Of a DNA stretch of 64,000 nt, positions 1-64,000 are shown in pieces. This DNA is from Oscillospiraceae bacterium (GTDB taxonomy: Bacteria; Bacillota; Clostridia; Oscillospirales; Oscillospiraceae): contig JAFPWF010000024.1 of the NCBI GenBank assembly GCA_017395085.1, forward strand, positions 1 through 64,000, read 5' to 3'. A program made the position numbers and the translations under genes. Under the pieces are notes generated by a model that saw nothing but the letters and a program-made list of their open reading frames with translations, was not told the DNA's origin and made no database searches. Position 1 is the first letter of the stretch. The number at the start of each line of letters is the position of its first letter.

Positions 1-712
1 CACATACGGCACGGGCTGCTTCCTGCTGATGAACACCGGAAGTGAGCCGGTCGCCAGTAAAAACGGCCTGGTTACCACCATCGCTGCTTCCACGGGCGAC
101 CAGGTGCAGTACGCGCTGGAGGGCAGCATCTTTGTGGCGGGCGCCGCCATCCAATGGCTTCGCGACCAGCTGGGTGTGATTTCCACGGCGAAAGAGAGCC
201 AGCAGTATGCAGAACTGGTAGCTGATACAGCCGGCGGATATGTGGTTCCGGCTTTTACCGGAATCGGCGCGCCTTATTGGAACCAGCGTGCGCGTGGCTG
301 CGTGGTGGGGCTGACCCGCGGGTTTAACCGGGCGCATTTGGTGCGCGCTACGCTGGAAAGCCTTGCCTACCAGACGCACGACATTGTCCGTGCCATGGAG
401 AAAGACTCCGGGATCCCGATTTCCGAACTCAAAGTGGACGGCGGTGCCTGCGCCAACAACTATCTGATGCAGTTCCAGTCCGACATTGTCGGCTGTGAAG
501 TGTACCGTCCGAAGTGCATTGAGACCACGGCTTTGGGTGCGGCGTACCTGGCAGGCCTTGCGGTGGGCTACTGGAAGAGCCTGGACGACGTTAAGAACAA
601 CTGGGCTGTCGACAAGGTCTTTTCACCGGCCATGGACGAGCAGAAGCGCTGCGACCTGCTGAAGGGCTGGAACAAAGCGGTTAAATGCGCGCTCATGTGG
701 GGCGAAGACTGA
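1..712 (+). CDS. glpK: Glycerol kinase, C-terminal part (5' end outside window)
   Basis: This is the C-terminal half of glycerol kinase, which phosphorylates glycerol to sn-glycerol 3-phosphate in the cytoplasm. The reading frame is open from base 2 and begins with [13 protein letters not shown], the conserved stretch just before the second FGGY/actin-like ATPase domain. It continues through [23 protein letters not shown], the Arg-rich [12 protein letters not shown] segment and [17 protein letters not shown], all typical of GlpK. About 237 residues are present, close to half of the usual 500. The gene ends at a TGA and is followed within 25 bases by a strong hairpin, so it is the last gene of its unit. 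Family assignment is secure; regulation cannot be seen. Confidence 0.95.
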
Positions 713-731
713 ACAGTTACAGAAGAAACAG

Positions 732-763
732 AAACTCCCGGGAGTCATTCTCCCGGGAGTTTT
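732..763. terminator. Bidirectional intrinsic terminator
   Basis: A perfect 13-base inverted repeat (732-744 with 750-762, AAACTCCCGGGAG on the left arm) has a 5-base loop and a T run on either strand. It ends glpK from the left and the two small minus-strand genes from the right. Confidence 0.85.
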
Positions 764-782
764 GCATCCTGTTTCAGCTGAG

Positions 783-1082
783 TCAGTTTATGGTATAGGT
801 CTCTTTTGCGGTTTCCACGATACCGTCCAGAAGCCCCTGAACGGCTGGGGTACCGCCGTTTGCATAGGCGATGCCGATGGAAATGAGCAGGAAAAAGATC
901 AGCAGGACGACCCAGCACCAGAAGGAACGGGCAAAGGACCTGCGGTTGATGTTTTTGTCGCTGAAGGTATGGATCAGCAAAAAAATCAGGCCGAGAATTG
1001 GAATGGCATACAGAACAGACAGGCCGAAATAACTCCATGCGCTGAGAGGTCTGAATTTTGACGGCAATTCACTTTGCTTCAT
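783..1082 (-). CDS. Small two-span membrane protein, unknown function
   Basis: This is a 99-residue protein that I cannot assign to a named family. Two hydrophobic segments are visible, around residues 18-38 (YFGLSVLYAIPILGLIFLLI) and 52-74 (WCWVVLLIFFLLISIGIAYA). They are separated by a short polar, basic loop (SDKNINRRSFARSF), so both ends probably face the same side. A good ribosome site (AAGGAGA) stands before the ATG. It lies 12 bases downstream of the 42-codon ORF on the same strand, so the two are probably cotranscribed from the promoter at 1263-1291 and stopped by the shared hairpin at 732-763. Its function is open. Confidence 0.6.
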   Translation of the reverse strand: MKQSELPSKFRPLSAWSYFGLSVLYAIPILGLIFLLIHTFSDKNINRRSFARSFWCWVVLLIFFLLISIGIAYANGGTPAVQGLLDGIVETAKETYTIN

Positions 1083-1094
1083 ATAATCGTCTCC

Positions 1095-1223
1095 TTATTG
1101 TTGACCGCGGGACAATTCCTGGAGCATTGCCCAGTAGTCCGTGTCGTCTATAGTATCGGTAGAGGACTGCTTCCGCTTCTCCAGCCAGGGTGCCGCGTAG
1201 CTGCCCTCGCTCTTCTGCTCCAT
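1095..1223 (-). CDS. 42-residue small protein, first gene of a two-gene unit
   Basis: This is a short soluble ORF starting MEQKSEGSYAAPW and rich in charged and polar residues (EKRKQSSTDTIDDTDYW). The frame is open farther upstream, but the start at 1223 is preferred because a consensus promoter lies at 1263-1291, so any start upstream of about 1256 would not be transcribed. The ribosome site is modest (GGCGTGAG). It sits just ahead of the 99-residue membrane protein. No function is recognised, and a non-coding leader remains possible. Confidence 0.4.
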   Translation of the reverse strand: MEQKSEGSYAAPWLEKRKQSSTDTIDDTDYWAMLQELSRGQQ

Positions 1224-1262
1224 CAATCTCACGCCTTTCAATATTTTGTATTTGCTGCCGCT

Positions 1263-1291
1263 ATTATATACCGGATGTGCGGGGATGTCGA
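1263..1291 (-). promoter_or_regulatory. Sigma-A-type promoter for the small-protein pair
   Basis: On the minus strand, TCGACA (1291-1286) and TATAAT (1268-1263) are separated by 17 bases. This places a start site about 30 bases before the ATG at 1223. Confidence 0.55.
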
Positions 1292-1461
1292 TTAAAGAGC
1301 GGTTAAAAGGCGTGGACAAAAAGAAGAAGATTTGCTTCAGAAAATTCAACGAAAAGTTACGCAAAATTTCATCGGTTTACGTAAAATTCCGGAGCTTCAA
1401 ATTCCCGCAGCTCTCAGTTGCCGGATTACCGGATTTGAGACATTATCTGAGCATTTGTCAG

Positions 1462-1490
1462 TTGATAATACCGTGATATTCCATTATAAT
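1462..1490 (+). promoter_or_regulatory. Sigma-A-type promoter for the Fe-S/FAD oxidoreductase-hypA unit
   Basis: TTGATA (1462-1467) and TATAAT (1485-1490) are separated by 17 bases. The rest of the 330-base gap 1224-1553 holds the divergent promoter and A/T-rich leader; no riboswitch-like structure was recognised. Confidence 0.65.
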
Positions 1491-1553
1491 TGTTTCAGAA
1501 AGCCTAAAAAACGTAAAAAAAGAAAATAGAAAACATCTTTTGAGGGGGAAATT

Positions 1554-4235
1554 ATGGCACAACTGAGACCAAAAATCGTAAAACTGTGTCACATCGTCGG
1601 CGGACTGACCGGTGTTGTGAACAAGATCGATGAGAACGCGCCGGAGTACTATTCTCTGGCAAGCATTGTCACCGACGACGAGGCGGACGTCGCTATCGCC
1701 GCCGGCCTGCGGAAAAACAGAACAGCCGGCTATCTGGCAAAAAAAGTCGGAAAGCCCGTGGAGGAAGTTGAGAAGCTTGCGAAGCACCTCGCATGGATCG
1801 GCGTGTTCCGCTGCACCTATGACGAGAAGCTCGGGGAAGACGTCTACTTCATGCAGATCTTTGCACCCGGCATCATGGAGATGCTGGTCAACAATCAGGA
1901 GCTGCTGGATACCCACCCGGAAGTCGGCCGCGCGTTTGAGGAGTATACCCGCATTCGCATGGAGACCATGTCTCCGATGATCCCGAACGGCTACGGCCTG
2001 ATGCGTGTTCTTCCGGTGGAAAGCGCGATCAAGGACATCCCCAATGTCAGCGACTATGAGAGACTCAGCTATTACCTGAACAAGTACGACCGCTTCTGCG
2101 TATCTCCCTGCTCCTGCCGCGCGTCCCGCTCGTCCATTAACGACGGCTGCGGACATCTGGCGGAGGAAATGTGCGTACAGATGGGCAAAGGCGCCGAGCA
2201 CTACATCCGTACCGGGCGTGCCCGCGAGATCAGCAGGGAAGAAGCCCTGGAGATCATCCTGCGCGCTGAGGAAAACGGCCTGATGCACGACATCCCCAAC
2301 ATCGAGGAGGCCGGCGAAAGCGCTGCTATCTGCAACTGCTGCTCCTGCGCCTGTTTCGGTCTTCGCGTCGGCCTGATGTTCGGCGCGCGCGATGCGATCC
2401 GCTCGAACTTCCAGGCGGAAGTGGACGAAGCGAAATGTGTGGCCTGCGCCCAGTGCGTCGAAGTCTGCCCCGCAAACGCCTTGAAGCTCGGCCAGAAGCT
2501 CTGCACTACGATCCACATTGAGCCGCAGAAGTACGTCAAACTCTCCGACCACATTATTTCCAAAGAGGCATGGAACCCGAACTACCGCCAAAACCGCGAG
2601 GACGTCCTGCCAAGCGGCACGGCGCCTTGCAAGGTGGCATGCCCTGCGCATATCCCGGTGCAGGGTTACCTGAAGCTTGCTGCGCAGGGACGCTATGAGG
2701 ATGCGCTGGATCTGATCCGCACTGAGAACCCGCTGCCTGCGGTCTGCGGCCGCATCTGCAATAAGAAGTGCGAATCCGAGTGTACCCGCGGCGGCGTGGA
2801 CGAGGCGGTCGCCATTGACGAAGTCAAGCGCTTTATTGCCGACCACGATCTGAACAAGGAAACCCGCCGCATTCCCAAGATGGTGAACCAGACCGGCAAG
2901 CCCTATCCCGAGAAGATCGCCATTATCGGCGCCGGTCCCGCCGGCCTAAGCTGCGCTTACTATCTTGCTCAGAAGGGCTATGAAAACGTCACCGTATTTG
3001 ACCGGAACCCGGTTCCCGGAGGTATGCTGACACTCGGCATCCCCAACTTCCGTCTGGAGAAGGATGTTCTGAATGCCGAAATCGACATCATCAAGGAGAT
3101 GGGCGTCCACTTTGAGTGCGGCGTGGAGATCGGCAAGGATAAGACCATCCAGCAGCTCCGTGATGAGGGCTTCAAGGGCTTCTATCTGGCCATCGGTGCG
3201 CAGAAGTCCTCTCCGCTCGGTATCCCCGGCGAAGACCTGAAGGGCGTATTCGGCGGTGTGGACTTCCTGCGTGAAGTGAACCTCGGCAAGAAGCCGAAGG
3301 TCGGCAAGCTCTGCGCGGTCGTCGGCGCGGGCAACGTCGCCATGGACGTCTGCCGCACGGCGGTCCGTCTCGGAGCAGAGACAGTTGTCGTTTACCGCCG
3401 CAGCCAGGCCGAAATGCCGGCTGACCCCGAAGAGTTCCAGGAGGCCGTGGACGAAGGCGTCCGGTTCCGCTTCCTGAATGCGCCGGTCGAAATCCTCGGC
3501 GAAAAGGGCAAAGTCACCGGGCTCAAAGTTGAAATTATGGAACTCGGCGAACCGGATGAGAAGGGCCGCCGCAAACCAGTCGGAACCGGGAAGTTCGAGA
3601 TCCTGGAAGTTGACTCGGTTATCGGTGCCATCGGACAGAGAATCGACTGGGGCAAGCTGGATGTCGGCACCCTGAAGACCACCAAAAAGGGAACCGCAGA
3701 GGCAGACGGTCTGACCTACCAGACAGCCGAGCCCGACATTTTCGTCGGCGGCGACGTCTACACCGGGCCGAGCTTTGCCATCAACGCGATTGCCGCGGGC
3801 AAAGAGGCCGCCATCTCGCTGCACCGCTGGGTGCATCCGGGCCAAACCCTCACCATGGGCCGCGACCGCCGTGTCTATACCGCACTGGATAAAGAGCACG
3901 TCCAAATCGAAGTAGGCAGCTTCGACACCACTCACCGTCAGGTTCACGGCTACAACAAGGAAAAGGCAAAGACCTTTGCGGATGCACGCGTAACCTTTAC
4001 CGAAGAGCAGGTCCGCAAGGAAACCGCCCGCTGCCTGGGCTGCGGCGCAACCAAGGTCGACCCGTACCTGTGTATCGGCTGCGGCATCTGCACCACCCGC
4101 TGCAAGTTCGACGCCATCCACCTGAAGAAAGTGCGCGACTGGCACGCCGGCAGTTTTGAGACCATGCCCATCAAGGCGGCTGCAGGTCTTGTAAAGAAGA
4201 CAGGCAACATCGTCAAGAGAACGGTTTCCAAGTAA
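1554..4235 (+). CDS. Multi-domain Fe-S / GltD-like FAD oxidoreductase
   Basis: This is a cytoplasmic 893-residue electron-transfer protein. Residues 1-290 form an unusual N-terminal region with clustered cysteines (C182, C186, C188, C199, C207 and CNCCSCAC at 260-267). A 4Fe-4S motif CVACAQCVEVCP follows at 295-306. Residues about 355-800 resemble glutamate synthase small subunit: N-terminal Fe-S cysteines (C359, C363, C398, C402, C406, C410), FAD fold GAGPAG at 459-464 and a second Rossmann motif GAGNVAMD for NAD(P)H. The C-terminus has further ferredoxin-type cysteines (CLGCG, CIGCGICTTRC). A GAGGGGG ribosome site precedes the ATG. Its TAA overlaps the hypA ATG, and iorAB follows. I infer it moves electrons between NAD(P)H and ferredoxin for amino-acid fermentation. 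A true glutamate synthase role is unlikely because no large subunit is nearby. Confidence 0.8.
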   Translation: MAQLRPKIVKLCHIVGGLTGVVNKIDENAPEYYSLASIVTDDEADVAIAAGLRKNRTAGYLAKKVGKPVEEVEKLAKHLAWIGVFRCTYDEKLGEDVYFMQIFAPGIMEMLVNNQELLDTHPEVGRAFEEYTRIRMETMSPMIPNGYGLMRVLPVESAIKDIPNVSDYERLSYYLNKYDRFCVSPCSCRASRSSINDGCGHLAEEMCVQMGKGAEHYIRTGRAREISREEALEIILRAEENGLMHDIPNIEEAGESAAICNCCSCACFGLRVGLMFGARDAIRSNFQAEVDEAKCVACAQCVEVCPANALKLGQKLCTTIHIEPQKYVKLSDHIISKEAWNPNYRQNREDVLPSGTAPCKVACPAHIPVQGYLKLAAQGRYEDALDLIRTENPLPAVCGRICNKKCESECTRGGVDEAVAIDEVKRFIADHDLNKETRRIPKMVNQTGKPYPEKIAIIGAGPAGLSCAYYLAQKGYENVTVFDRNPVPGGMLTLGIPNFRLEKDVLNAEIDIIKEMGVHFECGVEIGKDKTIQQLRDEGFKGFYLAIGAQKSSPLGIPGEDLKGVFGGVDFLREVNLGKKPKVGKLCAVVGAGNVAMDVCRTAVRLGAETVVVYRRSQAEMPADPEEFQEAVDEGVRFRFLNAPVEILGEKGKVTGLKVEIMELGEPDEKGRRKPVGTGKFEILEVDSVIGAIGQRIDWGKLDVGTLKTTKKGTAEADGLTYQTAEPDIFVGGDVYTGPSFAINAIAAGKEAAISLHRWVHPGQTLTMGRDRRVYTALDKEHVQIEVGSFDTTHRQVHGYNKEKAKTFADARVTFTEEQVRKETARCLGCGATKVDPYLCIGCGICTTRCKFDAIHLKKVRDWHAGSFETMPIKAAAGLVKKTGNIVKRTVSK

Positions 4236-4576
4236 TGCATGAGCTTGGAATCTGTGATGCGCTGCTGAAAATGGTGCGCGGCATCGCGAAGGACGAAGAG
4301 TTGGAAGAGATCAGCCGCATTACCGTCGAGGTCGGCAGCCTCAGCGGCGTTGTGCCTGCCTACATGTCCGACTGCTGGATTGCCGTGACGGATGGGACCG
4401 AACTGCAGGACGTGGAATTTGTGGTGGAGGAACTGAAGGGAACGGCGCGGTGCATGGACTGCGGCGAGGAGTTTGAAGCAGATTTTGAACACCTGCGCTG
4501 CCCGAAATGCAGAGGCGACAAGCTCATCCCGCTCACCGGGCGCGACCTGACCCTGAAGGAGATTCTCGCACCGTAA
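4235..4576 (+). CDS. hypA: HypA-like nickel metallochaperone
   Basis: This 113-residue protein has the HypA/HybF layout. The nickel-binding N-terminal MHE comes first, then the first domain (ITVEVGSLSGVVPAYM), and then a zinc loop with two CxxC pairs (CMDCGEEF and CPKC). HypA normally delivers nickel to NiFe-hydrogenase with HypB. Its ATG overlaps the stop codon of the preceding oxidoreductase (TAATG), which indicates translational coupling. No hydrogenase or other hyp gene is in the window, so its partner is either elsewhere or is a different protein. The family call is firm, but the role here is open. Confidence 0.88.
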   Translation: MHELGICDALLKMVRGIAKDEELEEISRITVEVGSLSGVVPAYMSDCWIAVTDGTELQDVEFVVEELKGTARCMDCGEEFEADFEHLRCPKCRGDKLIPLTGRDLTLKEILAP

Positions 4577-4607
4577 CACATCCTGAAAAAGTAAATCAAA
4601 ACCGCTG

Positions 4608-4637
4608 CAGCAGCCCTGTTTTCAGGGCTGCTGTTTT
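4608..4637 (+). terminator. Intrinsic terminator after hypA
   Basis: An 11-bp stem (4608-4618 with 4623-4633, CAGCAGCCCTG) has a TTTT loop and a T tail. It separates the oxidoreductase-hypA unit from iorAB. Confidence 0.85.
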
Positions 4638-4784
4638 AAATGGAGACTATCATACTCTTGGCATGCGGCATATGATATGGGGGATGCTCTTTCTCATAAT
4701 AATCGCCGATGATTTCAACCGAGTCATAGGCTATACTTATATCCATCAAAGAATTAATTATTAGTGCTTTTTTAAGGATTCCTG

Positions 4785-4790
4785 TATAAT
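4785..4790 (+). promoter_or_regulatory. Probable -10 box of the iorAB promoter
   Basis: A consensus TATAAT lies 45 bases before the iorA ATG in an A/T-rich stretch. The -35 region (TTAGTG near 4761-4766) is weak, so the exact promoter is uncertain. Confidence 0.4.
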
Positions 4791-4835
4791 AAAAGCATCG
4801 ATTATCGGAAAAATCGGACAAGGAGGCTGATTTCC

Positions 4836-6587
4836 ATGACCAAACATCTGATGTCCGGCAACGAGGCTATCGCGAGAGGCGCGTACGAAGCCGGCGTCAA
4901 AGTCTGTTCCGCATATCCGGGAACGCCAAGCACCGAAATCTTCGAATCCCTGCCGCAGTACAAGGACTCTCTCTACTGCGAATGGGCTCCGAACGAGAAG
5001 GTCGCGACCGAGGTCGCCTACGGCGCTGCCATCGGCGGAGCCAGAAGCATCTGTGCCATGAAGCACGTCGGATTGAACGTCGCGGCAGACCCGATGTTCA
5101 CCGCGGCATACAATGGCATCAACCGGGGATTCGTCATCGTGACGGCGGACGACCCCAGCATGCATTCCTCCCAGAATGAGCAGGACAACCGCTACTACGC
5201 GAAGTTCGCCAAGATCGCCCTCATCGAGCCCTCGGACTCCCAGGAATGCAAGGACTTTCTGAAGGAAGCCTATTACATTTCAGAGCATTTCGACATGCCG
5301 GTCCTGTACCGCACCACCACGCGTGTGTCACACTCCAAGAGCCTTGTCACCTTCGGCGAGCGCGAGGAAGCGGAACCATTCACCTACACCCGGAATAACC
5401 CGAAGTTCAACTGCTCTCCGGCAAACGCCTATCGGAACCACGCGAAGGTAGAGAAGAACCTTGCGGCACTGCGGGAGTACAGCAACCGCTGCCCGCTGAA
5501 CCGGGTGGAGATGAAGGGTTCGAAGGTCGGCGTGATCTCCGCGTCCATCGCCTATCTGTACGCAAAAGACGTCTTCCCCGAGGATACCTCGTTCCTGAAG
5601 CTTGGGCTGACGAACCCGCTGCCGATGGACCTGATCCGGGACTTTGCCTCGAAGGTCGAAAAGCTCTATGTCATTGAAGAGCTGGAGCCATTCATGGAGG
5701 AACAGATCAAGGCCGCCGGCATTGCCTGTACTGGTAAGGAACTGGTCAGCAACATGTATGAGCTGAACCCCCAGCGCCTGAAAGAGATGCTATTTGGCGA
5801 GAAGCCGGAGACAAAGGACCTGCCGGTGAAGGCGGGCTCCCGTCCGCCCACACTCTGCCCCGGCTGCCCGCACCGCGGTTTCTTCTATACCCTGGGCAAA
5901 CAGAAAAATACCGTCATCGCCGGCGATATCGGCTGCTACACGCTGGGCGCCAATGCGCCGCTGAACGCCACCGACACCTGCGTCTGCATGGGCGGCGGTT
6001 TCACGATTGCCCACGGCATGTCCAAGGCCTTTGCCATGACCGGCCAGGAGAAAAAGATCTTCGGCGTGGTAGGCGACTCCACTTTCTTCCACAGCGGCAT
6101 GACCGGCGCCGCCGAGATCATCTACAACAAAGGCAGGGTCATCCCCTGTGTGCTGGACAACCACATCACCGGCATGACCGGCCACCAGGACAACCCCGGC
6201 AGCGGCTACAACCTGCAGGGGGAAGTTGCGTCAGCCATAATAATTGAAGATGTCCTGCACGCCTATGGTTATAAGAATGTCATCGTCGTCGACCCGCAGG
6301 ATCTGACCGCCATGCAGAAAGCTGTGGACGATGCCCTGGCTTCCGAAGTTCCCGCGGCGATCGTCTCCCGCAGACCCTGCCTGCTCATCAAACGCATCAA
6401 GCACGACATCGGACAATGCGTGGTGGACACGGACAAGTGCATCGGCTGCAAAAAGTGCCTGTCAGTCGGCTGCCCGGCGGTTATGATCAAGGACAAAAAG
6501 TCCTGTATCGACCCGAACCAGTGTGTCGGCTGCACGGTCTGCGCGCAGGTCTGCCCGGTCGGCGCCATCAGCAGAAAGGAGAAGTAA
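4836..6587 (+). CDS. iorA: Indolepyruvate:ferredoxin oxidoreductase, alpha subunit
   Basis: This 583-residue protein is the catalytic subunit that oxidatively decarboxylates aryl-pyruvates (from Trp, Phe, Tyr) to aryl-acetyl-CoA and reduces ferredoxin. Domain order matches IorA: the pyrimidine-binding domain with SAYPGTPSTEIFE (25-37); a middle domain; the thiamine-diphosphate domain with CPGCPHRG (341-348), GDIGCYTLG (363-371) and VVGDSTFFHSGM (411-422); then two C-terminal 4Fe-4S motifs, CIGCKKCLSVGCP and CVGCTVCAQVCP. The start has a clear AAGGAGG site. iorB begins 3 bases after the stop. Neighbouring permease and CoA-transferase genes support a role in aromatic amino-acid fermentation. 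Confidence 0.95.
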   Translation: MTKHLMSGNEAIARGAYEAGVKVCSAYPGTPSTEIFESLPQYKDSLYCEWAPNEKVATEVAYGAAIGGARSICAMKHVGLNVAADPMFTAAYNGINRGFVIVTADDPSMHSSQNEQDNRYYAKFAKIALIEPSDSQECKDFLKEAYYISEHFDMPVLYRTTTRVSHSKSLVTFGEREEAEPFTYTRNNPKFNCSPANAYRNHAKVEKNLAALREYSNRCPLNRVEMKGSKVGVISASIAYLYAKDVFPEDTSFLKLGLTNPLPMDLIRDFASKVEKLYVIEELEPFMEEQIKAAGIACTGKELVSNMYELNPQRLKEMLFGEKPETKDLPVKAGSRPPTLCPGCPHRGFFYTLGKQKNTVIAGDIGCYTLGANAPLNATDTCVCMGGGFTIAHGMSKAFAMTGQEKKIFGVVGDSTFFHSGMTGAAEIIYNKGRVIPCVLDNHITGMTGHQDNPGSGYNLQGEVASAIIIEDVLHAYGYKNVIVVDPQDLTAMQKAVDDALASEVPAAIVSRRPCLLIKRIKHDIGQCVVDTDKCIGCKKCLSVGCPAVMIKDKKSCIDPNQCVGCTVCAQVCPVGAISRKEK

Positions 6588-6590
6588 GCT

Positions 6591-7166
6591 ATGAAATCGA
6601 AAAGCGCGATCCTTGTCGGCGTCGGCGGCCAGGGTGCGATTCTGACGGCAAAGGTGCTGGTGAACGGCCTGATGAAAGCCGGCTACGACGTGAAGATGTC
6701 CGAAGTCCACGGCATGAGCCAGCGCGGAGGCAGTGTTTCGACTCAGGTCCACTGGGGCGAAAAGGTCTATTCTCCCGTGATTGGCAGCGGCGCCGCGGAC
6801 CTGATGGTGGCCTTTGAGAAAATGGAAGCAGTGCGCTATGCAAACTTCCTGAAGCCGGACGGCATTGCCGTCATCAACGACTATTCCATCCCCTCCGCCA
6901 CAGTTGCCGCCGGGCTGGAGACTTATCCGGAAGGCTGCCTTGAGGCGATGGAGGAAAACTTCAAGTGCTACACCCTCGATGCTGCCAAAATCGCTATGGA
7001 TTTGGGTAGTGCCAAGTGCATGAACATTGTGCTCTTCGGTGCGATGACCAAGGCACTGGAACTGGACGACATCGACTGGGAGGAAATCATCAGAGAAACC
7101 GTCCCGCCCAAGTTCCTCGAACTGAACCTTGCAGCCTACAGGGCCGGCCGCGCCGCAGCGGAATAA
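6591..7166 (+). CDS. iorB: Indolepyruvate:ferredoxin oxidoreductase, beta subunit
   Basis: This is the 191-residue partner of IorA, equivalent to the gamma domain of pyruvate:ferredoxin oxidoreductase. It opens with the glycine-rich VGVGGQGAILTAKVL and has the conserved MSEVHGMSQRGGSV segment typical of IorB. Its length is normal for the family. The three-base gap from iorA and a GGAG ribosome site inside the iorA end imply coupled translation of the heterodimer. No terminator follows, but a separate promoter is found before the next gene. Confidence 0.95.
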   Translation: MKSKSAILVGVGGQGAILTAKVLVNGLMKAGYDVKMSEVHGMSQRGGSVSTQVHWGEKVYSPVIGSGAADLMVAFEKMEAVRYANFLKPDGIAVINDYSIPSATVAAGLETYPEGCLEAMEENFKCYTLDAAKIAMDLGSAKCMNIVLFGAMTKALELDDIDWEEIIRETVPPKFLELNLAAYRAGRAAAE

Positions 7167-7179
7167 ATACAATTCATAA

Positions 7180-7207
7180 TTGACAAATGGGAAAAAACGA
7201 TTAAAAT
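7180..7207 (+). promoter_or_regulatory. Internal promoter before the Dabb gene
   Basis: TTGACA (7180-7185) and TAAAAT (7202-7207) are separated by 16 bases in the 91-base gap after iorB, 51 bases before the next ATG. Confidence 0.5.
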
Positions 7208-7257
7208 AATTCATTAGTTTAAAGTTTTAAATCAATAAAGAAAAGGAGCTGGTTTCC

Positions 7258-7545
7258 ATGATTCATTATGTGCTGCTGAAGTTCGCACCGGGTACCGACC
7301 TGGATGCGGCGGAAGCTCGCGTCCGCAAGACCTATGACGAACTGGCTGAAACGCTGCCTTATCTGAACGATCCGGAAGTGTTCCGCAGCTGCATTGAGCG
7401 CGACTCGAATGCCGACATCATGGCAAAGGTACGTCTGGATGATGAGAGCTGCCTGCAGCCCTACCTGACCCATCCGCTGCATATGGCGATGGCGCAACAT
7501 TTCAAGGATATGCTGATCGGGAGAACCTCTTTCGATCATCAGTAA
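7258..7545 (+). CDS. Dabb (stress-responsive A/B barrel) domain protein
   Basis: This 95-residue protein fits the dimeric alpha-beta barrel (Dabb) family. It opens with MIHYVLLKFAPGTD, then has a helix, a central strand region with RDSNADIMAKVRLDD, and a closing YLTHPLHMAMAQHF motif close to the HPxHxxF-type signature of the family. Dabb proteins are small cytoplasmic homodimers of mostly unknown function; some act on small aromatic or polyketide substrates. It lies between iorB and a permease gene, suggesting a link to aromatic amino-acid breakdown, but this is only context. AAGGAG ribosome site present. Confidence 0.75.
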   Translation: MIHYVLLKFAPGTDLDAAEARVRKTYDELAETLPYLNDPEVFRSCIERDSNADIMAKVRLDDESCLQPYLTHPLHMAMAQHFKDMLIGRTSFDHQ

Positions 7546-7583
7546 TATCACAGAAAAGAGAAAGAATAAGGGAGGAAATTAGT

Positions 7584-8717
7584 ATGGACAAGAAAAAAGG
7601 AATTTTCGCAGCGACGTATATTGCAGTCGCTTCGGTTTGGCTGGGCGGACACTTCGGCCCCGGCTTTGCCACCGGCGTTTTCTCCGCACAGTATTATGAG
7701 AAGTACGGTGTAATCGGCCTGTTTATGCCGCTGCTCGCCATGCTCCTCACCGGCGGAGTCATGTTCTATATGGTAGAATTTGCCCGCAGCCACGGCACCA
7801 CGAACTATCGCTCCTTTGTTGAGTCTGCCTTTGGTGACGGCGTTCTCGCCAAAATCATGCCGATCTTCTATGATATCCTCTTCATCGGCACTGTCATCGG
7901 CGCAGGCGGGCTTGCGATTCGCGGTGAAGCCACTATCCTTAAAAATCTGTTTAATATGGGCTTCTGGGCCTCCGCAATCCCGACCATCATTGTGGCCGCG
8001 CTGCTCTGCCTCTACGGCTCCAAGCTGGTGGCAAGATCATCCAAGTACATGATGTACGCGATCATCGTCATCGTGCTGCTGATCTTCCTCCTGAGCACTG
8101 CTTCCGGCAAACCGGACTATGCTGCCGCCTTTGCTGCACCCCCGATCGAGCAGGAAAACACCTTCCTCAAAGCCATCTGGAAAGCCATTCTTTACGGCTG
8201 CTTCCAGTCCACCATCGCATTCAACGTCATGTCTGTTTCCGACCTGCTGGAGAGCAGAGCGGAGACCCAAAAAGCCGTCGTCACCGGTTATATCATCACC
8301 GTCATCCTGATGATCGCCATTGCCCTGACCCTCTTCGGCTACATTCCTGTCAACCCCGACATCATCAACCTGGGCAAAAACTCCAACCCCATCATGGCCG
8401 TGATCATGGGCCTGGGCATGCCTTGGCTGGTGTGGGTTTTTGCGGTGCTCATGACCCTCGCCGTACTGACCAGCGCCGCGGGCATCGCCAACGCCGGCTG
8501 CGTCCGTTTCAGCAAGCTCTTCTCCTTCATTAGCAATATCCAGCTCCGCCGCGCCGTCATTACCGCGATCCTGCTGGGCATCGCCGCATTCGGCGCCTCG
8601 TTGGGCATGGGCGTCCTGACGCAGAAAGTTACCGGTTACATCGGTTACGCAGGCATCCTGGGTCTGGTCATCCCGGCCTTTACCATCGTCCGCTCCAAAC
8701 TCAACAAGGGCAAGTAA
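7584..8717 (+). CDS. YkvI-like membrane transporter
   Basis: This 377-residue polytopic membrane protein has about ten hydrophobic segments. The first span contains VWLGGHFGPGFATGVF, a glycine-rich unwound-helix-type motif found in YkvI-like proteins of the amino-acid/polyamine/organocation superfamily. Other spans include YDILFIGTVIGAGGLAI and the C-terminal YIGYAGILGLVIPAFTIV. It has no signal peptide and ends with a basic tail. The substrate is unknown. Placement directly behind iorAB and the Dabb gene makes an amino acid, possibly aromatic, the simplest guess. A strong terminator follows. Confidence 0.7.
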   Translation: MDKKKGIFAATYIAVASVWLGGHFGPGFATGVFSAQYYEKYGVIGLFMPLLAMLLTGGVMFYMVEFARSHGTTNYRSFVESAFGDGVLAKIMPIFYDILFIGTVIGAGGLAIRGEATILKNLFNMGFWASAIPTIIVAALLCLYGSKLVARSSKYMMYAIIVIVLLIFLLSTASGKPDYAAAFAAPPIEQENTFLKAIWKAILYGCFQSTIAFNVMSVSDLLESRAETQKAVVTGYIITVILMIAIALTLFGYIPVNPDIINLGKNSNPIMAVIMGLGMPWLVWVFAVLMTLAVLTSAAGIANAGCVRFSKLFSFISNIQLRRAVITAILLGIAAFGASLGMGVLTQKVTGYIGYAGILGLVIPAFTIVRSKLNKGK

Positions 8718-8758
8718 GAACCTTCGCTGCGTCAGTTTCGCACAGACGCTTAAAACAG

Positions 8759-8794
8759 AACCGGCACAGCCTTTCGTGGCTGTGCCGGTTTTTT
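8759..8794. terminator. Intrinsic terminator after the permease
   Basis: A 13-bp stem (8759-8771 with 8778-8790, AACCGGCACAGCC) is followed by a run of six T. It lies between converging genes and probably also serves the CoA-transferase gene. Confidence 0.85.
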
Positions 8795-8808
8795 GCGGAA
8801 TGGTATGA

Positions 8809-10140
8809 TCACCGCTTATTGTGCGGCAGCCAGATCTTCTGCTGCTCGGCCGCACGGATGAGTTCCTCGCGGAAGTCGGGGTGGGCGATGGAAATGAGCG
8901 CTTCTGCGCGTTCCCAGCTGCTTCTGCCGGCGAGGTTGACCGCGCCGTATTCGGTCGCGATGTAGAACACTTCGCTGCGGGGCGTTGTGACGATGTCACC
9001 GCCGAACTGCGGCAGAATGCGCGAGTGGCGTACGCCCGCCTTGTCGGTGAAGCTGGAGCTCATGCACAGGAAGGAAAGCCCGCCTTTTGCCGCCGTAGCG
9101 CCGTTGACAAAATCCAGCTGACCGCCGGTGCCGCTGATCTGGCGTGTACCGGCGCTCTCAGAACAGACCTGACCGTAGAGGTCCGCCGCCAGGCAGCCGT
9201 TGATGGAAATGATGTTGTCGATCTGTGAGATGGTGGAAATTGCGTTTACATAGTTGAGCGGGAAGCCAAGAATTTCGGGGTTGTTATCGATCCAGTCATA
9301 AAACTCGTTGGAGCCGCCTGCCAGTCCCAGCACACCAACGCCGGGGTGCAGATTCTTGCAGCGATTGGTCAGCTTGCCTGCACGGTGCATGGCAAGGTAG
9401 CCGTCGGAAGCAAGCTCGGTATGCATGCCGAGGTCCTTCAGGTCGGAATCCGCGATCAGTTCTCCGATGGCGTTGGGCACGCCGCCGATGCCGAGCTGGA
9501 CTGTCGCACCATCGCGGATGTGAGGGAAGACATGAGAGGCGATCTGCCTTTCGAGATCGCTTGCGGGAGGCGTGGTCATTTCCCAGAGGGGAAGTGCCGG
9601 ACCTTCTACTACGGCGTCCACTTTGGAAAGCGGCAGTTTGGCCGCTTCGCCGCTGACGCGCGGCATGGCGGGGTTGACTTCAACAATCAGGTACTTTGCA
9701 ACATCCACAATCGTCCGGGTTACCCCGACGACGCCTGAGAGATTGAAGTTGCCGTCCTCATCCATCGGGGCGACAGTGATCATGGCAACGTCGACGGTGA
9801 GAAAACTCCTGTAATACCAGTCCATATTGCGGAAAACCATTGGCGAAAAGAATGCGCGCCCGCGGTCGCAGAGGCGGCGTTCATAGGCCGAGCAGTGCCA
9901 GGTATCGTAGATGAAGTGTTCCGCCTCCGGGTCGCACTCGACCACGGCGAGCGGACCGCGCATCAGGTTTCCGCGAATACGGACGCTGTGCAGTTCGTCC
10001 TTCCGCTTTGCCAGCGCTGTATCCAGTGCGACAGGGAAGGAGTTGTTCGTGCCATAATCTACCCAGTCGCCGTTTTTGATCACCTTAACCGCTTCATCCG
10101 CGGTGCGGAGCTTGGAACGATATTCGTTGAGAAGACTCAT
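8809..10140 (-). CDS. Acetyl-CoA hydrolase/transferase family CoA-transferase (But / 4-hydroxybutyrate type)
   Basis: This 443-residue class I CoA-transferase resembles butyryl-CoA:acetate and 4-hydroxybutyrate CoA-transferases. It has a tandem two-domain fold. The conserved MHTELASDG segment supplies the expected catalytic glutamate (about residue 242), close to E238 reported for the 4-hydroxybutyrate enzyme. Further motifs are LGIGGVPNAIGELI and GQVCSESAG followed by ISGTGGQLDFVNGA, characteristic of butyrate-pathway members. The start at 10140 is chosen because AAAGGAG stands 7 bases before it. Likely role: release of acids from CoA at the end of fermentation, possibly using aryl-acetyl-CoA from IorAB. 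The substrate cannot be fixed from sequence. Confidence 0.85.
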   Translation of the reverse strand: MSLLNEYRSKLRTADEAVKVIKNGDWVDYGTNNSFPVALDTALAKRKDELHSVRIRGNLMRGPLAVVECDPEAEHFIYDTWHCSAYERRLCDRGRAFFSPMVFRNMDWYYRSFLTVDVAMITVAPMDEDGNFNLSGVVGVTRTIVDVAKYLIVEVNPAMPRVSGEAAKLPLSKVDAVVEGPALPLWEMTTPPASDLERQIASHVFPHIRDGATVQLGIGGVPNAIGELIADSDLKDLGMHTELASDGYLAMHRAGKLTNRCKNLHPGVGVLGLAGGSNEFYDWIDNNPEILGFPLNYVNAISTISQIDNIISINGCLAADLYGQVCSESAGTRQISGTGGQLDFVNGATAAKGGLSFLCMSSSFTDKAGVRHSRILPQFGGDIVTTPRSEVFYIATEYGAVNLAGRSSWERAEALISIAHPDFREELIRAAEQQKIWLPHNKR

Positions 10141-10193
10141 GTTGCTCTCCTTTTCGTGTACCGGCAAGGAAGCCGGTATCGGGATACAGGAAT

Positions 10194-10221
10194 ATTATAC
10201 ATGTTTGGCACAGGATTTCAA
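10194..10221 (-). promoter_or_regulatory. Promoter of the CoA-transferase gene
   Basis: On the minus strand, TTGAAA (10221-10216) and TATAAT (10199-10194) are 16 bases apart. The leader contains a 7-bp hairpin (10159-10165 with 10172-10178) just before the ribosome site. Confidence 0.5.
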
Positions 10222-10260
10222 CCGCAATCCCGGGCAGCGGCGCAATCGCAGGTTTCCCTG

Positions 10261-10289
10261 TTGCATGCGGATTCCCCCTGTGATACAGT
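10261..10289 (+). promoter_or_regulatory. Extended -10 promoter of the FMN oxidoreductase gene
   Basis: TTGCAT (10261-10266) and TACAGT (10284-10289) are separated by 17 bases, with TG one base ahead of the -10 box. Confidence 0.55.
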
Positions 10290-10328
10290 ATGAAATAGGG
10301 AAGAAAGAATCCGGGAAGGAGAATTCAC

Positions 10329-11342
10329 ATGACATACGGTGAAGTACGTGAAAACGCGAGGAAGACAATCCTGAACTGCAGGGCATGTCCGGAATGCAAC
10401 GGCCTTGGCTGCGGGAATACCCTGCCGGGACCGGGGTCAAAGGCGCCGGGCAACGGTGCGCATGTGAACTGGCAGGCCTGGAAGGACATCCGGCTGAACT
10501 TTGATACCTTTGCGGAGGACGGACCCGTGGATATCGGCTGCACGCTGTTCGGCAGATCGTTTGCCCTGCCACTGATGAGCGGTCCGATCGGTTCCATGAC
10601 GCAGTACAGCAAAGAGGACGTGACGGTAGCCTTCAACGACGGCGTGATGGAAGGAACCGCTGCGACCGGTACCATCGACTGCTTTGGCGATGGTCTTGCA
10701 CAGGTGACGCTGCCGGGAGCGCTGGAATCGATGGTGAGACACCACGCGGATGCCATCCCGGTCTTTAACCCGCTGCAGAACGACGCCATCATGAAAAAGA
10801 TGGATATCTTTGAAGAGAGCAATGTGCTTGCCATGTGCGTGGTGGTGGACAGCGCCGGTTTGAGTCACTGGAAGCATGCCGGTTTTCACGCCAGCTCAAA
10901 AACCGTTGAAGATTTGAGGGAACTGAAGGCACACACGAAAAAACCCTTCCTGGTGAAAGGCATCATGACGGTGAAGGGCGCCCGGCAGGCGGTAGAAGCG
11001 GGAGCGGACGGCATCATCGTGTCAAACCACGGCGGACGTGCCCTGGCGGATGTGCCGGGAACAGCCGAGGTGCTGCCTGAGATTGTAAAGGCAGTCAAAG
11101 GAGAGACGACGATTATTGTGGACGGCGGCATCCGGCACGGCGTTGACATGGTCAAAGCGATTGCTATCGGCGCGGATGCGGTGCTGATTTGCAGGCCGTT
11201 TGCGGTTGCTTGGTTCGGTGGCGGAGCCGAGGGAGTGAAAACCTACATCGAACTGTTGAAACAGGAATTCTCGGAGGCCATGTATATGGTCGGCGCCCGG
11301 AAGATCTCTGATCTGAACCCGGAGATGCTGCGTTTCAAATAA
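10329..11342 (+). CDS. FMN-dependent alpha-hydroxy-acid oxidoreductase
   Basis: This 337-residue TIM-barrel flavoprotein belongs to the lactate/glycolate oxidase family. The signature SNHGGRALADVPGTAEVLPE carries the expected catalytic His (H234) and substrate-binding Arg (R237). It is followed by the phosphate-binding strands VDGGIRHG and AIGADAVLICRPFA. K210 of LVKGI is the usual FMN contact. An N-terminal cysteine cluster CRACPECNGLGC (17-28) precedes the barrel; this is unlike classical mitochondrial or bacterial lactate dehydrogenases and might bind an iron-sulfur cluster or metal. The AAGGAG site fixes the start. The enzyme probably oxidises a 2-hydroxy acid to a 2-oxo acid; the substrate is not known. 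Confidence 0.85.
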   Translation: MTYGEVRENARKTILNCRACPECNGLGCGNTLPGPGSKAPGNGAHVNWQAWKDIRLNFDTFAEDGPVDIGCTLFGRSFALPLMSGPIGSMTQYSKEDVTVAFNDGVMEGTAATGTIDCFGDGLAQVTLPGALESMVRHHADAIPVFNPLQNDAIMKKMDIFEESNVLAMCVVVDSAGLSHWKHAGFHASSKTVEDLRELKAHTKKPFLVKGIMTVKGARQAVEAGADGIIVSNHGGRALADVPGTAEVLPEIVKAVKGETTIIVDGGIRHGVDMVKAIAIGADAVLICRPFAVAWFGGGAEGVKTYIELLKQEFSEAMYMVGARKISDLNPEMLRFK

Positions 11343-11384
11343 GGCAGAAATAAACAGAAGAACGGTTTGCCCTCTCAGCAAAAC

Positions 11385-11426
11385 AACAGGCTCTTTTCAG
11401 GGATGCCGTCCTGAAGAGAGCCTGTT
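11385..11426. terminator. Bidirectional terminator between convergent genes
   Basis: A long inverted repeat (11385-11401 with 11410-11426, AACAGGCTC on the left arm, one mismatch) lies between the oxidoreductase and the LysR gene, with T-rich flanks. Confidence 0.75.
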
Positions 11427-11434
11427 CTCCATTT

Positions 11435-12322
11435 TTAGGTCAAGGGATTCATTTTATAATACCGTTCACAAAAGCGAATAAAGTTGCGGGAATGGGCAGA
11501 TATATATTTTCCCTTTTTCCACACCAGGCCGATCTTAGTCGGTATCTCAGGCTCAATCCGGATTCCGTGCAGTTCCGGGATAAAGGGCAGCATAGAAGAG
11601 AAATAAAAGCAGCCGCATTTGCCCTGACGGAGGAACTTCAAGGTGGTGGAAATCTGGCTCGAATGCATGATAATGCGCGGCTGAATATTCAGCGCATGAA
11701 AGTGCTGCAGCAGGAGCTGATTCTGCACCGAATCACGGTTGAAGAGAATCACGGGTTCACGGTCCAGACTGCGGAGATCCAGCACTTCCTCTTTAGCCAG
11801 ATGGTGGTTTTTTGCCACACAAAAGCGGAGACTGTCAGTGGCCAGCACAAGTTTTTCCAACTTGTCCACGGCATAAAGCTCCATATTCACAAGACAGATG
11901 TCCAACTGCTCGTTCTGTACCATGTCGCAGGCTCGCACCGAGCCGAATTCTGAAAGCTCCAGATAGATATCGGGATATTCTGAATGAAAGGCATCCATCA
12001 GTTCCGGGAAGAACACCGTGCTCAGATTCGGCGGGATGCCAAGACTCACGGTCGGACGACGCCGGCTTGCATCCTGAAATTCCAGTTCCATTTCATCGCT
12101 GTTGCGCAGCAGGGCGGAGGCACGCTCATAAAAGCGCTCGCCCTCCACGGTGAGTTCCAGACGGTTGTTTGTATAAGCAAACAAGGTGATTGAAAACTCC
12201 TTTTCCAGTTCCCGGATCGCCGTGGAAACAGCGGGCTGGGTCACAAACATAAGTTTCGCTGCCTGTGTAATACTGTGACAGCGGGCGGCGTTACAGAAAT
12301 ATCGCAGTTGGTTGAGTGTCAT
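11435..12322 (-). CDS. LysR-family transcriptional regulator
   Basis: This 295-residue regulator is of typical LysR length. The N-terminal winged helix-turn-helix is MTLNQLRYFCNAARCHSITQ followed by AAKLMFVTQPAVSTAIRELE, ending with a linker helix. Residues 90-290 are the periplasmic-binding-protein-like effector domain (VSLGIPPNLSTVFFPELMDAF at its start). It is divergent from the DASS permease-dehydratase genes, so it is the likely activator of that set with a dicarboxylate or hydroxy acid as effector. A palindrome fitting a LysR box lies in the shared intergenic region. GAGGGGG ribosome site. Confidence 0.93.
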   Translation of the reverse strand: MTLNQLRYFCNAARCHSITQAAKLMFVTQPAVSTAIRELEKEFSITLFAYTNNRLELTVEGERFYERASALLRNSDEMELEFQDASRRRPTVSLGIPPNLSTVFFPELMDAFHSEYPDIYLELSEFGSVRACDMVQNEQLDICLVNMELYAVDKLEKLVLATDSLRFCVAKNHHLAKEEVLDLRSLDREPVILFNRDSVQNQLLLQHFHALNIQPRIIMHSSQISTTLKFLRQGKCGCFYFSSMLPFIPELHGIRIEPEIPTKIGLVWKKGKYISAHSRNFIRFCERYYKMNPLT

Positions 12323-12384
12323 CCGAATTCCCCCTCTCGGCGATTTTTATTATCGCATACCCAGATGAAGATTACAAGACAAAC

Positions 12385-12401
12385 CATAAAAATTTTTTAT
12401 G
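12385..12401. promoter_or_regulatory. Candidate LysR-type operator (T-N11-A palindrome)
   Basis: The near-perfect 17-base palindrome CATAAAAATTTTTTATG contains ATA-N9-TAT. It is centred about 64 bases before the predicted start site of the divergent permease gene, where LysR proteins usually keep their recognition site. Confidence 0.5.
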
Positions 12402-12421
12402 CAGCCATGTTTTTCATTAAA

Positions 12422-12450
12422 TAGACAAATGAGCATCCATGCCTTATGAT
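12422..12450 (+). promoter_or_regulatory. Promoter of the DASS permease / dehydratase unit
   Basis: TAGACA (12422-12427) and TATGAT (12445-12450) are separated by 17 bases. The weak -35 fits an activator-dependent promoter. Confidence 0.5.
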
Positions 12451-12534
12451 GGAATCACAGAAGAAGAAAAACCACTGGCAAAAGTTGATTTTGGATCCGG
12501 CAGAGATTACAATCATGATAAGGAGGAAACACTC

Positions 12535-13806
12535 ATGAGTCCGGCAATCATCACACTGCTTTTCCTGCTCTTCGCAATCATTATGTTCGTCACGGAGAAG
12601 ATCCCTCTCGGCCTGACCTCGATGATCGTGGCTGTAGGCCTTGTCCTGACCAAGGTTCTGGATCTGAAGACGGCATTCAGCGGCTTCATCGATTCCAACG
12701 TCATCCTCTTCGTTGCCATGTTCATCGTCGGCGGCGCCCTGTTTGAGACCGGCATGGCCAACGAAATCGGCGGCCTGGTCACCAAGTTTGCGAAAACAGA
12801 ACGCAGCCTCATTGTGGCGATCATGGTGATCGTCGGCCTGATGAGCGGCGTCCTTTCCAACACCGGCACTGCCGCGGTCCTGATCCCCGTTGTCATCGGC
12901 ATCGCCGCCAAGTCCGGCTTCAAACGTTCCCGCCTGCTGATGCCGCTGGTCTTTGCGGCGGCTATGGGCGGCAACCTCTCCCTGATCGGCGCGCCGGGCA
13001 ACATGATCGCCCAGAGCACACTGGAACCCATCGGGCTTTCCTTCGGGTTCTTCGAGTATGCCATTGTCGGCCTGCCCATTCTGCTTGCAGGCATCCTCTT
13101 CTATGCAACCATCGGCTTTAAGCTTCTGCCGAACCACGACACCAAGGACAACGTGGATTCCGTTTTCGATGAGCAGCGCGACTTCAGTGCGGTTCCCCGC
13201 TGGAAGAAGATCCTTTCCCTCGTTATCCTCCTTGTCACTCTGCTTGGTATGATCTTTGAAGATCAAATCAAGATCAAGCTCGCGGTTACCGGCTGCATGG
13301 GCGCCATTCTCCTGATGCTCACCGGCGTCATCTCTGAACGCGACGCACTGAAGTCCATCGACCTCAAGACCATCTTCCTCTTCGGCGGAACGCTGTCCCT
13401 GGCTTCAGCTCTGCAGAGCACCGGCGCCGGCCAGATGATCGCTGATAAGGTAATCGGCCTGCTGGGCGCCAATCCCTCACCCTACCTGCTGACCTTCGTG
13501 GTCCTGCTGCTGTGCTGCGTCATGACGAATTTTATGTCCAATACTGCAACCACCGCACTGATGGCCCCGATCTGCCTCTCCATCGCCCAGGGCATGGGCG
13601 CCGATCCCCGCGCTGTGCTCATGGCCTGCGTCATCGGCGGTTCCTGCGCCTACGCAACTCCGATCGGCATGCCCGCCAACACCATGGTTGTAGGCGCCGG
13701 CAACTACAAATTCATGGACTATGTCAAGTCCGGACTGCCTCTCATCGTGATCGCGCTGATCGTCAGCATGATCATCCTGCCCATCGCCTTCCCCTTCTAT
13801 CCCTGA
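12535..13806 (+). CDS. SLC13/DASS-family anion permease
   Basis: This 423-residue inner-membrane transporter has two inverted repeats. Each repeat contains the hallmark SNT motif (VLSNTGTAAVLIPV in the first half, FMSNTATTALMAPI in the second) that binds sodium and carboxylate in divalent anion:sodium symporters. About eleven spans are visible. The frame is open upstream, but ATG 12535 is chosen: GGAGG lies 8 bases before it and the protein then begins directly with its first span. It precedes ttdA/ttdB-type genes and a tartrate/malate-type dehydrogenase, so import of a C4 hydroxydicarboxylate such as tartrate or malate is likely. Confidence 0.88.
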   Translation: MSPAIITLLFLLFAIIMFVTEKIPLGLTSMIVAVGLVLTKVLDLKTAFSGFIDSNVILFVAMFIVGGALFETGMANEIGGLVTKFAKTERSLIVAIMVIVGLMSGVLSNTGTAAVLIPVVIGIAAKSGFKRSRLLMPLVFAAAMGGNLSLIGAPGNMIAQSTLEPIGLSFGFFEYAIVGLPILLAGILFYATIGFKLLPNHDTKDNVDSVFDEQRDFSAVPRWKKILSLVILLVTLLGMIFEDQIKIKLAVTGCMGAILLMLTGVISERDALKSIDLKTIFLFGGTLSLASALQSTGAGQMIADKVIGLLGANPSPYLLTFVVLLLCCVMTNFMSNTATTALMAPICLSIAQGMGADPRAVLMACVIGGSCAYATPIGMPANTMVVGAGNYKFMDYVKSGLPLIVIALIVSMIILPIAFPFYP

Positions 13807-13853
13807 TCTGACCGCAACACGAACTGACTGAAGATATAACAGGAGGAACTATC

Positions 13854-14753
13854 ATGACAAAAGAAGCACAGGTTCAGAAAATGACCGACATGATGGCCAA
13901 GTTTGTCGGCTATACCGGAAAGAAACTCCCGGACGACGTCATCGCGAAGCTTGAAGAACTTCGCCAGAAGGAAACGGATGCCCTGCCGAAAGTTATCTAC
14001 GATACCATGTTCCGAAACCAGGAGTTGGCTGTCAAGCTGGACCGCCCCTCCTGCCAGGACACCGGCGTGCTGCAGTTCTGGCTCAAATGCGGTACAGGCT
14101 TCCCCCTCATCAATGAGTTGGAAGGCCTGCTGAAGGAAGCGGTCATCAAAGCCACCAAAGAGACTCCGCTGCGCCACAATTCGGTCGAGACCTTTGACGA
14201 GTACAACACCGGCAAGAATGTCGGCAAAGGAACCCCCACGGTCTGGTGGGACATCGTCCCCAACTGGGACGGCTGTGAGATCTACACCTATATGGCCGGC
14301 GGCGGCTGCACCCTGCCCGGCAATGCGACGGTACTGATGCCCGGTGAAGGCTATGAAGGTGTGACCAAGTTTGTTCTGGACCGCATGACCAGTTACGGCC
14401 TGAACGCCTGTCCCCCGCTGCTGGTAGGCGTAGGCGTTGCCACCAGCGTCGAGACTGCGGCGCTGCTTTCCAAGAAGGCTCTGATGCGCCCCATCGGCTC
14501 TCACAGTGAGAACGAGCGCGCGGCTAAAATGGAAAAGCTTCTGGAAGACGGCATCAACGCCATCGGCATCGGCCCCCAGGGCATGGGAGGCAAGTACACG
14601 GTAATGGGCGTCCACATCGAGAACACTGCCCGTCACCCCTCGGCTATCGGGGTTGCGGTGAACGTGGGCTGCTGGAGCCATCGACGCGGACACATCATCT
14701 TTGACAAGGACCTCAACTACACCATCACCAGCCACTCCGGCTGCGTGCTCTGA
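13854..14753 (+). CDS. ttdA: L(+)-tartrate dehydratase / class I fumarase alpha subunit
   Basis: This 299-residue protein matches the alpha subunit of two-component tartrate dehydratase or fumarase. Three conserved cysteines for the 4Fe-4S cluster are visible: SCQDTG (C67), GGGCTLPG, and VGCWSHRRG. Other family motifs are NSVETF and IGIGPQGMGG. The enzyme dehydrates a hydroxydicarboxylate (L-tartrate to oxaloacetate, or malate to fumarate). Length is close to the E. coli TtdA (303). AGGAGG precedes the ATG, and the beta subunit follows 23 bases later. Tartrate is preferred because of the tartrate-dehydrogenase-like gene downstream, but fumarase is not excluded. Confidence 0.88.
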   Translation: MTKEAQVQKMTDMMAKFVGYTGKKLPDDVIAKLEELRQKETDALPKVIYDTMFRNQELAVKLDRPSCQDTGVLQFWLKCGTGFPLINELEGLLKEAVIKATKETPLRHNSVETFDEYNTGKNVGKGTPTVWWDIVPNWDGCEIYTYMAGGGCTLPGNATVLMPGEGYEGVTKFVLDRMTSYGLNACPPLLVGVGVATSVETAALLSKKALMRPIGSHSENERAAKMEKLLEDGINAIGIGPQGMGGKYTVMGVHIENTARHPSAIGVAVNVGCWSHRRGHIIFDKDLNYTITSHSGCVL

Positions 14754-14776
14754 TTTCGGATAAGGAGGAGAATATC

Positions 14777-15403
14777 ATGGTTGAATACAAAGACGGAAAG
14801 AAGATCCTCGTTACCCCCATTTCTGCCGAAGATCTTAAGGATGTACATATCGGCGACATCCTTTACCTGAGCGGAAGCCTGACCACCTGCCGTGATGTTG
14901 CACACCGCCGCGTCGTGGAAGAAGGCCGCGAGATCCCCGTGGATGTACGCAACAACGCCATCCTGCACGCCGGCCCGATTATCCGCCCGTTGGAGAATGA
15001 CAAGTTCGAGATGGTCTCCGTCGGTCCCACGACTTCCATGCGTATGGAGAAGTTTGAGTATGAGTTCGTCAAGACGACCGGCGTGCGCGTCATCGTCGGC
15101 AAGGGCGGCATGAAGGAGAACACCGCCAACGCTTGCAAAGACTTTGGCTGCATCCACTGCGTCATCCCTGCCGGCAATGCTGTTGTCGCAGCAGTGTGCG
15201 TGGAAGAGATTGAGCGCGCCGAATGGCGTGACCTCGGTATGCCCGAAACCCTCTGGAACTGCCGAGTCAAGGAGTTCGGCCCCCTGATCGTCTCTATCGA
15301 CGCCGAAGGCCGCAACTACTTTGAGGAGAAGAAAGTCGAATACAACAAGCGCAAAGATGAGCAGGTTGAACTCATCAGCAAGCAGGTCGGCTTTATCAAG
15401 TAA
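14777..15403 (+). CDS. ttdB: L(+)-tartrate dehydratase / class I fumarase beta subunit
   Basis: This is the 208-residue partner of the preceding alpha subunit. Motifs of the beta subunit family are present: GDILYLSGSLTTCRDVAHRR near the N-terminus, HAGPII, the VGPTTSMRME loop, VGKGGM, and the C-terminal LWNCRVKEFGPLIVSIDAEG. The subunits together form the swivelling active site around the Fe-S cluster. AAGGAGG ribosome site. The unit ends near a hairpin at 15425-15453, so the next gene may be expressed at a lower level. Confidence 0.88.
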   Translation: MVEYKDGKKILVTPISAEDLKDVHIGDILYLSGSLTTCRDVAHRRVVEEGREIPVDVRNNAILHAGPIIRPLENDKFEMVSVGPTTSMRMEKFEYEFVKTTGVRVIVGKGGMKENTANACKDFGCIHCVIPAGNAVVAAVCVEEIERAEWRDLGMPETLWNCRVKEFGPLIVSIDAEGRNYFEEKKVEYNKRKDEQVELISKQVGFIK

Positions 15404-15424
15404 ACAGCGATTCACACAGCATCG

Positions 15425-15453
15425 AAGGGAGACAGAGGAAAACTGTCTCCCTT
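15425..15453 (+). terminator. Attenuator-like hairpin after ttdB
   Basis: An 11-bp perfect stem (15425-15435 with 15443-15453, AAGGGAGACAG) has a 7-base loop but only a short T run, so partial termination or transcript stabilisation is likely. Confidence 0.55.
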
Positions 15454-15484
15454 TCGGGCAATCAATCACAGGAGGAGAAAACCA

Positions 15485-16564
15485 GTGAAAATTTACCAGA
15501 TTGCAGTAATCCCTGGCGACGGAATCGGACCGGAAGTCATGCACGAAGCAGTCAAGGTGCTGAAGGCGGTTTCTGACCTGGACGGCAGCTTCCGTTTTGA
15601 ATTCACCGAGTACCCATGGGGCTGCGAGTATTATCTGAAAACCGGAGAGATGATGCCAGAAGACGGGCTGGATCAGTTAAAGAGCAGCGACGCGATCCTC
15701 CTGGGAGCCGTCGGATATCCGGGCGTCCCGGATCACATCTCCCTCCGGGGCCTGCTGCTGAAGCTTCGCCGCGGCTTCGACCAGTATGTGAATCTGCGTC
15801 CGGTGAAGCTGCTGGAAGGCGCCCCGTGCCCACTGAAAAACGTGGAGCCCGGCGACATCGACATGTTATTCGTCCGCGAAAACAGCGAGGGCGAGTACAG
15901 CGGCCAGGGAGCATGGCTCTATCCGAACAGCCCGCAGGAGGTCGTCATTCAAGATGCGGTGTTCTCACGCAAAGGCTGCGAGCGAGTCATCCGCTATGCC
16001 TATGAACTGGCCCGCAGGGAAGGTAAAACGCTGACCAGTATCAGCAAGGCAAACGCGTTGAACTACTCCATGGTCTTTTGGGATCAGATTTTCGCAGAGA
16101 TCGGCAAGGATTACCCGGATGTGGAAACGCAGTCTCTGCTGGTGGATGCGGCAGCCATGTTCATGATTAAGAACCCGAAGCGCTTCCAGGTCGTGGTGAC
16201 GTCGAACCTGTTCGGAGATATTCTGACAGATCTGGGTGCGTCGATCTCCGGTGGCATGGGTCTGGCCGCTGGCGCAAATCTAGATCCTGAACACCGTTAC
16301 CCATCCATGTTCGAGCCGATCCACGGATCCGCACCGCGCATGGCGGGGCAGGGAACCGCAGATCCGCTGGCCTCCATCTGGGCTGCGGGCCAGCTCCTGG
16401 ATCATCTGGGATACCCCAAGTGGTATAAACGGATTGTGGACACCATTGAGAAAATGCTGAAAGAAAAGACCGGGTTGACAAAGGATCTGGGCGGGAGTGC
16501 TTCCACCTCCGAGTGCGGCGACGCCTTCGTTGCCGTACTGTCCTGCGGCAATGGAAATCCGTAA
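15485..16564 (+). CDS. Isocitrate/isopropylmalate-family dehydrogenase (tartrate / D-malate type)
   Basis: This 359-residue NAD-dependent beta-decarboxylating dehydrogenase begins with IAVIPGDGIGPEV. It has the substrate region RENSEGEYSGQG, the catalytic Lys in SKANALNYS, and the metal-binding SNLFGDILTDLGA. The segment YVNLRPVKLLEGAPCPLKN is typical of the tartrate dehydrogenase / D-malate dehydrogenase branch rather than LeuB (no leuCD nearby). It would turn tartrate or D-malate into oxaloglycolate or pyruvate. Position behind ttdAB fits a hydroxydicarboxylate operon. AGGAGG site before the ATG. Confidence 0.85.
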   Translation: MKIYQIAVIPGDGIGPEVMHEAVKVLKAVSDLDGSFRFEFTEYPWGCEYYLKTGEMMPEDGLDQLKSSDAILLGAVGYPGVPDHISLRGLLLKLRRGFDQYVNLRPVKLLEGAPCPLKNVEPGDIDMLFVRENSEGEYSGQGAWLYPNSPQEVVIQDAVFSRKGCERVIRYAYELARREGKTLTSISKANALNYSMVFWDQIFAEIGKDYPDVETQSLLVDAAAMFMIKNPKRFQVVVTSNLFGDILTDLGASISGGMGLAAGANLDPEHRYPSMFEPIHGSAPRMAGQGTADPLASIWAAGQLLDHLGYPKWYKRIVDTIEKMLKEKTGLTKDLGGSASTSECGDAFVAVLSCGNGNP

Positions 16565-16600
16565 AGATTACCGATCCGTAAAAGTTAATTATGAAAGAAA

Positions 16601-16626
16601 TCGGCGCTGCCACACGGCAGCGCCGA
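16601..16626. terminator. Bidirectional terminator between convergent genes
   Basis: An 11-bp G+C-rich stem (16601-16611 with 16616-16626, TCGGCGCTGCC) has a 4-base loop. On the minus strand it is followed by TTTCTTTC, so it mainly ends the GH94 gene. Confidence 0.75.
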
Positions 16627-16643
16627 AACTGTTTTATTTTCCT

Positions 16644-19079
16644 TCAACCCATCACGGCACGGACCTTTACCGTGCTGCCTTCCGGCGCGACGGGAAGCAC
16701 CGTGCCGGAAAGCGGCTTCCCGTCGGCATACAGGGCGCGTAGGCCGTGCTGTGCGCCGTCCGGGTTTTCCACGGTGATCTCATAAGTCGCACCGCGGTAG
16801 CGGCGGATGACGGTGTAGCCTTTGACATCGGCAGGGATGCAGGGGTCAATCTGCAGCCCATCCAACGTGGGCCGAATGCCGAGAACCGCCTGAGAGATGC
16901 CTACAAAGGACCAGGCCGCCGTGCCGGTAAGCCAGCTGTTTTTGGCTTCACCAAAGGTCGGGGCATCGCGTCCGGCAATCATCTGGCTGTAGACATAGGG
17001 CTCGGTCCGGTGGACATCGCTGATATCTTCCAGATAGGCCGGCGCGGTACGCCGGTAGACTTCAAAAGCCCGTTCGCCGTGGCCGAGTTCCGCCTCAGCA
17101 CAGACAATCCACGGGTTGCAGTGGCAGAAGATGCCGGCATTTTCCTTGTAGCCCGGAGGATAACTGCTGATTTCGCCCAGTTCCAGACGATAACGGGTAT
17201 AAGCGGGCTGCAATACCATGATGCCGTACGGGGTTTCCAGGTGTTCCTGTACGCTCTGAAGGGCGAGGGCGGCCTCGCCGCTCTCTTTACCGATGCCCGC
17301 CATGACACACATGCCCTGGGGTTCAATGAAGATTTTGCCTTCCTCGCATTCACTCCCGCCGACGACATTGCCGAAGGAATCATAGGCCCGGCGGAACCAG
17401 GCGCCGTCCCAGCCGGCATCCAGAACGGCGGCTTCCATGGCTGTAATGGCAGCCTCACAGTCTCCGGCTTCCTGTTCCAGCCCCACGTGACGGCAGATTT
17501 CAGCATAGGCGCGGCCGTATTTGACAAACATGCCGGCAATGAAAACGCTTTCGGCGACCGGGCCTTCGCTGGGACCGGTGGTCTGGAAGCTTTCGCCGGG
17601 GTGTTCGGAAAAACAGTTCAGATTCAGGCAGTCGTTCCAGTCGGCACGGCCGATCAGCGGCAGGTTGTGGGGGCCGAGGTGTGTGACGGTATAGCGGAAA
17701 CTGCGGCGCAGATGTTCCATCAGCGGCTGCGCTGTGCTCGGGTCGCTGTCGAAGGCGCAGGGCTCTTTCAGGATGCTCCAGTCGCCGGTCTCGCGCAGGT
17801 AGGCGTCGGTGCCGGCAATCAGCCATAGAGGATCATCATTGAAGCCGCTGCCGACACCCAGGTTGCCCTTTTTGGTCAGCGGCTGGTACTGGTGGTATGC
17901 GCTGCCGTCAGGGAACTGAGTGGCGGCGATGTCCAGGATGCGCTCGCGTGCGCGTTCGGGAATCATATGCACAAAGCCCAGCAGATCCTGGCAGGAATCG
18001 CGGAAGCCCATGCCGCGGCCCATGCCGCTCTCAAAATAGCTGACCGAGCGGCTCATATTGAAGGTGACCATGCACTGATACTGGTTCCAGACGTTCACCA
18101 TGCGGTTGAGTTTTTCGGATCCGGTGGAAACCCGGAAGCCGGAAAGGAGCCCTTCCCAGTATTCCCGCAGCGTCATCAGCGCGGAGTCAAAAGCACCGGG
18201 GGCGTTGTAGCGGGCCATCATGGCTTCGGCGGGAGTGCGGTTGATGCAGCCGGGCGATGCCCATTTCTCAGCGGCGGGCAATTCCAGGTAACCCAGACCG
18301 AAGAGCAGGGAAGTGCTTTCGCCGGGAGCAAGATCAAGATTGAACTGCTGCGCGGCGACCGGCTGCCAGCCGTGAGCGATACTGCCGGTGCAGCCTTCGC
18401 CGAAGACGGTGGCAGGATGCGCCGGGCTTCCGTAAACGCCGAGAAATGCCTCGCGCGAGGTGTCAAACCCGTCTGCCGGACGGTCGGACCAAAATACGGC
18501 GTAATGGTTGCGTCGCTCACGGTATTCCGTTTTATGATAAACCGCATTCGGTGCGATCTCAACTTCACCGATGGAATAGTTGCGCTGGAAGTTGGTGCCG
18601 TCATCATTGGCGTCCCAGAGGCAGAACTCCAGATAGGGGAATACCTGCAGCTTCCGAGGCTCCGCGCTGTTGTTGCACAGCGTCAGGCGGATGAGCAGGC
18701 AGTTGTCGCCGCGCGGGACCAGCATCTCCTGCCGGACAGCAATGCTGTCCTTTTCCGCTTCAATGACGGTATATCCGAGACCCTGGCGACAGCAATAACT
18801 GTCCGGTTCGGCCTGAACCGGCTGCCAGCCGGGATTCCAGACGGAGTTTCCGTCGCGAAGATAGACTCGGAAACCCTCGGAATCCAAAGGGCTGTTGTTA
18901 TATCGGTAGCGCGTCAGCCTCCTCAGCCGGGCGTCGCGGTAAAAGCAGTAACCGCCGGCGGTATTGCTGACCAGCGCAAAAAAGTCCTCGCAGCCGAGAT
19001 AGTTGATCCAGGGCAGGGGAGTGCGGGGGGTGGTGATCACATATTCGCGAAGGGCGTCATCATAATAGCCGTATTTCAT
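16644..19079 (-). CDS. GH94 cellobiose phosphorylase
   Basis: This 811-residue cytoplasmic enzyme has the length of known cellobiose phosphorylases. It starts [20 protein letters not shown] as they do, followed by the beta-sandwich, helical linker and (alpha/alpha)6 barrel. The motif [14 protein letters not shown] (478 onwards) holds the general-acid Asp483; [10 protein letters not shown] and [14 protein letters not shown] are further family landmarks. It splits cellobiose with phosphate to glucose 1-phosphate and glucose, saving ATP. The start at 19079 has AAGGAGG in front; upstream in-frame codons are rejected. It is divergent from the LacI-type gene and shares its operator sequence. Chitobiose or another disaccharide is a less likely substrate. 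Confidence 0.92.
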
Positions 19080-19129
19080 GGTTCGGCCTCCTTCTGACTG
19101 CAGTAACTGCGGAAATAATCGGAAAACAA

Positions 19130-19157
19130 CCATTAGACAGTAATCGTTTAAGTGCAA
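19130..19157 (-). promoter_or_regulatory. GH94 promoter with operator in the spacer
   Basis: On the minus strand, TTGCAC (19157-19152) and TAATGG (19135-19130) are 16 bases apart. The operator copy GTAATCGTTTAAGT (19140-19153) fills the spacer, so a bound repressor would block polymerase. Confidence 0.5.
19140..19153. promoter_or_regulatory. Candidate LacI-family operator, copy 1
   Basis: GTAATCGTTTAAGT matches the copy at 19391-19404 at 13 of 14 positions. The core TAATCGTTTA is a slightly imperfect palindrome with the central CG usual for LacI-family sites. Confidence 0.6.
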
Positions 19158-19318
19158 GATTCCCCCTTAAGATACCGAATTTTGCACAAAAAAGCAAGAA
19201 GATTTTATAGTTTCAATGCGTTTTCTTTTCTGTTTTGGCAGAAAAAGCAGAAGATCAGAGAGGGGATTGTGAAAAACGCACAAAAACGGGCCAGCGTTTC
19301 TGTATAAAACAAACAAAA

Positions 19319-19373
19319 TTCGTGGAAACGACTCACTTTTTCGTGAAGAATACTTGCATTTTTCGTGAGAATA
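19319..19373. repeat. Three phased TTCGTG direct repeats
   Basis: TTCGTG occurs at 19319, 19340 and 19362, that is 21 and 22 bases apart (two helical turns). The second and third copies are embedded in a longer shared sequence, TTTTTCGTGA(A)GAATA at 19337-19352 and 19359-19373. They cover the region upstream of and around the -35 box of the LacI-family gene. Confidence 0.55.
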
Positions 19374-19382
19374 AGGTATTCT
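19354..19382 (+). promoter_or_regulatory. Promoter of the LacI-family gene and GH3 unit
   Basis: TTGCAT (19354-19359) and TATTCT (19377-19382) are separated by 17 bases. The operator at 19391 lies over the expected start site. Confidence 0.55.
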
Positions 19383-19390
19383 TGATCCAC

Positions 19391-19404
19391 GTAAACGTTT
19401 AAGT
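19391..19404. promoter_or_regulatory. Candidate LacI-family operator, copy 2
   Basis: GTAAACGTTTAAGT contains the perfect palindrome TAAACGTTTA (19392-19401) immediately downstream of the -10 box, an arrangement for autorepression. Confidence 0.6.
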
Positions 19405-19428
19405 ACCACAAATCTGGAGGTGGGCACT

Positions 19429-20448
19429 GTGGTTTCCATGAAGGACATTGCACAGGAGTGCGGTGTATCCGTCGCCACAGTCAGCAAAGCCCTCAACGGA
19501 CAGCAGGATATCAGCGAACAGACCAGACAGCGCATTTTTGAAGCCGTAAAGGAAATGGGGTATACGGCGAATTCCGCAGCCCGTGCGCTGAAGACCAACC
19601 GGACCTACAACCTGGGTATCCTGTTTATCGACCTGCAGAATCACGGCTTTATGCACGAGTACTTCGCCGCAACGCTGAACAGCTTCCGCATCGAGTCGGA
19701 ACGCTGCGGTTACGATATCACTTTTATCAACAGCAATGTCGGGCACCAAAACACTAGCTATCTGCAGCACGCAATGTACCGCAGACTTGACGGCGTTGCC
19801 GTGATCTGCGCCGATTATCAGGATCCCCTGGTACAGGAGTTGATTTATTCGGATATCCCGGTTGTCACACTGGACCACGCTTTCTACAACCGTGCAGCGG
19901 TGCTGTCCGACAACATGAACGGCCTGGAAGCTCTGGTTCACTATGTTTACGGCAGAGGGCACCGACGTATCGCTTATATTTACGGGAATCCGACAGCTGT
20001 AACCGAAAACCGGCTGAGGGGTTTCTACAGAGCCTGTGAGGCGCTTGAACTCAAGATTCCCGATGAGTATTTGACCGAATGCGAATATCATGAGCCGGCC
20101 AGCTGCTATCGCGCGACCAAACAGCTTCTGGCTCTGCCTGAACCGCCTACATGCATCCTTTTCTCCGATGATTATACATGGCTGGGCGGGATGAACGCGA
20201 TTCGCGAAGCCGGGCTTCGTATTCCTGAAGATATTTCGGTCGTAGGGTATGACGGCGTGCATCTGGCACAGGCACTGAACCCGCCGCTGACCACCTGGCA
20301 GCAGAACACCGAAGAACTGGGAAGACTGGCTGCATCCATGCTGATCGAGCGCATCGAACATCCCCGTACTGCGGCACCGGAACATGTTGTGGTTACCGGA
20401 CGTCTGCTGGAAGGCGGAACGGTCAGCAGGTTGGACGCCGAACCGTAA
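19429..20448 (+). CDS. LacI-family transcriptional regulator of the beta-glucoside locus
   Basis: This is a regulator of about 340 residues. The N-terminal DNA-binding domain is MKDIAQECGVSVATVSKALN, followed by the hinge-helix segment ANSAARALKTNRT. The rest is a periplasmic-binding-protein-like sugar-sensing domain with ILFSDDYTWLGGMNAI and VVGYDGVHLAQALNPPLTT. GTG 19429 is preferred as start because GGAGG (19416-19420) is 8 bases before it; GTG 19420 overlaps that site and ATG 19438 is too far. It sits between GH94 and GH3 genes with matching palindromes in both promoters, so it probably represses both directions until a cello-oligosaccharide or related sugar binds. Confidence 0.9.
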   Translation: MVSMKDIAQECGVSVATVSKALNGQQDISEQTRQRIFEAVKEMGYTANSAARALKTNRTYNLGILFIDLQNHGFMHEYFAATLNSFRIESERCGYDITFINSNVGHQNTSYLQHAMYRRLDGVAVICADYQDPLVQELIYSDIPVVTLDHAFYNRAAVLSDNMNGLEALVHYVYGRGHRRIAYIYGNPTAVTENRLRGFYRACEALELKIPDEYLTECEYHEPASCYRATKQLLALPEPPTCILFSDDYTWLGGMNAIREAGLRIPEDISVVGYDGVHLAQALNPPLTTWQQNTEELGRLAASMLIERIEHPRTAAPEHVVVTGRLLEGGTVSRLDAEP

Positions 20449-20495
20449 AGACTGAAAACAATAGTGATAATTTGTGAAGGGAGGAAAACGCAGCA

Positions 20496-22586
20496 ATGAC
20501 CCGTGATGAAGCCCGCAGAAAGGCTGAAGAACTTGTCAGCCGCATGACGGTGGAAGAGCGGGCTGGACAGCTGCGTTTTGACGCGCCGGCTATTGAGCGG
20601 CTCGGGATCCCTGCTTACAACTGGTGGAATGAAGCGCTGCACGGGCTGGCCCGCGGCGGCACGGCAACAAGCTTCCCGCAGGCAATCGGTATGGCGGCCA
20701 TGTTCGATGACGGACTGCTGGAAAAGATCGCCGATGCGATCTCCACCGAAGCGAGAGCAAAGTATAACGCCCTCTCCGCTGAAGGAGACCGAGATATCTA
20801 TCACGGGCTGACCATGTGGTCGCCGAACATCAACATTTTCCGGGATCCACGCTGGGGCCGCGGACACGAAACCTACGGCGAAGACCCGTACCTGACCGCA
20901 ACGCTGGGCTGCGCGTTTGTACGCGGCCTGCAGGGAAAGGGTGACACCCTCAAAACTGCCGCGTGCGCAAAGCACTTTGCCGTACACAGCGGGCCGGAAG
21001 CGCAGCGCCACAGCTTTAACGCGGTTGCCACGCCGAAGGACATGGAAGAGACCTATCTGCCGGCTTTCCGGGCACTGGTCCGGGATGCCGGAGTCGAAGC
21101 GGTGATGGGCGCCTACAATCGCACAAACGGAGAACCCTGCTGCGCAAATGAACCGCTAATGGCAAAACTCCGGGATGAATGGGACTTCCAGGGACACTTC
21201 GTATCAGATTGCTGGGCGATCCGCGATTTCCACCAGAACCACGGCGTGACCGGAATGCCGGTGGAATCGGTAACCCTGGCGCTGAAAAACGGCTGCGACC
21301 TGAACTGCGGCTGCACCTATCAGCATATTCTCAAAGCCCTTGAGCTGGGCATGATCTCGGAAGAAGACATTACCCGCAGTGCGGTGCGGCTGTTTACGAC
21401 ACGCTTTCTGCTGGGAACCCTCGGAGAAGAAGGCAGTGAATATGATGCCATTCCGTATTCCATGGTGGAATGTCCTGATCATCTGGCTCTGGCGCACCGT
21501 GCCGCACTGGAATCCTGTGTGCTGCTGAAAAACAGCGGGATTCTCCCGCTGAATCCGGAGGACGGAAGCACCATCGGCGTCATCGGACCGAATGCCAACA
21601 GCCGCGTGGCTCTGGTCGGGAACTATCATGGGACGGCTTCCCGCTACGTGACGGTGCTGGAGGGAATCCAGGATCTGACAGCCGGAAAGTGCCGCATCCT
21701 GTACTCCGAAGGCTGCGCGCTCAGCGAAGACCGCGTGGAGCCGCTGGCTCAGGAAAACGACAGGATTGCAGAAGCTGTCTCCGTGGCGAAGAACAGCGAC
21801 AAGGTCATCCTGGTGCTGGGCTTGGACGAAACGCTGGAGGGCGAACAGGGAGATACCGGCAACAGCAGTTTTTCGGGGGACAAGGAGAATCTCCTTCTTC
21901 CATGGACACAGCGCCTGCTGATGAAGCGGGTGCTGGATGTAGGAAAGCCCACCATGGTGGTGCTGATGGCAGGAAGCGCCATTGACCTCACCGTTGCACA
22001 GGATAAGGCCGAAGCCATTCTGCTCTCGTGGTATCCGGGAGCCGGCGGCGGAAGGGCAGTAGCGGAACTGCTCTTCGGAAAAGAATCTCCGTCGGGGAAA
22101 CTGCCACTTACCTTCTACCGCGATGACGCCCTGCTGGAAATGCCGCAGTTTACCGACTACGCCATGGCAGGCCGCACCTACCGCTATTATCAGGGAACGC
22201 CGGTATATCCCTTCGGCTATGGCCTGAGCTACAGCAGCTTCACGGTCAAGAAACTGGAAGCAGACCGTTCCTGCGCAAAAGTCCTGGTTCGGAACGAAGG
22301 CGCACGTGAAGCCGAAGAAGTCATTGAACTCTACCTGCATGATGAAAAATCACCCCTTGCACCGCCGAATCCGGTACTGTGCGGATTCCGGAGAATCCGG
22401 CTGGCGGCGGGTCAGGAGGAGACATTCGAAATTGCAATCAACCCGGATGCCTTCACGGTCGTGACCAATGAGGGAAAACGGATTCCCGGCAGCGGCAGCT
22501 GGATCCTGTATGCGGGCTTCGGCGCACCGGATGCGCGTACTGAGGAACTGACAAACCGAAAAGCCGTTTCGGTGCGGATTTTCTGA
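20496..22586 (+). CDS. GH3 beta-glucosidase / beta-xylosidase, intracellular
   Basis: This 696-residue glycoside hydrolase family 3 enzyme has the (beta/alpha)8 domain with NWWNEALHG, WSPNINIFRDPRWGRGHETY, KHF (159-161) and the nucleophile region FVSDCWAI with Asp238. The alpha/beta sandwich domain follows (SCVLLKNSGILPLN, SWYPGAGGGRAVAELLFG), and then a C-terminal fibronectin-like domain. The segment NWWNEALHGLAR is common in xylosidase-like GH3 members, so glucosidase versus xylosidase is unsettled. There is no signal peptide, so it acts on imported oligosaccharides. It lies 47 bases after the LacI gene with a GGGAGG ribosome site and is probably cotranscribed with it. Confidence 0.9.
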   Translation: MTRDEARRKAEELVSRMTVEERAGQLRFDAPAIERLGIPAYNWWNEALHGLARGGTATSFPQAIGMAAMFDDGLLEKIADAISTEARAKYNALSAEGDRDIYHGLTMWSPNINIFRDPRWGRGHETYGEDPYLTATLGCAFVRGLQGKGDTLKTAACAKHFAVHSGPEAQRHSFNAVATPKDMEETYLPAFRALVRDAGVEAVMGAYNRTNGEPCCANEPLMAKLRDEWDFQGHFVSDCWAIRDFHQNHGVTGMPVESVTLALKNGCDLNCGCTYQHILKALELGMISEEDITRSAVRLFTTRFLLGTLGEEGSEYDAIPYSMVECPDHLALAHRAALESCVLLKNSGILPLNPEDGSTIGVIGPNANSRVALVGNYHGTASRYVTVLEGIQDLTAGKCRILYSEGCALSEDRVEPLAQENDRIAEAVSVAKNSDKVILVLGLDETLEGEQGDTGNSSFSGDKENLLLPWTQRLLMKRVLDVGKPTMVVLMAGSAIDLTVAQDKAEAILLSWYPGAGGGRAVAELLFGKESPSGKLPLTFYRDDALLEMPQFTDYAMAGRTYRYYQGTPVYPFGYGLSYSSFTVKKLEADRSCAKVLVRNEGAREAEEVIELYLHDEKSPLAPPNPVLCGFRRIRLAAGQEETFEIAINPDAFTVVTNEGKRIPGSGSWILYAGFGAPDARTEELTNRKAVSVRIF

Positions 22587-22730
22587 ATAAAAACGGAAAG
22601 ACTTTGATATGCAAATCATTTTGTCCTCATTGGGCAGGAGGGCAAAGAACATGCAGGTCAAATCTTCATAAATTATTGCGCACAAACCCATATCATAAAC
22701 AAGAAAAAACAAAAAACAGGAGGAAAAAAC

Positions 22731-24032
22731 ATGAAAAAGATCCTTGCGCTTGCTCTCGCACTGGTAATGGTGCTTGGTATGGCTGCCTGCGGTCAGAGCG
22801 CTGCCCCGGCAGCTGCCCCTGCAGCAGAGCCTGCAGCAGCAGAGCCCGCTGCAGAGCCCGCTGCTGAAGAAACTGTCCTGACTCTGTGGTCCATCGCCAC
22901 GGAAAGCGACTCCAGCCACCAGGCATTTATCGATGCGATCGCTGCTTTTGAGGCTGCACATCCCGGTGTCAAGATTGAGCATGTCACCACCGAGAACGAA
23001 GCCTACAAGACCAAAATCAAGGCTGCTATGTCTTCCGGTGAAGGTCTGCCCGACATCTTCTTCACCTGGGGCATGGGCTTCCTGGGCGAGTTTGTAAACG
23101 CTGGCCGTGTCTACTGTGTGGACAAAGAGTATGAGGCTTACAAGAGTGAACTGCCCGAGGCCATGACGGTCAACGTCCGCTATGACAACAAGATGTACGG
23201 TGTGCCCTATACCATGTCCCTAATCACCCTGTATGCCAACATGGATATGCTGGCCGAGGTCGGTTACACCGACATCCCCGCAACCTATGAAGACATGATG
23301 GCCTGCTGCGATGCTCTCGTTGCTGCCGGAAAGATCCCCTTCGGCGTTGCCGGCAAGGAAAAGTGGTGCCTGTCCGAGTATCTCGAGCCCCTGGTCATCA
23401 AGTCCGTCGGCGGCCAGAAACTCCGCGACATGTACAACGGCGAAGCATCCTGGAATGATCCCGATGTTGTTGCTGCGATCGATGCCTTCCAGTCCATGAT
23501 CAATAAGGGCTACTTTGATCCCAGCGCCAATGCTCTGTCCAACGACGAGGTAAAGAACAACTTCATCGCCGGCAAGACTGCTTTCTATCAGAACGGTTCC
23601 TGGAACAACAAGGACATCGGCGAGCAGGCACAGTTTGCTGTGAAAGCCGGTACCTTCCCGGTACTGAATGACGCTATCCCCCTCTACTCCATGATCGGCG
23701 GACCGAACAACACCCTGGCCGTGACCGAAAGCTGCAAGAACAAAGAACTTGCGACCGAGGCTGCATTTGAGCTTGCTAAGTTCATGTCCGATGCTGACTA
23801 CAAGAGCGGTGCGAACCTGCCCTGCTGGGCTGCAGATCCCAATGCTGACGTGAACGAGCTGATCCAGGCTGCTGCAGACATGGCTTCCAAGGCTGCGGAT
23901 ATGGTCCTCTTCGGCGACAACTTCCTGACTGCTGACGCTGCGAATACCTACCTTGATTACATTGAGATGGCGTGGAGCGGTGACGTCACTCCGACCGAAT
24001 ACGTCGAGGGTCTTGACGCCGACCTCGGCTAA
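22731..24032 (+). CDS. ABC transporter sugar-binding lipoprotein
   Basis: This 433-residue extracellular solute-binding protein belongs to family 1. The signal sequence MKKILALALALVMVLG runs to the lipobox MAAC, giving lipid-anchored Cys at residue 20. An Ala/Pro/Glu-rich spacer (about 21-46) follows, then the binding domain (LTLWSIATESDS, DIFFTWGMGFLGEF, AGKTAFYQNGSWNN). It should deliver oligosaccharides to the two permeases behind it. Surroundings point to cello-oligosaccharides or other beta-glucosides. AGGAGG precedes the ATG. A large hairpin after its stop suggests it is made in excess over the permeases. Confidence 0.92.
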   Translation: MKKILALALALVMVLGMAACGQSAAPAAAPAAEPAAAEPAAEPAAEETVLTLWSIATESDSSHQAFIDAIAAFEAAHPGVKIEHVTTENEAYKTKIKAAMSSGEGLPDIFFTWGMGFLGEFVNAGRVYCVDKEYEAYKSELPEAMTVNVRYDNKMYGVPYTMSLITLYANMDMLAEVGYTDIPATYEDMMACCDALVAAGKIPFGVAGKEKWCLSEYLEPLVIKSVGGQKLRDMYNGEASWNDPDVVAAIDAFQSMINKGYFDPSANALSNDEVKNNFIAGKTAFYQNGSWNNKDIGEQAQFAVKAGTFPVLNDAIPLYSMIGGPNNTLAVTESCKNKELATEAAFELAKFMSDADYKSGANLPCWAADPNADVNELIQAAADMASKAADMVLFGDNFLTADAANTYLDYIEMAWSGDVTPTEYVEGLDADLG

Positions 24033-24069
24033 GCAGAAAACTCCCGTATTCAATACTGATTAATATGTG

Positions 24070-24107
24070 AACAGGGACGGTTCCCTGCATAGGGAGCCGC
24101 CCCTGTT
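24070..24107 (+). terminator. Attenuating hairpin between binding-protein and permease genes
   Basis: 17-base arms (24070-24086 with 24091-24107) pair with one mismatch and one G-T pair around a 4-base loop. The T tail is poor, so read-through to the permease genes is expected. Confidence 0.6.
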
Positions 24108-24134
24108 TCCGCATAAGCAAGGGAGAAACAGACG

Positions 24135-25013
24135 ATGAAAAAACCGCTGCAATACAAGATCAACATTTTTCTGTTCCTTCTGCCTGCATTGGCCCTGTTT
24201 GTCACCGTGCTGATCGCTCCGATCATCATGTCCTTCTACTACAGTCTGACGGAATGGAACGGTTTTACAACGCCGGAGTTTATCGGCTTCAAGAACTATG
24301 TTGAACTCTTCACCAGCAAATCCATCAACATCTCCAGAGCACTGAAAAATGCATTTCTGCTGGCTCTGCTTTCCTGCATCATTCAGCTGCCTTTCGCTCT
24401 GTGGCTGGCACTTCGGCTTGCCCGGCCTATCAAGGGAAGAACAGCACTGCTGTCCATCTATTTTATGCCGGTGCTGATTTCAACAGTTGTTATTGGTCAG
24501 TTGTGGCTGAAAATATACAATCCGGATTACGGTGTTCTGAATGTTCTGCTCCGTTCAATCGGGTTGGAAAAATGGACACATATATGGTTGGGAGATAAAA
24601 AATATGCCTTGGGGGCAGCCTTTGTTCCCATACTGTGGCAGTATGTCGGCTACCACATGCTGCTGATGTATGCCGGCATTAAAGGCGTTCCGCCTGAGCT
24701 GACGGAAGCAGCGATGATAGACGGCTGCACACCTTCACAGGTCAACCGTTACATTATTATCCCCTATATTCGTCCGATCCTGCGTGTTTGCGTAATTTTC
24801 GCAATCACCGGTTCGCTGAAATCCTTTGACCTGATCTATGTGCTTACAAACGGCGGACCGAGTCATGCAACAGAAGTGCCCAGTACGCTGATGATCAGCA
24901 TGCTGTTTCTGCGAAACCGCTACGGTATGGGTTCAACCATCGCTGTAATGCTGATTGTGCTGTGCTTCTTCTTTGCACTGCTGATTAACGCGGTCTTCAA
25001 GGAGGAAAAGTGA
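24135..25013 (+). CDS. ABC sugar transporter permease, MalF-like
   Basis: This 292-residue inner-membrane permease has six predicted spans. The first is FLFLLPALALFVTVLIAPII. The cytoplasmic coupling loop EAAMIDGCTPSQVNRYIIIP is the EAA motif that docks on the ATPase. Family and size fit the MalF/UgpA group of carbohydrate uptake permeases. It pairs with the next gene, whose ATG is two bases after this stop codon. AGGGAGAAAC stands before the ATG. No ATP-binding subunit gene is encoded in the cluster. Confidence 0.93.
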   Translation: MKKPLQYKINIFLFLLPALALFVTVLIAPIIMSFYYSLTEWNGFTTPEFIGFKNYVELFTSKSINISRALKNAFLLALLSCIIQLPFALWLALRLARPIKGRTALLSIYFMPVLISTVVIGQLWLKIYNPDYGVLNVLLRSIGLEKWTHIWLGDKKYALGAAFVPILWQYVGYHMLLMYAGIKGVPPELTEAAMIDGCTPSQVNRYIIIPYIRPILRVCVIFAITGSLKSFDLIYVLTNGGPSHATEVPSTLMISMLFLRNRYGMGSTIAVMLIVLCFFFALLINAVFKEEK

Positions 25014-25014
25014 G

Positions 25015-25854
25015 ATGAAAAAGCTTGGTGAAAGCAAAGGCAAAAGAGTCTTTGTATATGTCATCTTGATTCTCTGGGCCCTCATCAGCATTTTCCCGGT
25101 TTACTGGATGCTGACCTTTTCTCTGAAGACCAACGCTGAAATCTTTGGTGAGAACGTCGCCGGTCTTCCGCGGGAGTGGGTTTGGAGCAACTACACCAGA
25201 GCGCTCAATACGGGCGATATGCCCCGCTACTTTTTGAACAGTTTGATTGTTGCAGTTTCAACGATCGTAATCACTCTGGTTGCGGCGGTCATGGCCACCT
25301 ATGCCATCACGCGTCTGCGCTGGAAAGGGCGCAAGCGCATGAACAGCTTCTTCATGCTCGGCTTGACCATCCCCATCCATGCCTCCATTGTCCCGCTTTA
25401 TACGACACTAGCCAAAATCAAATTGCTGGATACACTCTGGGCGCTGATTATTCCGTATTCAGCCTTTTCTCTGGCAATGGGTATTTTGGTTTGCACCGGT
25501 TTCATGGGCGATATCCCGTATGACCTGGATGAGGCAGCTATGTTGGATGGCTGCAGCACGTGGGGGATCTTCTTTCGGGTAATTGCCCCACTGATGAAGC
25601 CAGCCGTCGCCACGGTTGGCATTTACACCTTCCTCCAGTGCTGGAACGAGCTGATGTTTGCCAATGTCTTCATCAATTCTGACAAATGGAGGACACTGCC
25701 GGTCGGCGTGCAGTCGCTGTCCGGCCAGTATACTACCGACTGGGGACCGATTGGCGCGGCTTTATCCATTGCGACAATCCCGACGCTGATCTTCTATATC
25801 TTCATGAGCAAGAAGATCCAGGACAGCTTTGTGGCCGGCGCAGTCAAAGGCTGA
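25015..25854 (+). CDS. ABC sugar transporter permease, MalG-like
   Basis: This is a 279-residue MalG/UgpE-type permease with six spans. The first is YVILILWALISIFPVYWMLT. The EAA loop is DLDEAAMLDGCSTWGIFFRV. It forms the heterodimeric channel with the preceding permease, to which it is translationally coupled by a one-base gap; the AAGGAGG ribosome site lies inside the end of that gene. The C-terminal QDSFVAGAVKG is a typical ending of the family. A terminator follows, after which the GH30 gene begins. Confidence 0.93.
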   Translation: MKKLGESKGKRVFVYVILILWALISIFPVYWMLTFSLKTNAEIFGENVAGLPREWVWSNYTRALNTGDMPRYFLNSLIVAVSTIVITLVAAVMATYAITRLRWKGRKRMNSFFMLGLTIPIHASIVPLYTTLAKIKLLDTLWALIIPYSAFSLAMGILVCTGFMGDIPYDLDEAAMLDGCSTWGIFFRVIAPLMKPAVATVGIYTFLQCWNELMFANVFINSDKWRTLPVGVQSLSGQYTTDWGPIGAALSIATIPTLIFYIFMSKKIQDSFVAGAVKG

Positions 25855-25901
25855 TGCTAAGTTTTTTGCAAACGAATAATATCCTCGAAACATATTTAGC
25901 G

Positions 25902-25944
25902 ATTCAAAAGGAGCCGTCCTCATCAAGGGCGGTTCCTTTTGAAT
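25902..25944 (+). terminator. Intrinsic terminator after the ABC permeases
   Basis: 19-base arms (25902-25920 with 25926-25944) form a long stem with a CATCA loop and a T run in the descending arm. Confidence 0.75.
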
Positions 25945-26015
25945 GATTATTCCTTTACTCTTTCAACCGTCTGTAGTAGGATACAGCTGATTAATAGAAG
26001 CAAGGAGCATTCACC

Positions 26016-27323
26016 ATGAACTATACCTTATATTGCAACGGTTCCTTTTATCAAAACGGCTCTTTCCGACCTGATTCGGAAGAGGAAGAAAACCACCTGG
26101 TCAAACTGTATCCTCAGTATACCGACCAGACTATGGATCATTTTGGAGGAGCTGTAACTGACAGTGCAGGTTATGTGTTTTCCCTGATGAAAGCAGAAGA
26201 TCAGGAAACTCTTCTGGATGCATATTTTGGGGAAAACGGACTGAACTACAGGCTTCTGCGTGTTCCGATCGACAGCTGTGATTTCTCCCTGGAGCAGTAT
26301 GAAGCAGCGCCGGACGGCGACCCGTCACACTTCGATCTGAGCCGTCCGCTCCGCTATATTCTTCCGATGCTGGAGGCAATCAAAGCGAGAAAACCGGACA
26401 TTCGCCTGATGCTTTCTCCCTGGTCTCCTCCAAAACTCTTTAAGGATAATCACCAGCGTCACGGCGGCGGGAAGTGTTTGCCGGAATATTACAGTGCCTG
26501 GGCGGAATATATCTGCGGCTATATCAGGGCTTTGGTTGAGAGAGGATTCGTGATTTCCTGCATTTCTCTTCAAAATGAACCGCATGCTGTCCAGACCTGG
26601 GACAGCTGTATCTGGACTGCGGAAGAAGAAAAAGAGTTTTTGGTCAATCATATGAAGCCGGCGTTGATCAAAAACGGTTTTTCAGATATAGAAATCTTTA
26701 TCTGGGATCACAACAAAGAACGCGTCCTGGACAGAGCTCTGTGCACGCTCGACGGAGAAGGACGAAAAGCCGCAGACGGTATCGCCTTTCACTGGTACAG
26801 CGGCGACCATTTTGACGCTTTGCAACAGGTGCACGCGCTGTTTCCGGAGAAGAAGCTTCTGCTGAGTGAAAACTGTTTTGAATACCGTTTTTATGACGCT
26901 GAAGCACTTGTCCATGCCAGGACTACTGTCGCGCACGAGTTTATCGGGGACCTTGAGAGCGGAGCCAACAGCTTTCTGGATTGGAACATGGTACTGGATA
27001 AACAGGGAGGGCCAAACTATGTCGGAAACTATTGCTGTGCTCCTTTCCTGTATGAGATAGAGAAATGCAGCCTTCAGAAACAGTCAGTTTTTGATGCGTT
27101 GTGGCACTTCACTCATTTTATTCCTAGTGGTTCACGGCGGATTCTGTCCAGTTCTTTTTCGCGGGATGTGGAAAAGACTGCCTTCCTGCGTCCAGACGGG
27201 AGTATAGTTCTTGTACTGCAAAACCTTGCTGAGCGAAAAAAGATTTCCATCAGTATCAATGATTTTATTGTGGAAGTGGAGGTTCCGGGTGAGTCACTCA
27301 TGACGATGGAAATCGGAATTTGA
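26016..27323 (+). CDS. GH30-family glycosidase, intracellular
   Basis: This 435-residue clan GH-A enzyme resembles glucosylceramidase/beta-glucosidase-type GH30. FGGAVTDSAGYVFSLM is the conserved entry segment, LMLSPWSPPKLFKDN the next strand, SLQNEPH carries the acid/base Glu188, and LLLSENCFEY carries the nucleophile Glu285. The C-terminal beta domain is short (SIVLVLQNLAERKKISI). There is no signal peptide, unlike many GH30 glucanases, so the substrate is probably an imported oligosaccharide. It lies behind the ABC permeases but after a terminator, so it may be a separate unit. Exact linkage specificity is not visible. Confidence 0.85.
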   Translation: MNYTLYCNGSFYQNGSFRPDSEEEENHLVKLYPQYTDQTMDHFGGAVTDSAGYVFSLMKAEDQETLLDAYFGENGLNYRLLRVPIDSCDFSLEQYEAAPDGDPSHFDLSRPLRYILPMLEAIKARKPDIRLMLSPWSPPKLFKDNHQRHGGGKCLPEYYSAWAEYICGYIRALVERGFVISCISLQNEPHAVQTWDSCIWTAEEEKEFLVNHMKPALIKNGFSDIEIFIWDHNKERVLDRALCTLDGEGRKAADGIAFHWYSGDHFDALQQVHALFPEKKLLLSENCFEYRFYDAEALVHARTTVAHEFIGDLESGANSFLDWNMVLDKQGGPNYVGNYCCAPFLYEIEKCSLQKQSVFDALWHFTHFIPSGSRRILSSSFSRDVEKTAFLRPDGSIVLVLQNLAERKKISISINDFIVEVEVPGESLMTMEIGI

Positions 27324-27478
27324 TGGAATCGAGAAAAGAGAGATCATGCACATATAACCATGTCTAAAGACGCTGCTTTATATCTTTCTGAGCAAGAGCA
27401 AGAGAATACAGGACAGCTTCGTGAACGGTGCAGTAAAAAGCTGAGCAAGAGCAGTCTTTTTTAAAATAATAAACATAG

Positions 27479-27517
27479 AAGAGTCGTCCTCTGTTAACAG
27501 GCAGAAGGACGACTCTT
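27479..27517. terminator. Bidirectional terminator
   Basis: 12-base arms (27479-27490 with 27506-27517, AAGAGTCGTCCT) with a T-rich tail lie between the GH30 gene and the lipoprotein gene on the other strand. Confidence 0.75.
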
Positions 27518-27537
27518 TCATTTTTAAGTTGTTTCGC

Positions 27538-28026
27538 TTAAGCAGCCTTAAACAGGGCAGCCATTTTTTCCGCATCCGGTGAAATGAACAGAGCGACCGT
27601 TTTTCCGTTCCGGAGAATTTTGGCCTGCTTTGCTATGACGAACTGATCCGGAAGATAGTTTTCCGTTTCCCGCATCAGTTGATCGACACGACCCTGAGCC
27701 AAGGTTTCAATCTCTTTTGCAGCATCTTCGGTGCCAGCCTCAACCAGCCAGATCTCATCAATGCGAAGCCCTTCAGAGCAGGTTGCGAAAAAAGCCTGGG
27801 GACATGTAGAAGCCTCAATCCCATAGAGCTTGTTCACCCGTTCCGGACTGAGCAGGAACATTTCAGGGGTGTCAGTTTCCTGCAGAAGCTGATCGTAAAG
27901 TGCCTGCAGATCAAGAGCCTTTGCTGGTTCTGTATTGCCGCAGGCAGCAAAGAAAAGAACGGAACAAAGCGAAAGAACAATTACTATAACGGAATAGAAA
28001 GAGTGTTTTTTATGAGTGATTTCCAT
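27538..28026 (-). CDS. DUF4358-like lipoprotein
   Basis: This 162-residue lipoprotein has a hydrophobic signal segment (FYSVIVIVLSLCSVLF) and lipobox FAAC, with the lipidated cysteine near residue 29. The mature part contains YGIEASTCPQAFFATCSEGLRI..EIWLVEAGTEDAAKEIETLA and a C-terminal LPDQFVIAKQAKILRNGKTV-type strand. This is the layout I associate with DUF4358 proteins, whose function is unknown. Its ATG lies 17 bases inside the end of the SGNH gene, so the two are co-translated. Inferred location is the outer face of the membrane. Confidence 0.7.
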   Translation of the reverse strand: MEITHKKHSFYSVIVIVLSLCSVLFFAACGNTEPAKALDLQALYDQLLQETDTPEMFLLSPERVNKLYGIEASTCPQAFFATCSEGLRIDEIWLVEAGTEDAAKEIETLAQGRVDQLMRETENYLPDQFVIAKQAKILRNGKTVALFISPDAEKMAALFKAA

Positions 28027-28855
28027 ATTCCAGACTCCTCGGATTTACAGAATAGTTTTCTGGGTTTTTCAGTTGCTCAGCCCAGACGGCTGCTCCGGCA
28101 TAGGTGATATGCTCACCATAGTCCGAGCAGTATTCCAGTGCAAGCTTGTTATTATCATCTTTCATGTAATGGGCTACATCCACATATATGCATCCGGTTT
28201 CTTCGCACAACTGGCGCAGGCGTACATTATATTCATCGATGATGTCATTGTTGCGGTCGCTGAATTCATAGTATACCGGCAGGCATGATTCAATAAATAT
28301 TTGAATATCCGGGTTTTTCTCCCGAATGTTGGCAATAAACTGCGACCATTTTTCTATGGTTTTATCGACACCGCCCGGAAGAGCAACGTCATTGACACCG
28401 AGCATAGTAAAAACTTTGGTAGCGCCTGTCAGAGGGAGCACATCCTCCGGTGCATATTGTTCATTTTGATACCAGATCTTCAAATAGCCGGAGATGGCAT
28501 TGTGAATCGAGTATGAGAACTCGCACAGGAAAAGCGCATTGCCCAGGATACCTGTTTTATCAGCATATTTCCCTAAAGTGACTGAAATGGAATCGCCGAA
28601 AAAGACGGCGTCATCAAACCAGGTTTCCGGGAGCGGACTCATGTCCGGAGTTGGATCAGGCGTCGGTTCGGGACTTGGTTCCGGTGAGGGCTCTGGAGAA
28701 GACTCAGCAATAGGGGTGACTGCTGAATCAGTCGCATTTGCAGACACATTATTATCAGTTGAAACTGAAGGAGCAATGTTCCCACAGGCAGGCAAAAAGA
28801 ATGCCAGAAGCAGGATTAGTGCCAAAAGAGGAAGAACAGTTTTTCTTTTGGACAA
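28010..28855 (-). CDS. SGNH/GDSL-like hydrolase lipoprotein
   Basis: This 281-residue lipoprotein has signal and lipobox LPAC, with the lipidated Cys near residue 24. A disordered spacer of Pro-Glu/Pro-Asp repeats (about 50-73) follows, then an SGNH-type domain with the nucleophile block VFFGDSIS, the Asn block MLGVNDV, and a terminal DYGEHITYAG with candidate catalytic His. Such enzymes usually add or remove acyl groups on envelope sugars, often beside a membrane acyltransferase (MBOAT). No MBOAT gene is seen here. It overlaps the following DUF4358-like gene. Confidence 0.78.
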   Translation of the reverse strand: MSKRKTVLPLLALILLLAFFLPACGNIAPSVSTDNNVSANATDSAVTPIAESSPEPSPEPSPEPTPDPTPDMSPLPETWFDDAVFFGDSISVTLGKYADKTGILGNALFLCEFSYSIHNAISGYLKIWYQNEQYAPEDVLPLTGATKVFTMLGVNDVALPGGVDKTIEKWSQFIANIREKNPDIQIFIESCLPVYYEFSDRNNDIIDEYNVRLRQLCEETGCIYVDVAHYMKDDNNKLALEYCSDYGEHITYAGAAVWAEQLKNPENYSVNPRSLEYGNHS

Positions 28856-29048
28856 GGTAATTCCCTTCCTTTAAAGAACCAGATACCCGATACTATACAA
28901 TATTTTCAGAAAAGTCAAGTTCAAGCAGGCGCAATCCGTGTGACACGCTGCCTGCCAAAATAACAGTCCAAAAAACAACATCCAAATTAATCAGTATACT
29001 GGAAGCGAATACTAAATGACTATTGCCCAGCGACCATCAAATCGACAC

Positions 29049-29077
29049 TTGTTTTGGTTTAGCAGATCATGTATACT
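29049..29077 (+). promoter_or_regulatory. Possible promoter of the kinase-STAND gene
   Basis: TTGTTT (29049-29054) and TATACT (29072-29077) are separated by 17 bases. The predicted start site is only about a dozen bases before ATG 29097, close to its ribosome site. A second TATACT at 28995-29000 could give a longer leader. Confidence 0.4.
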
Positions 29078-29096
29078 GACGAAAGGATTACGAAAG

Positions 29097-32000
29097 ATGG
29101 GATATTGTATGGAAAAGCGCATTTATCCGGAACATACTGCCATTACCCTGTATGAAATCGTTAATGGGAAAAAGCAGTATTCGCGGATCTTTATCCTGGA
29201 AAAATGCATAGGAACCGGTGCAGGATGTGTTGCATACCAGGCGACGGAAGAGAACGGAATTCCCGTCCGATTAAAACAGTTCCGTCCAATTGGTATGGAG
29301 CAGCATAGCAACCTGTATCGGATGTCGGAAGAGCGCTTCCTCAATGCCTATAGTCAGCAACTCGAAATGATGCGGGATGAAAAAACGGCTGCCGTTACTG
29401 CAGGTCTCATTGGTTTATACCGGGATGATGACGGATGGTACTGGACCTCTGTCAACTCCATGATTGGGAAAACACTGGACAGGCTTCTGCCGGAAAACTC
29501 CATCCATAAGAACATCGATATTCTCAGGCGGCTGGCCGAAAGTATCCGGGCATACCATGAGGCCGGCTGGCTTTTACTGGACGTGAAGCCGTCAAATGTT
29601 TTGGTCATTGACAGCCTTGGCCTGAAGGGAATAAACTTCTTTGACTTTGACTCGTTTGTCCGCGTGAGGGATATTCAGGATGCGTTGAGAGAGCATCGGC
29701 AGATCCTCCTGTCCTCCAGTGAGGAGTATTCCGCTCCTGAACTGCTGGAAAGTGAGATTAATCTGGAAGAAGTAGGTCCTGCTGCGGACTTTTTCTCACT
29801 CGGTGCAATTCTTTTTGAAGCTTTGTTTGGAAGGTCGCCTGAACTCTATGATTGTATCCCGGGAAGTGTTTTCACACTGGATCACATCCGGGCAGCCAAC
29901 GGAGGAGAACTGCCAGGAAGCGCAAAAGCACAGATCACAAAATTCCTGCAGCGCACACTTACCTTGTCACCTGAGAGTCGTTATGCAACAGATGAAGAGC
30001 TGCAGACCGCCCTGGATCAAATCCTGCAGCAGACGGAAGCGGCAGGACCGGAGCTTGTTCGCCGTCTGCCAGGCGCTGTCCGGGACTTTTACGGCAGAGA
30101 TCGGGAACTCAAAGAGCTTTGCAGGCTGATCAGGGAAACCGATGAACCAATATTTCTGCATGGCATGGCCGGGGTTGGGAAAACCCAGCTTGCCTTGCGC
30201 GCAGCGACAGAGCTCTCTTCAGAGTATGACTGTTATTACGCAAGCTTCCAAGGAAGTATTCGGAAAACACTTCTTTCCATGCCATTTGAAAATCTCGAAA
30301 GAGAGAAGACTGGAGAGAACGGGGAAAAGACGTCTAAGACGGATGAAGAACTATGGCAGGAGATTTTCCCGGTTTTGAAGAATAGAGATCGTGGCCGCAG
30401 CCTCCTGATCATTGACAATTTCGATGCTCCCAACGATGAAGACACACCGACACTCCGCTATGACCTGGATCTGGCGAAATTGGAAGAACTTCCTTTCCAT
30501 TTGGTGTTCACAACCCGATGCCGTTTTGACGGGGTACAGAATCTCCTCATCGGAAATCTGGAGAACGATGCAGCTTTAGAGATGCTACGCAGCGCCATGC
30601 CGGAAGAATCAAAAGAAGACCTGAATCGACTGGCGGAAGCGGTAGGACGGCATACCCTGACGCTACGCATCCTGACGGATACTGTAAAAGAGAGCAAAGG
30701 ATGTCTGCGGGCAGTAGAGTTGCTAGAAATGCTTGCAAGCAACCGATCATCTTCAGATAAAGACCCGGTTGCTGCAAGACTGCGCGCGGTTTTCCGTGCT
30801 GCGGATATGGGAAAAACAGAACGATCTGTTCTTTCCTGCGCAACGTTATTCCCCCAGGCTGGATTGAGCTCGGATCTTCTGCTCAGACTTTTTTCAAGGG
30901 AGCAGTGGGCAGCCGCCAGCCAACTGGAGCGCTGCGGGTGGCTGCGTTTTGACCCCGTTGGTGGTCTGTGGACGATCCATCCTATTGTCAGGTTCATTTG
31001 TAAGACCGAAAAACAGACCCAAGCAGACTGGGATAATGTCGGGAATTTTGTGACTGAACTCCGCAAGATGAATAACATCGGCGGCTTTGATCAGGCTGGT
31101 CCGGATGAGAGAGCACAGCTGGAGGAGCTGTTCGCTTCCCTGGGCAAGCTGAGTCTTCGCAGAAAGCCGAAGCCTGCACTGCTGGCAGGCATTGCGGCTG
31201 TGCTGGTGACAGTAATTGCCCTGTTGCTGTGGGGCTCCCGGGAAATAGATGACAGCCCTGTTGTTCATATAAAGCTTACACCGCAGTTTTTTGTGACGAA
31301 GGATGTATGGCAGCTAGACAGCGGCATTGTGTTGGAAAGACTGCGCAATATGGGTGCCCGTGACGCGAAGCTGGATGAAGAGACAGGGGTCATTACTGCC
31401 AGCCTGCGAGCGTCCTTTTTCGATGGGGCAGGAGATATGTATGTCGCTGCAGGTGCGCTGAGCGCATACCCGGGCAAACTCTGCGTGATTGGGACTACCG
31501 GCTTTCAAGACACCTGTTTGGAGATTGAGCGTGAGAGCATACTGGACGCACATATGGAGTATGGCAGTGTTCCGGGGCTCAGCAGGGAAAAGCGTAAGGA
31601 TATCGGTCTTGGGGAAAACACGGAATATGCATGGGTTTCTCTGACAGTAGATTCTGAAACACAGAGGGAAATCCTTGCACTTGCTGCGGCAAATGATAAG
31701 ATCTATTTTAAAACAGATGTTGACCCGGAGTATATCCTTCTGACTGGGCATGCAGGTTTCGGAGCGGTACCGGGCATAACAGAAAACACCTGGTATATGC
31801 TGGATGGTTCCTGGTGCCAGAAAAACCTGTGTGCTGCATTTGCGGAACTTTTCAAGATGGAAGCGCTGTCGGAAGAATACGATTTCGAACTTGAACTGGA
31901 GCCAGCTGCCATGTGGCAGAATCCAAAAGTAATGCCACCCGAAGTTCTTGGCGAAAACCAGTGCAGCATCGATGACCTTTCCGGTGACCTTGCAGTATTG

Positions 32001-32675
32001 TTTTACAGGCCCTCTATTACTTCTAACGGAGATATCATCTCTGATGTAGTGTTTCAGGAAGTTCTCTCCAGTTTTCGGGACCGGTTGGATTGCTTTGGGC
32101 TCCCTTATGCTCTGGGAACAGGCTTCTATAAAGAACGCGAGATTGCGGTTTGTATCTCGACAAAACGGCTCAACCGGGAAATCGCAGTAAACGTGCTGCC
32201 GGCGAACAGACTTTTGATTACGAGTTCTGCCAAAGCAGCAGATGAGGCTATCCTCAATACGGGTAGCGCTTTCTGGGATGATCTGCAGGCGGAAGTGGTG
32301 AAACTGGAAGACGGATACTACGGCCTGCAGCTGTCAGCGCCTGACTTCGAATACGTAGAGTTCCTGTTGCAGGCTGCAGAAGAAGAAATAGCTAAAGCGG
32401 GAGGCGGGGCATTGTACCTGTGCGAGGGCACATATTCCTATCTTGACTTGGCGACAAAGGTGGATACAGTAGCTGGCGAAAGGATTCTCTTTACCTCTTC
32501 GCCCCGGTTAGGCGTTGAACGTTTTGGAGAAAATGAGAAGTTCCTGCTGGATCTATTCGCAGAACTGATCAATTCCGAAGCAGAGCTAACATCGGAAATT
32601 CCGGTTAATTACAGTCTGGCACAACATGCATCCTACACGATTAACGATGCAGAATTAGGATTTAATCCAGGATAA
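29097..32675 (+). CDS. Kinase-STAND NTPase transmembrane receptor-like protein
   Basis: This is a 1192-residue fusion. Residues 28-310 form a Ser/Thr-kinase-like domain: glycine loop IGTGAG (38-43), Lys60, catalytic loop LLLDVKPSN (Asp162, Lys164, Asn167), DFD in place of DFG (183-185) and SAPE (212-215). Residues 332-640 form a STAND/NB-ARC-like module: Walker A GMAGVGKT (356-363), Walker B SLLIIDNFD, sensor FTTR (471-474) and a winged helix (570-636). One span lies at 693-712, then about 480 outer residues that I read as two SecD-P1-like modules (inference). ATG 29097 has AAAGGA 9 bases before; ATG 29109 is an alternative. I infer a membrane signalling receptor; substrate and ligand are unknown. 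Confidence 0.75.
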   Translation: MGYCMEKRIYPEHTAITLYEIVNGKKQYSRIFILEKCIGTGAGCVAYQATEENGIPVRLKQFRPIGMEQHSNLYRMSEERFLNAYSQQLEMMRDEKTAAVTAGLIGLYRDDDGWYWTSVNSMIGKTLDRLLPENSIHKNIDILRRLAESIRAYHEAGWLLLDVKPSNVLVIDSLGLKGINFFDFDSFVRVRDIQDALREHRQILLSSSEEYSAPELLESEINLEEVGPAADFFSLGAILFEALFGRSPELYDCIPGSVFTLDHIRAANGGELPGSAKAQITKFLQRTLTLSPESRYATDEELQTALDQILQQTEAAGPELVRRLPGAVRDFYGRDRELKELCRLIRETDEPIFLHGMAGVGKTQLALRAATELSSEYDCYYASFQGSIRKTLLSMPFENLEREKTGENGEKTSKTDEELWQEIFPVLKNRDRGRSLLIIDNFDAPNDEDTPTLRYDLDLAKLEELPFHLVFTTRCRFDGVQNLLIGNLENDAALEMLRSAMPEESKEDLNRLAEAVGRHTLTLRILTDTVKESKGCLRAVELLEMLASNRSSSDKDPVAARLRAVFRAADMGKTERSVLSCATLFPQAGLSSDLLLRLFSREQWAAASQLERCGWLRFDPVGGLWTIHPIVRFICKTEKQTQADWDNVGNFVTELRKMNNIGGFDQAGPDERAQLEELFASLGKLSLRRKPKPALLAGIAAVLVTVIALLLWGSREIDDSPVVHIKLTPQFFVTKDVWQLDSGIVLERLRNMGARDAKLDEETGVITASLRASFFDGAGDMYVAAGALSAYPGKLCVIGTTGFQDTCLEIERESILDAHMEYGSVPGLSREKRKDIGLGENTEYAWVSLTVDSETQREILALAAANDKIYFKTDVDPEYILLTGHAGFGAVPGITENTWYMLDGSWCQKNLCAAFAELFKMEALSEEYDFELELEPAAMWQNPKVMPPEVLGENQCSIDDLSGDLAVLFYRPSITSNGDIISDVVFQEVLSSFRDRLDCFGLPYALGTGFYKEREIAVCISTKRLNREIAVNVLPANRLLITSSAKAADEAILNTGSAFWDDLQAEVVKLEDGYYGLQLSAPDFEYVEFLLQAAEEEIAKAGGGALYLCEGTYSYLDLATKVDTVAGERILFTSSPRLGVERFGENEKFLLDLFAELINSEAELTSEIPVNYSLAQHASYTINDAELGFNPG

Positions 32676-32715
32676 ATTGGTTGCCCAGGAAACGGATGAC
32701 AAGGAGAGAAAAGTC

Positions 32716-34422
32716 ATGGCTTATGGACCGCTGACAAATGGGCATATCGGCAGAATCTCACGAGGAGAGATTTACTCGGAAGCAGGAGAGTGGCATCCGG
32801 ATGCTTTTACACTGCCATTTCCGGAGCGTCTGGTGGAGTTTGTAGAGACGTATTTTGACATGCTTCCGGCTGATTTGGTTGAACGGAAGGCTGCCTTGGC
32901 TGCCATAATCAACAATGGTGCAGCGGCACATGGTGTAAAACTGGCAAGAAGCACCCTGAACGAATGGCTAATCGGCGGGCGCGACCCCAGCGTCAGCAGC
33001 AGCGACAGCCAGACCAGGGAAAACATTTATCGGTTGTGTGCGGCACTTGATCTGGACATGGAACTGACAGAAGAACTGTTTGAAAAGGTTTTTTTCGCCA
33101 GGGCTTTCGACCTGAAAGTTCTGAAAGAGTTTGCATTTTTTTTCTTTGCCAGAAGGGATTACAACAATGGTGTGGAAGGCTGCCAATGGTATGCGGCCGG
33201 TGAAAAAATCTGGGAAGATGTCGGGAAAACAGCCCTGTCGGGAGATGCCGACGCGGAACCACCCATCCGGAACACGGTTCTTCTGGCCGACAGGACTGCT
33301 GTGATGAATGAGTTGGAGTTTCTGGGCTTCCTCTCCAGCCATCAGGACACCTTTCTCCGGGAAAACCGCTTTGCCAGAGCAAGAGAGCGTATCAGAGAAT
33401 ACTCCCGCAAAATCTGTCAGTTCACACTGGAACTGCGGCAGGAACAGGCAGGGGAAGAGATCCCGTATGAGCCGTTGATTAACCACATCCTGGGATATTC
33501 CCAGCGAAGCAGTTCAGGTGCTGTGGGTACGATTTCATCACTGAAGTCGTTACCGCCTCAGCTGATCACCAATTTCCCCACGGGGCAGATTCTCCGCAAA
33601 ATCTGTATCGGAGATACCTGCAGTTATGACCAGATCTACAAAATGTACAGCCTTCTGCTGTTTTTCTTTTACCACGCCAACCTTCTGCCGACTGAAAATA
33701 TAGAACAGCGCTTCGGGGCCTTTCTGCGCTTCTCGAACCTGAGCCTGGAGCACGAGGGCTGCACTGAACTCTATCCGCGTCAGCCGTACGGTGGTCTTCT
33801 GCTCTTCTGTGCTGCACAGGATGACCCGATACTCGCTCTGCAGGACTTTATTGAAACAGCGGTTGCCAAAGAGTCAGAAGCTGTCCTGATGGATCGATTC
33901 AGGGAGATTCCAAATCTGTCGGAAGAATGCTGCCGCGCACTGATCCGCTGTGCGGAGCGGGACCCCTTCCTTGTAAGCCTGATAGCAGGGACGATGAACC
34001 GAGCTTCCTGCACGCTGAAACCGGATGAATTGATCCATGCGAAATATTATGAAGACCGTGCTGCGGAAATCATCCAGTTGCTCTATTCTGCTGCAGGCTT
34101 TTCACCGGAGGAAAAAAGCGTATTGGAGTGCGGTGCTTTGCTTCCTCCGGACGGAGTTTCAGATGGGCTTTTCCGGCGTTTGCTCTCGGTAAATGACATT
34201 GCCGCTGCGCAGGCACTGACACTGTGCGGATGGCTGTACTGTGCAAAAGACATGTGGAGCATGGACTACCGCATCCGTACAGTTGTTGCCGGGCAAGAAG
34301 TTGCAGGGAATAACGCCCGGAAAATCCTGGACAATGCTGTCAGGCTTGCAGAGGAGAAGTTTCCAAGCAAAGAAACATCACAGTTGAAAAAACTGCTAAA
34401 ACAGAGAAAAAGCCTGCTGTAA
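32716..34422 (+). CDS. Soluble partner with degenerate STAND C-terminal half
   Basis: This is a 568-residue protein of no named family, 40 bases behind the kinase-STAND gene. Residues 70-130 hold an HTH-like pattern (ARSTLNEWLIGGRDPS, RENIYRLCAALDLD). The middle is helical. About residues 395-530 align by eye with the ARC2/winged-helix part of the upstream protein: SVLECGALLPPDGVSDGLFR against SVLSCATLFPQAGLSSDLLL, both running on to CGWL. No Walker A motif is present, so it should not hydrolyse ATP alone. There is no signal or span. ATG 32716 is used because of GGAG before it; the frame is open from a TTG at 32677. I infer a regulator or effector that assembles with the kinase-STAND receptor. 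Confidence 0.65.
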   Translation: MAYGPLTNGHIGRISRGEIYSEAGEWHPDAFTLPFPERLVEFVETYFDMLPADLVERKAALAAIINNGAAAHGVKLARSTLNEWLIGGRDPSVSSSDSQTRENIYRLCAALDLDMELTEELFEKVFFARAFDLKVLKEFAFFFFARRDYNNGVEGCQWYAAGEKIWEDVGKTALSGDADAEPPIRNTVLLADRTAVMNELEFLGFLSSHQDTFLRENRFARARERIREYSRKICQFTLELRQEQAGEEIPYEPLINHILGYSQRSSSGAVGTISSLKSLPPQLITNFPTGQILRKICIGDTCSYDQIYKMYSLLLFFFYHANLLPTENIEQRFGAFLRFSNLSLEHEGCTELYPRQPYGGLLLFCAAQDDPILALQDFIETAVAKESEAVLMDRFREIPNLSEECCRALIRCAERDPFLVSLIAGTMNRASCTLKPDELIHAKYYEDRAAEIIQLLYSAAGFSPEEKSVLECGALLPPDGVSDGLFRRLLSVNDIAAAQALTLCGWLYCAKDMWSMDYRIRTVVAGQEVAGNNARKILDNAVRLAEEKFPSKETSQLKKLLKQRKSLL

Positions 34423-34472
34423 CGACGTTTGAATAAAGGCAGACTCCTGCCCGCGAAAATAACAACAGAATT

Positions 34473-34553
34473 AACCCTCCCGGATCCAGCCGGTTTACAC
34501 TCTGGGTGTAAACAATCATTCTTTGAATGAACACAGCTTGATTCGGGAGGGTT
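34473..34553 (+). terminator. Branched terminator-like structure
   Basis: A 10-bp outer stem (34473-34482 with 34544-34553, AACCCTCCCG) encloses two hairpins, GTTTACAC/GTGTAAAC (34493-34513) and TCATT/AATGA (34516-34530), giving a three-way junction with a T tail. It ends the kinase-STAND pair. The remainder of the 230-base gap shows nothing else clear. Confidence 0.55.
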
Positions 34554-34652
34554 TTCAATTTGTCCAGCGGAAGCGGCGATAAACTGTGACTGCAATGGAA
34601 AAACAGAAAACTGATGCCTGTATCTGGAAGCAGCATTTGAAAGGAGAATACC

Positions 34653-36638
34653 ATGAAAAGAATAACAATGATCTCAATTGCATTGACCATTTTATTCCTG
34701 TTAATGGCAACGGCATTACCACATTCTGCATATGCGCAGGGAAATATGGAATATGAATTCGCATTTGCTGTTCATTCCATCAACGATGATCAATACATTC
34801 GCCATGTAGGGCCGGACCTTTCAGCAGATACGCTTTATGGCAATGAATATTATGTCCTCTATCTGACCATTCACAACAACAGCGGAAAAGTCCAGAATTA
34901 TTCCAAAGCAGTGCTTTCTGTAGATGACCATTCCTATACCTGGGAGGATCTGACGGTTAACAAAGCGTTTAGTTTGCGCTTGAGTCGTGATGCAATGAAA
35001 ATGATTTCAGCCGGAAAGCATGTATGCACCCTGCAGCTGGACGGAAATCTTGTTCATTCAAACACCTTTGTAATGCAGCGAGACTGGGGAAGCCTGATGA
35101 AGCTCCCCACGCAGGAACAGATTAACCGTTATAACCCAGAAGGTCAGCGTTCCCCTTATATTTCATTCCGTACCGGATTTGGGAGCTGCGGCGGTTACAC
35201 GGAATACTCTGTTGATGTTCATACAGACCACTTGCCTTATGGTACCTATTTGTGCTCGATAGACTGGTGGATGGATTTAAGTTCACTTGAAAAAAACTAC
35301 ACGAAAGTATGGGCAGATTACGGCGGCGCAGGAGGAGGGTACTGCGGCCTGCAGGTCTGGGATGACGGCACGAGAGGCGTGATCATGACTCTGTGGGATA
35401 CGTTCTGCGAGGATCAGTTCGGGAATGTCAGTCAAATCAAGGCAAAAGTCCTCTACCCAGAAAATGCCGCAGATACAGATCACAATAACAGCAGCGAAGG
35501 AAGCTTTGTTCACTACAGTTACCCATATGACTGGAAGGCAGGAAAAGGCTATCGTTTCCTTCTGCAGCAATCAAACGGAAACAACGGAAATGTGCTGATG
35601 ACACTTTGGATAGGCGATATTGAAGCAGGAGCCTGGACGAAGCTATTCTGCTTTGATACAGGAATTCAGGACATTTGGATCAGAAGCACTGGAGGATTCC
35701 TCGAGAACTACATAGTAAAAACCTCCGGAGAAGTTCGCACCATGGAATTTCGAAATATTCGTGCGCGCATGAGGAACAGCGGCCGGTGGGAAGACGCAGA
35801 ATCGGTTACCTACAGTATTAATGCAAGCGTGGGAACCAGCAGTTATCAGGGGAGCTATAACTTTGGACAGGATTCCCGCAGCTGCTGGATCATTACCTCC
35901 GGGATCCCCGGATTAAACCAGCCAAATTCCAATACCGGCCCATATCCGGTTCCCCAGACCAGAGAGTTTATGCCGGAACTGCCAAAAATGACAGAGGAAT
36001 ACACACTTGTTGATCCAGTATCTGCCCCGGCAGCCGAGGAATATCCTAGCGATGAACAGGAGCTGCAAATTGAGGAATGGTGGCTCGAAAATGCGGAACC
36101 TCAGATTGAAGAGGTGAAGCCGGCTGCGGAAGAAAATGATAATTCATGGTGCACATCCGCAGCACCGGAACCGCCTGAAGAATATGATGAGTTTCTCAGA
36201 AGCGGAGATTGGGTGCTGGATCTTGCCTGGGCTGATATGGATTATGAAGATCTGCTTTTCTGGCCGTCCCAATGGTGTGTGTATGATGTGGACAGAAACG
36301 GTACACAGGAACTCATAGTGCAATTCAACGGCTTCTGGCTGATATATACCAGCCGTAACGGGCAGATCCGGCTTGTGAGCACCGGCGCATTAACAAGAGA
36401 TATGGCAGTTTCAGTATGCCCTGAATTGGGTATTGTCCGTTTTGACGGAGGACACACAAGCTGGTCGTTCACCTGCTTTGTCAGGATCATAAATGGGACA
36501 GAGCAGGCTCGCTTTGAACGGGATAAGGAAGACCCGTATTACTTAGGCTTCACCGCTGCCGAAGTGGATCCTTCACTGGAAGGAGCATACTTTCAGCTTG
36601 AGCAAAATGACGTATGCGGCATAGAAATCTATGCCTGA
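34653..36638 (+). CDS. Secreted DUF3472-like protein with acidic linker
   Basis: This 661-residue exported protein has a signal peptide of about 28 residues ending SAYA-Q. A beta-rich N-terminal domain is followed by a region resembling DUF3472 (about 165-330: TEYSVDVHTDHLPYGTYLCS, GGYCGLQVWDDGTRGVIMTL), a fold thought to bind glycans or peptidoglycan surfaces. Residues about 430-515 are acidic and Pro/Glu-rich, a likely unstructured spacer. The last 145 residues form another domain (CVYDVDRNGTQELIVQFNG) that looks like an FG-GAP or calcium-loop type repeat. AAGGAG precedes the ATG. It follows the kinase-STAND pair across a terminator; a functional link is only suggested by position. Confidence 0.7.
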   Translation: MKRITMISIALTILFLLMATALPHSAYAQGNMEYEFAFAVHSINDDQYIRHVGPDLSADTLYGNEYYVLYLTIHNNSGKVQNYSKAVLSVDDHSYTWEDLTVNKAFSLRLSRDAMKMISAGKHVCTLQLDGNLVHSNTFVMQRDWGSLMKLPTQEQINRYNPEGQRSPYISFRTGFGSCGGYTEYSVDVHTDHLPYGTYLCSIDWWMDLSSLEKNYTKVWADYGGAGGGYCGLQVWDDGTRGVIMTLWDTFCEDQFGNVSQIKAKVLYPENAADTDHNNSSEGSFVHYSYPYDWKAGKGYRFLLQQSNGNNGNVLMTLWIGDIEAGAWTKLFCFDTGIQDIWIRSTGGFLENYIVKTSGEVRTMEFRNIRARMRNSGRWEDAESVTYSINASVGTSSYQGSYNFGQDSRSCWIITSGIPGLNQPNSNTGPYPVPQTREFMPELPKMTEEYTLVDPVSAPAAEEYPSDEQELQIEEWWLENAEPQIEEVKPAAEENDNSWCTSAAPEPPEEYDEFLRSGDWVLDLAWADMDYEDLLFWPSQWCVYDVDRNGTQELIVQFNGFWLIYTSRNGQIRLVSTGALTRDMAVSVCPELGIVRFDGGHTSWSFTCFVRIINGTEQARFERDKEDPYYLGFTAAEVDPSLEGAYFQLEQNDVCGIEIYA

Positions 36639-36647
36639 GGAAAGAAA

Positions 36648-36676
36648 GCAGGAACCGGAGTTCTTTCGGTTCCTGC
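36648..36676 (+). terminator. Intrinsic terminator-like hairpin
   Basis: 10-bp arms (36648-36657 with 36667-36676, GCAGGAACCG) lie 10 bases after the DUF3472-like gene. The T tail is weak. Confidence 0.55.
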
Positions 36677-36761
36677 CGCATAAATAATACTGAAATTTGC
36701 ACTTTTTCAAAAAGCAGAGATATCCATAAGATGACAGCATGCTTTACTTGTCAGGACAACA

Positions 36762-36790
36762 TTCAATTGCGTAATAAGCGCTGGTATGAT
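36762..36790 (+). promoter_or_regulatory. Possible extended -10 promoter in the 338-base gap 36639-36976
   Basis: TTCAAT (36762-36767) and TATGAT (36785-36790) are 17 bases apart, with TG one base before the -10 box. Apart from the hairpin at 36648 I see nothing else in this A/T-rich gap. Confidence 0.35.
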
Positions 36791-36976
36791 ACATTGATAT
36801 TAAGGAATGATCATCCTGAAGAGCCTGCATGAGTGTTGGTATATTTTGTATTAGAAATAAAGCAGATGATTATAAAGTGATGGGCAGACACAGCCCAATG
36901 ATGATAAAACAGAACATATTCTGCGCTTGAAAAGAAAAGGGAGCATAGAATGTGTTGAACATGGAGAGAAAAGAGC

Positions 36977-38125
36977 ATGAAGAAAAAACTGCCGGGCTGG
37001 GCAATTGATCTCATCGGTATTTTTTCCGGAGGAGGCATTATGCTGCTGTCCTTTTTGAGCAGATTTGTTTTCAAAGAAAAAACTGCAGAGATTATGGTAT
37101 CGTTTCTAATTTCCTTTGGTTTTCTTACATCCTTTGCTTTCCTTGTTTCATTTGTTGTTCGAAGTATTAAGGCATTGAGGTCAGACAAAAAAGAAGAGAA
37201 GAAACGGCAGGATTCTTCCGGCAACTCGCGTATTACTGCAATGGTTGTAGGCGGACTGTTCGTCATTCTTTCTCTGTTCGATGCTCTATCAGATACTCCT
37301 ACTTTTGCCACTATAGCGTTATTGTTGTGGATTCCTGCTGTGGAAGTGTTTCTTGTTGTGCTTATTATCCGGGGTGTGAAAGCTTTTGCCATGCGGATAA
37401 AAGGGGGGCACATCGAACCTTCTGCCCGTGCATATAAACAGGCCGATTCCGGGGTAAGAGTGGACAATCTGGAAGACGGAACTGGCAAAAAGCATGAAAT
37501 CTACGTTTATAATCAGGATGAGTCATTTCGGTTTAACAGAGATGCGGCACCGCTTTCCTGGGGGTTTGTGTTCCTTTTGCTGGTTCTGCTGTTTCCCTTT
37601 GGGGTATACTGTCTCATTGTAAAAACTCTTTCAGAACGTGCCAGAGCGTTTCGAAACGGAACAACAATGCTGACGGCAGGCATTGTGGCTCTGATTCCAT
37701 CCTTAGGTTTTATCCTTCTGATTGCTGTGACCGGAGCAGACAGTCTGCATGCTTTCCTTGCTGTTACTGCCGCTCCGGCTGCTGCAGCTGTTCTAAGTAT
37801 TGCCCTTGCGGCCTACGGCGCATGGCTGAAGCATCGCGGCGAAGAAGAAGATAATTACCGCAGTTTGATTACAGTGGAAGGCGTGACGAACATCGACACG
37901 CTCGCTGAACACAATCATACAGACTACGCGCATGTTTCGACAGTTATCGACAGGCTGATTGATGCGGAACTCCTCGGAGACGCATATCTGTCCCACGAAG
38001 AACGGGAGGTAATTGTTCCCGGAATCTCGCAAAAAATAGCACGACGGTGCCCGAGTTGCGGCGGGACCACAGTGCTGTTTTCAAATGAGCCGCAAATCTG
38101 TGAGTATTGCGGAGGCACGATATGA
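36977..38125 (+). CDS. Membrane protein with winged-helix-like module and C-terminal zinc ribbon
   Basis: This is a 382-residue protein with about six hydrophobic segments (for example IGIFSGGGIMLLSFLSRFVF, ATIALLLWIPAVEVFLVVLI, FVFLLLVLLFPFGVYCLIV). Two span pairs flank a polar middle loop. After the last span, residues about 300-350 look like a small winged helix (NIDTLAEHNHTDYAHVSTVI, DRLIDAELLGD), and the tail is a CPSC/CEYC zinc ribbon (358-378). The next gene contains a similar membrane plus winged-helix layout and overlaps by ATGA, so they probably form a complex. GAGAG ribosome site. Function unknown. Confidence 0.65.
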   Translation: MKKKLPGWAIDLIGIFSGGGIMLLSFLSRFVFKEKTAEIMVSFLISFGFLTSFAFLVSFVVRSIKALRSDKKEEKKRQDSSGNSRITAMVVGGLFVILSLFDALSDTPTFATIALLLWIPAVEVFLVVLIIRGVKAFAMRIKGGHIEPSARAYKQADSGVRVDNLEDGTGKKHEIYVYNQDESFRFNRDAAPLSWGFVFLLLVLLFPFGVYCLIVKTLSERARAFRNGTTMLTAGIVALIPSLGFILLIAVTGADSLHAFLAVTAAPAAAAVLSIALAAYGAWLKHRGEEEDNYRSLITVEGVTNIDTLAEHNHTDYAHVSTVIDRLIDAELLGDAYLSHEEREVIVPGISQKIARRCPSCGGTTVLFSNEPQICEYCGGTI

Positions 38126-38712
38126 AAGCCGGGAAAAAGACAATTGAAGAGCGCAATGCTCTCAGAACAATCTTGCTGCTTGCAGCCTGCTTTTATCCGA
38201 TCCCGTTTGCATTTGCCGTGACGTGGTTAGAGATGAAGGACTATAGCATAAGAAATCGCCGCCTTATTTATTTTGGCTTGGGCGCTTGTACTGTCAGCGT
38301 CTGGATGCTTATAGATACTTTGGTCAGTTCATTTCTCTCCGAGACGGGTAAAGTATCTTCTATCCTGTATATGTTGGATGTATTGATTCTTCCGGGTGGG
38401 ATTTATCTTCTGGTGTTGTATGGCATCCTCATGAGGCGAAATCGAAGGATTCAAAAGTGCCTGATGCTGATCCAAAAGGAGCATATCACGTTAATCTCGC
38501 GAATTGGTGAAATATTGGGGCTTTCAGACACAGAGATAAGAACACTTTTGAACTTTATGATTCAAAAGAATCTGTTGGAGGGTGCTTCGCTGTCAGAGAA
38601 CGACGATGAGATCGCATTCTCCAGGAGTGTAGAGCCAAGACAAAATCCCACAAATTCAGTGAGCTATTCGGAGTTTGGGCTAAATACCAGGAGAGCGTTG
38701 ATCTGGTTCTGA
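38122..38712 (+). CDS. Membrane protein with winged-helix-like module, 3' end frameshifted
   Basis: The ATG overlaps the stop of the preceding gene (ATGA), with GGAGG before it. The 196-residue product has three spans (TILLLAACFYPIPFAFAVTW, LIYFGLGACTVSVWMLIDTL, LYMLDVLILPGGIYLLVLYG), then a segment alike in pattern to the winged-helix part of its neighbour (LISRIGEILGLSDTEIRTLL, NFMIQKNLLEG). After about residue 173 the frame loses sense and stops at 38712, while the adjacent frame continues as convincing protein to 38999. The gene is therefore either truncated by an indel or read by frameshifting. Function unknown. Confidence 0.6.
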   Translation: MKAGKKTIEERNALRTILLLAACFYPIPFAFAVTWLEMKDYSIRNRRLIYFGLGACTVSVWMLIDTLVSSFLSETGKVSSILYMLDVLILPGGIYLLVLYGILMRRNRRIQKCLMLIQKEHITLISRIGEILGLSDTEIRTLLNFMIQKNLLEGASLSENDDEIAFSRSVEPRQNPTNSVSYSEFGLNTRRALIWF

Positions 38713-38999
38713 CGTCATCTTTAAAGCAAAGAATCGTTCAGATGGACAGGATAATCTGCACAGATGCGAACACACATTCGATGTTGGACATTTGCATCGA
38801 TGGAGACTGCGTCTATGTGGCCCAATGGAAAAAGAAACTCTTTGAGACAATCTCGGATGATATTAAGGCAGTAGAAGCAGCTGCCCGGGAAGATGCCCGC
38901 TTGCTTGCTGCCGTCCTTGACATTTTTTTGGACAGTCCTGTTCTCTTCCCCGAGACTACCCGCAGTGACGCTGAAGACCGAGTTTCTCATTGGGGATAA
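38610..38999 (+). pseudogene. Frameshifted continuation of the 38122 gene
   Basis: From 38610 the neighbouring frame is open and reads, after about 38643, KSHKFSELFGVWAKYQESVD, then LVLTSSLKQRIVQMDRIICT and on to a stop at 38999. It would add about 115 residues to the upstream membrane protein. The crossover probably lies near GACAAAATCC at 38639-38648, which contains a run of four A. A separate small gene starting at ATG 38742 (85 residues) is possible, but it has no good ribosome site. Confidence 0.55.
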
Positions 39000-39154
39000 G
39001 CAAGAAAGCTGTCGATAGAGAAAATGAAGAAAGATGACATATAACTTGTCGCGCAATCAGGACGTGATAAAAAGTCAACAGGAACCAAAGATTATCCGGT
39101 TTTTGCATACTGTCCGCCAAAAAAACAGATAATGGCTTCTGAAGAGTAGAACCG

Positions 39155-39163
39155 TGTTATGAT
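39155..39163 (+). promoter_or_regulatory. Extended -10 promoter of the secreted discoidin-like gene
   Basis: TGTTATGAT (TG at 39155-39156, -10 box 39158-39163) lies 32 bases before the ATG; no clear -35 box. Confidence 0.45.
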
Positions 39164-39194
39164 GAAACCATAACAATACAGGAGGGATATAAAC

Positions 39195-39782
39195 ATGAAG
39201 AAGATCTTTATGCGCATGGTAAGTTTGTTCCTAGCAGTCCTGATGGTTTCATCTGTTCCGCAAACCTGTTTTGGTCATTATTATGGTTATGGCGACGAAT
39301 TGGAAGCAGAATGGAAGATTGGCAATCTGGATGGGAACGTATGGCATCCATTTACCAGTGCCTGGGCAAGTTCAACGCTGAAGGAGGGGGACATTATCTT
39401 CCGTGCCGGCTATGCTATCGATAATAAGCAGAAGTATCAGCGACCCTGGGTGGAGGGCGTCCGCGGCAGCGGGATCGGCGAAACACTTACCCTGTATTTT
39501 GATGACGAATACTGTATTGGCGGATTGACGTTCCGCCTCGGTTATGCACGGGATCAGGCCAGATATAACAAAAACAACCGCCCGAGCGAACTGCTGATCT
39601 CGTTTTCTGATGGCAGCTATGTAGACTGCTGGTTTGAGGACATCAATGCGGAACAATCCATCGTGATCCCAGACCTCGTATACACTAACTATGTAGAAAT
39701 CACCATTTTGAATGTCTACTGCGGGACGCAGTGTGACGACACCTGCATTTATCAGGTAAAAGCATACGAGATGGTCGGCTGA
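39195..39782 (+). CDS. Secreted NADase-type glycan-binding (discoidin-like) domain protein
   Basis: This 195-residue exported protein has a signal peptide (MKKIFMRMVSLFLAVLMVSS, cleavage near residue 27). The mature part fits the NADase-type glycan-binding domain named after the translocation domain of streptococcal NADase. Motifs are ASSTL, PWVEGVRGSGIGETLTLYFD, NGY-like RLGYARD, NNRPSELLISFSDGS, and the closing VEITILNVYCGTQCDDTCI. Such domains bind carbohydrates or cell surfaces. It has no catalytic domain, so it is likely a surface or secreted binding protein. GGAGGG ribosome site. Confidence 0.75.
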   Translation: MKKIFMRMVSLFLAVLMVSSVPQTCFGHYYGYGDELEAEWKIGNLDGNVWHPFTSAWASSTLKEGDIIFRAGYAIDNKQKYQRPWVEGVRGSGIGETLTLYFDDEYCIGGLTFRLGYARDQARYNKNNRPSELLISFSDGSYVDCWFEDINAEQSIVIPDLVYTNYVEITILNVYCGTQCDDTCIYQVKAYEMVG

Positions 39783-39881
39783 AAGACACGGACAAAGTTC
39801 GCATATTATTTTCTATGAAGATTTGAATTTAATCTGCTACAATATCACCAAGATCAAAGTATGAAACAAAAGAGTATTTCG

Positions 39882-39911
39882 TTGACAAATCCCGTCTGAC
39901 AACTTTATACT
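39882..39911 (+). promoter_or_regulatory. Strong orphan promoter
   Basis: TTGACA (39882-39887) and TATACT (39906-39911) are separated by 18 bases. No gene follows on this strand; a terminator-like hairpin begins 48 bases later. Confidence 0.5.
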
Positions 39912-39917
39912 ACTAGC

Positions 39918-39992
39918 AACAACATTAGCAGAAGCCACAATAAATATAGACGAATACAGCACGGCGGATCAACTGATCCGCCGTGCATATTT
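39918..39992 (+). ncRNA. Candidate small RNA (promoter to terminator, no ORF)
   Basis: The predicted transcript runs from about 39918 to the U-rich end after the hairpin at 39959-39986, about 75 bases. It has no start codon with a ribosome site and lies between convergent genes. It is supported only by the promoter and terminator pattern. Confidence 0.35.
39959..39986 (+). terminator. Intrinsic terminator
   Basis: The inverted repeat GCACGGCGGATCA / TGATCCGCCGTGC is followed by ATATTTTAT. It can end both the discoidin-like gene and the candidate small RNA. Confidence 0.7.
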
Positions 39993-40068
39993 TATCTCAC
40001 TTCATATGGAGACATCGTCAAAAAAAGATTTTGCTATCAAAAGAGTTCGTTTATCTCTTATCGTGTTT

Positions 40069-41097
40069 CTATCTCAAAAGGCAGATTACGGAATCTTTCG
40101 TGCCGGAAGCGTAACTAGCCATCGTCAGGGCAAGCGACTTGCTGCTGCCCTGAATCTCCTGTGAGACCTTGTAAATCAGGAGAATTTCTCTCGATAATTC
40201 GGACGGCGCTTCATGTTTGCTTTCGGAAGAGCTTTCAGGAAACCTTGAATATGACCAGTCATATTTATCCTGGTTATTATATAGAATCTGAAGTTCATAA
40301 ACTAAACTGTTATCTTTTATAAGGATTTCTTTCGGTGTTTTCGTTTCATCCGTCAAATCAAAAACATCTGCACGGATCACCAAGAAAACAAAACCGGCCT
40401 CTGCCGGGCCACGATCTTCAAAGCCCAGGGGAAAAGGCGAAAAAGTATACTCCGTAACCTTTACTCCCAGACCGTCATATTCTACCATTTCGCCAACGGA
40501 ATAAATAATCGGCTTCATTGTAGACAACGACCCAACGGCTTTTGAAACAGCAGGCTCTGAGGAAGTTGCGAGCCCGGTTGCCCTATCGCCTGAGTGCAGC
40601 CAGGCATAGGTCATGAGAGCAATGAAGGTTGCTCCGAGTAGGACTGCCTTGATCCATAGCCATTTTTTACTTGGTTCTATCGGCTGCAGAAAGGTTATGC
40701 TATTTTTAGGCGGGTCTGTTACTCTTATGCGGATCGGCTCTGGTCGACCGGTTCGAGTGTTGATGTGAAACCAGCAGAGAATATTGTAATTGTTTTCATC
40801 AACAACAAAACAGGTATTATAGGATGGGGCGAGAGGAATCTTTAATATTAAACTGTGAGTACCGTAAAGCAATGGGACCGTCATCCGTTGTTTTTCTTTG
40901 AGCTCGCCGATGATTGTGCCGTCCACGATCACTTTTGTTTTAAACGCCTTGGCAGCGAAACTAGGGAATCTGGCAAAAGATATTCTACCTATTCCGGGAA
41001 TATTCATTATAGCAGGAGATCCAACTTTCGCACCGCATTCCGGACAGTATTCCGAATTGTCAGGCACTAATGTTTTGCAATTTAAACAGTAAACCAT
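40069..41097 (-). CDS. Zinc-ribbon membrane protein with DUF4352-like outer domain
   Basis: This 342-residue protein has an N-terminal zinc ribbon (C4, C7, C18, C21) and a beta-rich cytoplasmic domain (VIVDGTIIGELKEKQRMTVP, 56-130). One span follows at about 147-167 (WLWIKAVLLGATFIALMTYA), then an outer region (205-342) with a telokin-like pattern (VGEMVEYDGLGVKVTEYTFS, FVFLVIRADVFDLTDETKTP) matching DUF4352. Such proteins are common, uncharacterised envelope proteins of Clostridia. A GGGGG ribosome site lies before the ATG, and a consensus promoter lies 45-75 bases upstream. Confidence 0.7.
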   Translation of the reverse strand: MVYCLNCKTLVPDNSEYCPECGAKVGSPAIMNIPGIGRISFARFPSFAAKAFKTKVIVDGTIIGELKEKQRMTVPLLYGTHSLILKIPLAPSYNTCFVVDENNYNILCWFHINTRTGRPEPIRIRVTDPPKNSITFLQPIEPSKKWLWIKAVLLGATFIALMTYAWLHSGDRATGLATSSEPAVSKAVGSLSTMKPIIYSVGEMVEYDGLGVKVTEYTFSPFPLGFEDRGPAEAGFVFLVIRADVFDLTDETKTPKEILIKDNSLVYELQILYNNQDKYDWSYSRFPESSSESKHEAPSELSREILLIYKVSQEIQGSSKSLALTMASYASGTKDSVICLLR

Positions 41098-41141
41098 TGA
41101 TCAATTGCCCCCAGAAGATGTGTAACCTTTATTATCCTGTC

Positions 41142-41170
41142 ATAATAAAAGCTGTTTTCAGTACTGACAA
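41142..41170 (-). promoter_or_regulatory. Promoter of the zinc-ribbon membrane protein gene
   Basis: On the minus strand, TTGTCA (41170-41165) and TATTAT (41147-41142) are separated by 17 bases. The rest of the 299-base gap 41098-41396 shows no recognisable feature. Confidence 0.5.
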
Positions 41171-41396
41171 AATGGCAAAGCATAAATAACCTCCATGATA
41201 ATCAGAAAAGAGTGCGCCTCCTTAGATGCCGAGGATGCTGGCTTTAAGGAAAACTGGAAATGAGGCTATTGCTGTTACCGGGTAACTCCAAAGTGTATCA
41301 GACAGCTATAACAAAGGATTGGCAACAACTCCGACAAGCCCTCTCGGGAAAAACACATTAGTATGTACTAGGGTTTGTATCTAATACTCGCAATTA

Positions 41397-42404
41397 TTAA
41401 CCTCTGAGCAGTTGCTCAGCGGTCTCCCTGATATGAGGATCCATAACTGTTCTGAAGCTATAATAGCAAATGGAACGGACCAGACCCCGGTTCAGAGGAA
41501 AGTGATTGGCGGCGCTTAGATACGCCGGAAGCAGTCGATCTGCATCTGATATACCCCGGCACGGCCCTTCATCCAATGAATATTCCAAAAGCTTCCCGAT
41601 TGCTGTGAATTCCGCTTCTGAGACACCCCTTTCAAGACGCTCCAATGCGCCGGCTTTCCAGAGGCAGAGATCCGCAGAATATTGAGGAATAATTGTGTTT
41701 TCTGCACCTTCAAACAGAATCCAGTCCGAGATCTCCTCTGTCTCAGGTCGCAGATAGTTCACTGCATGAATCCGACCCCAGCCGTGAACGTGCTTGGCAA
41801 GCTGGAAGAGGGCTGTGTTTCCGTCCCTGCAGGCACGCGAAGAAAGGTACCTTGCTGCAAACCAGGTAAACTCGTCATATGCACCCAGGGACATATTTAT
41901 CTCTTTAATAAAAGGTAATTGGTCAGTGAAGATGGAAAGCAAGGTCAAGCCAAACTTCACGACCATGAACGAGGTGCCAAAGCTGATGAGATAATCACCA
42001 AATTTCAGGAGGTTTTCCACATTCAGGTCGCTGATATGTTCCAGCATGACGCACACCATCGTATCATACATCCGCATGACGGAAGCTTTTTTCTCCAACT
42101 GCTCAAAAATATGCAGGATCTGCGGTATATGCTCGGAGTTGTCTTCCTCAGAAATCAGAGTGAGTGCTTTCAGAATCTTATCCTTCGTCTCTTCGTCGGC
42201 CTGATACGGTGTCATATGATAAAGAAGCATGCCGTCCATAGCCCCCGGCGCCCACTTTGCAGAACTCCTGTTATCCGCACCTGCAATGAAAAAATTCTCC
42301 GGCAGTTCGCCCTCATGCAGGTGCTTTTCGATGTATTCTAAGATCGGCATTCCAAGAGAATGCGCCTCTTCCGTTGGCACTTCTTTTGGTGTATTCTCAT
42401 CCAT
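41397..42404 (-). CDS. Helical-repeat protein, unknown function
   Basis: This is a 335-residue soluble, mostly helical protein that I do not recognise. It opens acidic (MDENTPKEVPTEEAHSLGMP), then shows GADNRSSAKWAPGAMDGMLL and a series of amphipathic helices that look like HEAT/TPR-type repeats. These include RIHAVNYLRPETEEISDWIL, a segment of the kind found in HEAT-like sets. No signal, span or catalytic motif is seen. It is the last gene of the island, separated by 75 bases from the dnaE operon tail on the same strand, so it may also receive transcription from there. Confidence 0.55.
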   Translation of the reverse strand: MDENTPKEVPTEEAHSLGMPILEYIEKHLHEGELPENFFIAGADNRSSAKWAPGAMDGMLLYHMTPYQADEETKDKILKALTLISEEDNSEHIPQILHIFEQLEKKASVMRMYDTMVCVMLEHISDLNVENLLKFGDYLISFGTSFMVVKFGLTLLSIFTDQLPFIKEINMSLGAYDEFTWFAARYLSSRACRDGNTALFQLAKHVHGWGRIHAVNYLRPETEEISDWILFEGAENTIIPQYSADLCLWKAGALERLERGVSEAEFTAIGKLLEYSLDEGPCRGISDADRLLPAYLSAANHFPLNRGLVRSICYYSFRTVMDPHIRETAEQLLRG

Positions 42405-42479
42405 TTTCTCGATCCTCTTTACTATTCTTTTTCGGTAACGACATATCGAAGTAGTTTGCCTTGCAGAAAGAACTTATAC

Positions 42480-42719
42480 TCAGTACACCGTTTTGATTGC
42501 CTCTTTGTCCGCGTTACACGTGCGGCAGAAGGTATCCATGTCCTCATCCGTGCGGACCAGCATGATCTCGTGCAGTTTCCCGGATTCGAGGTCGCGCATG
42601 CAGGCAGTTTTCTCGCCGGTGCAGATGCTGGCGCGGATCACAGGCTCATACTGCGCGGGCGGGAATTCCCCCAGAATGGAAGAAACCGCCGGCGGAGACT
42701 TCTTTTTGAAGATGTTCAT
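42480..42719 (-). CDS. 79-residue protein, unknown
   Basis: This small soluble protein starts MNIFKKKSPPAVSSILGEFP and holds four cysteines, including ICTGEKTACM and FCRTC, and an RTDEDMDTF segment. The start at 42719 overlaps the stop codon of the 80-residue gene (ATGA), which decides against upstream codons. Similar short ORFs are common in Clostridia, but I know no function. The cysteines could bind a metal. Confidence 0.55.
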   Translation of the reverse strand: MNIFKKKSPPAVSSILGEFPPAQYEPVIRASICTGEKTACMRDLESGKLHEIMLVRTDEDMDTFCRTCNADKEAIKTVY

Positions 42720-42958
42720 GACTTTTTGATGGGCAGCCACCAGGTAAACCCGAAGGCAAGGCACTGCGCGAGACCTTCCGGCACGGAGAGACCGTTTTCA
42801 GCGGCCACCTTCCGCCCGATTGTGGCATATTCCGTGGCGTGCATCAGAAACAGAATCAGCAGCGGGAGCGGCTTTTTCTTTGCTGCGAGTGCTGCAAACC
42901 AAGCGTACAGGCCGACGCAGATCGGCTTGCCGAACTGTTTTGTGATCTTCAAAAACAT
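42716..42958 (-). CDS. 80-residue small membrane protein
   Basis: This protein has two or three hydrophobic stretches (GLYAWFAALAAKKKPLPLLI, LFLMHATEYATIGRK, AQCLAFGFTWWLP) and a basic C-terminus. AGGAGG stands before the ATG. It lies 43 bases after the radical SAM gene and overlaps the 79-residue gene by four bases, forming the tail of the dnaE operon. The HATEY segment in a span recalls small uncharacterised membrane proteins; no function can be given. Confidence 0.55.
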   Translation of the reverse strand: MFLKITKQFGKPICVGLYAWFAALAAKKKPLPLLILFLMHATEYATIGRKVAAENGLSVPEGLAQCLAFGFTWWLPIKKS

Positions 42959-43001
42959 AGGCGTCCTCCTTTGATACGCTGCTGTATCAGGCAGCGTGAT
43001 T

Positions 43002-44297
43002 TTATTCTATCGGGGAGAGATACTTTGCACAGAATGGTTTGATCTTCCCCTGATCATACACATGGAGACTGCAGCGGTGCAGCCGCTCGATGTTCAGGTT
43101 CATCGCGTCCTGAAACGCCATGGCCGACAGGGTGAGACTGTTGTGCCGGAGGCGATAAAGAAAGGTGTCAAAATCCATCACATCCGAAAAACTCCCGGTC
43201 AGAACCGGTTCCTCCGGTGCACGCATCCAGTGCCGCGCTACGTATTCCCGGTTGTCCTTTTCACATCCGTGGCGGTGTGAGGAATGGGTGATGGAACTCA
43301 GCGGCTTCAGTCTGCCGTCCGGTTCGATCAGAAAACTTGCGTGAAAGCCGCAAAGCGGATGGTCACAGCGCGAGGGCATAAAGCACTCAATCGGGATCTG
43401 TGCCTGCTCGCCGATATCCGCCATCAGCTGGTCCAGGGTATAGCGGTCGTCCTCTCCAGGTGCTTCGGGATACCGCCCGAAAAAGGATACCGGCTGGAAA
43501 TGGATCCCTCTGACGCCGGGAGCCAGAGACACGGCAAGCGAGATAATCTCGCCGAGGTTTTCGTCATTGACGCCTCTGACCACGGTCGGCACGAGCGTTA
43601 CGCCGAGCTTTTGCTCCGCACAGACGCGGATTGCCTCCAGCTTGGTTTCCAACAGCGGCACGCCGCGCAGGACTTCATAGATTTCATCGCGGGTCCCGTC
43701 GAACTGCAGAAAGACGATATCCAGACCGGCTTCGGCAAGCTGCCGGGCATAGTCCGGATCCTTCGCCAGACGAATTCCGTTGGTATTCACCTGGGTATAG
43801 CTGCATCCGGCTTCTTTGGCAAAACGGATCAGTTCGGGCAGGTCGTTCCGCAGAGTGGGTTCACCGCCCGAGAACTGAAGCAGCGGCTGTCCGCACAGGC
43901 GGACGATATCCAGGATCGCATCCTTCAGTTCCTGCACGGAGGGGTCGCAGTCCTCGCTTCCGCCGTTTGCAAAGCAGTAGCGGCAGCGCAGGTTGCAGCG
44001 GTTTGTGACTTCAAGCAGTGCGCAGCAGGTGCCGATTTCGTGCTCGGCGCAGATCCCGCAGTTTCCCGGACAGGAAAGCCCGCAATCCGGCGGAAGCGAC
44101 TCTGTTCCCAGCAGCCACTCTTCAAAATTCACTCTTCCCTGCCAGACGGGCACCCGGAAGTCCCCGTGCACCGGGCAGGTTTTTTCCAGAAGGATCCGTC
44201 CGCCGTCTTCCCGCATCAGGCGCGCTGGGATGTTCTTCAGGCAGACGGGACAGACGGAGCGGGTTTCGCGGATCGGTTCAGCCACGGCAGTACTCAT
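43002..44297 (-). CDS. Radical SAM protein of the Tes/TrsS-like group
   Basis: This is a 431-residue radical SAM enzyme. The 4Fe-4S motif is CNLRCRYCFA (C101, C105, C108), with the SAM-binding FSGGEPTLR and VNTNGIRLA strands. The N-terminal rubredoxin-like part SVCPVC with KTCPVHGD (15-45) and the CGLSCPGNCGIC segment are features of the family that includes archaeal tetraether synthase (Tes) and bacterial TrsS. The C-terminus is Cys/His-bearing (SSHRHGCEKDN). The ATG overlaps the dnaE stop (ATGA), so it is translated with dnaE. A lipid or small-molecule C-C coupling role is possible but unproven. Confidence 0.8.
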   Translation of the reverse strand: MSTAVAEPIRETRSVCPVCLKNIPARLMREDGGRILLEKTCPVHGDFRVPVWQGRVNFEEWLLGTESLPPDCGLSCPGNCGICAEHEIGTCCALLEVTNRCNLRCRYCFANGGSEDCDPSVQELKDAILDIVRLCGQPLLQFSGGEPTLRNDLPELIRFAKEAGCSYTQVNTNGIRLAKDPDYARQLAEAGLDIVFLQFDGTRDEIYEVLRGVPLLETKLEAIRVCAEQKLGVTLVPTVVRGVNDENLGEIISLAVSLAPGVRGIHFQPVSFFGRYPEAPGEDDRYTLDQLMADIGEQAQIPIECFMPSRCDHPLCGFHASFLIEPDGRLKPLSSITHSSHRHGCEKDNREYVARHWMRAPEEPVLTGSFSDVMDFDTFLYRLRHNSLTLSAMAFQDAMNLNIERLHRCSLHVYDQGKIKPFCAKYLSPIE

Positions 44298-47200
44298 TTC
44301 AGTACGACGTTCTCCGCGCCAAGGAGCTCATTCAGTTCCAGGAGGAGTCCCTCATGCAGGAGGCAGCGCGTGCCGAGGCGCTTCTTTTCCTTTTCACACC
44401 AGATGACCAGGCTGTCACTGCCGGGAAACATGGTCAGAATCAGACTGATGCGCTTCAGGACGGGATCCTCTTCCGAGGGAACTCGGATAAATAGCTTCTT
44501 CCCGGCGTATGAAACGCTGCCGGCAGTGGCAACCGGAGCTGTCGTACCGCCGGACACGGGCCCTCTCTGCTCAGAGGGCGCACGCGCCGCGCCTTCTGTC
44601 TGCGAGGATTCGGACGGAGCAGAGTATCCGGAACCGTCGGGAACTGCACTGCCCGGAAGAACCGTTCCGGGGACGGCATCGCCGGCCGCTGATGAGGGAG
44701 ACACCAGGTCGGACAACGGGCGAAGCGTGTCCACCATGATCTGGGCTTCCTTCTCGTCGCGGAGCGAAATGCGCCCGCGAACCAGGACCGCCTGGTTGTC
44801 GGCGACATAGGGACCACACTGGTCCAGCGCCCGCTGGAAGAGAATGAGCTCAATGCTTCCGCTGTCGTCCTCGAGCGTTGCGTAACACATGAGGGAGCTG
44901 TTTTTGGTTGTGCGGGTGCGGTGCGAGGCGATGACGCCGGCTATGGTGACGTACTGGTTGTCGGCAAAGCTATGCGGACCGTCATCGGACGCAAAATCGC
45001 TGAGAATGGCACCAACCGGAACCGCGCCAATCTGCCGGACGGCGCTGCGATATTCGTCCATCGGATGCCCGCTGAGGTAAAGGCCGGTCATTTCCTTTTC
45101 CATGGCCATGCGCTCCCGCGGGGAATAATCCTCCATCACGGGGATGGGGAAACTGTCCTTCTGGGAAGAGGAACTACCGACACCGCCCGCGGCAGGGGAC
45201 GCGTCATCCCAGCCGCCGAAGAGATCCATCTGGCCGGAGATGTTGTCGCGGGTTTCGCGGCTGATGCTGTCCATCATCCCACCGGCCACCGTGACCAGCG
45301 CCTTCCGGCACAGTCCCATAGAGTCAAAGCCACCGGCACGGATGAGGTTCTCTACAGCGCGGCGGTTGAAGTCCTTGCCGTTCATACGGCGGAGGAAGTC
45401 CTCAAAGCTGCGGAACGGCCCGCCCTGCCTACGCTCGTCCACCAACTGCTGCACCGCGCTGCGGCCGATGCCTTTGATGGCAGCAAGCCCGAAGCGCACA
45501 TTGCTGCCCGAGACCGAGAAGCCGGAAACCGATTCGTTGACGTCCGGCGGCAGGAGGGAAAGCCCCAGATCGCGGCACTCGCTGGTGTATTCCGCGATCT
45601 TCGTGCCGTTATCCAGCACCGACGACAGCAACGCGGCCATGTACTCGCCGGGGTAGTGCCGCTTCATATATGCAGTGCGGTAGGAGACAATTGCATAGCA
45701 GACGGCGTGCGCCTTGTTGAAGGCGTAGCTGGCAAAGTCCAGGATCTCGTCATAGATGCTGTTGGCAACATCTTCGGAAACGCCGCGCATGACGGCACCA
45801 ATGATGCCGCGTGCCGGGTCGCCGTGCACAAAAGCGACGCGCTCGGCGTCGATGACGGCATGCTTCTTCTTGCTCATGGCGCGGCGGATCATATCCGCCT
45901 GTCCCAGCGAGAAGCCTGCCAGCTGCCGGAAGATCTCAATGACCTGCTCCTGATACACGATGCAGCCGTAGGTAACCTCAAGGATGGGCCGCAGCAGCGG
46001 ATGCTTGTAACGCACGTGCTCCGGGTGCTGCGAGCAGTCGATAAAGCGGGGGATGCTGTCCATCGGGCCGGGGCGGTACAGGGCGACGACGGCGGTGATG
46101 TCTTCAATGCTGCGGGGCCGCAGATTCATGCAGACGCTGGTGATCCCGGCGCTTTCCAGCTGGAACACGCCTTCCGTCTTTCCGGCGGAGAGCATCTCAA
46201 ACACGGCGGGATCGTCCTCGGGGATGTTTTCAATTTTGAAGGCGGGGTCTTTCTGCCGAACCAGCTGCGCCGCGTCTTCCAGCACGGTCAGGTTCCGCAG
46301 CCCGAGGAAGTCCATCTTCAGCAGGCCCAGTTCCTCCAGGGTTGTCATGGGGAACTGGCAGACCACCGACTCGTCATTTTTGGCGAGCGGCACATACTCC
46401 GAGACAGGGCGCTCGGTAATCACAACGCCTGCCGCGTGGGTCGAGGCGTGCCGCGGCATCCCCTCCAGGGCGCGGGCCACGTCGATCAGGCGGCGGAGCT
46501 TCTCATCCCCGTCATAAAATTCTTTCAGCGGTTTGGAAAGGCGCAGCGCCTCGTCCAGCGTCATGTTCAGCGCCATGGGAACCTGCTTGGCGACGGCATC
46601 ACACTCGGCGTAGCTGATGTTCAGCACCCTGCCGACGTCGCGGATGGCGGCGCGTGCTGCCATGGTGCCGAAGGTCACGATCTGCGCCACGTGGTCGCTG
46701 CCGTAGAAGCGGTTGACGTAGTCGATGACCTCGCCGCGGCGGTTGACGCAGAAGTCCACATCGATATCGGGCATCGAGATGCGTTCCGGGTTCAGAAAGC
46801 GTTCGAAAAACAGGGAGTATTTAATGGGGTCAACATCGGTAATGTACAGGCAGTAGGACACCACGCTGCCCGCGGCGCTGCCGCGGCCGGGTCCCACCGG
46901 GATCCCTTTGCGCTTGGCGTAGCCGATGAAGTCCGAAACAATCAGGAAGTAGTCGACAAAGCCCATCTTTTCGATGACGCCGAGTTCGTATTCCAGCTGT
47001 TCGTGCACTTCAGGGCGGTCGGGATAGCGCACGGCAAATCCCTGCTCGCAGAGCTTGCGCAGATAGGCCGCGCTGTCGGTTTCGCCTGCCGGCAGCTTGA
47101 AGCGCGGCAGGTGGTAGTGGCCGAACTCAAAGTTATAGTTGCAGCGCTCGGCAATGCGCGCGGTGTTGTCCGCCGCTTCGCTGAGGGCGGGGAAGAGATT

Positions 47201-47950
47201 GCGCATCTCGCCTTCGGTCTTCAGGTAGAACTCCTGCGTTTCAAAGCGCATGCGGTTCTCCTCGTCCACCGTTTTGCCGGTCTGGATGCACATCAGCACA
47301 TCCTGGTAATAGGCATCTTCTTTTGTCAGGTAGTGTGCGTCGTTGGTCAGAACCAGCGGAATGCCGGTCTCCTTGCTGAGCTCGACAAGGCCTTCGGCGA
47401 CACGGGCTTCCTCCTCGATTCCGTGGTTCTGGATTTCAAGGTAAAAATCCTCGCCGAAGAGCTTGTGCAGGTCCTCCGCCCGGCTGCGGGCTTTGTTCCG
47501 GTCCCCGTTCAGGATCGCCTGCGGGATCTCACCCGCGAGGCACCCGGAAAGGCACACAAGCCCCGCGGCGTGCGCGTGCAGCAGTTCCCAGTCGATGCGG
47601 GGCCGCACATAGAAGCCCTCGGTAAACCCGGCGCTGACCAGCGCGCAGAGATTCCGGTAGCCGATCTCGTCCTTGCACAGCAGGATCAGGTGGGAGTAGT
47701 TGTTGTCGATGCCGTGTTCCTTGTCGAAGCGGCTCCGCGGCGCGACATAGACTTCACAGCCGATGATCGGTTTGATCCCTTCCTTCTGGCAGGCGCGGTA
47801 AAACGCCACGGCCCCGTACATAACGCCGTGGTCGGTGACTGCAATGGCGTTCTGCCCCATCGACTTCGCTTTTTTGGCAATCTGGTCAATGCGGCAGAAT
47901 CCGTCCAGCAAGGAGTATTCCGTATGCACATGGAGGTGGACGAAACTCAT
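44294..47950 (-). CDS. dnaE: DNA polymerase III alpha subunit
   Basis: This 1218-residue replicative/lesion-bypass polymerase subunit is of DnaE type. The PHP domain (FVHLHVHTEYSLLDG) keeps its metal ligands. GRGSAAGS lies at the palm start, and catalytic Asp395, Asp397 and Asp399 lie in PDIDVDF. A tandem helix-hairpin-helix region, the clamp-binding motif QMDLF (907-911) and an OB fold follow. Residues about 1083-1150 are a Ser/Pro/Gly/Ala-rich insert before the C-terminal domain. GGAGA stands before the ATG, which overlaps the whiA stop by four bases. Clostridia normally also have PolC for leading-strand synthesis. Confidence 0.97.
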   Translation of the reverse strand: MSFVHLHVHTEYSLLDGFCRIDQIAKKAKSMGQNAIAVTDHGVMYGAVAFYRACQKEGIKPIIGCEVYVAPRSRFDKEHGIDNNYSHLILLCKDEIGYRNLCALVSAGFTEGFYVRPRIDWELLHAHAAGLVCLSGCLAGEIPQAILNGDRNKARSRAEDLHKLFGEDFYLEIQNHGIEEEARVAEGLVELSKETGIPLVLTNDAHYLTKEDAYYQDVLMCIQTGKTVDEENRMRFETQEFYLKTEGEMRNLFPALSEAADNTARIAERCNYNFEFGHYHLPRFKLPAGETDSAAYLRKLCEQGFAVRYPDRPEVHEQLEYELGVIEKMGFVDYFLIVSDFIGYAKRKGIPVGPGRGSAAGSVVSYCLYITDVDPIKYSLFFERFLNPERISMPDIDVDFCVNRRGEVIDYVNRFYGSDHVAQIVTFGTMAARAAIRDVGRVLNISYAECDAVAKQVPMALNMTLDEALRLSKPLKEFYDGDEKLRRLIDVARALEGMPRHASTHAAGVVITERPVSEYVPLAKNDESVVCQFPMTTLEELGLLKMDFLGLRNLTVLEDAAQLVRQKDPAFKIENIPEDDPAVFEMLSAGKTEGVFQLESAGITSVCMNLRPRSIEDITAVVALYRPGPMDSIPRFIDCSQHPEHVRYKHPLLRPILEVTYGCIVYQEQVIEIFRQLAGFSLGQADMIRRAMSKKKHAVIDAERVAFVHGDPARGIIGAVMRGVSEDVANSIYDEILDFASYAFNKAHAVCYAIVSYRTAYMKRHYPGEYMAALLSSVLDNGTKIAEYTSECRDLGLSLLPPDVNESVSGFSVSGSNVRFGLAAIKGIGRSAVQQLVDERRQGGPFRSFEDFLRRMNGKDFNRRAVENLIRAGGFDSMGLCRKALVTVAGGMMDSISRETRDNISGQMDLFGGWDDASPAAGGVGSSSSQKDSFPIPVMEDYSPRERMAMEKEMTGLYLSGHPMDEYRSAVRQIGAVPVGAILSDFASDDGPHSFADNQYVTIAGVIASHRTRTTKNSSLMCYATLEDDSGSIELILFQRALDQCGPYVADNQAVLVRGRISLRDEKEAQIMVDTLRPLSDLVSPSSAAGDAVPGTVLPGSAVPDGSGYSAPSESSQTEGAARAPSEQRGPVSGGTTAPVATAGSVSYAGKKLFIRVPSEEDPVLKRISLILTMFPGSDSLVIWCEKEKKRLGTRCLLHEGLLLELNELLGAENVVLK

Positions 47951-48852
47951 GGGGTCTCCTTTTCGGCAAGTGCAATGATCTTGTTCAGCCGGTGCGAGAG
48001 GCAGCTCTTGGTCACGGGGGGATTGGAAAGCAGCGCCAGGTCCGCCAGGCTGGCTTCCGGGTTTGCAAGACGCAGGAAAGCGGCGTCGCGCAGCGCTTCC
48101 GGCAACGCGTCCAGCCCCTCCCGCTTCAGCAGCTTGCGAATGGCGGCGTCCTGCTTCAGCGCGGCGGAAACGGTTTTGTCCGCATTGGCGGTGTCGCAGT
48201 TGATCTGCCGGGTGACGGTGTTGCGCATCTCCTTATCCACTTTGGCAGTGTGGATGCTGACGGCCGCCACGTGGGCGCCGACGTGCGCGAGAAAGTCCGC
48301 GATCTGGTCGGACTTTTTAAAGTACAGCAGGGCGTGGGCGCCGCGGCTTGCCTCGCGCGGATCCAGATCCATCTCCAGCAGGAGGGAGCGCAGCTCGCGG
48401 CTGACGCTCTGGTGACTGGTGGCAAGCTCCAGATGAAAGCGCTTTTCCGGGTCGGTCACGCTGCCGCCGGCCAGAAAGGCCCCGCGGACAAAGGCTTCGG
48501 CACAGCCCGGCTCTTCCAGAACACTGAGGTTGATATGGTGCGCGACCGGTCCGCCGGTTTCGGCACCGAAGGCTTCCAGGATCCGCCCGATCTTCGCACG
48601 GTCGGTGATGCAGAAGCTCCGCTTTCCGAGTGCGTCTTCCGGGGGCAGCACGTCGAAGTTCAAAGAGAAAGCCTTCCAGAACAGGCGGGGCAGCCGCACC
48701 GAAAAATCGGGGCTCGCCGTGATGATCCGGATTTCGTTTGCGTGAAAGGTGTTGCAGTACAGCAGAATGCCGTAACACTCGGCAACAGCCAGACTGCGTT
48801 TTTCAATGCGGCCGGAGCAGAGCTCGGCCTTGGCGTCTGCGGAAAAGGACAT
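47947..48852 (-). CDS. whiA: WhiA-family DNA-binding protein
   Basis: This 301-residue protein has the N-terminal LAGLIDADG-like fold found in WhiA (FVRGAFLAGGSVTDPEKRFH) and a C-terminal helix-turn-helix (LADLALLSNPPVTKSCLSHR). WhiA binds DNA and affects cell division and growth in Firmicutes; nuclease residues of homing enzymes are lost. It lies between rapZ and dnaE, the usual order in this phylum. AAGGAG precedes the ATG; the stop overlaps the dnaE start. The call is firm. Confidence 0.93.
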   Translation of the reverse strand: MSFSADAKAELCSGRIEKRSLAVAECYGILLYCNTFHANEIRIITASPDFSVRLPRLFWKAFSLNFDVLPPEDALGKRSFCITDRAKIGRILEAFGAETGGPVAHHINLSVLEEPGCAEAFVRGAFLAGGSVTDPEKRFHLELATSHQSVSRELRSLLLEMDLDPREASRGAHALLYFKKSDQIADFLAHVGAHVAAVSIHTAKVDKEMRNTVTRQINCDTANADKTVSAALKQDAAIRKLLKREGLDALPEALRDAAFLRLANPEASLADLALLSNPPVTKSCLSHRLNKIIALAEKETP

Positions 48853-48867
48853 GAGCGGCTCCTTGCG

Positions 48868-49728
48868 TTATTTGTCGATGTCGCGGTTGACGTTGACGGA
48901 ATTGATACGGTTTGCGACCAGGTGGTTGTGCAGTGCGGAAGCGAGCGCCACACTCCGGTGCCGCCCACCGGTGCAGCCGATGGCAATGGTCAGGTTCAGT
49001 TTTCCTTCTTCCATATAATAGGGGAGCAGAAAAGCGATGAGCTCCTCGAGTTTTTCCAGGAAGGTGCGGGTCTGCGGGTAGCCGAAGACAAACTCCGCCA
49101 CAGGCCGGTCGAGGCCGCTGAGCATGCGCAGCTCCTCCACATAAAACGGGTTCGGCAGGAAACGCGCATCAAAGACGAGGTCCGCCTCCAGCGGAATGCC
49201 ATGCTTGAAGCCGAAGGACATGACCGTGACATCGATACTCCGCTTGCGCTCCTCTCCCGAAAACAGCGAAAACAGGCGGTTCTGCAGCATCCCGAGCGTC
49301 ATGGAAGAGCTGTTTACCACATAGTCTGCCTTTCTGCGAACGGCGGAAAGCAGTTCCTCCTCCTTCTGGACGGCTTCCTCGGTGGTCATGCCCTTTTCCG
49401 CCAGCGGATGCGGCCTGCGTGACTCCTTGTAGCGGCGAATCAGCGTGGGGGTGTCGGCGTCCATGTACAGGATGCGGACCGTGCAGTCGTCCAGCTTGCG
49501 GAGGTCTTCGATGGTGTCCAGCAGTTTGCCGAAGCCCTCGCGGTCACGCGTGTCGGTCACCAGGGCGACCTTTTCATAGCGCCCGCGGGTATCCAGGCAG
49601 AGTTCAGCAAAGCGCGGGATCAGGGCTACGGGCATATTGTCCACGCAGTAGTAGTCCAGGTCCTCCAGCACGTCGGCGGCCCGGGTCTTTCCGGCGCCCG
49701 AGAGGCCGGTAATAATCAGAAATTCCAT
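48868..49728 (-). CDS. rapZ: RapZ-family nucleotide-binding adaptor (YvcJ type)
   Basis: This 286-residue P-loop protein has Walker A GLSGAGKT (8-15), the LYMDADTPTLIRRYKESRRP segment and the C-terminal IGCTGGRHRSVALASAL. In enterobacteria RapZ guides RNase E to GlmZ; in Firmicutes the homologue YvcJ hydrolyses GTP/ATP and has a less clear role tied to carbon metabolism and competence. AAAGGAG lies before the ATG. It is followed by whiA 15 bases later in the same operon. Confidence 0.93.
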   Translation of the reverse strand: MEFLIITGLSGAGKTRAADVLEDLDYYCVDNMPVALIPRFAELCLDTRGRYEKVALVTDTRDREGFGKLLDTIEDLRKLDDCTVRILYMDADTPTLIRRYKESRRPHPLAEKGMTTEEAVQKEEELLSAVRRKADYVVNSSSMTLGMLQNRLFSLFSGEERKRSIDVTVMSFGFKHGIPLEADLVFDARFLPNPFYVEELRMLSGLDRPVAEFVFGYPQTRTFLEKLEELIAFLLPYYMEEGKLNLTIAIGCTGGRHRSVALASALHNHLVANRINSVNVNRDIDK

Positions 49729-49825
49729 GTAAGCTCCTTTCGGCGGGCACGGACTGCCGCATCCGCCTGCGGACGGTTTCGGGATGGAAAATGGGATTCT
49801 TTACATTCCTGTGGGATTTCCCAGC

Positions 49826-50836
49826 TTAACCGGACTCGGAAGCGTCTTCCGCCCCGTTGACCGGAAAGATCCGGTTGCGGGGGGCGGGAGGCCCGTTGTC
49901 CTCCAGGTGATAGTCCGGCGGCAGAATCATGACCTCGGGTTCCAGCGTCACGCCGCTCTTTTGGTAAACGGTGCTGCGGACTTCCATCATCAGGTCATAC
50001 ACCTCATGTGAGGTGGCGCCGCCCAGATTCACCACGAACCCGGCGTGCTTTTCCGAGACCTGTGCGTTCCCGACCCGGAAGCCTTTCAGGCCGGCTCCTT
50101 CGATCAGCGCGGCGGCGTAGTGCCCCTCCGGCCGGCGGAAAGCGCTGCCCGCCGAAGGCAGATCCAGAGGCTGTTTTGCGCGGCGCTTCTCGACGAGCTC
50201 GCGCATGCGGGCAGAAATGGCTTCAGGATCATCCGGCTCCAGACGGAAGACGGCGCTGAGGATCAGGCAGCCGCCAGTTTTCTGGAAGATGCTCTGCCGG
50301 TAGCCGAAGCCGCAGTCGGCGTTGAGCATCTCGTAGAGACCCTGGTCTGGGACATACAGAAACACAACGCTCTCAATCACGTCCTTCAGTTCCCCACCAT
50401 AGGCGCCGGCGTTCATGATGCAGCCGCCGCCGATGGTGCCAGGGATGCCGCTGGCAAATTCCAGGCCTTTCAGACCGTTTTCCTGCGCGAACATCGAAAG
50501 CCTTGCCAGCGACACGCCCGCCTCGGCGTAGATGGCGCCGTCCGGCAGAAGGAAGATCTTCTGCAGGTTCTCGGTACTGACGAGGAACAGATTCTGAAGG
50601 CCTTCATCGGGAAACAGAATATTGGTGCCGTTGCCGAGAATAAACGGCGCAATATGGTGCTCCTTGAGGATGGAGCAGAGCCTGCTGAACGAGGTGACGT
50701 CCTGGGGATATGCGATCACGCGGGCGGGTCCACCGATGCGGAAGGAGGAATGCGCACTCATGGGCTCCTGCTCCAGCAGCTTCATGCCGGGAAAGGCTTC
50801 CTTTACAGCCCGGACGGCCAGTTCCAGATTCTCCAT
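49826..50836 (-). CDS. murB: UDP-N-acetylenolpyruvoylglucosamine reductase
   Basis: This 336-residue FAD enzyme reduces enolpyruvyl-UDP-GlcNAc to UDP-MurNAc in peptidoglycan synthesis. It shows HSSFRIGGPARV, ILGNGTNILFPDEG, the FAD motif SGIPGTIGGGCIMNAGAYGG and the substrate-protonating Ser in PSAGSAFRRPEG, as in type II MurB of Firmicutes. The C-terminal tail (LEDNGPPAPRNRIFPVNGAE) extends past the usual end of about 300 residues and has no recognised role. GGAGG precedes the ATG; hprK ends 16 bases upstream. Confidence 0.95.
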   Translation of the reverse strand: MENLELAVRAVKEAFPGMKLLEQEPMSAHSSFRIGGPARVIAYPQDVTSFSRLCSILKEHHIAPFILGNGTNILFPDEGLQNLFLVSTENLQKIFLLPDGAIYAEAGVSLARLSMFAQENGLKGLEFASGIPGTIGGGCIMNAGAYGGELKDVIESVVFLYVPDQGLYEMLNADCGFGYRQSIFQKTGGCLILSAVFRLEPDDPEAISARMRELVEKRRAKQPLDLPSAGSAFRRPEGHYAAALIEGAGLKGFRVGNAQVSEKHAGFVVNLGGATSHEVYDLMMEVRSTVYQKSGVTLEPEVMILPPDYHLEDNGPPAPRNRIFPVNGAEDASESG

Positions 50837-50852
50837 TCAGTCCTTTTCCTCC

Positions 50853-51791
50853 TCAGACGGTTCCGTTGTCGATCGCATAGTCGTGTTCGGCCGCCAGCAT
50901 CTCGGCTGCGTTGTAGCCCATCTTCTTCTGCCGGTTGTTCATGGCGGCAAGCTCCAGGATAACTGCCAGGTTGCGGCCCGGCGTGACCGGAATGGTGACC
51001 CGCGGCAGCTTGACGCCGAGGATTTCTTCTGTTTCACTGGTGAGGCCGAGGCGGTCGTAAGCCTTTCCGTCCACCCAGTCTTCCATCACCACGACAAGGT
51101 CGATGCTGGTGGAGGGGAGCACCGCGCCGACGCCGTAGATGTGCCGGACATTGATGACGCCGATGCCGCGCAGCTCCATATAGTAGCGGATGATCTCGGG
51201 TGCCGAGCCCAGCAGGGTGTCCGGGCCGATCAGCTTGATTTCCACGGCATCGTCCGCCACCAGCCTGTGGCCGCGCTTGATGAGCTCGAGGGCTGTCTCG
51301 CTTTTACCGATGCCGCTGTCGCCCGTGAGCAGCAGGCCTTCACCGTAGACGTCAACCAGGACGCCGTGCATGGTCAGGCGCGGCGCGAGGTAGTTGTGCA
51401 GCAGGAAGATCGCCCGCGCGAGAAAGCTTGAAGTTTCCTCGTCCGTATAGAACACGCTGCGGTCATACTTCTCGGCCATGGCGAGGCACTCGGGGAAGGT
51501 CTTGCATCCGTGGCAGACGACCAGCCCGACAATATCATAGGCCATGAACTGTTCAAATGCCTTCAGACGGTCGTCATGGGTAAGTGTTTCCAGATAGGTG
51601 GTCTCGACTTTGCCGATGGCCTGCAGGCGCTTCGGGTCAAAGTAATTATAGAAACCGGCAAGCTGCAGGGCCGGGCGGTTGATCTCGGACATGGACAGCA
51701 GCGTGGAATCATATTTGGATGAGAGATGCAGAGGTTCCAGGTTCAGTTCCTTCACAATAATCTTCAGCGGTACGGTGTATTTGGTGGGCAT
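50853..51791 (-). CDS. hprK: HPr kinase/phosphorylase
   Basis: This 312-residue bifunctional enzyme phosphorylates and dephosphorylates Ser46 of HPr, controlling CcpA-dependent catabolite repression. MHGVLVDVYGEGLLLTG contains the conserved His (142), GDSGIGKS (157-164) is the Walker A loop and ELRGIGVINVRHIYGVGA the HprK signature. ATG 51791 is chosen because AGGAGG stands 7 bases before it. It heads the operon hprK-murB-rapZ-whiA-dnaE with a consensus promoter. Its presence suggests that sugar loci such as the GH94/GH3 cluster may come under catabolite control. Confidence 0.95.
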   Translation of the reverse strand: MPTKYTVPLKIIVKELNLEPLHLSSKYDSTLLSMSEINRPALQLAGFYNYFDPKRLQAIGKVETTYLETLTHDDRLKAFEQFMAYDIVGLVVCHGCKTFPECLAMAEKYDRSVFYTDEETSSFLARAIFLLHNYLAPRLTMHGVLVDVYGEGLLLTGDSGIGKSETALELIKRGHRLVADDAVEIKLIGPDTLLGSAPEIIRYYMELRGIGVINVRHIYGVGAVLPSTSIDLVVVMEDWVDGKAYDRLGLTSETEEILGVKLPRVTIPVTPGRNLAVILELAAMNNRQKKMGYNAAEMLAAEHDYAIDNGTV

Positions 51792-51863
51792 GGCAAATCC
51801 TCCTGAACGCGTCCGAAGGGACACAGATAATCCGCATGACGGACGGCTTTTTTCCTATTTTCT

Positions 51864-51892
51864 ATTATAAAATCTGCAGGCGCATTTGGCAA
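51864..51892 (-). promoter_or_regulatory. Promoter of the hprK operon
   Basis: On the minus strand, TTGCCA (51892-51887) and TATAAT (51869-51864) are separated by 17 bases, 73 bases before the hprK ATG. Confidence 0.6.
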
Positions 51893-52013
51893 GCAGATTT
51901 TCCACGCACCCGGGTGTAAATGCCCGCTCCGCACGACTGCCGGGCAGGGCCGAGAAGCGGACGGAAAGGACTGGAAAACCTCCCATGTGAAGAGAAATTC
52001 ACAGCCTGTTTAC

Positions 52014-52042
52014 TTGACAGCCATGCACAGATTTTATATGAT
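52014..52042 (+). promoter_or_regulatory. Promoter of the folT riboswitch transcript
   Basis: TTGACA (52014-52019) and TATGAT (52037-52042) are separated by 17 bases. The start site, about 52049, is just before the aptamer. Confidence 0.65.
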
Positions 52043-52056
52043 AGCACTGTAAGTTG

Positions 52057-52150
52057 TCAGAGTAGGACAGACGCGTTAAGTGCCGGCGGATGGGAGGTTG
52101 CCGCCGGACGAAGGGTTCCCTTGCCCGCGGTGTCTGTTCGCATCCGCTGC
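52057..52150 (+). promoter_or_regulatory. Tetrahydrofolate (THF) riboswitch
   Basis: The leader matches the known THF aptamer: AGAGTAG at the 5' side (52059-52065), the conserved GCGTTAAGTG (52073-52082), a variable G+C-rich hairpin with GGATGGGAGGTTG, ACGAAGGGT, and the 3' side CGCGGTGTCTG...GCATCCGCTG. Downstream, CTCCTTTCG can pair with CGCGAAGGGGG at the ribosome site of folT (hairpin about 52180-52207), so control of translation is likely. When folate is plentiful the transporter should be shut off. Confidence 0.85.
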
Positions 52151-52215
52151 CACTTGAGAAGCATCTGAGTTTCCAGGCTCCTTTCGTGGCATTTGTCGCG
52201 AAGGGGGTTATTTCT

Positions 52216-52731
52216 ATGTTCAAATTCCGACTCACCACCAGAACCATCACTACGCTTGCGCTGCTCACCGCGGTGGAAATCGTGCTTTCCCGCTTTCTCT
52301 CCATCAGTGCCTGGAACATCAAAATCGGGTTCAGTTTCGTCCCGGTTGTGGTGGCCTCCATCCTGTACGGCCCGATCGGCGCGGGTATCGTCGGCGCGCT
52401 TGGCGATTTTGTCGGCGCCATTTTGTTCCCCATCGGCGCGTACTTTCCCGGCTTTACGCTGACAGCGTTTCTGACCGGATTTGTCTTCGGCCTGTTTCTC
52501 TATAAAAAGCAGGACTGGCCCAGAAGCATCGCGGCGGTCGGCATCAACCAGTTTGTGCTGAGCCTCTTCCTCAACACGCTCTGGATTTCCATCCTCTATG
52601 GTTCGCCCTATGTGCCGCTGCTGGCAACGCGCGTGGTACAGTGCCTGCTTCTGACGCCGGTGCAGCTTGTCTGTATCCAGGCCGTCGCAAAGAGCCTTGC
52701 CCGATACGGAAAGAAGCCATTCACAGCCTGA
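52216..52731 (+). CDS. folT: ECF transporter substrate-binding subunit for folate
   Basis: This 171-residue integral membrane S component has five to six spans (TLALLTAVEIVLSRFLSISA, VPVVVASILYGPIGAGIVGA, FPGFTLTAFLTGFVFGLFLY). The GPIGAGIVGALGDFVGA segment is characteristic of FolT-type proteins. With a shared EcfT-EcfA module encoded elsewhere it imports folate. The THF riboswitch in front makes the substrate nearly certain. ATG 52216 is fixed by the GGGGG ribosome site; the longer open frame upstream is the riboswitch itself. A terminator follows at once. Confidence 0.93.
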   Translation: MFKFRLTTRTITTLALLTAVEIVLSRFLSISAWNIKIGFSFVPVVVASILYGPIGAGIVGALGDFVGAILFPIGAYFPGFTLTAFLTGFVFGLFLYKKQDWPRSIAAVGINQFVLSLFLNTLWISILYGSPYVPLLATRVVQCLLLTPVQLVCIQAVAKSLARYGKKPFTA

Positions 52732-52754
52732 CAGGAGAACAACGCATGGGTCCC

Positions 52755-52783
52755 AACCCGGAAGCGGAAACGCTTCCGGGTTT
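52755..52783 (+). terminator. Intrinsic terminator after folT
   Basis: A 12-bp stem (52755-52766 with 52771-52782, AACCCGGAAGCG) is capped by a GAAA loop and followed by T residues. Confidence 0.85.
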
Positions 52784-52807
52784 GTCGCATTTTTTGAAAA
52801 ATATTAT

Positions 52808-52819
52808 CCCCCCGGGGGG
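52808..52819. promoter_or_regulatory. CCCCCCGGGGGG palindrome before the cbiM promoter
   Basis: A perfect 12-base palindrome ends one base upstream of the -35 box. It could be a regulator site, but no known consensus is claimed. Confidence 0.4.
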
Positions 52820-52820
52820 C

Positions 52821-52849
52821 TTGTATGCCCCGGAAAAAGATTCTATACT
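52821..52849 (+). promoter_or_regulatory. Promoter of the cbiM-cbiQ-cbiO unit
   Basis: TTGTAT (52821-52826) and TATACT (52844-52849) are separated by 17 bases, 30 bases before the ATG. Confidence 0.6.
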
Positions 52850-52879
52850 GAACTCAGCAATCCAGAAGGGGGAGATCTT

Positions 52880-53932
52880 ATGCATATGGCAGACGCGCTT
52901 CTCGCTCCGGCCGTAGCCGCAACGATGTATGTTGCGTCCGGTACAGCGGCGGGAATATCCATCCACAAGCTGAAACAGGATGACGAACCGCAGAAGCTGC
53001 CGGTCATGGCAGTGACCGCTGCGCTGGTCTTTGCAGGGCAGATGATCAACTATACGATCCCCGGTACCGGTTCCTCCGGCCATATGTGCGGCGGCATGCT
53101 CCTGTCGGCGCTGCTCGGCCCGCAGGCTGGCTTCCTCTCCATGATTGTGATTCTGGCGATACAATGTCTTTTCTTTGCCGACGGCGGCCTGATGGCTCTG
53201 GGCGCCAACATATGGAACATGGCTTTCTACGGCTGCTTCGTCGGTTACTATCTGATCTGGCGCCCAATCATGCGCAGCAACTGGTTCGGCGAGGGGAAAT
53301 CCGCCCAGCGCACCAGAATCATTGCCGCGTCGATCATCGGTTGCATCGTCACACTGCAGCTCGGCGCATTTTCCGTTGTGCTGGAAACCAGCCTCTCCGG
53401 CATCACGGAGCTGCCTTTCGGTGCGTTTGTCGCGCTGATGCAGCCTATCCATCTGGCCATCGGCCTGGTGGAAGGCCTGATCACCTCTGCGGTGCTGCTG
53501 TTTGTGTATGAATCCCGCCCCGAACTGCTGCAGTGTGTGAACCCTGAGGAAAGCGAGACTTCCAAACGCTCGCTGAAGACGGTGGTCGCGATCCTTGCGG
53601 TCGTTGCGCTTGTTGTCGGCGGCGGGCTGAGCCTGCTGGCCAGTTCCAATCCCGACGGGCTTGAGTGGGCGCTCTTCGGCAACGCCGAGGAAGGCTATGC
53701 CGAGAACATGGGCCTGGACGAGGACAATTTCGGCGTGTCCAGCAAAGCGGCCGATACGGCCGGGGCCATTCAGGAGAAAACCTCCTTCCTGCCGGACTAC
53801 GCGTTTGCGGATAACGACACGCCTGCCGGTACGACAGTTTCGGGGATTGTCGGCGCCGCCATGGTGGCGGGCATCGCAGTGCTGATCTGCGTGGCGGGCG
53901 GGTTCTTCCGCAAAAAGAAAAAGGCGGCCTGA
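52880..53932 (+). CDS. cbiM: CbiM/NikM-type ECF metal transporter with PDGLE domain
   Basis: This 350-residue membrane protein binds and guides Ni(II) or Co(II). The N-terminal MHMADALLAP carries His2, the metal ligand that must be near the mature N-terminus, and so decides the start at 52880 (AAGGGGGAGA before it). Spans follow with GTGSSGHMCGGMLLSALLGP, a canonical CbiM motif. The C-terminal 85 residues (NPDGLEWALFGNAEEGYAEN, one more span) are the PDGLE domain equivalent to CbiN/NikN, fused here. It works with CbiQ and CbiO downstream. Nickel versus cobalt cannot be decided; the hypA gene in the window hints at nickel need. Confidence 0.9.
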   Translation: MHMADALLAPAVAATMYVASGTAAGISIHKLKQDDEPQKLPVMAVTAALVFAGQMINYTIPGTGSSGHMCGGMLLSALLGPQAGFLSMIVILAIQCLFFADGGLMALGANIWNMAFYGCFVGYYLIWRPIMRSNWFGEGKSAQRTRIIAASIIGCIVTLQLGAFSVVLETSLSGITELPFGAFVALMQPIHLAIGLVEGLITSAVLLFVYESRPELLQCVNPEESETSKRSLKTVVAILAVVALVVGGGLSLLASSNPDGLEWALFGNAEEGYAENMGLDEDNFGVSSKAADTAGAIQEKTSFLPDYAFADNDTPAGTTVSGIVGAAMVAGIAVLICVAGGFFRKKKKAA

Positions 53933-53960
53933 ACCGGATCTGAACCAAACGGAAACGACA

Positions 53961-53984
53961 AAGGGGCATCAAACGATGCCCCTT
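53961..53984 (+). terminator. Hairpin between cbiM and cbiQ
   Basis: A 10-bp stem (53961-53970 with 53975-53984, AAGGGGCATC) has an AAAC loop but no T tail; it probably stabilises or processes the transcript rather than stopping it. Confidence 0.45.
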
Positions 53985-54016
53985 ATCCGCGTATCTGAAC
54001 TGCGGGAGAAAACCCT

Positions 54017-54820
54017 ATGAACAAGATGCAGAAAGCAATACGGGAACTGGCCGAAATGGACGAAATGGCCGTTCGTTCTTCGCCAGTTCATGCCCTGCAC
54101 CCGCTCTCGAAGCTCATTGCCACCGTCATTTATATCCTGGTTACGCTTTCCTTTGACAAATATGACCTGAGCGGCCTGGTGCCGATGGTTCTCTGGCCGG
54201 TCCTGCTCTTCCAACTCAGCGGGATCGAAGTCAGGAGCTGCTTCTACAAGCTCCGCATTGTCCTGCCGCTGGTCATGGCAGTGGGTCTTTTCAATCCCTT
54301 CTTCGATAAAACCGTCGTGCTGCAGCTCGGCAGCCTTCCGGTGACCGGTGGTGTCATCTCCATGCTTACCCTGATGCTCAAGGGCGTCTTCTGTCTCATG
54401 GCGTCCTTCCTCCTGATGGCGACCACCCCTATCGACAACCTCTGCGCGGCGCTGCGGATGCTGCATGTCCCGAAGCTGCTCGTCACGCTACTGTTGCTGA
54501 CCTACCGTTACGTGGGCGTGATGACGGAGGAACTTGCCGTGATGACGGATGCCTACCATCTGCGCGCTCCGGGGCAGAAGGGCATCCACATCTCAGCCTG
54601 GGGCTCATTTCTGGGACAGCTGCTGCTGCGGAGCATGGACCGTGCGCAGGAACTGTACTCCAGCATGCTGCTGCGCGGCTACCACCAGCACTTCCATTAC
54701 GCGGATATCCCGCCCTTCCGGACGCGTGACGCACTGTATATGGCGGGCTGCGCGCTGTTTTTCCTGCTGCTGCGATGTGTGAGAATTGCGCAGATTCTCG
54801 GCGGGACGCTAGTGAGGTGA
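54017..54820 (+). CDS. cbiQ: CbiQ/EcfT-type transmembrane coupling subunit
   Basis: This 267-residue energy-coupling factor T component has several N-terminal spans (LSKLIATVIYILVTLSF, LVPMVLWPVLLFQLSG, LKGVFCLMASFLLMATTPID) and a long cytoplasmic part. MDRAQELYSSMLLRGYHQHF includes the ARG-type coupling helix that contacts the ATPase. It connects CbiM to CbiO for cobalt/nickel uptake. The next gene starts 6 bases after its stop. GGGAGA ribosome site. Confidence 0.9.
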   Translation: MNKMQKAIRELAEMDEMAVRSSPVHALHPLSKLIATVIYILVTLSFDKYDLSGLVPMVLWPVLLFQLSGIEVRSCFYKLRIVLPLVMAVGLFNPFFDKTVVLQLGSLPVTGGVISMLTLMLKGVFCLMASFLLMATTPIDNLCAALRMLHVPKLLVTLLLLTYRYVGVMTEELAVMTDAYHLRAPGQKGIHISAWGSFLGQLLLRSMDRAQELYSSMLLRGYHQHFHYADIPPFRTRDALYMAGCALFFLLLRCVRIAQILGGTLVR

Positions 54821-54826
54821 GAAGAA

Positions 54827-55552
54827 ATGATTGAATTTCAGCATGTGAGTTTTGCATACGAGAAGAACGTTCCGGTCCTGAAAGACCTGTCCTTCCGCAT
54901 TGACACCGGCGAGGCCGTGGGGCTGATCGGCGCAAACGGTGCCGGCAAGTCCACGGTCATGAAGCTTCTGCTCGGCCTGCTGGAAGGGGAGGGGAAAATC
55001 CTGGTTGACGGGACCGAGGTCCGCCGCGATACCCTGCCGGAAATCCGCAGAAAACTCGGCTTTGTACTCCAGAACTCCGACAACCAGATGTTCATGCCGA
55101 CGGTGTACGAGGACATGATGTTCGCCCCGCTCAACTACATGCTCAGCCGCAGGGAAGCCGAAGCCCGTGTCGATGCCGTGCTGAAGCGCCTGCATCTGGA
55201 GGATCTCAAGCACCGCTACAACCACAGGATCTCCGGCGGTGAAAAGAGGATGGCGGCCATTGCCACAATCCTCGCGATGGAACCGGAAGTGATCCTGATG
55301 GATGAGCCGACCTCGGCGCTGGACCCTTACAACCGCCGCATCGTGATCGACACGATCCGTGAGCTGGAGCAGACCAAGCTGATCACTTCTCACGATCTCG
55401 ATATGATCCTGGACACCTGCAACCGCGTGATCCTGCTCTCGGATGGCCGGATTGTGGCGGACGGAACGGCGGAGGACATCCTGCACGACCGCGCCTTGCT
55501 TGAGAAGCACCGCATGGAACTGCCGCTCTCCCTTATGGGCAGGCAGGAATAA
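54827..55552 (+). CDS. cbiO: CbiO/EcfA-type ATPase
   Basis: This 241-residue ABC ATPase powers the metal uptake system. Walker A is GANGAGKST, the Q-loop region VLQNSDNQMFMPTVYEDMMF is characteristic of ECF ATPases, the signature is ISGGEKRM and Walker B VILMDEPTSALD. The His switch lies in LITSHDLDMI. Only one ATPase is encoded, consistent with CbiMQO systems that use a homodimer. It ends the operon at a strong terminator. Confidence 0.93.
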   Translation: MIEFQHVSFAYEKNVPVLKDLSFRIDTGEAVGLIGANGAGKSTVMKLLLGLLEGEGKILVDGTEVRRDTLPEIRRKLGFVLQNSDNQMFMPTVYEDMMFAPLNYMLSRREAEARVDAVLKRLHLEDLKHRYNHRISGGEKRMAAIATILAMEPEVILMDEPTSALDPYNRRIVIDTIRELEQTKLITSHDLDMILDTCNRVILLSDGRIVADGTAEDILHDRALLEKHRMELPLSLMGRQE

Positions 55553-55601
55553 AGCTCATCAGGACGCCTGAGCTGTGAAACCGCCAGGCTTCACCCCATG
55601 A

Positions 55602-55629
55602 AAAAAGCGCCTCAACAGAGGCGCTTTTT
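55602..55629. terminator. Bidirectional terminator between cbiO and the MFS gene
   Basis: 12-base arms AAAAAGCGCCTC / GAGGCGCTTTTT with a 4-base loop have A/T runs on both sides, suiting both converging units. Confidence 0.85.
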
Positions 55630-55654
55630 CGTATCTGATTCAGAGGTTTACCGG

Positions 55655-56893
55655 TCACGTTTCCGCAGCGGGTCTTTTGAACAGGAGGAGAACTCCGCCG
55701 AGCACCAGCAGCACGATCAGCGCCGCGAGGAAGATGTTCGCGTCCGGCAGAAAACTCACGGTACCGTCGCTGTTCGTGATCTCCGCCGCATTTCTCAGAA
55801 CGAATGCGCCGATAGCCGGCCCGATCAGCCCCGGGATAAAGACCTGGCCGATGATGCGCACGCCCTGGAACTGTCCAGCCCGGTTTTCGGGGATCCGGTC
55901 GCGGATCTCGGCACCGAACACAGCCATGCCGGTAAGGTAGCCGGACATCATCAGCAGCGACCCGATGAACACCGGAAGCATGCCCCGGAAGAAGAACAGC
56001 AGCACATAGCCCGCGGCCAGCATGCCGAGGGCAGGCCACACGCTGAAGCGGAAGCCTCTCCGGTCGATGACCCTGCCGTACAGCGCGGTCACAACGGCGG
56101 CGAGGATGATGGCGGGCGCCAGGATGAGCACGTAGTTTTTCATGCCGAGGGTCTGCTCATAGTAAATCAGCAGGTAGGGCATGAAGATCTGGATGGAGAT
56201 GCCGAACACCGCAAAGCAGAGCAGCACTCCGTAGAGAACGCGGTTGTCCCTCCAGGTGGAGGGCAGAAAACTGTAGGCAAGCGTTTTCCCGTACGGGAGT
56301 TCCGCCCGGCGGATCTGCGGCGCTTCCTCAATCAGGTAGAAGCCCAGCAGGCCGATGAGCGCCGTAGTGATGCCGATGATGTAGTAGATAGTCCTCCAGC
56401 TGGACGATTTGTCCAGGTCAAATCCCATGAATCCGCCGAAGACGACCAGAATGGAGACCAGCGGCATCATGGAGTTGATGCCCTCGATCTTCCCGCGGTT
56501 GGTGCTGTCACCGCGGTCGGTCAACCACGCATTATAGGCGGCGTCGTTCGCCGTGGAACCGAAAAAGGTCATCACGCAGTCCATGACGATGGTCAGCATC
56601 ACGCTGCGAATGTAGGCGAAGCTGATGATCGTGAGCCCCCAGATCAGATATCCGAAGGACATGAAGGCCTTCCGCTTTCCGAGCATGTCCGAAGCCGCCC
56701 CCATCAGGATGGTCGTCACGGCGGCGGTGACGGCGCTTGCCATCACCATCACGGAGATATCTGAAGCGGATGCGTGGAACATCTTGTAGATGAACACGTT
56801 GAAATACATGTTCTCAACAACCCAGGCAACCTGACCCATCAGGCCGAAAATCAGCATTGCGGTCCAGAACTTTCCGCCGAGTTTCGTCTGCAC
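55655..56893 (-). CDS. Major facilitator superfamily transporter
   Basis: This 412-residue membrane protein has about twelve spans. The cytoplasmic loop 2-3 motif GAASDMLGKRKAF is the MFS motif A, and GRVIDRRGFRF is its second-half counterpart. Residues such as AWLTDRGDSTNRGKIEGINS recall sugar or oligosaccharide transporters. GTG 56893 is chosen as start: GAGGTG is 7 bases before it and the promoter at 56919-56947 leaves no room for upstream codons. The substrate is unknown. Confidence 0.85.
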   Translation of the reverse strand: MQTKLGGKFWTAMLIFGLMGQVAWVVENMYFNVFIYKMFHASASDISVMVMASAVTAAVTTILMGAASDMLGKRKAFMSFGYLIWGLTIISFAYIRSVMLTIVMDCVMTFFGSTANDAAYNAWLTDRGDSTNRGKIEGINSMMPLVSILVVFGGFMGFDLDKSSSWRTIYYIIGITTALIGLLGFYLIEEAPQIRRAELPYGKTLAYSFLPSTWRDNRVLYGVLLCFAVFGISIQIFMPYLLIYYEQTLGMKNYVLILAPAIILAAVVTALYGRVIDRRGFRFSVWPALGMLAAGYVLLFFFRGMLPVFIGSLLMMSGYLTGMAVFGAEIRDRIPENRAGQFQGVRIIGQVFIPGLIGPAIGAFVLRNAAEITNSDGTVSFLPDANIFLAALIVLLVLGGVLLLFKRPAAET

Positions 56894-56918
56894 GAAAATG
56901 CACCTCGCTTTCCAGCCT

Positions 56919-56947
56919 ATCATATTCTGCGGCGGACGGACTGTCAA
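56919..56947 (-). promoter_or_regulatory. Promoter of the MFS gene
   Basis: On the minus strand, consensus TTGACA (56947-56942) and TATGAT (56924-56919) are separated by 17 bases. Confidence 0.65.
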
Positions 56948-56979
56948 GAAACATCCGTAAAGCAGGCGGGAGATTTTCC

Positions 56980-57008
56980 TTGACGAACGCCGGGGTTTGC
57001 GGTATATC
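56980..57008 (+). promoter_or_regulatory. Promoter of the EamA gene
   Basis: TTGACG (56980-56985) and TATATC (57003-57008) are separated by 17 bases. The promoter is divergent from that of the MFS gene, with which it shares a gap of about 145 bases. Confidence 0.55.
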
Positions 57009-57038
57009 TACAGCATAATCCGGAAGGTGGGTACCCCT

Positions 57039-57899
57039 GTGAAGAGAGAACATGTCGGAATTCTGCAGATGGTTGCCTGCGCGATGCTCTGGAGCATCGC
57101 GGGCATCTTTATGAAGCTGCTTCCCTGGAACGGTTTTGCCGTAGCTGGGATTCGCAGCCTGATTGCCGGTACCACCATCGGAATCTATATGGCGCTCATC
57201 CGCTGCCCCTTCCGCTTGAACCGGCGCACGGTCATCGCCGGCCTCTTTGCGGGTCTAACCTATACCTGCTTTACCATGGCGAATAAGCTGACCACCGCGG
57301 CAAACGCCATTGTCCTGCAGTTTACCAGCCCGGTGTTCATTCTGGTCTTTTCCGCGCTCCTTTATCACCAGAAGATCCGCAAAGGCGACGTGGCCGTGGT
57401 GCTGACCGTCCTGGCGGGTATCACCCTCTTCTTTCTCGATCAGCTGGGACCCTCCACCATCGCAGGAAACTTCGTCGCCATCGCTGCAGGGATGTTCATG
57501 GCCGGCATGTATATGACCATCGGCAATCTTCCGCAGGAAGAACGTTACAGCGCCGTCGTCGTCGGGCAGGCGGTGGCATTCCTGATCGGGCTGCCGTTCA
57601 TCCTCACGACGAAACCGCTGCTGACGCCGGTCACGGTCGGGTGCATCCTTGTGCTGGGTGTTTTCCAGCTGGGGATTTCGTATATTCTGTATGTCCACGC
57701 CGCGGCCTCCTGCCCGGCGCTGGCCTGCTGCCTGCTGGGTGCGGTAGAGCCGCTTCTGAACCCGGTGTGGGTGATGATCTTTGACGGCGAAACGCCGGGG
57801 CCCTTTGCCCTGATCGGCGGTCTGATCGTAATCATTGCCGTAACAGCCTGGTGCATCTGGGACGGAAAACAGAAAGAAACACAGCCGGCATCTCCCTGA
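57039..57899 (+). CDS. EamA/DMT-family transporter
   Basis: This 286-residue drug/metabolite transporter has two EamA repeats and ten spans (first VGILQMVACAMLWSIAGIFM, last FALIGGLIVIIAVTAWCIW). The conserved end-of-repeat segment CLLGAVEPLLNPVWVMIFDG is typical of EamA proteins. GTG 57039 is preferred because GGAAGGTGG precedes it and the promoter lies just upstream. The substrate is not predictable; relatives export amino acids or metabolites. Confidence 0.85.
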   Translation: MKREHVGILQMVACAMLWSIAGIFMKLLPWNGFAVAGIRSLIAGTTIGIYMALIRCPFRLNRRTVIAGLFAGLTYTCFTMANKLTTAANAIVLQFTSPVFILVFSALLYHQKIRKGDVAVVLTVLAGITLFFLDQLGPSTIAGNFVAIAAGMFMAGMYMTIGNLPQEERYSAVVVGQAVAFLIGLPFILTTKPLLTPVTVGCILVLGVFQLGISYILYVHAAASCPALACCLLGAVEPLLNPVWVMIFDGETPGPFALIGGLIVIIAVTAWCIWDGKQKETQPASP

Positions 57900-57912
57900 G
57901 ACCGGCTGTGTT
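57878..57912. terminator. Bidirectional terminator overlapping the EamA 3' end
   Basis: 11-bp arms (57878-57888 with 57902-57912, AACACAGCCGG) lie between converging genes; the left arm is inside the last codons of the EamA gene. Confidence 0.65.
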
Positions 57913-57946
57913 CGTTTGAGATAGCTGAATGGAATAAAACGCAGAA

Positions 57947-58699
57947 TCAGACGGAGCGGGGCCCGTGGTAACGCAGTTTGCCATGGGTCCCTTTGCCGTA
58001 TTCAACAGCCTCTTTGGGGCACAGGTTGATGCAGCCCATACAGTGGGTGCAATTATCCCCCCAGACGGGTTTCCCGTCCTGCATGACAATATTTGCGAGA
58101 GGGCATACGGCTGCGCATTTTCCGCAGCCGATGCATTTTTCGGTGGCGGCAAAGGGCTTCGACGTCATGAAGTATTTGTAGTAGGGAGCAAGAACCATCC
58201 TGGTTGAGAGAAGCTCCCAGCCCTTCATGCCCGGATCGGGGAGTTCCCGGCAGTTGCGGATGGCGATGGAAAGGTTGCTGACAACCGGAACGGCGGCCTC
58301 TATTTTTGCCCGGTTTTCCTCGGGCGTCCCGGTCTTGAACATGGCGATGTAGTTCTGCGGCATTTCGACCTCTGCAGTACCCATATAGGTGAAGCCCTTT
58401 TCCGCGGCAAGCGCCTTGCAGTAACCCGGTGCGCCGCCCATGCCGCCGGCACATGTCATGATGAAGTAAGCACGGCAGTCACCGGGAAAAGTCGAATGGC
58501 GGATAAAGTCCAGGAACACCATCGGCGGCGCCGAAACATAAATCGGGGAGACGAAAACATAAATGCCGGGCGTTGAGAAAACAGCATTCCGGTTTTTCCG
58601 GGTATATTTCACGGCATTGACCAGTTCATCGCCGGTTGCTTCGGCAATCTGCTCGGCAACGAAGCGGCTGTTCCCGGTGCCGGTAAAATAAATAATCAT
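57947..58699 (-). CDS. EFR1-type flavodoxin-ferredoxin fusion protein
   Basis: This 250-residue protein joins an N-terminal flavodoxin-like domain (MIIYFTGTGNSRFVAEQIAE, the FMN phosphate loop) to a C-terminal pair of 4Fe-4S motifs, CIGCGKCAAVCP and CTHCMGCINLCP. This is the EFR1 layout. It should pass electrons between flavin and ferredoxin in the cytoplasm. It is the last gene of a minus-strand redox set, 20 bases after a protein that resembles ferredoxin-dependent bilin reductases, so it may be that protein's electron donor. Confidence 0.88.
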   Translation of the reverse strand: MIIYFTGTGNSRFVAEQIAEATGDELVNAVKYTRKNRNAVFSTPGIYVFVSPIYVSAPPMVFLDFIRHSTFPGDCRAYFIMTCAGGMGGAPGYCKALAAEKGFTYMGTAEVEMPQNYIAMFKTGTPEENRAKIEAAVPVVSNLSIAIRNCRELPDPGMKGWELLSTRMVLAPYYKYFMTSKPFAATEKCIGCGKCAAVCPLANIVMQDGKPVWGDNCTHCMGCINLCPKEAVEYGKGTHGKLRYHGPRSV

Positions 58700-58719
58700 A
58701 CCAGGTATACTTCCTTCCG

Positions 58720-59382
58720 TTATTCACAGCAGAACATGCAGGTCCGGATAAACGCTGCGGTTTTTTCCTCGCCGACCATTTTCCTGAACTGGTTGACAGC
58801 CGGTCCGCCGTTCTGCAGCAGGCCATCTGCAAATTTTGCATTCTCGGCCTTTTTCTCAGCGACGTCACAGCTTTTGCAGTGCTGCAGCAGTTCAAAGTAC
58901 AAGGCCGCATACTCCTGCACCATCTGCAGCATTTCGGCGCGAAGCTTCCTGCCCTTTTTGTGGGCGGAAACGGGAAGACGGATGCTGTCAAACCAGTGCT
59001 CTCCGGGGTCATAGTCCGGGAGCGAGCTGTATTCTGCCTTGACTTTCTCCAACTGCTGAAAGTCCGGGTGGGAGAGCGTGGTATCGTAAAGTTCCAGTAC
59101 CAGGGTACAGGTTCCGAAGGCCTCAACAAAATCCAGGCTGAGAATCGGCCCGTCCAGTTCCGTTGGAGAAAACACGGAGGTCTGCATCTTCATCAAACCC
59201 AGGGGAGCCTTCATGTCCATCAGGAAAAGGCTCCCGGCACCTGCCGCATCGTAAACCCCGGTAAAGAAGTTCATGCCGCTGCCCCGGAGCCGGGCATATT
59301 CGCCGATGTCCCGTTCCCGAAGTTTGAAACAAGACTCTGCCAGCTGCAGCATGCTATTGTTCATGGAGTCATTTTTTTGCAT
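58720..59382 (-). CDS. Unassigned protein, possibly bilin-reductase-like
   Basis: This is a 220-residue soluble protein. The central part GSLFLMDMKAPLGLMKMQTS, SPTELDGPILSLDFVEAFG and LVLELYDTT follows the strand order and DxK/LxxMxT pattern I associate with ferredoxin-dependent bilin reductase-like proteins of gut Clostridia. I cannot confirm this without a search. Four cysteines, two in the C-terminal RTCMFCCE, are not part of a known motif. The start at 59382 overlaps the NmrA-like gene by 14 bases; ATG 59364 is an alternative. The neighbouring EFR1 gene suggests a ferredoxin-linked reaction. Confidence 0.5.
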   Translation of the reverse strand: MQKNDSMNNSMLQLAESCFKLRERDIGEYARLRGSGMNFFTGVYDAAGAGSLFLMDMKAPLGLMKMQTSVFSPTELDGPILSLDFVEAFGTCTLVLELYDTTLSHPDFQQLEKVKAEYSSLPDYDPGEHWFDSIRLPVSAHKKGRKLRAEMLQMVQEYAALYFELLQHCKSCDVAEKKAENAKFADGLLQNGGPAVNQFRKMVGEEKTAAFIRTCMFCCE

Positions 59383-60220
59383 AGCAGGACCTGATGTACT
59401 CGGCAAAGCTGGCGTCACCGACTTTCGTGTCACCGACCATCTCCTCGGTCAGCGTCCATTTGGAGAAGCGGATAATGGCCTCCTTGCCGTTCTTTTTCTT
59501 TTTGTTGACCCAGGCCAGCACATCGAACAGCCAAACCGGAGCGCGGCTGATGACGGGCTTTTTCCCTGCTGCGGCAAAAAACATTCTGGCAAGCTCTTCA
59601 TAGCTCCAGGTTTCCTTGCCGCCGACGTTGAAGGTTTTTCCATCGTCACACATGTGCTCCACGATGAACTCCGCAAAATCCGGAGTGTCGACCACGTTGG
59701 CATGCACGTCTTTCTTGCCGAGCAGGGTGACCTTGCCCTTTTCGATCATCGGCATGAAGACCTTGGCAATGTCGTAAAAGTATCCGCTTGGGCGGAAAAT
59801 GACCCAGGTGAGCCCGCTCTTCTTGAGCTCGGCCTCAAACTTCGCCTTGGCATCCAGCATGGGAACGGAAGGATTCCCGTCCGCCTTGAGGACCGAAACA
59901 TAGGCAAAATTCCTGACGCCCGCACGTTTTGCTTCGGCCAGCAGGTTCATATTCCCCTGGTAATCCACATCATAGCAGCTGACCTCGGCACTGGCCTTGG
60001 TGAGCCCGACCGTGGAAATAACGACTTCGGCGCCGGCGCAGACGCCCTTCAGTGTTGCAGGTTTCTGCACATCGGCCTGCACGGCGGCATAGCCCTCCTG
60101 CAGGTCAGCGGGCTTGCGGATGCTGCGGCCGATTGCAACCACCTCATGCCCCTGTTTGACCAGTTCTCTCAGAATATCCAGACCGAGGTGCCCGAAGGCA
60201 CCGGCAAGTACTACTTTCAT
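59369..60220 (-). CDS. NmrA-like / atypical SDR family NAD(P)-binding protein
   Basis: This 283-residue Rossmann protein starts MKVVLAGAFGHLGLDILREL with the GxxGxxG nucleotide loop, followed by VVAIGRS, the STVGLT strand and RPSGYFYDI, as in atypical short-chain dehydrogenases of the NmrA/NAD(P)H-sensor group. The usual catalytic YxxxK is not obvious, so it may bind rather than turn over its cofactor. ATG 60220 has AAAGGAG upstream; more distal codons are rejected. It lies mid-operon between a membrane protein and the possible bilin-reductase-like protein. Confidence 0.8.
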   Translation of the reverse strand: MKVVLAGAFGHLGLDILRELVKQGHEVVAIGRSIRKPADLQEGYAAVQADVQKPATLKGVCAGAEVVISTVGLTKASAEVSCYDVDYQGNMNLLAEAKRAGVRNFAYVSVLKADGNPSVPMLDAKAKFEAELKKSGLTWVIFRPSGYFYDIAKVFMPMIEKGKVTLLGKKDVHANVVDTPDFAEFIVEHMCDDGKTFNVGGKETWSYEELARMFFAAAGKKPVISRAPVWLFDVLAWVNKKKKNGKEAIIRFSKWTLTEEMVGDTKVGDASFAEYIRSCYAKK

Positions 60221-60236
60221 AACAGACAGTCTCCTT

Positions 60237-60848
60237 TCACAGTTCCAGCTCGCGCAGGCCGGCTTTGTGCAGCACGATAACGCCCGCCAGCAGCAGCGCC
60301 TGCCCAAGGCAGTTGACGCCCTGCTCCACCCAGTTCATCACAGCCGAAGAACTGTCGCGCGAGGCGAGGTAGCCCATGCCCATGTAGCAGAAGAAACAGA
60401 GGACAAAGACGAGGATCAGCTTCTTTTTCTGCATCTTCACAGCGAGCGCGCTCAGGCTCCCGCAGATGGCGCCGAGGCCCACAACCATCATGGTCACAAA
60501 CACCATCGTTCCGCTGAACACCGGGGGCGCCACCGCCAGTGCGGCTTTGCGCCTGCCGATGAACATGATAACAATGCCGAGCCCCGCCAACAGCAGACCG
60601 AGGGACTGGGTAGGCAGGAACATGGTGTTCAGCACATGAAAATCGCAGATACCCAGCGCATAAAGCAGCTTCCAGAGCGCCTTCAGGAATCCCGCCATGA
60701 ACATGTTGACGCAGCCTGCGGAAAAGCAGGCGAAGGAGTACTTCGGCATTTTATTGTAGAGATCCCGCTGCATCAGCACAGCCGCGATGCCGAAGAGGAA
60801 GACGGGGATAAAGTCGGTAACGGCCAGGGGGACGGAAAACTCATACAT
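60237..60848 (-). CDS. Six-span membrane protein, unknown function
   Basis: This is a 203-residue membrane protein with about six hydrophobic segments (FIPVFLFGIAAVLMQRD, FLPTQSLGLLLAGLGIVIMF, TMVFVTMMVVGLGAICGSLS, QALLLAGVIVLHKAGL). No family motif is recognised. It lies 16 bases upstream of the NmrA-like gene and 12 bases after the flavin-reductase-like gene, so it belongs to the redox operon. It might anchor or serve a redox partner. Confidence 0.6.
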   Translation of the reverse strand: MYEFSVPLAVTDFIPVFLFGIAAVLMQRDLYNKMPKYSFACFSAGCVNMFMAGFLKALWKLLYALGICDFHVLNTMFLPTQSLGLLLAGLGIVIMFIGRRKAALAVAPPVFSGTMVFVTMMVVGLGAICGSLSALAVKMQKKKLILVFVLCFFCYMGMGYLASRDSSSAVMNWVEQGVNCLGQALLLAGVIVLHKAGLRELEL

Positions 60849-60860
60849 GGCCGTTCCTCC

Positions 60861-61799
60861 TCAGCCTTTGCCTTTTTCCTTGGAACGCTTGTCGTTGATG
60901 ATTTTCATTTCGACCGCAGTGACTTCGGTCACGTTGTGTTCCTTCGCCCAGGCGACACAGCCCTTCAGCACCGTGGGCAGGAAGATGCGCGGCACGTTCA
61001 GCAGCATCTCCAGCGCGTCGTCGGTAAAGTGGACGTTCGGGTCGGTGCGGTCGGCGGCATAGCGGACCGAGGATAGCGTGGCGTTGCGGATCGGCAGCAG
61101 TTCGGGCACCAGGCGCGGAGTCTTCGCGAACCAGAAGTTCTTGCTGTCGCGGTAGCCGTGGCAGATCAGCACGTTGGGCCAGTTCTTCCCCTTGACGCCG
61201 TCGATGATGTTCTGGTAGTACTTGGGCTTCATCAGCACCTTGTCGATGCGCAGAATAAAATGCGCACCGTACTGTGTGGTAATGCCGTTGAAATCCCGGT
61301 AGGGAGGGGGATAGCAGCCGTCCACCAGCTGACGGCCGATGTCTTCGGTGGCGTTTTCCAGGTCGCTCATCCAGGTGCATTCCATCGCCTGGTATGCTTC
61401 GGAGATAACCTTGGGGCGCGGGACGGAGGGGTCGGCTTCCATGCAGAGCCCGTCTTCCAGGTGGAAGCCGAAGTTCTTCATTTTCTCGGCGGGGGTGTCG
61501 CCGGGCCAGCCCTGCGCGACGATCTTCTTGTGGAAGCCGCGGCCTTCGGGCATAAAGTTGATGGCAAGCTGTTTTCTTCCGGCCAGCAGGTGCTGTGCCG
61601 TATTCGAGGAGTTGCGCGCCTCCAGAACCATCGCGTAATAATCCTTGCCTGCAATATAATACGGGAAACAAAGCGAATAGGAACCGACAGAGGTGCTCCC
61701 GTCCTCCGCGAGGGTCGAGATCATCACGGTCGGCATGGGAAAGTACGAACTGGTCTGATAGAAGTTGTCTACGATGCGCAGGTCCTTAAAGCTGCTCAT
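60861..61799 (-). CDS. Flavin-reductase-like split-barrel protein
   Basis: This 312-residue protein has an N-terminal FMN-binding split-barrel of the flavin reductase family (FPMPTVMISTLAEDGSTSVG, SYSLCFPYYIAGKDYYAMVL, LEARNSSNTAQHLLAGRKQL, AINFMP). A helical and strand region of unknown role makes up the second half (WPNVLICHGYRDSKNFWFAK), longer than the usual 170-200 residues. ATG 61799 has GGAGA-like sequence before it; a consensus promoter lies at 61857-61885. It is the first gene of the minus-strand redox operon. Confidence 0.75.
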   Translation of the reverse strand: MSSFKDLRIVDNFYQTSSYFPMPTVMISTLAEDGSTSVGSYSLCFPYYIAGKDYYAMVLEARNSSNTAQHLLAGRKQLAINFMPEGRGFHKKIVAQGWPGDTPAEKMKNFGFHLEDGLCMEADPSVPRPKVISEAYQAMECTWMSDLENATEDIGRQLVDGCYPPPYRDFNGITTQYGAHFILRIDKVLMKPKYYQNIIDGVKGKNWPNVLICHGYRDSKNFWFAKTPRLVPELLPIRNATLSSVRYAADRTDPNVHFTDDALEMLLNVPRIFLPTVLKGCVAWAKEHNVTEVTAVEMKIINDKRSKEKGKG

Positions 61800-61856
61800 T
61801 TTTCCGATTCTCCGTTTCTTTACGTTTTTGTGTGGCGCTTTTAAGCCTATGACAAC

Positions 61857-61885
61857 ATTATACTCCTGGAACAGTGTGCGCGCAA
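61857..61885 (-). promoter_or_regulatory. Promoter of the minus-strand redox operon
   Basis: On the minus strand, TTGCGC (61885-61880) and TATAAT (61862-61857) are separated by 17 bases. Confidence 0.55.
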
Positions 61886-61952
61886 GGAAAACACAACATG
61901 AAAACACAGCGCATAAGCACTGCAGACCTCATTCTCCCACACGGGATTCCCC

Positions 61953-61981
61953 TTGCGCATCCCAGGCAGATATGTTAGATT
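61953..61981 (+). promoter_or_regulatory. Extended -10 promoter of the carboxylesterase gene
   Basis: TTGCGC (61953-61958) and TAGATT (61976-61981) are separated by 17 bases, with TG one base ahead of the -10 box. Confidence 0.45.
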
Positions 61982-62037
61982 GAAGCAGCCCGGAGCGCGG
62001 CGCTTCCGGGACAGACAGAAAACGGGAGAATCGGAAC

Positions 62038-63822
62038 ATGCGCAAAAACGGAATTGGATTCTGCATCTTCTACGGCGTTTTTTCCCTGCTGGCACTGGCC
62101 CTGCTGGAACTGAACAAAAACCGCGTCATCGGCTGGGTGATCGCGCTGGTCCTGCTGGCGGAGTACTTCCTGCTACGCAGGAACCTGAAAAACGCCGGCG
62201 CCAGAATTCTCGTGTTTCTGTGCCTGACGGCGCTTCTTGCCGCAGACCTCTTTCTTACCGTCGGGCCGGTGAAGCGGCACCCGGCGGTGGAAGGAAAGAA
62301 CGGCGGCGAGACGGACGTGATTACCATTGCGGACGGGCAGCTGACCGGCGTCTTGACTGCGGACGGAGAAGTTGAGGTCTATGCCGGTATCCCGTACGCT
62401 GCGCCCCCGGTCGGAGAACTGCGCTGGCGGGAACCGCAGGATCCGACACCCTGGGAGGGCGTGCTGAAAGCCGACCGTTTTGCCCCGATGTCCATGCAGC
62501 CGCAGAATTCCGCCATCTACAATTCCCTTGCACGGATTATCGGCTACCATGACTACCGCATCACCCTGAATGACAACTACCGCGACGCCAACTCCGAAGA
62601 CGCACTCTACCTGAACATCTGGAAGCCGGCGGGAGCGCAGGAAAAGCTCCCGGTGCTGGTCTATATACACGGCGGCTCACTGCAGACCGGGCACAACTGG
62701 TACGCCGACTACAGCGGAGAAGGCCTCGCGCGCAAGGGCGTGATCGTGGTCAACATGGGCTACCGGCTTGGCGTGTTCGGGTTTCTGGCCACGGAAGAGC
62801 TGATGGCGGAATCGGCATACGGCACCACCGGCAATTACGGCCTGCTGGACCAGATCAAAGCGCTGGAGTGGGTGCAGGAGAACATCGCGGCCTTCGGCGG
62901 CGACCCGGACAACGTCACCCTTGCGGGCGAGTCCGCGGGTTCTGCCTGTGTGAGCGCGCTTTGCACATCGCCCCTGGCAAAAGGCCTCTTCCGCCGCGCG
63001 ATCGGCGAGAGTTCCACGACGACGGCGCAGTGGCCGGCGCACTCCTTCCGCATGCTGGACAGGGCGATCCAAACCGGGAATGAAACCCTGGCGCGCTTCG
63101 GCGTATCCAGCGTGGAGGAACTGCGGCAGCTGGACGCCAAGAAGCTGGTGGCGGCCGCGGACCAGGTGCATCACATGGTGGTGGACGGATATGTGCTGCC
63201 CGTAACCCCGTATGAGGCATACGCGCAGGGGAACCACAACGAGGAAGCCATCCTGCACGGCTTCAACTCCGACGAAGGTACGCCGTTTATCCTCTTTGAG
63301 CAGGCAAACCTGAAAAACTACGAACAGAAGGTGCGCGCCTACTTCGGCGACTTTGCCGACGAGGTTCTTGCCCTGTATCCCGCCGCAACGGACGCCGAAG
63401 CGAAGCAGAACTGGACGGACCTCTATTCGGCGGTCTATTTCACCCACGGGCATTACTGCTGGGCCGGACAGGCGCTCCAAAACGGCATCCCGAGTTACGA
63501 GTATTACTTCAGCAAGGAGAACGGGAGCATCGGCCCCTGGCACAGCGGGGAAGAGATCTACTGCTACCACAACATCCCGGACGGATCCAAACTCTATGAC
63601 GAGGCAGACAGGGAACTGTCCGACATGTTTTCGGATTATTTCGTGAACTATATTAAGACCGGCGACCCAAACGGCCCGGGCCTGCCGCAGTGGGAGAAGA
63701 GCGGGGAAGACCGCCTCCTGATGGAACTGGGCGACAGAGTGGGGCCGGTTGAAGACCCCTATGTTCCGATCTACGGCATTCTGGACCGGATGAATGCCCG
63801 GCAGGCGGAAGAGAATGCATAA
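62038..63822 (+). CDS. Membrane-anchored type B carboxylesterase
   Basis: This is a 594-residue alpha/beta hydrolase of the para-nitrobenzyl esterase group. The catalytic domain begins at about residue 94 (ITIADGQLTGVL, GIPYAAPPVGELRW). It has the oxyanion loop YIHGGSLQTG, nucleophile Ser299 in GESAGS, an acid in NSDEGTPF and a candidate His in GPWHSGEEIY. Unusually, residues 1-75 hold three hydrophobic segments (FCIFYGVFSLLALALLEL, VIGWVIALVLLAEYFLL, ILVFLCLTALLAADLFL), so the enzyme is tethered, likely with the catalytic part outside. GGGAG ribosome site. It would hydrolyse esters; the substrate is unknown. Confidence 0.88.
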   Translation: MRKNGIGFCIFYGVFSLLALALLELNKNRVIGWVIALVLLAEYFLLRRNLKNAGARILVFLCLTALLAADLFLTVGPVKRHPAVEGKNGGETDVITIADGQLTGVLTADGEVEVYAGIPYAAPPVGELRWREPQDPTPWEGVLKADRFAPMSMQPQNSAIYNSLARIIGYHDYRITLNDNYRDANSEDALYLNIWKPAGAQEKLPVLVYIHGGSLQTGHNWYADYSGEGLARKGVIVVNMGYRLGVFGFLATEELMAESAYGTTGNYGLLDQIKALEWVQENIAAFGGDPDNVTLAGESAGSACVSALCTSPLAKGLFRRAIGESSTTTAQWPAHSFRMLDRAIQTGNETLARFGVSSVEELRQLDAKKLVAAADQVHHMVVDGYVLPVTPYEAYAQGNHNEEAILHGFNSDEGTPFILFEQANLKNYEQKVRAYFGDFADEVLALYPAATDAEAKQNWTDLYSAVYFTHGHYCWAGQALQNGIPSYEYYFSKENGSIGPWHSGEEIYCYHNIPDGSKLYDEADRELSDMFSDYFVNYIKTGDPNGPGLPQWEKSGEDRLLMELGDRVGPVEDPYVPIYGILDRMNARQAEENA

Positions 63823-63834
63823 ACAGGCAAACAG

Positions 63835-63866
63835 AAAAGCATCCCTGTTGAGACAGGGATGCTTTT
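63835..63866. terminator. Bidirectional terminator
   Basis: 14-base perfect arms (63835-63848 with 63853-63866, AAAAGCATCCCTGT) with T runs on both sides lie between the esterase gene and the gene entering from the right. Confidence 0.85.
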
Positions 63867-63882
63867 TCTTATCAGGCGTCGG

Positions 63883-64000
63883 TTACGAGAGATAAATCTC
63901 ACCCTCCACGAACTGCCGGCCCTTGCGCGAGGTGCCGCCGAGGCCGGTGATGCGGCCTTTCCCCTTGCCCCGCAGGGAAAGAATGTCACCTTCATGAACC
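63883..64000 (-). CDS. YlmH-type S4-domain RNA-binding protein, C-terminal fragment
   Basis: On the minus strand the frame is open from the window edge and reads VHEGDILSLRGKGK, GRITGLGGTSRKGRQFVEGE, IYLS, then stop at 63885-63883. The pattern (V)xxGDxxSxRGKGR...GxTxKGR matches the end of the S4 domain in YlmH-like proteins, which bind RNA or ribosomes and are often encoded next to divisome genes. Only 38 residues are present, so the call rests on this short match. Confidence 0.6.
   Translation of the reverse strand, partial: VHEGDILSLRGKGKGRITGLGGTSRKGRQFVEGEIYLS

Follow-up and report, generated by a model that had tools for sequence, protein, structure and literature searches.

The window analysed here, a 64,000-nt stretch of an Oscillospiraceae contig, raises the question of whether a single chain that joins a protein kinase, a STAND NTPase, a membrane span and a large outer domain is genuine, and what it might do. 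The receptor, which is encoded by a gut-type bacterium, lies in an ORF at 29016-32675 on the forward strand, and its likely start codon, ATG 29097, gives a protein of 1192 aa (Table 1). Matches to Pkinase (E 3.7e-12, residues 35-303), AAA_16 (E 2.5e-9) and NB-ARC (E 2.8e-6) all exceeded the Pfam cut-offs. The original prediction of all four parts on one chain, with a kinase fold at residues 28-310, was borne out by the translation, Pfam and orthologues, and Asp162, Lys164, Asn167, the DFD motif, Walker A at 356-363 and Walker B were found where it had placed them. It had also left room for an artefact, which homologues lacking the join would indicate. The same domain order was present in orthologues from genomes G447 (55% identity over residues 1-1189 of the window receptor) and G484 (43% over residues 5-1173). 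Because these are full-length orthologues in two other genomes, assembly fusion can be excluded and, judged from sequence, the join is neither chance nor artefact. Scans of genome contigs turned up no receptor relative.

Table 1. Features of the receptor-partner locus (window coordinates; residues of the receptor unless stated).
Feature	Coordinates	Strand	Basis
Promoter-like TTGTTT-N17-TATACT shortly before ATG 29097	29049..29077	+	similar motifs in relatives by eye; missing from consensus scan
Receptor gene (1192 aa), encoding kinase, NB-ARC/STAND, winged helix, a single span and outer domain	29097..32675	+	ORF/translation, Pfam, orthologues over the full length in G447 and G484
Kinase domain (residues 28-318) with its catalytic residues; DFD replaces DFG	29178..30050	+	Pfam Pkinase; nine-locus motif alignment; PknA/PknB top solved relatives
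Nucleotide-binding STAND domain of NB-ARC class (residues 328-500), with Walker A at 356-363 and Walker B at 436-441	30078..30596	+	Pfam AAA_16 and NB-ARC over cut-off; motifs
ARC/winged-helix region, residues 501-665; IHP at MHD place	30597..31091	+	nine-locus alignment; homologous to partner arm
Single membrane span, residues about 693-713; LRRKPK directly before	31173..31235	+	hydropathy peak 2.71 over 691-717; sequence
Outer domain (residues 714-1192), perhaps built of two alpha/beta halves in tandem, 718-950 and 951-1192; SecD-P1 likeness possible	31236..32672	+	low-confidence model; Foldseek/VIA; profile comparison with shuffles; partial homology to G280 outer domains
Partner gene, 568 aa from ATG 32716, 40 bases past receptor stop, preceded by GGAGAGA	32716..34422	+	sequence; homologues adjoining receptors
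Partner repressor-like helix-turn-helix, model residues 46-140	32812..33096	+	
Partner NLR/apoptosome-type arm without NTPase, model residues 440-580	33994..34416	+	
Strong hairpin, then TTTT, after partner gene	34468..34556	+	fold -42.5 kcal/mol, z -7.06, 0/200 shuffles as stable

The kinase showed the features of Hanks-type Ser/Thr kinases, namely the fold, the VAIK Lys, the catalytic Asp and Asn, and the metal-binding Asp, with the catalytic loop DVKPSN at residues 162-167 (Asp162, Lys164, Asn167) and DFDS at residues 183-186. The kinase-STAND fusion proved to be a family, with nine loci found including that of the window. The change from DFG to DFD, predicted from the window protein, was present there and can now be described as a family trait rather than decay, as DFD occurred in seven of the nine loci and DCD in one. 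The catalytic Lys was present in seven and missing in G360 and G196. These substitutions, together with the report of Kaur et al. that catalytic residues are disrupted in most of the kinase domains in their vWA-type conflict systems (PMC7159879, in the part used here), are compatible with a pseudokinase-like adaptor in which STAND assembly alone acts. Against this, the VAIK Lys, catalytic Asp, Asn and metal-binding Asp were aligned in all nine loci; we regard such a scaffold as very improbable, and the receptor kinase, by its motifs, is apparently active. Among the kinase-profile matches in L069, that at 14186-15202 had no Pfam match at E<=0.001.

The central NTPase displayed the Walker A and B motifs, ARC, winged helix and MHD-like motif of the NB-ARC/AP-ATPase clade, whose ATP switch also serves immune receptors of plants and animals. 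Walker A (GMAGVGKT) was intact in all nine loci, and Walker B reads LLIIDN. The NB-ARC 'MHD' place is occupied by IHP at residues 627-629, and a His is found there in eight of the nine loci, that of the window among them. The NB-ARC score of the window protein was 27.2 bits against a cut-off of 23.5, AAA_16 scoring higher, and NB-ARC was unlisted for G447a, G484, G360 and G196 at the Pfam limits used.

A hydrophobic stretch at residues 695-713 confirmed the single span that had been placed at 693-712. The kinase and STAND modules should face inside because LRRKPK lies just before the span, in line with the positive-inside rule. The span and outer domain are one C-terminal variant, found in three of the nine loci, and the remaining six show no span at that place, four of them having TPR or LRR (the TPR match of Ruminococcus albus being weak, E 0.0037). 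G484 was scored as span-bearing by alignment position, its span peak of 1.79 not standing out from those at other places in G447b (1.81, residues 830-852) and G446 (1.75, residues 490-512); a second peak in G484 (1.61) lay inside the kinase. The outer domain was the most divergent part of the receptor, with 43-49% identity to G447a and 28-29% to G484, compared with 62% and 58%, respectively, for the kinase. Synonymous sites were saturated, leaving dN alone usable for dN/dS.

When scanned alone, the outer part of about 480 residues matched no Pfam family at E<=10; matches of its second half alone to Mtd_N and Get5_C (E about 0.2) were taken as chance. Its strand and helix order resembled the SecD periplasmic P1 domain by eye, and SecDF (5xan) ranked second in Foldseek with 159 residues aligned in VIA, although the receptor has no transporter part and no Pfam SecD match, and the statistics were weak. 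Genome-contig scans retrieved a related outer domain in the G280 record only, where it is carried, with partial homology, by STAND-less kinases. Outer-domain matches in G053, G212 and G293 were dropped on account of stops in all three match frames, and the loci in G053 and G212 were of ABC-transporter/response-regulator type. The outer domain was present in three of 102 genus genomes and the kinase-STAND gene in five of 101 (E<=1e-12), many of these genomes being incomplete.

These outer-domain kinases of G280, the position of PknA and PknB at the top of the solved kinase relatives, and the possible SecD-P1 likeness, which suggests contact with secreted polypeptides, would suit an envelope or wall monitor resembling the PASTA kinases PrkC and PknB, in which the STAND module has no role beyond tuning the clustering of kinases, the state of the wall or of secretion is sensed by the outer domain, and many substrates are phosphorylated. 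The receptor shares with PrkC and PknB an N-terminal kinase, a single span and an outer sensor. Unlike them, it has a STAND module between kinase and span, and no PASTA repeats were detected in it by Pfam, which did detect those of the host's own PASTA kinase (L015, PASTA E 1.2e-26); against NF033483 the receptor scored 32 bits, with a cut-off of 450. The presence of L015 in the host lowered the weight that we gave this explanation. The rarity of the kinase-STAND system in the genus also speaks against it, and it leaves a dedicated partner with an NLR arm unexplained; we judge it improbable.

That partner, the adjoining gene, had been overlooked in the earlier reading, and its core is more conserved than the receptor (69-75% identity to G447a and 73-81% to G484). 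Residues of its model are counted from TTG 32677 (581 aa). When the model was compared with VIA (580 chains aligned), the C-terminal arm matched CED-4, APAF-1 and NLR proteins and had their winged-helix arm fold, and it was homologous to the receptor's own arm (E 1.6e-9). The arm was present in all three partners of outer-domain receptors and missing in the five other partners aligned; its placement in a tree of arm segments was not firm.

With the window partner alone as query, BLAST and tblastn found a homologue adjoining the kinase-STAND gene in seven of the eight other loci, the support in the eighth, G196, being weak. Two separate plasmid searches led to neighbouring R. albus genes. The order of the two genes changes between loci and their adjacency is retained. 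Receptor and partner distances were correlated over eight loci (r 0.93, Mantel p 0.0008), and r was 0.74 (22 of 720) without the two close orthologues. Three of four distant partner relatives (G301, G415 and G525) have Pfam-confirmed STAND-less Ser/Thr kinases in the same stretch; for the fourth, G515, no kinase was found within 19 kb. No partner profile match was found in the stretches examined around the STAND-only relatives of G314, G285 and G389. When 400 family genomes were searched with a single partner sequence, G360 was, besides the window, the only one to yield a partner, the G314 match being the STAND arm of that genome. A match in G454 was rejected: its frame, 65 aa long, contains a stop, and neither partner nor kinase was found in the stretch.

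The hairpin after the partner gene, of which a consensus scan lists just an inner hairpin, is the probable end of a two-gene unit. The sequence before the receptor is a putative promoter; similar CTTGTTTT ... TATA[CG]T motifs were seen by eye upstream of the first gene of G447a and the divergent partner gene of G484. No promoter palindrome common to the loci was found.

The receptor reading of the window protein is reasonable, and we infer a chain from outer signal through STAND assembly to kinase output. Our best model, put forward tentatively and at somewhat below even likelihood, is a two-gene membrane-bound NLR/STAND receptor whose kinase phosphorylates the partner, which carries the output. 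It builds on the domains, the conserved pairing, the common arm and the pattern of divergence, all of which are seen in the sequences or in structure prediction. The outer domain would receive a signal, presumably a ligand, at the cell surface; the signal would cross the span, and the NB-ARC ATP switch would open and oligomerise. The matching winged-helix arms may then join receptor and partner, bringing kinase domains together, and the kinase would phosphorylate the partner, whose N-terminal repressor-like helix-turn-helix would carry the output, most probably by altering transcription through putative DNA binding. A bacterial cell-surface NLR whose outer sensor drives an apoptosome-like mixed ring of kinase-NB-ARC receptor and NTPase-less arm partner, with the kinases activated there and signalling to a repressor-type protein, seems rather unlikely.

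The best-known NLRs and bacterial STAND defences are mostly cytosolic and mostly act through a nuclease, TIR or protease. Among AP-ATPase-class proteins, CED-4, APAF-1 and plant NLRs differ from the present system, which is bacterial and membrane-anchored, has a kinase effector and carries a second arm on an NTPase-less partner. The idea that kinase-STAND fusions were already known proved right, as S/T/Y kinase-STAND-FGS proteins have been published as predicted conflict systems (eLife 2021, PMC8195603, in the sections used here). They share an N-terminal kinase, central STAND NTPase and C-terminal sensor on one chain; there, the NTPase is of NACHT/MNS/nSTAND1 type and the sensor an FGS lectin fold, whereas here the NTPase is of NB-ARC type, the sensors differ, and there are in addition a span and a dedicated partner. 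In Streptomyces, the AfsK/AfsR pathway also combines a kinase, an NB-ARC switch and a DNA-binding-type domain, AfsK being a Ser/Thr kinase and AfsR a regulator with NB-ARC and TPR (for AfsR, PMC1262709, in the portion used). Here, however, the NTPase belongs to the same polypeptide as the kinase, and the HTH protein retains the winged-helix arm only, its HTH possibly resembling phage CI repressor. A regulator with its own NB-ARC and a separate kinase was not found, the partner having no Pfam match at E<=1.

The main rival of the best model is an anti-phage immune receptor. An invader would be recognised by the variable C-terminus, be it TPR, LRR or outer domain; the kinase would serve as effector, either toxic or arresting, with the partner in the role of regulator or co-effector. 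Antiviral STANDs such as Avs and bNACHT, as outlined in the parts of two reports used here (PMC10907252, PMC12169576), have the same plan of effector, STAND and variable C-terminal sensor, and the S/T/Y kinases of STAND-FGS conflict systems were named as N-terminal effectors (PMC8195603). Because these kinase-STAND-FGS proteins are published, we weighted immunity up and the best model down. The patchy occurrence in the genus and the rapid divergence of the sensor fit immunity, as does the R. albus locus, which has a PIN/PHD pair upstream and BrxL and ThiF/Mov34 genes downstream. So does the small overlap of neighbourhoods: the only full homologues of the window ORFs at 26-45 kb were the receptor/partner pair in the G484 stretch, and the pair plus one NADase_transloc-type gene in the G447a stretch. 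However, no defence gene was recognised by Pfam among the neighbours (15 genes of the window, 5 of the 15 other ORFs in L044 and 5 of 10 in L045, many unnamed), and 50,697 phage records gave no match at E<=1e-10. Among the 25 of 31 PADLOC matches listed for the window protein, all were kinase models except STAND_TPR (E 1.1e-4, residues 328-378). In relatives, part of the STAND also matched PDC-S27 (4.7e-8, G486) and mad8 (6.3e-4, G360), and no full-length match to a catalogued Avs/bNACHT model was among the PADLOC matches listed. Unlike Avs and bNACHT, the receptor has a kinase rather than a nuclease, an NB-ARC-type rather than a NACHT module, a span with the sensor outside, and a dedicated partner; an outside sensor would meet phage at attachment only. 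We consider immunity possible, at a likelihood well short of even.

The receptor appears to be a variant not yet described among bacterial receptors. In agreement with the original prediction, its membrane-bound version was not found in the open-licence literature searched; relative to that literature, the membrane-bound NB-ARC form and its partner are new, and the kinase-STAND-sensor plan is already published, as predicted conflict systems. If a membrane receptor does pair kinase output with an arm-only partner, a single bacterial system would bring together receptor kinases and the logic of NLRs; with just two genes, it would also be a compact model for studying how STAND assembly can be driven by sensing outside the cell. 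The pair of R. albus 7 represents the span-less form, and because it sits in a named, sequenced strain, the kinase-STAND family is testable.

The open reading frame of the receptor (29016-32675, + strand) is genuine, and from its preferred start, ATG 29097, it encodes 1192 residues. Inspection of the sequence placed DVKPSN at 162-167, DFDS at 183-186, GMAGVGKT at 356-363 and LLIIDN at 436-441, as in the original prediction, and the hydrophobic span (here residues 695-713) also lay where it had been located. A Pfam scan bore out the proposed kinase domain (Pkinase, residues 35-303, E = 3.7e-12) and detected AAA_16 (E = 2.5e-9) and NB-ARC (E = 2.8e-6), all above cut-off, with no credible family for the outer part. 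PknA and PknB were at the top among the best 60 of 148 solved relatives of the inner part.

The window's own genome holds one receptor copy. We searched 101 genomes of the genus (E <= 1e-12), many of them incomplete assemblies, and found matches in six: the window's genome and comparison genomes G447, G484, G446, G486 and G389. G447 and G484 carry full-length orthologues (55% and 43% identity) with the window's domain order, showing that the predicted join of kinase, STAND and outer domain is not an artefact. Further kinase-STAND relatives in the genus were a second G447 gene and those of G446 and G486; the G389 match was confined to the STAND part. Among 400 family genomes, many also incomplete, six matched at E <= 1e-20: the window's, G196 and G360, which have kinase-STAND genes, and G389, G314 and G285, which matched in the STAND part only. 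A search of 72,556 plasmid records at E <= 1e-10 hit a single one, Ruminococcus albus 7 pRUMAL01; at this threshold none of 50,697 phage records matched the receptor. The outer domain was found in 3 of 102 genus genomes, many being incomplete assemblies.

Nine kinase-STAND loci were aligned: the window, G447a (the G447 orthologue), G484, G447b (the second G447 gene), G446, G486, G360, G196 and R. albus. The VAIK Lys, catalytic Asp and Asn, metal-binding Asp and Walker A were each present at all nine, the catalytic Lys at seven and a His at the MHD place at eight; DFD occurred at seven, with DCD in G360 and DFG in G196. For G196, Pfam detected no STAND domain at E <= 0.01, but a STAND profile constructed without this locus matched it at E = 4.8e-31. 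The C-terminus carried TPRs in G486, G196 and R. albus (weak in the last, E = 0.0037) and BspA-type LRRs in G360; the window, G447a and G484 each have a span followed by the outer domain, and G446 and G447b had no named C-terminal domain in Pfam. The family thus has the effector-STAND-variable sensor plan of NLRs and antiviral STANDs. In the window and G447a the hydropathy peak of the span was strong (2.71 and 2.93, respectively). That of G484 was modest (1.79), and its span was accepted because of where it lies; peaks of comparable height occur elsewhere in the chains of G447b and G446.

A homologue of the adjoining partner gene lies next to the kinase-STAND gene in seven of the eight other loci (BLAST or tblastn, window partner as sole query), with 64-69% identity in G447a and G484 and 22-26% in the others. 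In comparisons with a small set of window proteins, the homologues in G360, G446, G447b and G486 had E-values no higher than 4e-7; a genome-wide search gave 9e-6 for G360, and a search of all plasmids gave 2e-8 for R. albus. In G196 the upstream gene only weakly matched a profile of the other partners (E = 6e-4). The partner gene follows the receptor gene in the window and in G447a, precedes it in G486, G360, R. albus and G196, and is divergent in the remaining three loci (G484, G447b and G446). Receptor and partner divergence were correlated (r = 0.93, Mantel p = 0.0008), r falling to 0.74 (22 of 720) once two close orthologues were left out. A strong hairpin 3' of the partner gene (z = -7.06) is consistent with a two-gene unit.

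Positions of the partner gene and of related genes in other genomes
Feature	Position	Remark	Basis
Partner gene	ATG 32716, 568 aa	40 bases past receptor stop	sequence
R. albus pair	L049	Ruminococcus albus 7 pRUMAL01	
G280 kinases	L025:4775-6484 and L034:917-3304	genome of uncultured Oscillospiraceae	

Identities of the window proteins to those of G447a and G484, respectively, were 62 and 58% in the kinase, 59 and 48% in the nucleotide-binding domain, 64 and 46% in the ARC/winged helix, 43 and 28% in outer half 1 (residues 718-950) and 49 and 29% in outer half 2 (951-1192); for the partner they were 75 and 81% in the N-terminal part, 69 and 73% in the middle and 48 and 56% in the arm. Change is fastest in the sensor and slowest in the partner core, the pattern expected if a receptor keeps its output conserved. 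Of the mechanisms considered, output by way of the partner has the best support, and we advance it tentatively. Its main rival, a role in immunity, is judged somewhat less likely. The R. albus pair is flanked by a PIN/PHD toxin-antitoxin pair on one side and BrxL, ThiF and Mov34 genes on the other. No defence gene was recognised among the Pfam-scanned neighbours of the window copy (15 ORFs besides the pair) or of the orthologues (5 of 15 other ORFs in the G447a stretch, L044, and 5 of 10 in the G484 stretch, L045), many of these ORFs being without a match. The window copy looks chromosomal, because dnaE, whiA, rapZ and murB lie 10-16 kb away.

Other genes were observed in these surroundings. 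A DUF3472 protein with a signal-like N-terminus (34653-36638) immediately follows the two-gene unit and had no homologue in the fetched stretches around the orthologues. A NADase_transloc-type F5/8 domain protein (39195-39782) has a 64% homologue ~5 kb from the receptor in L044, and a radical SAM protein with an HMPTM-type zinc ribbon is encoded at 43002-44297 (-). In G446 (L047), a UvrD/RQC helicase, an AAA (lid 6) protein and a weak vWA match are close to the pair. SecD/SecF (PF02355) was not detected in nine of nine genus genomes, the window's included and several incomplete; of four genomes representing other families in the order, three had it.

Searching with a partner-family profile gave hits in 8 of 102 genomes of the genus and in 3 of 65 of the order; both counts include the window. 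One of five new hits (G454) was rejected as not an ORF. Three of the remaining four (G301, G415 and G525) share their stretch with Pfam-confirmed Ser/Thr kinases without STAND; the fourth, in G515, had no kinase within 19 kb. In G525 (L072), two Ser/Thr kinases and a trypsin-FHA protein are encoded within a few kb of the partner relative. In genome G280, Pfam identified two kinases, at E = 1.1e-30 and 6e-21. Both have hydrophobic spans discerned by eye and no match to the STAND profile, and their genes are probably neighbours across a contig break. Their outer parts are related to the window outer domain over ~100 residues: the first at E = 5e-8 in a two-sequence comparison (2.7e-4 genome-wide), the second at E = 3.7e-8 to a profile of the window and first-kinase outer parts. 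A weak partner relative (E = 1.2e-5) follows them.

A 2021 eLife paper (PMC8195603) describes STAND-FGS conflict proteins with NACHT, MNS or nSTAND1 NTPases and counts S/T/Y kinases among their N-terminal effectors. With kinase-STAND-sensor chains thus in print, the fusion itself was already known; the open-licence literature searched yielded no description of an NB-ARC version, of a span joined to an outer domain, or of the partner. In view of the STAND-less kinases near partner relatives and of the G280 outer parts, the partner and the outer domain both appear to be part of a wider set of kinase receptors, to which a STAND module was added. Judged from sequence, the receptor and partner form a genuine two-gene system of the kinase-NB-ARC kind, which is conserved, has a membrane-bound variant and stands among bacterial STAND/NLR receptors.
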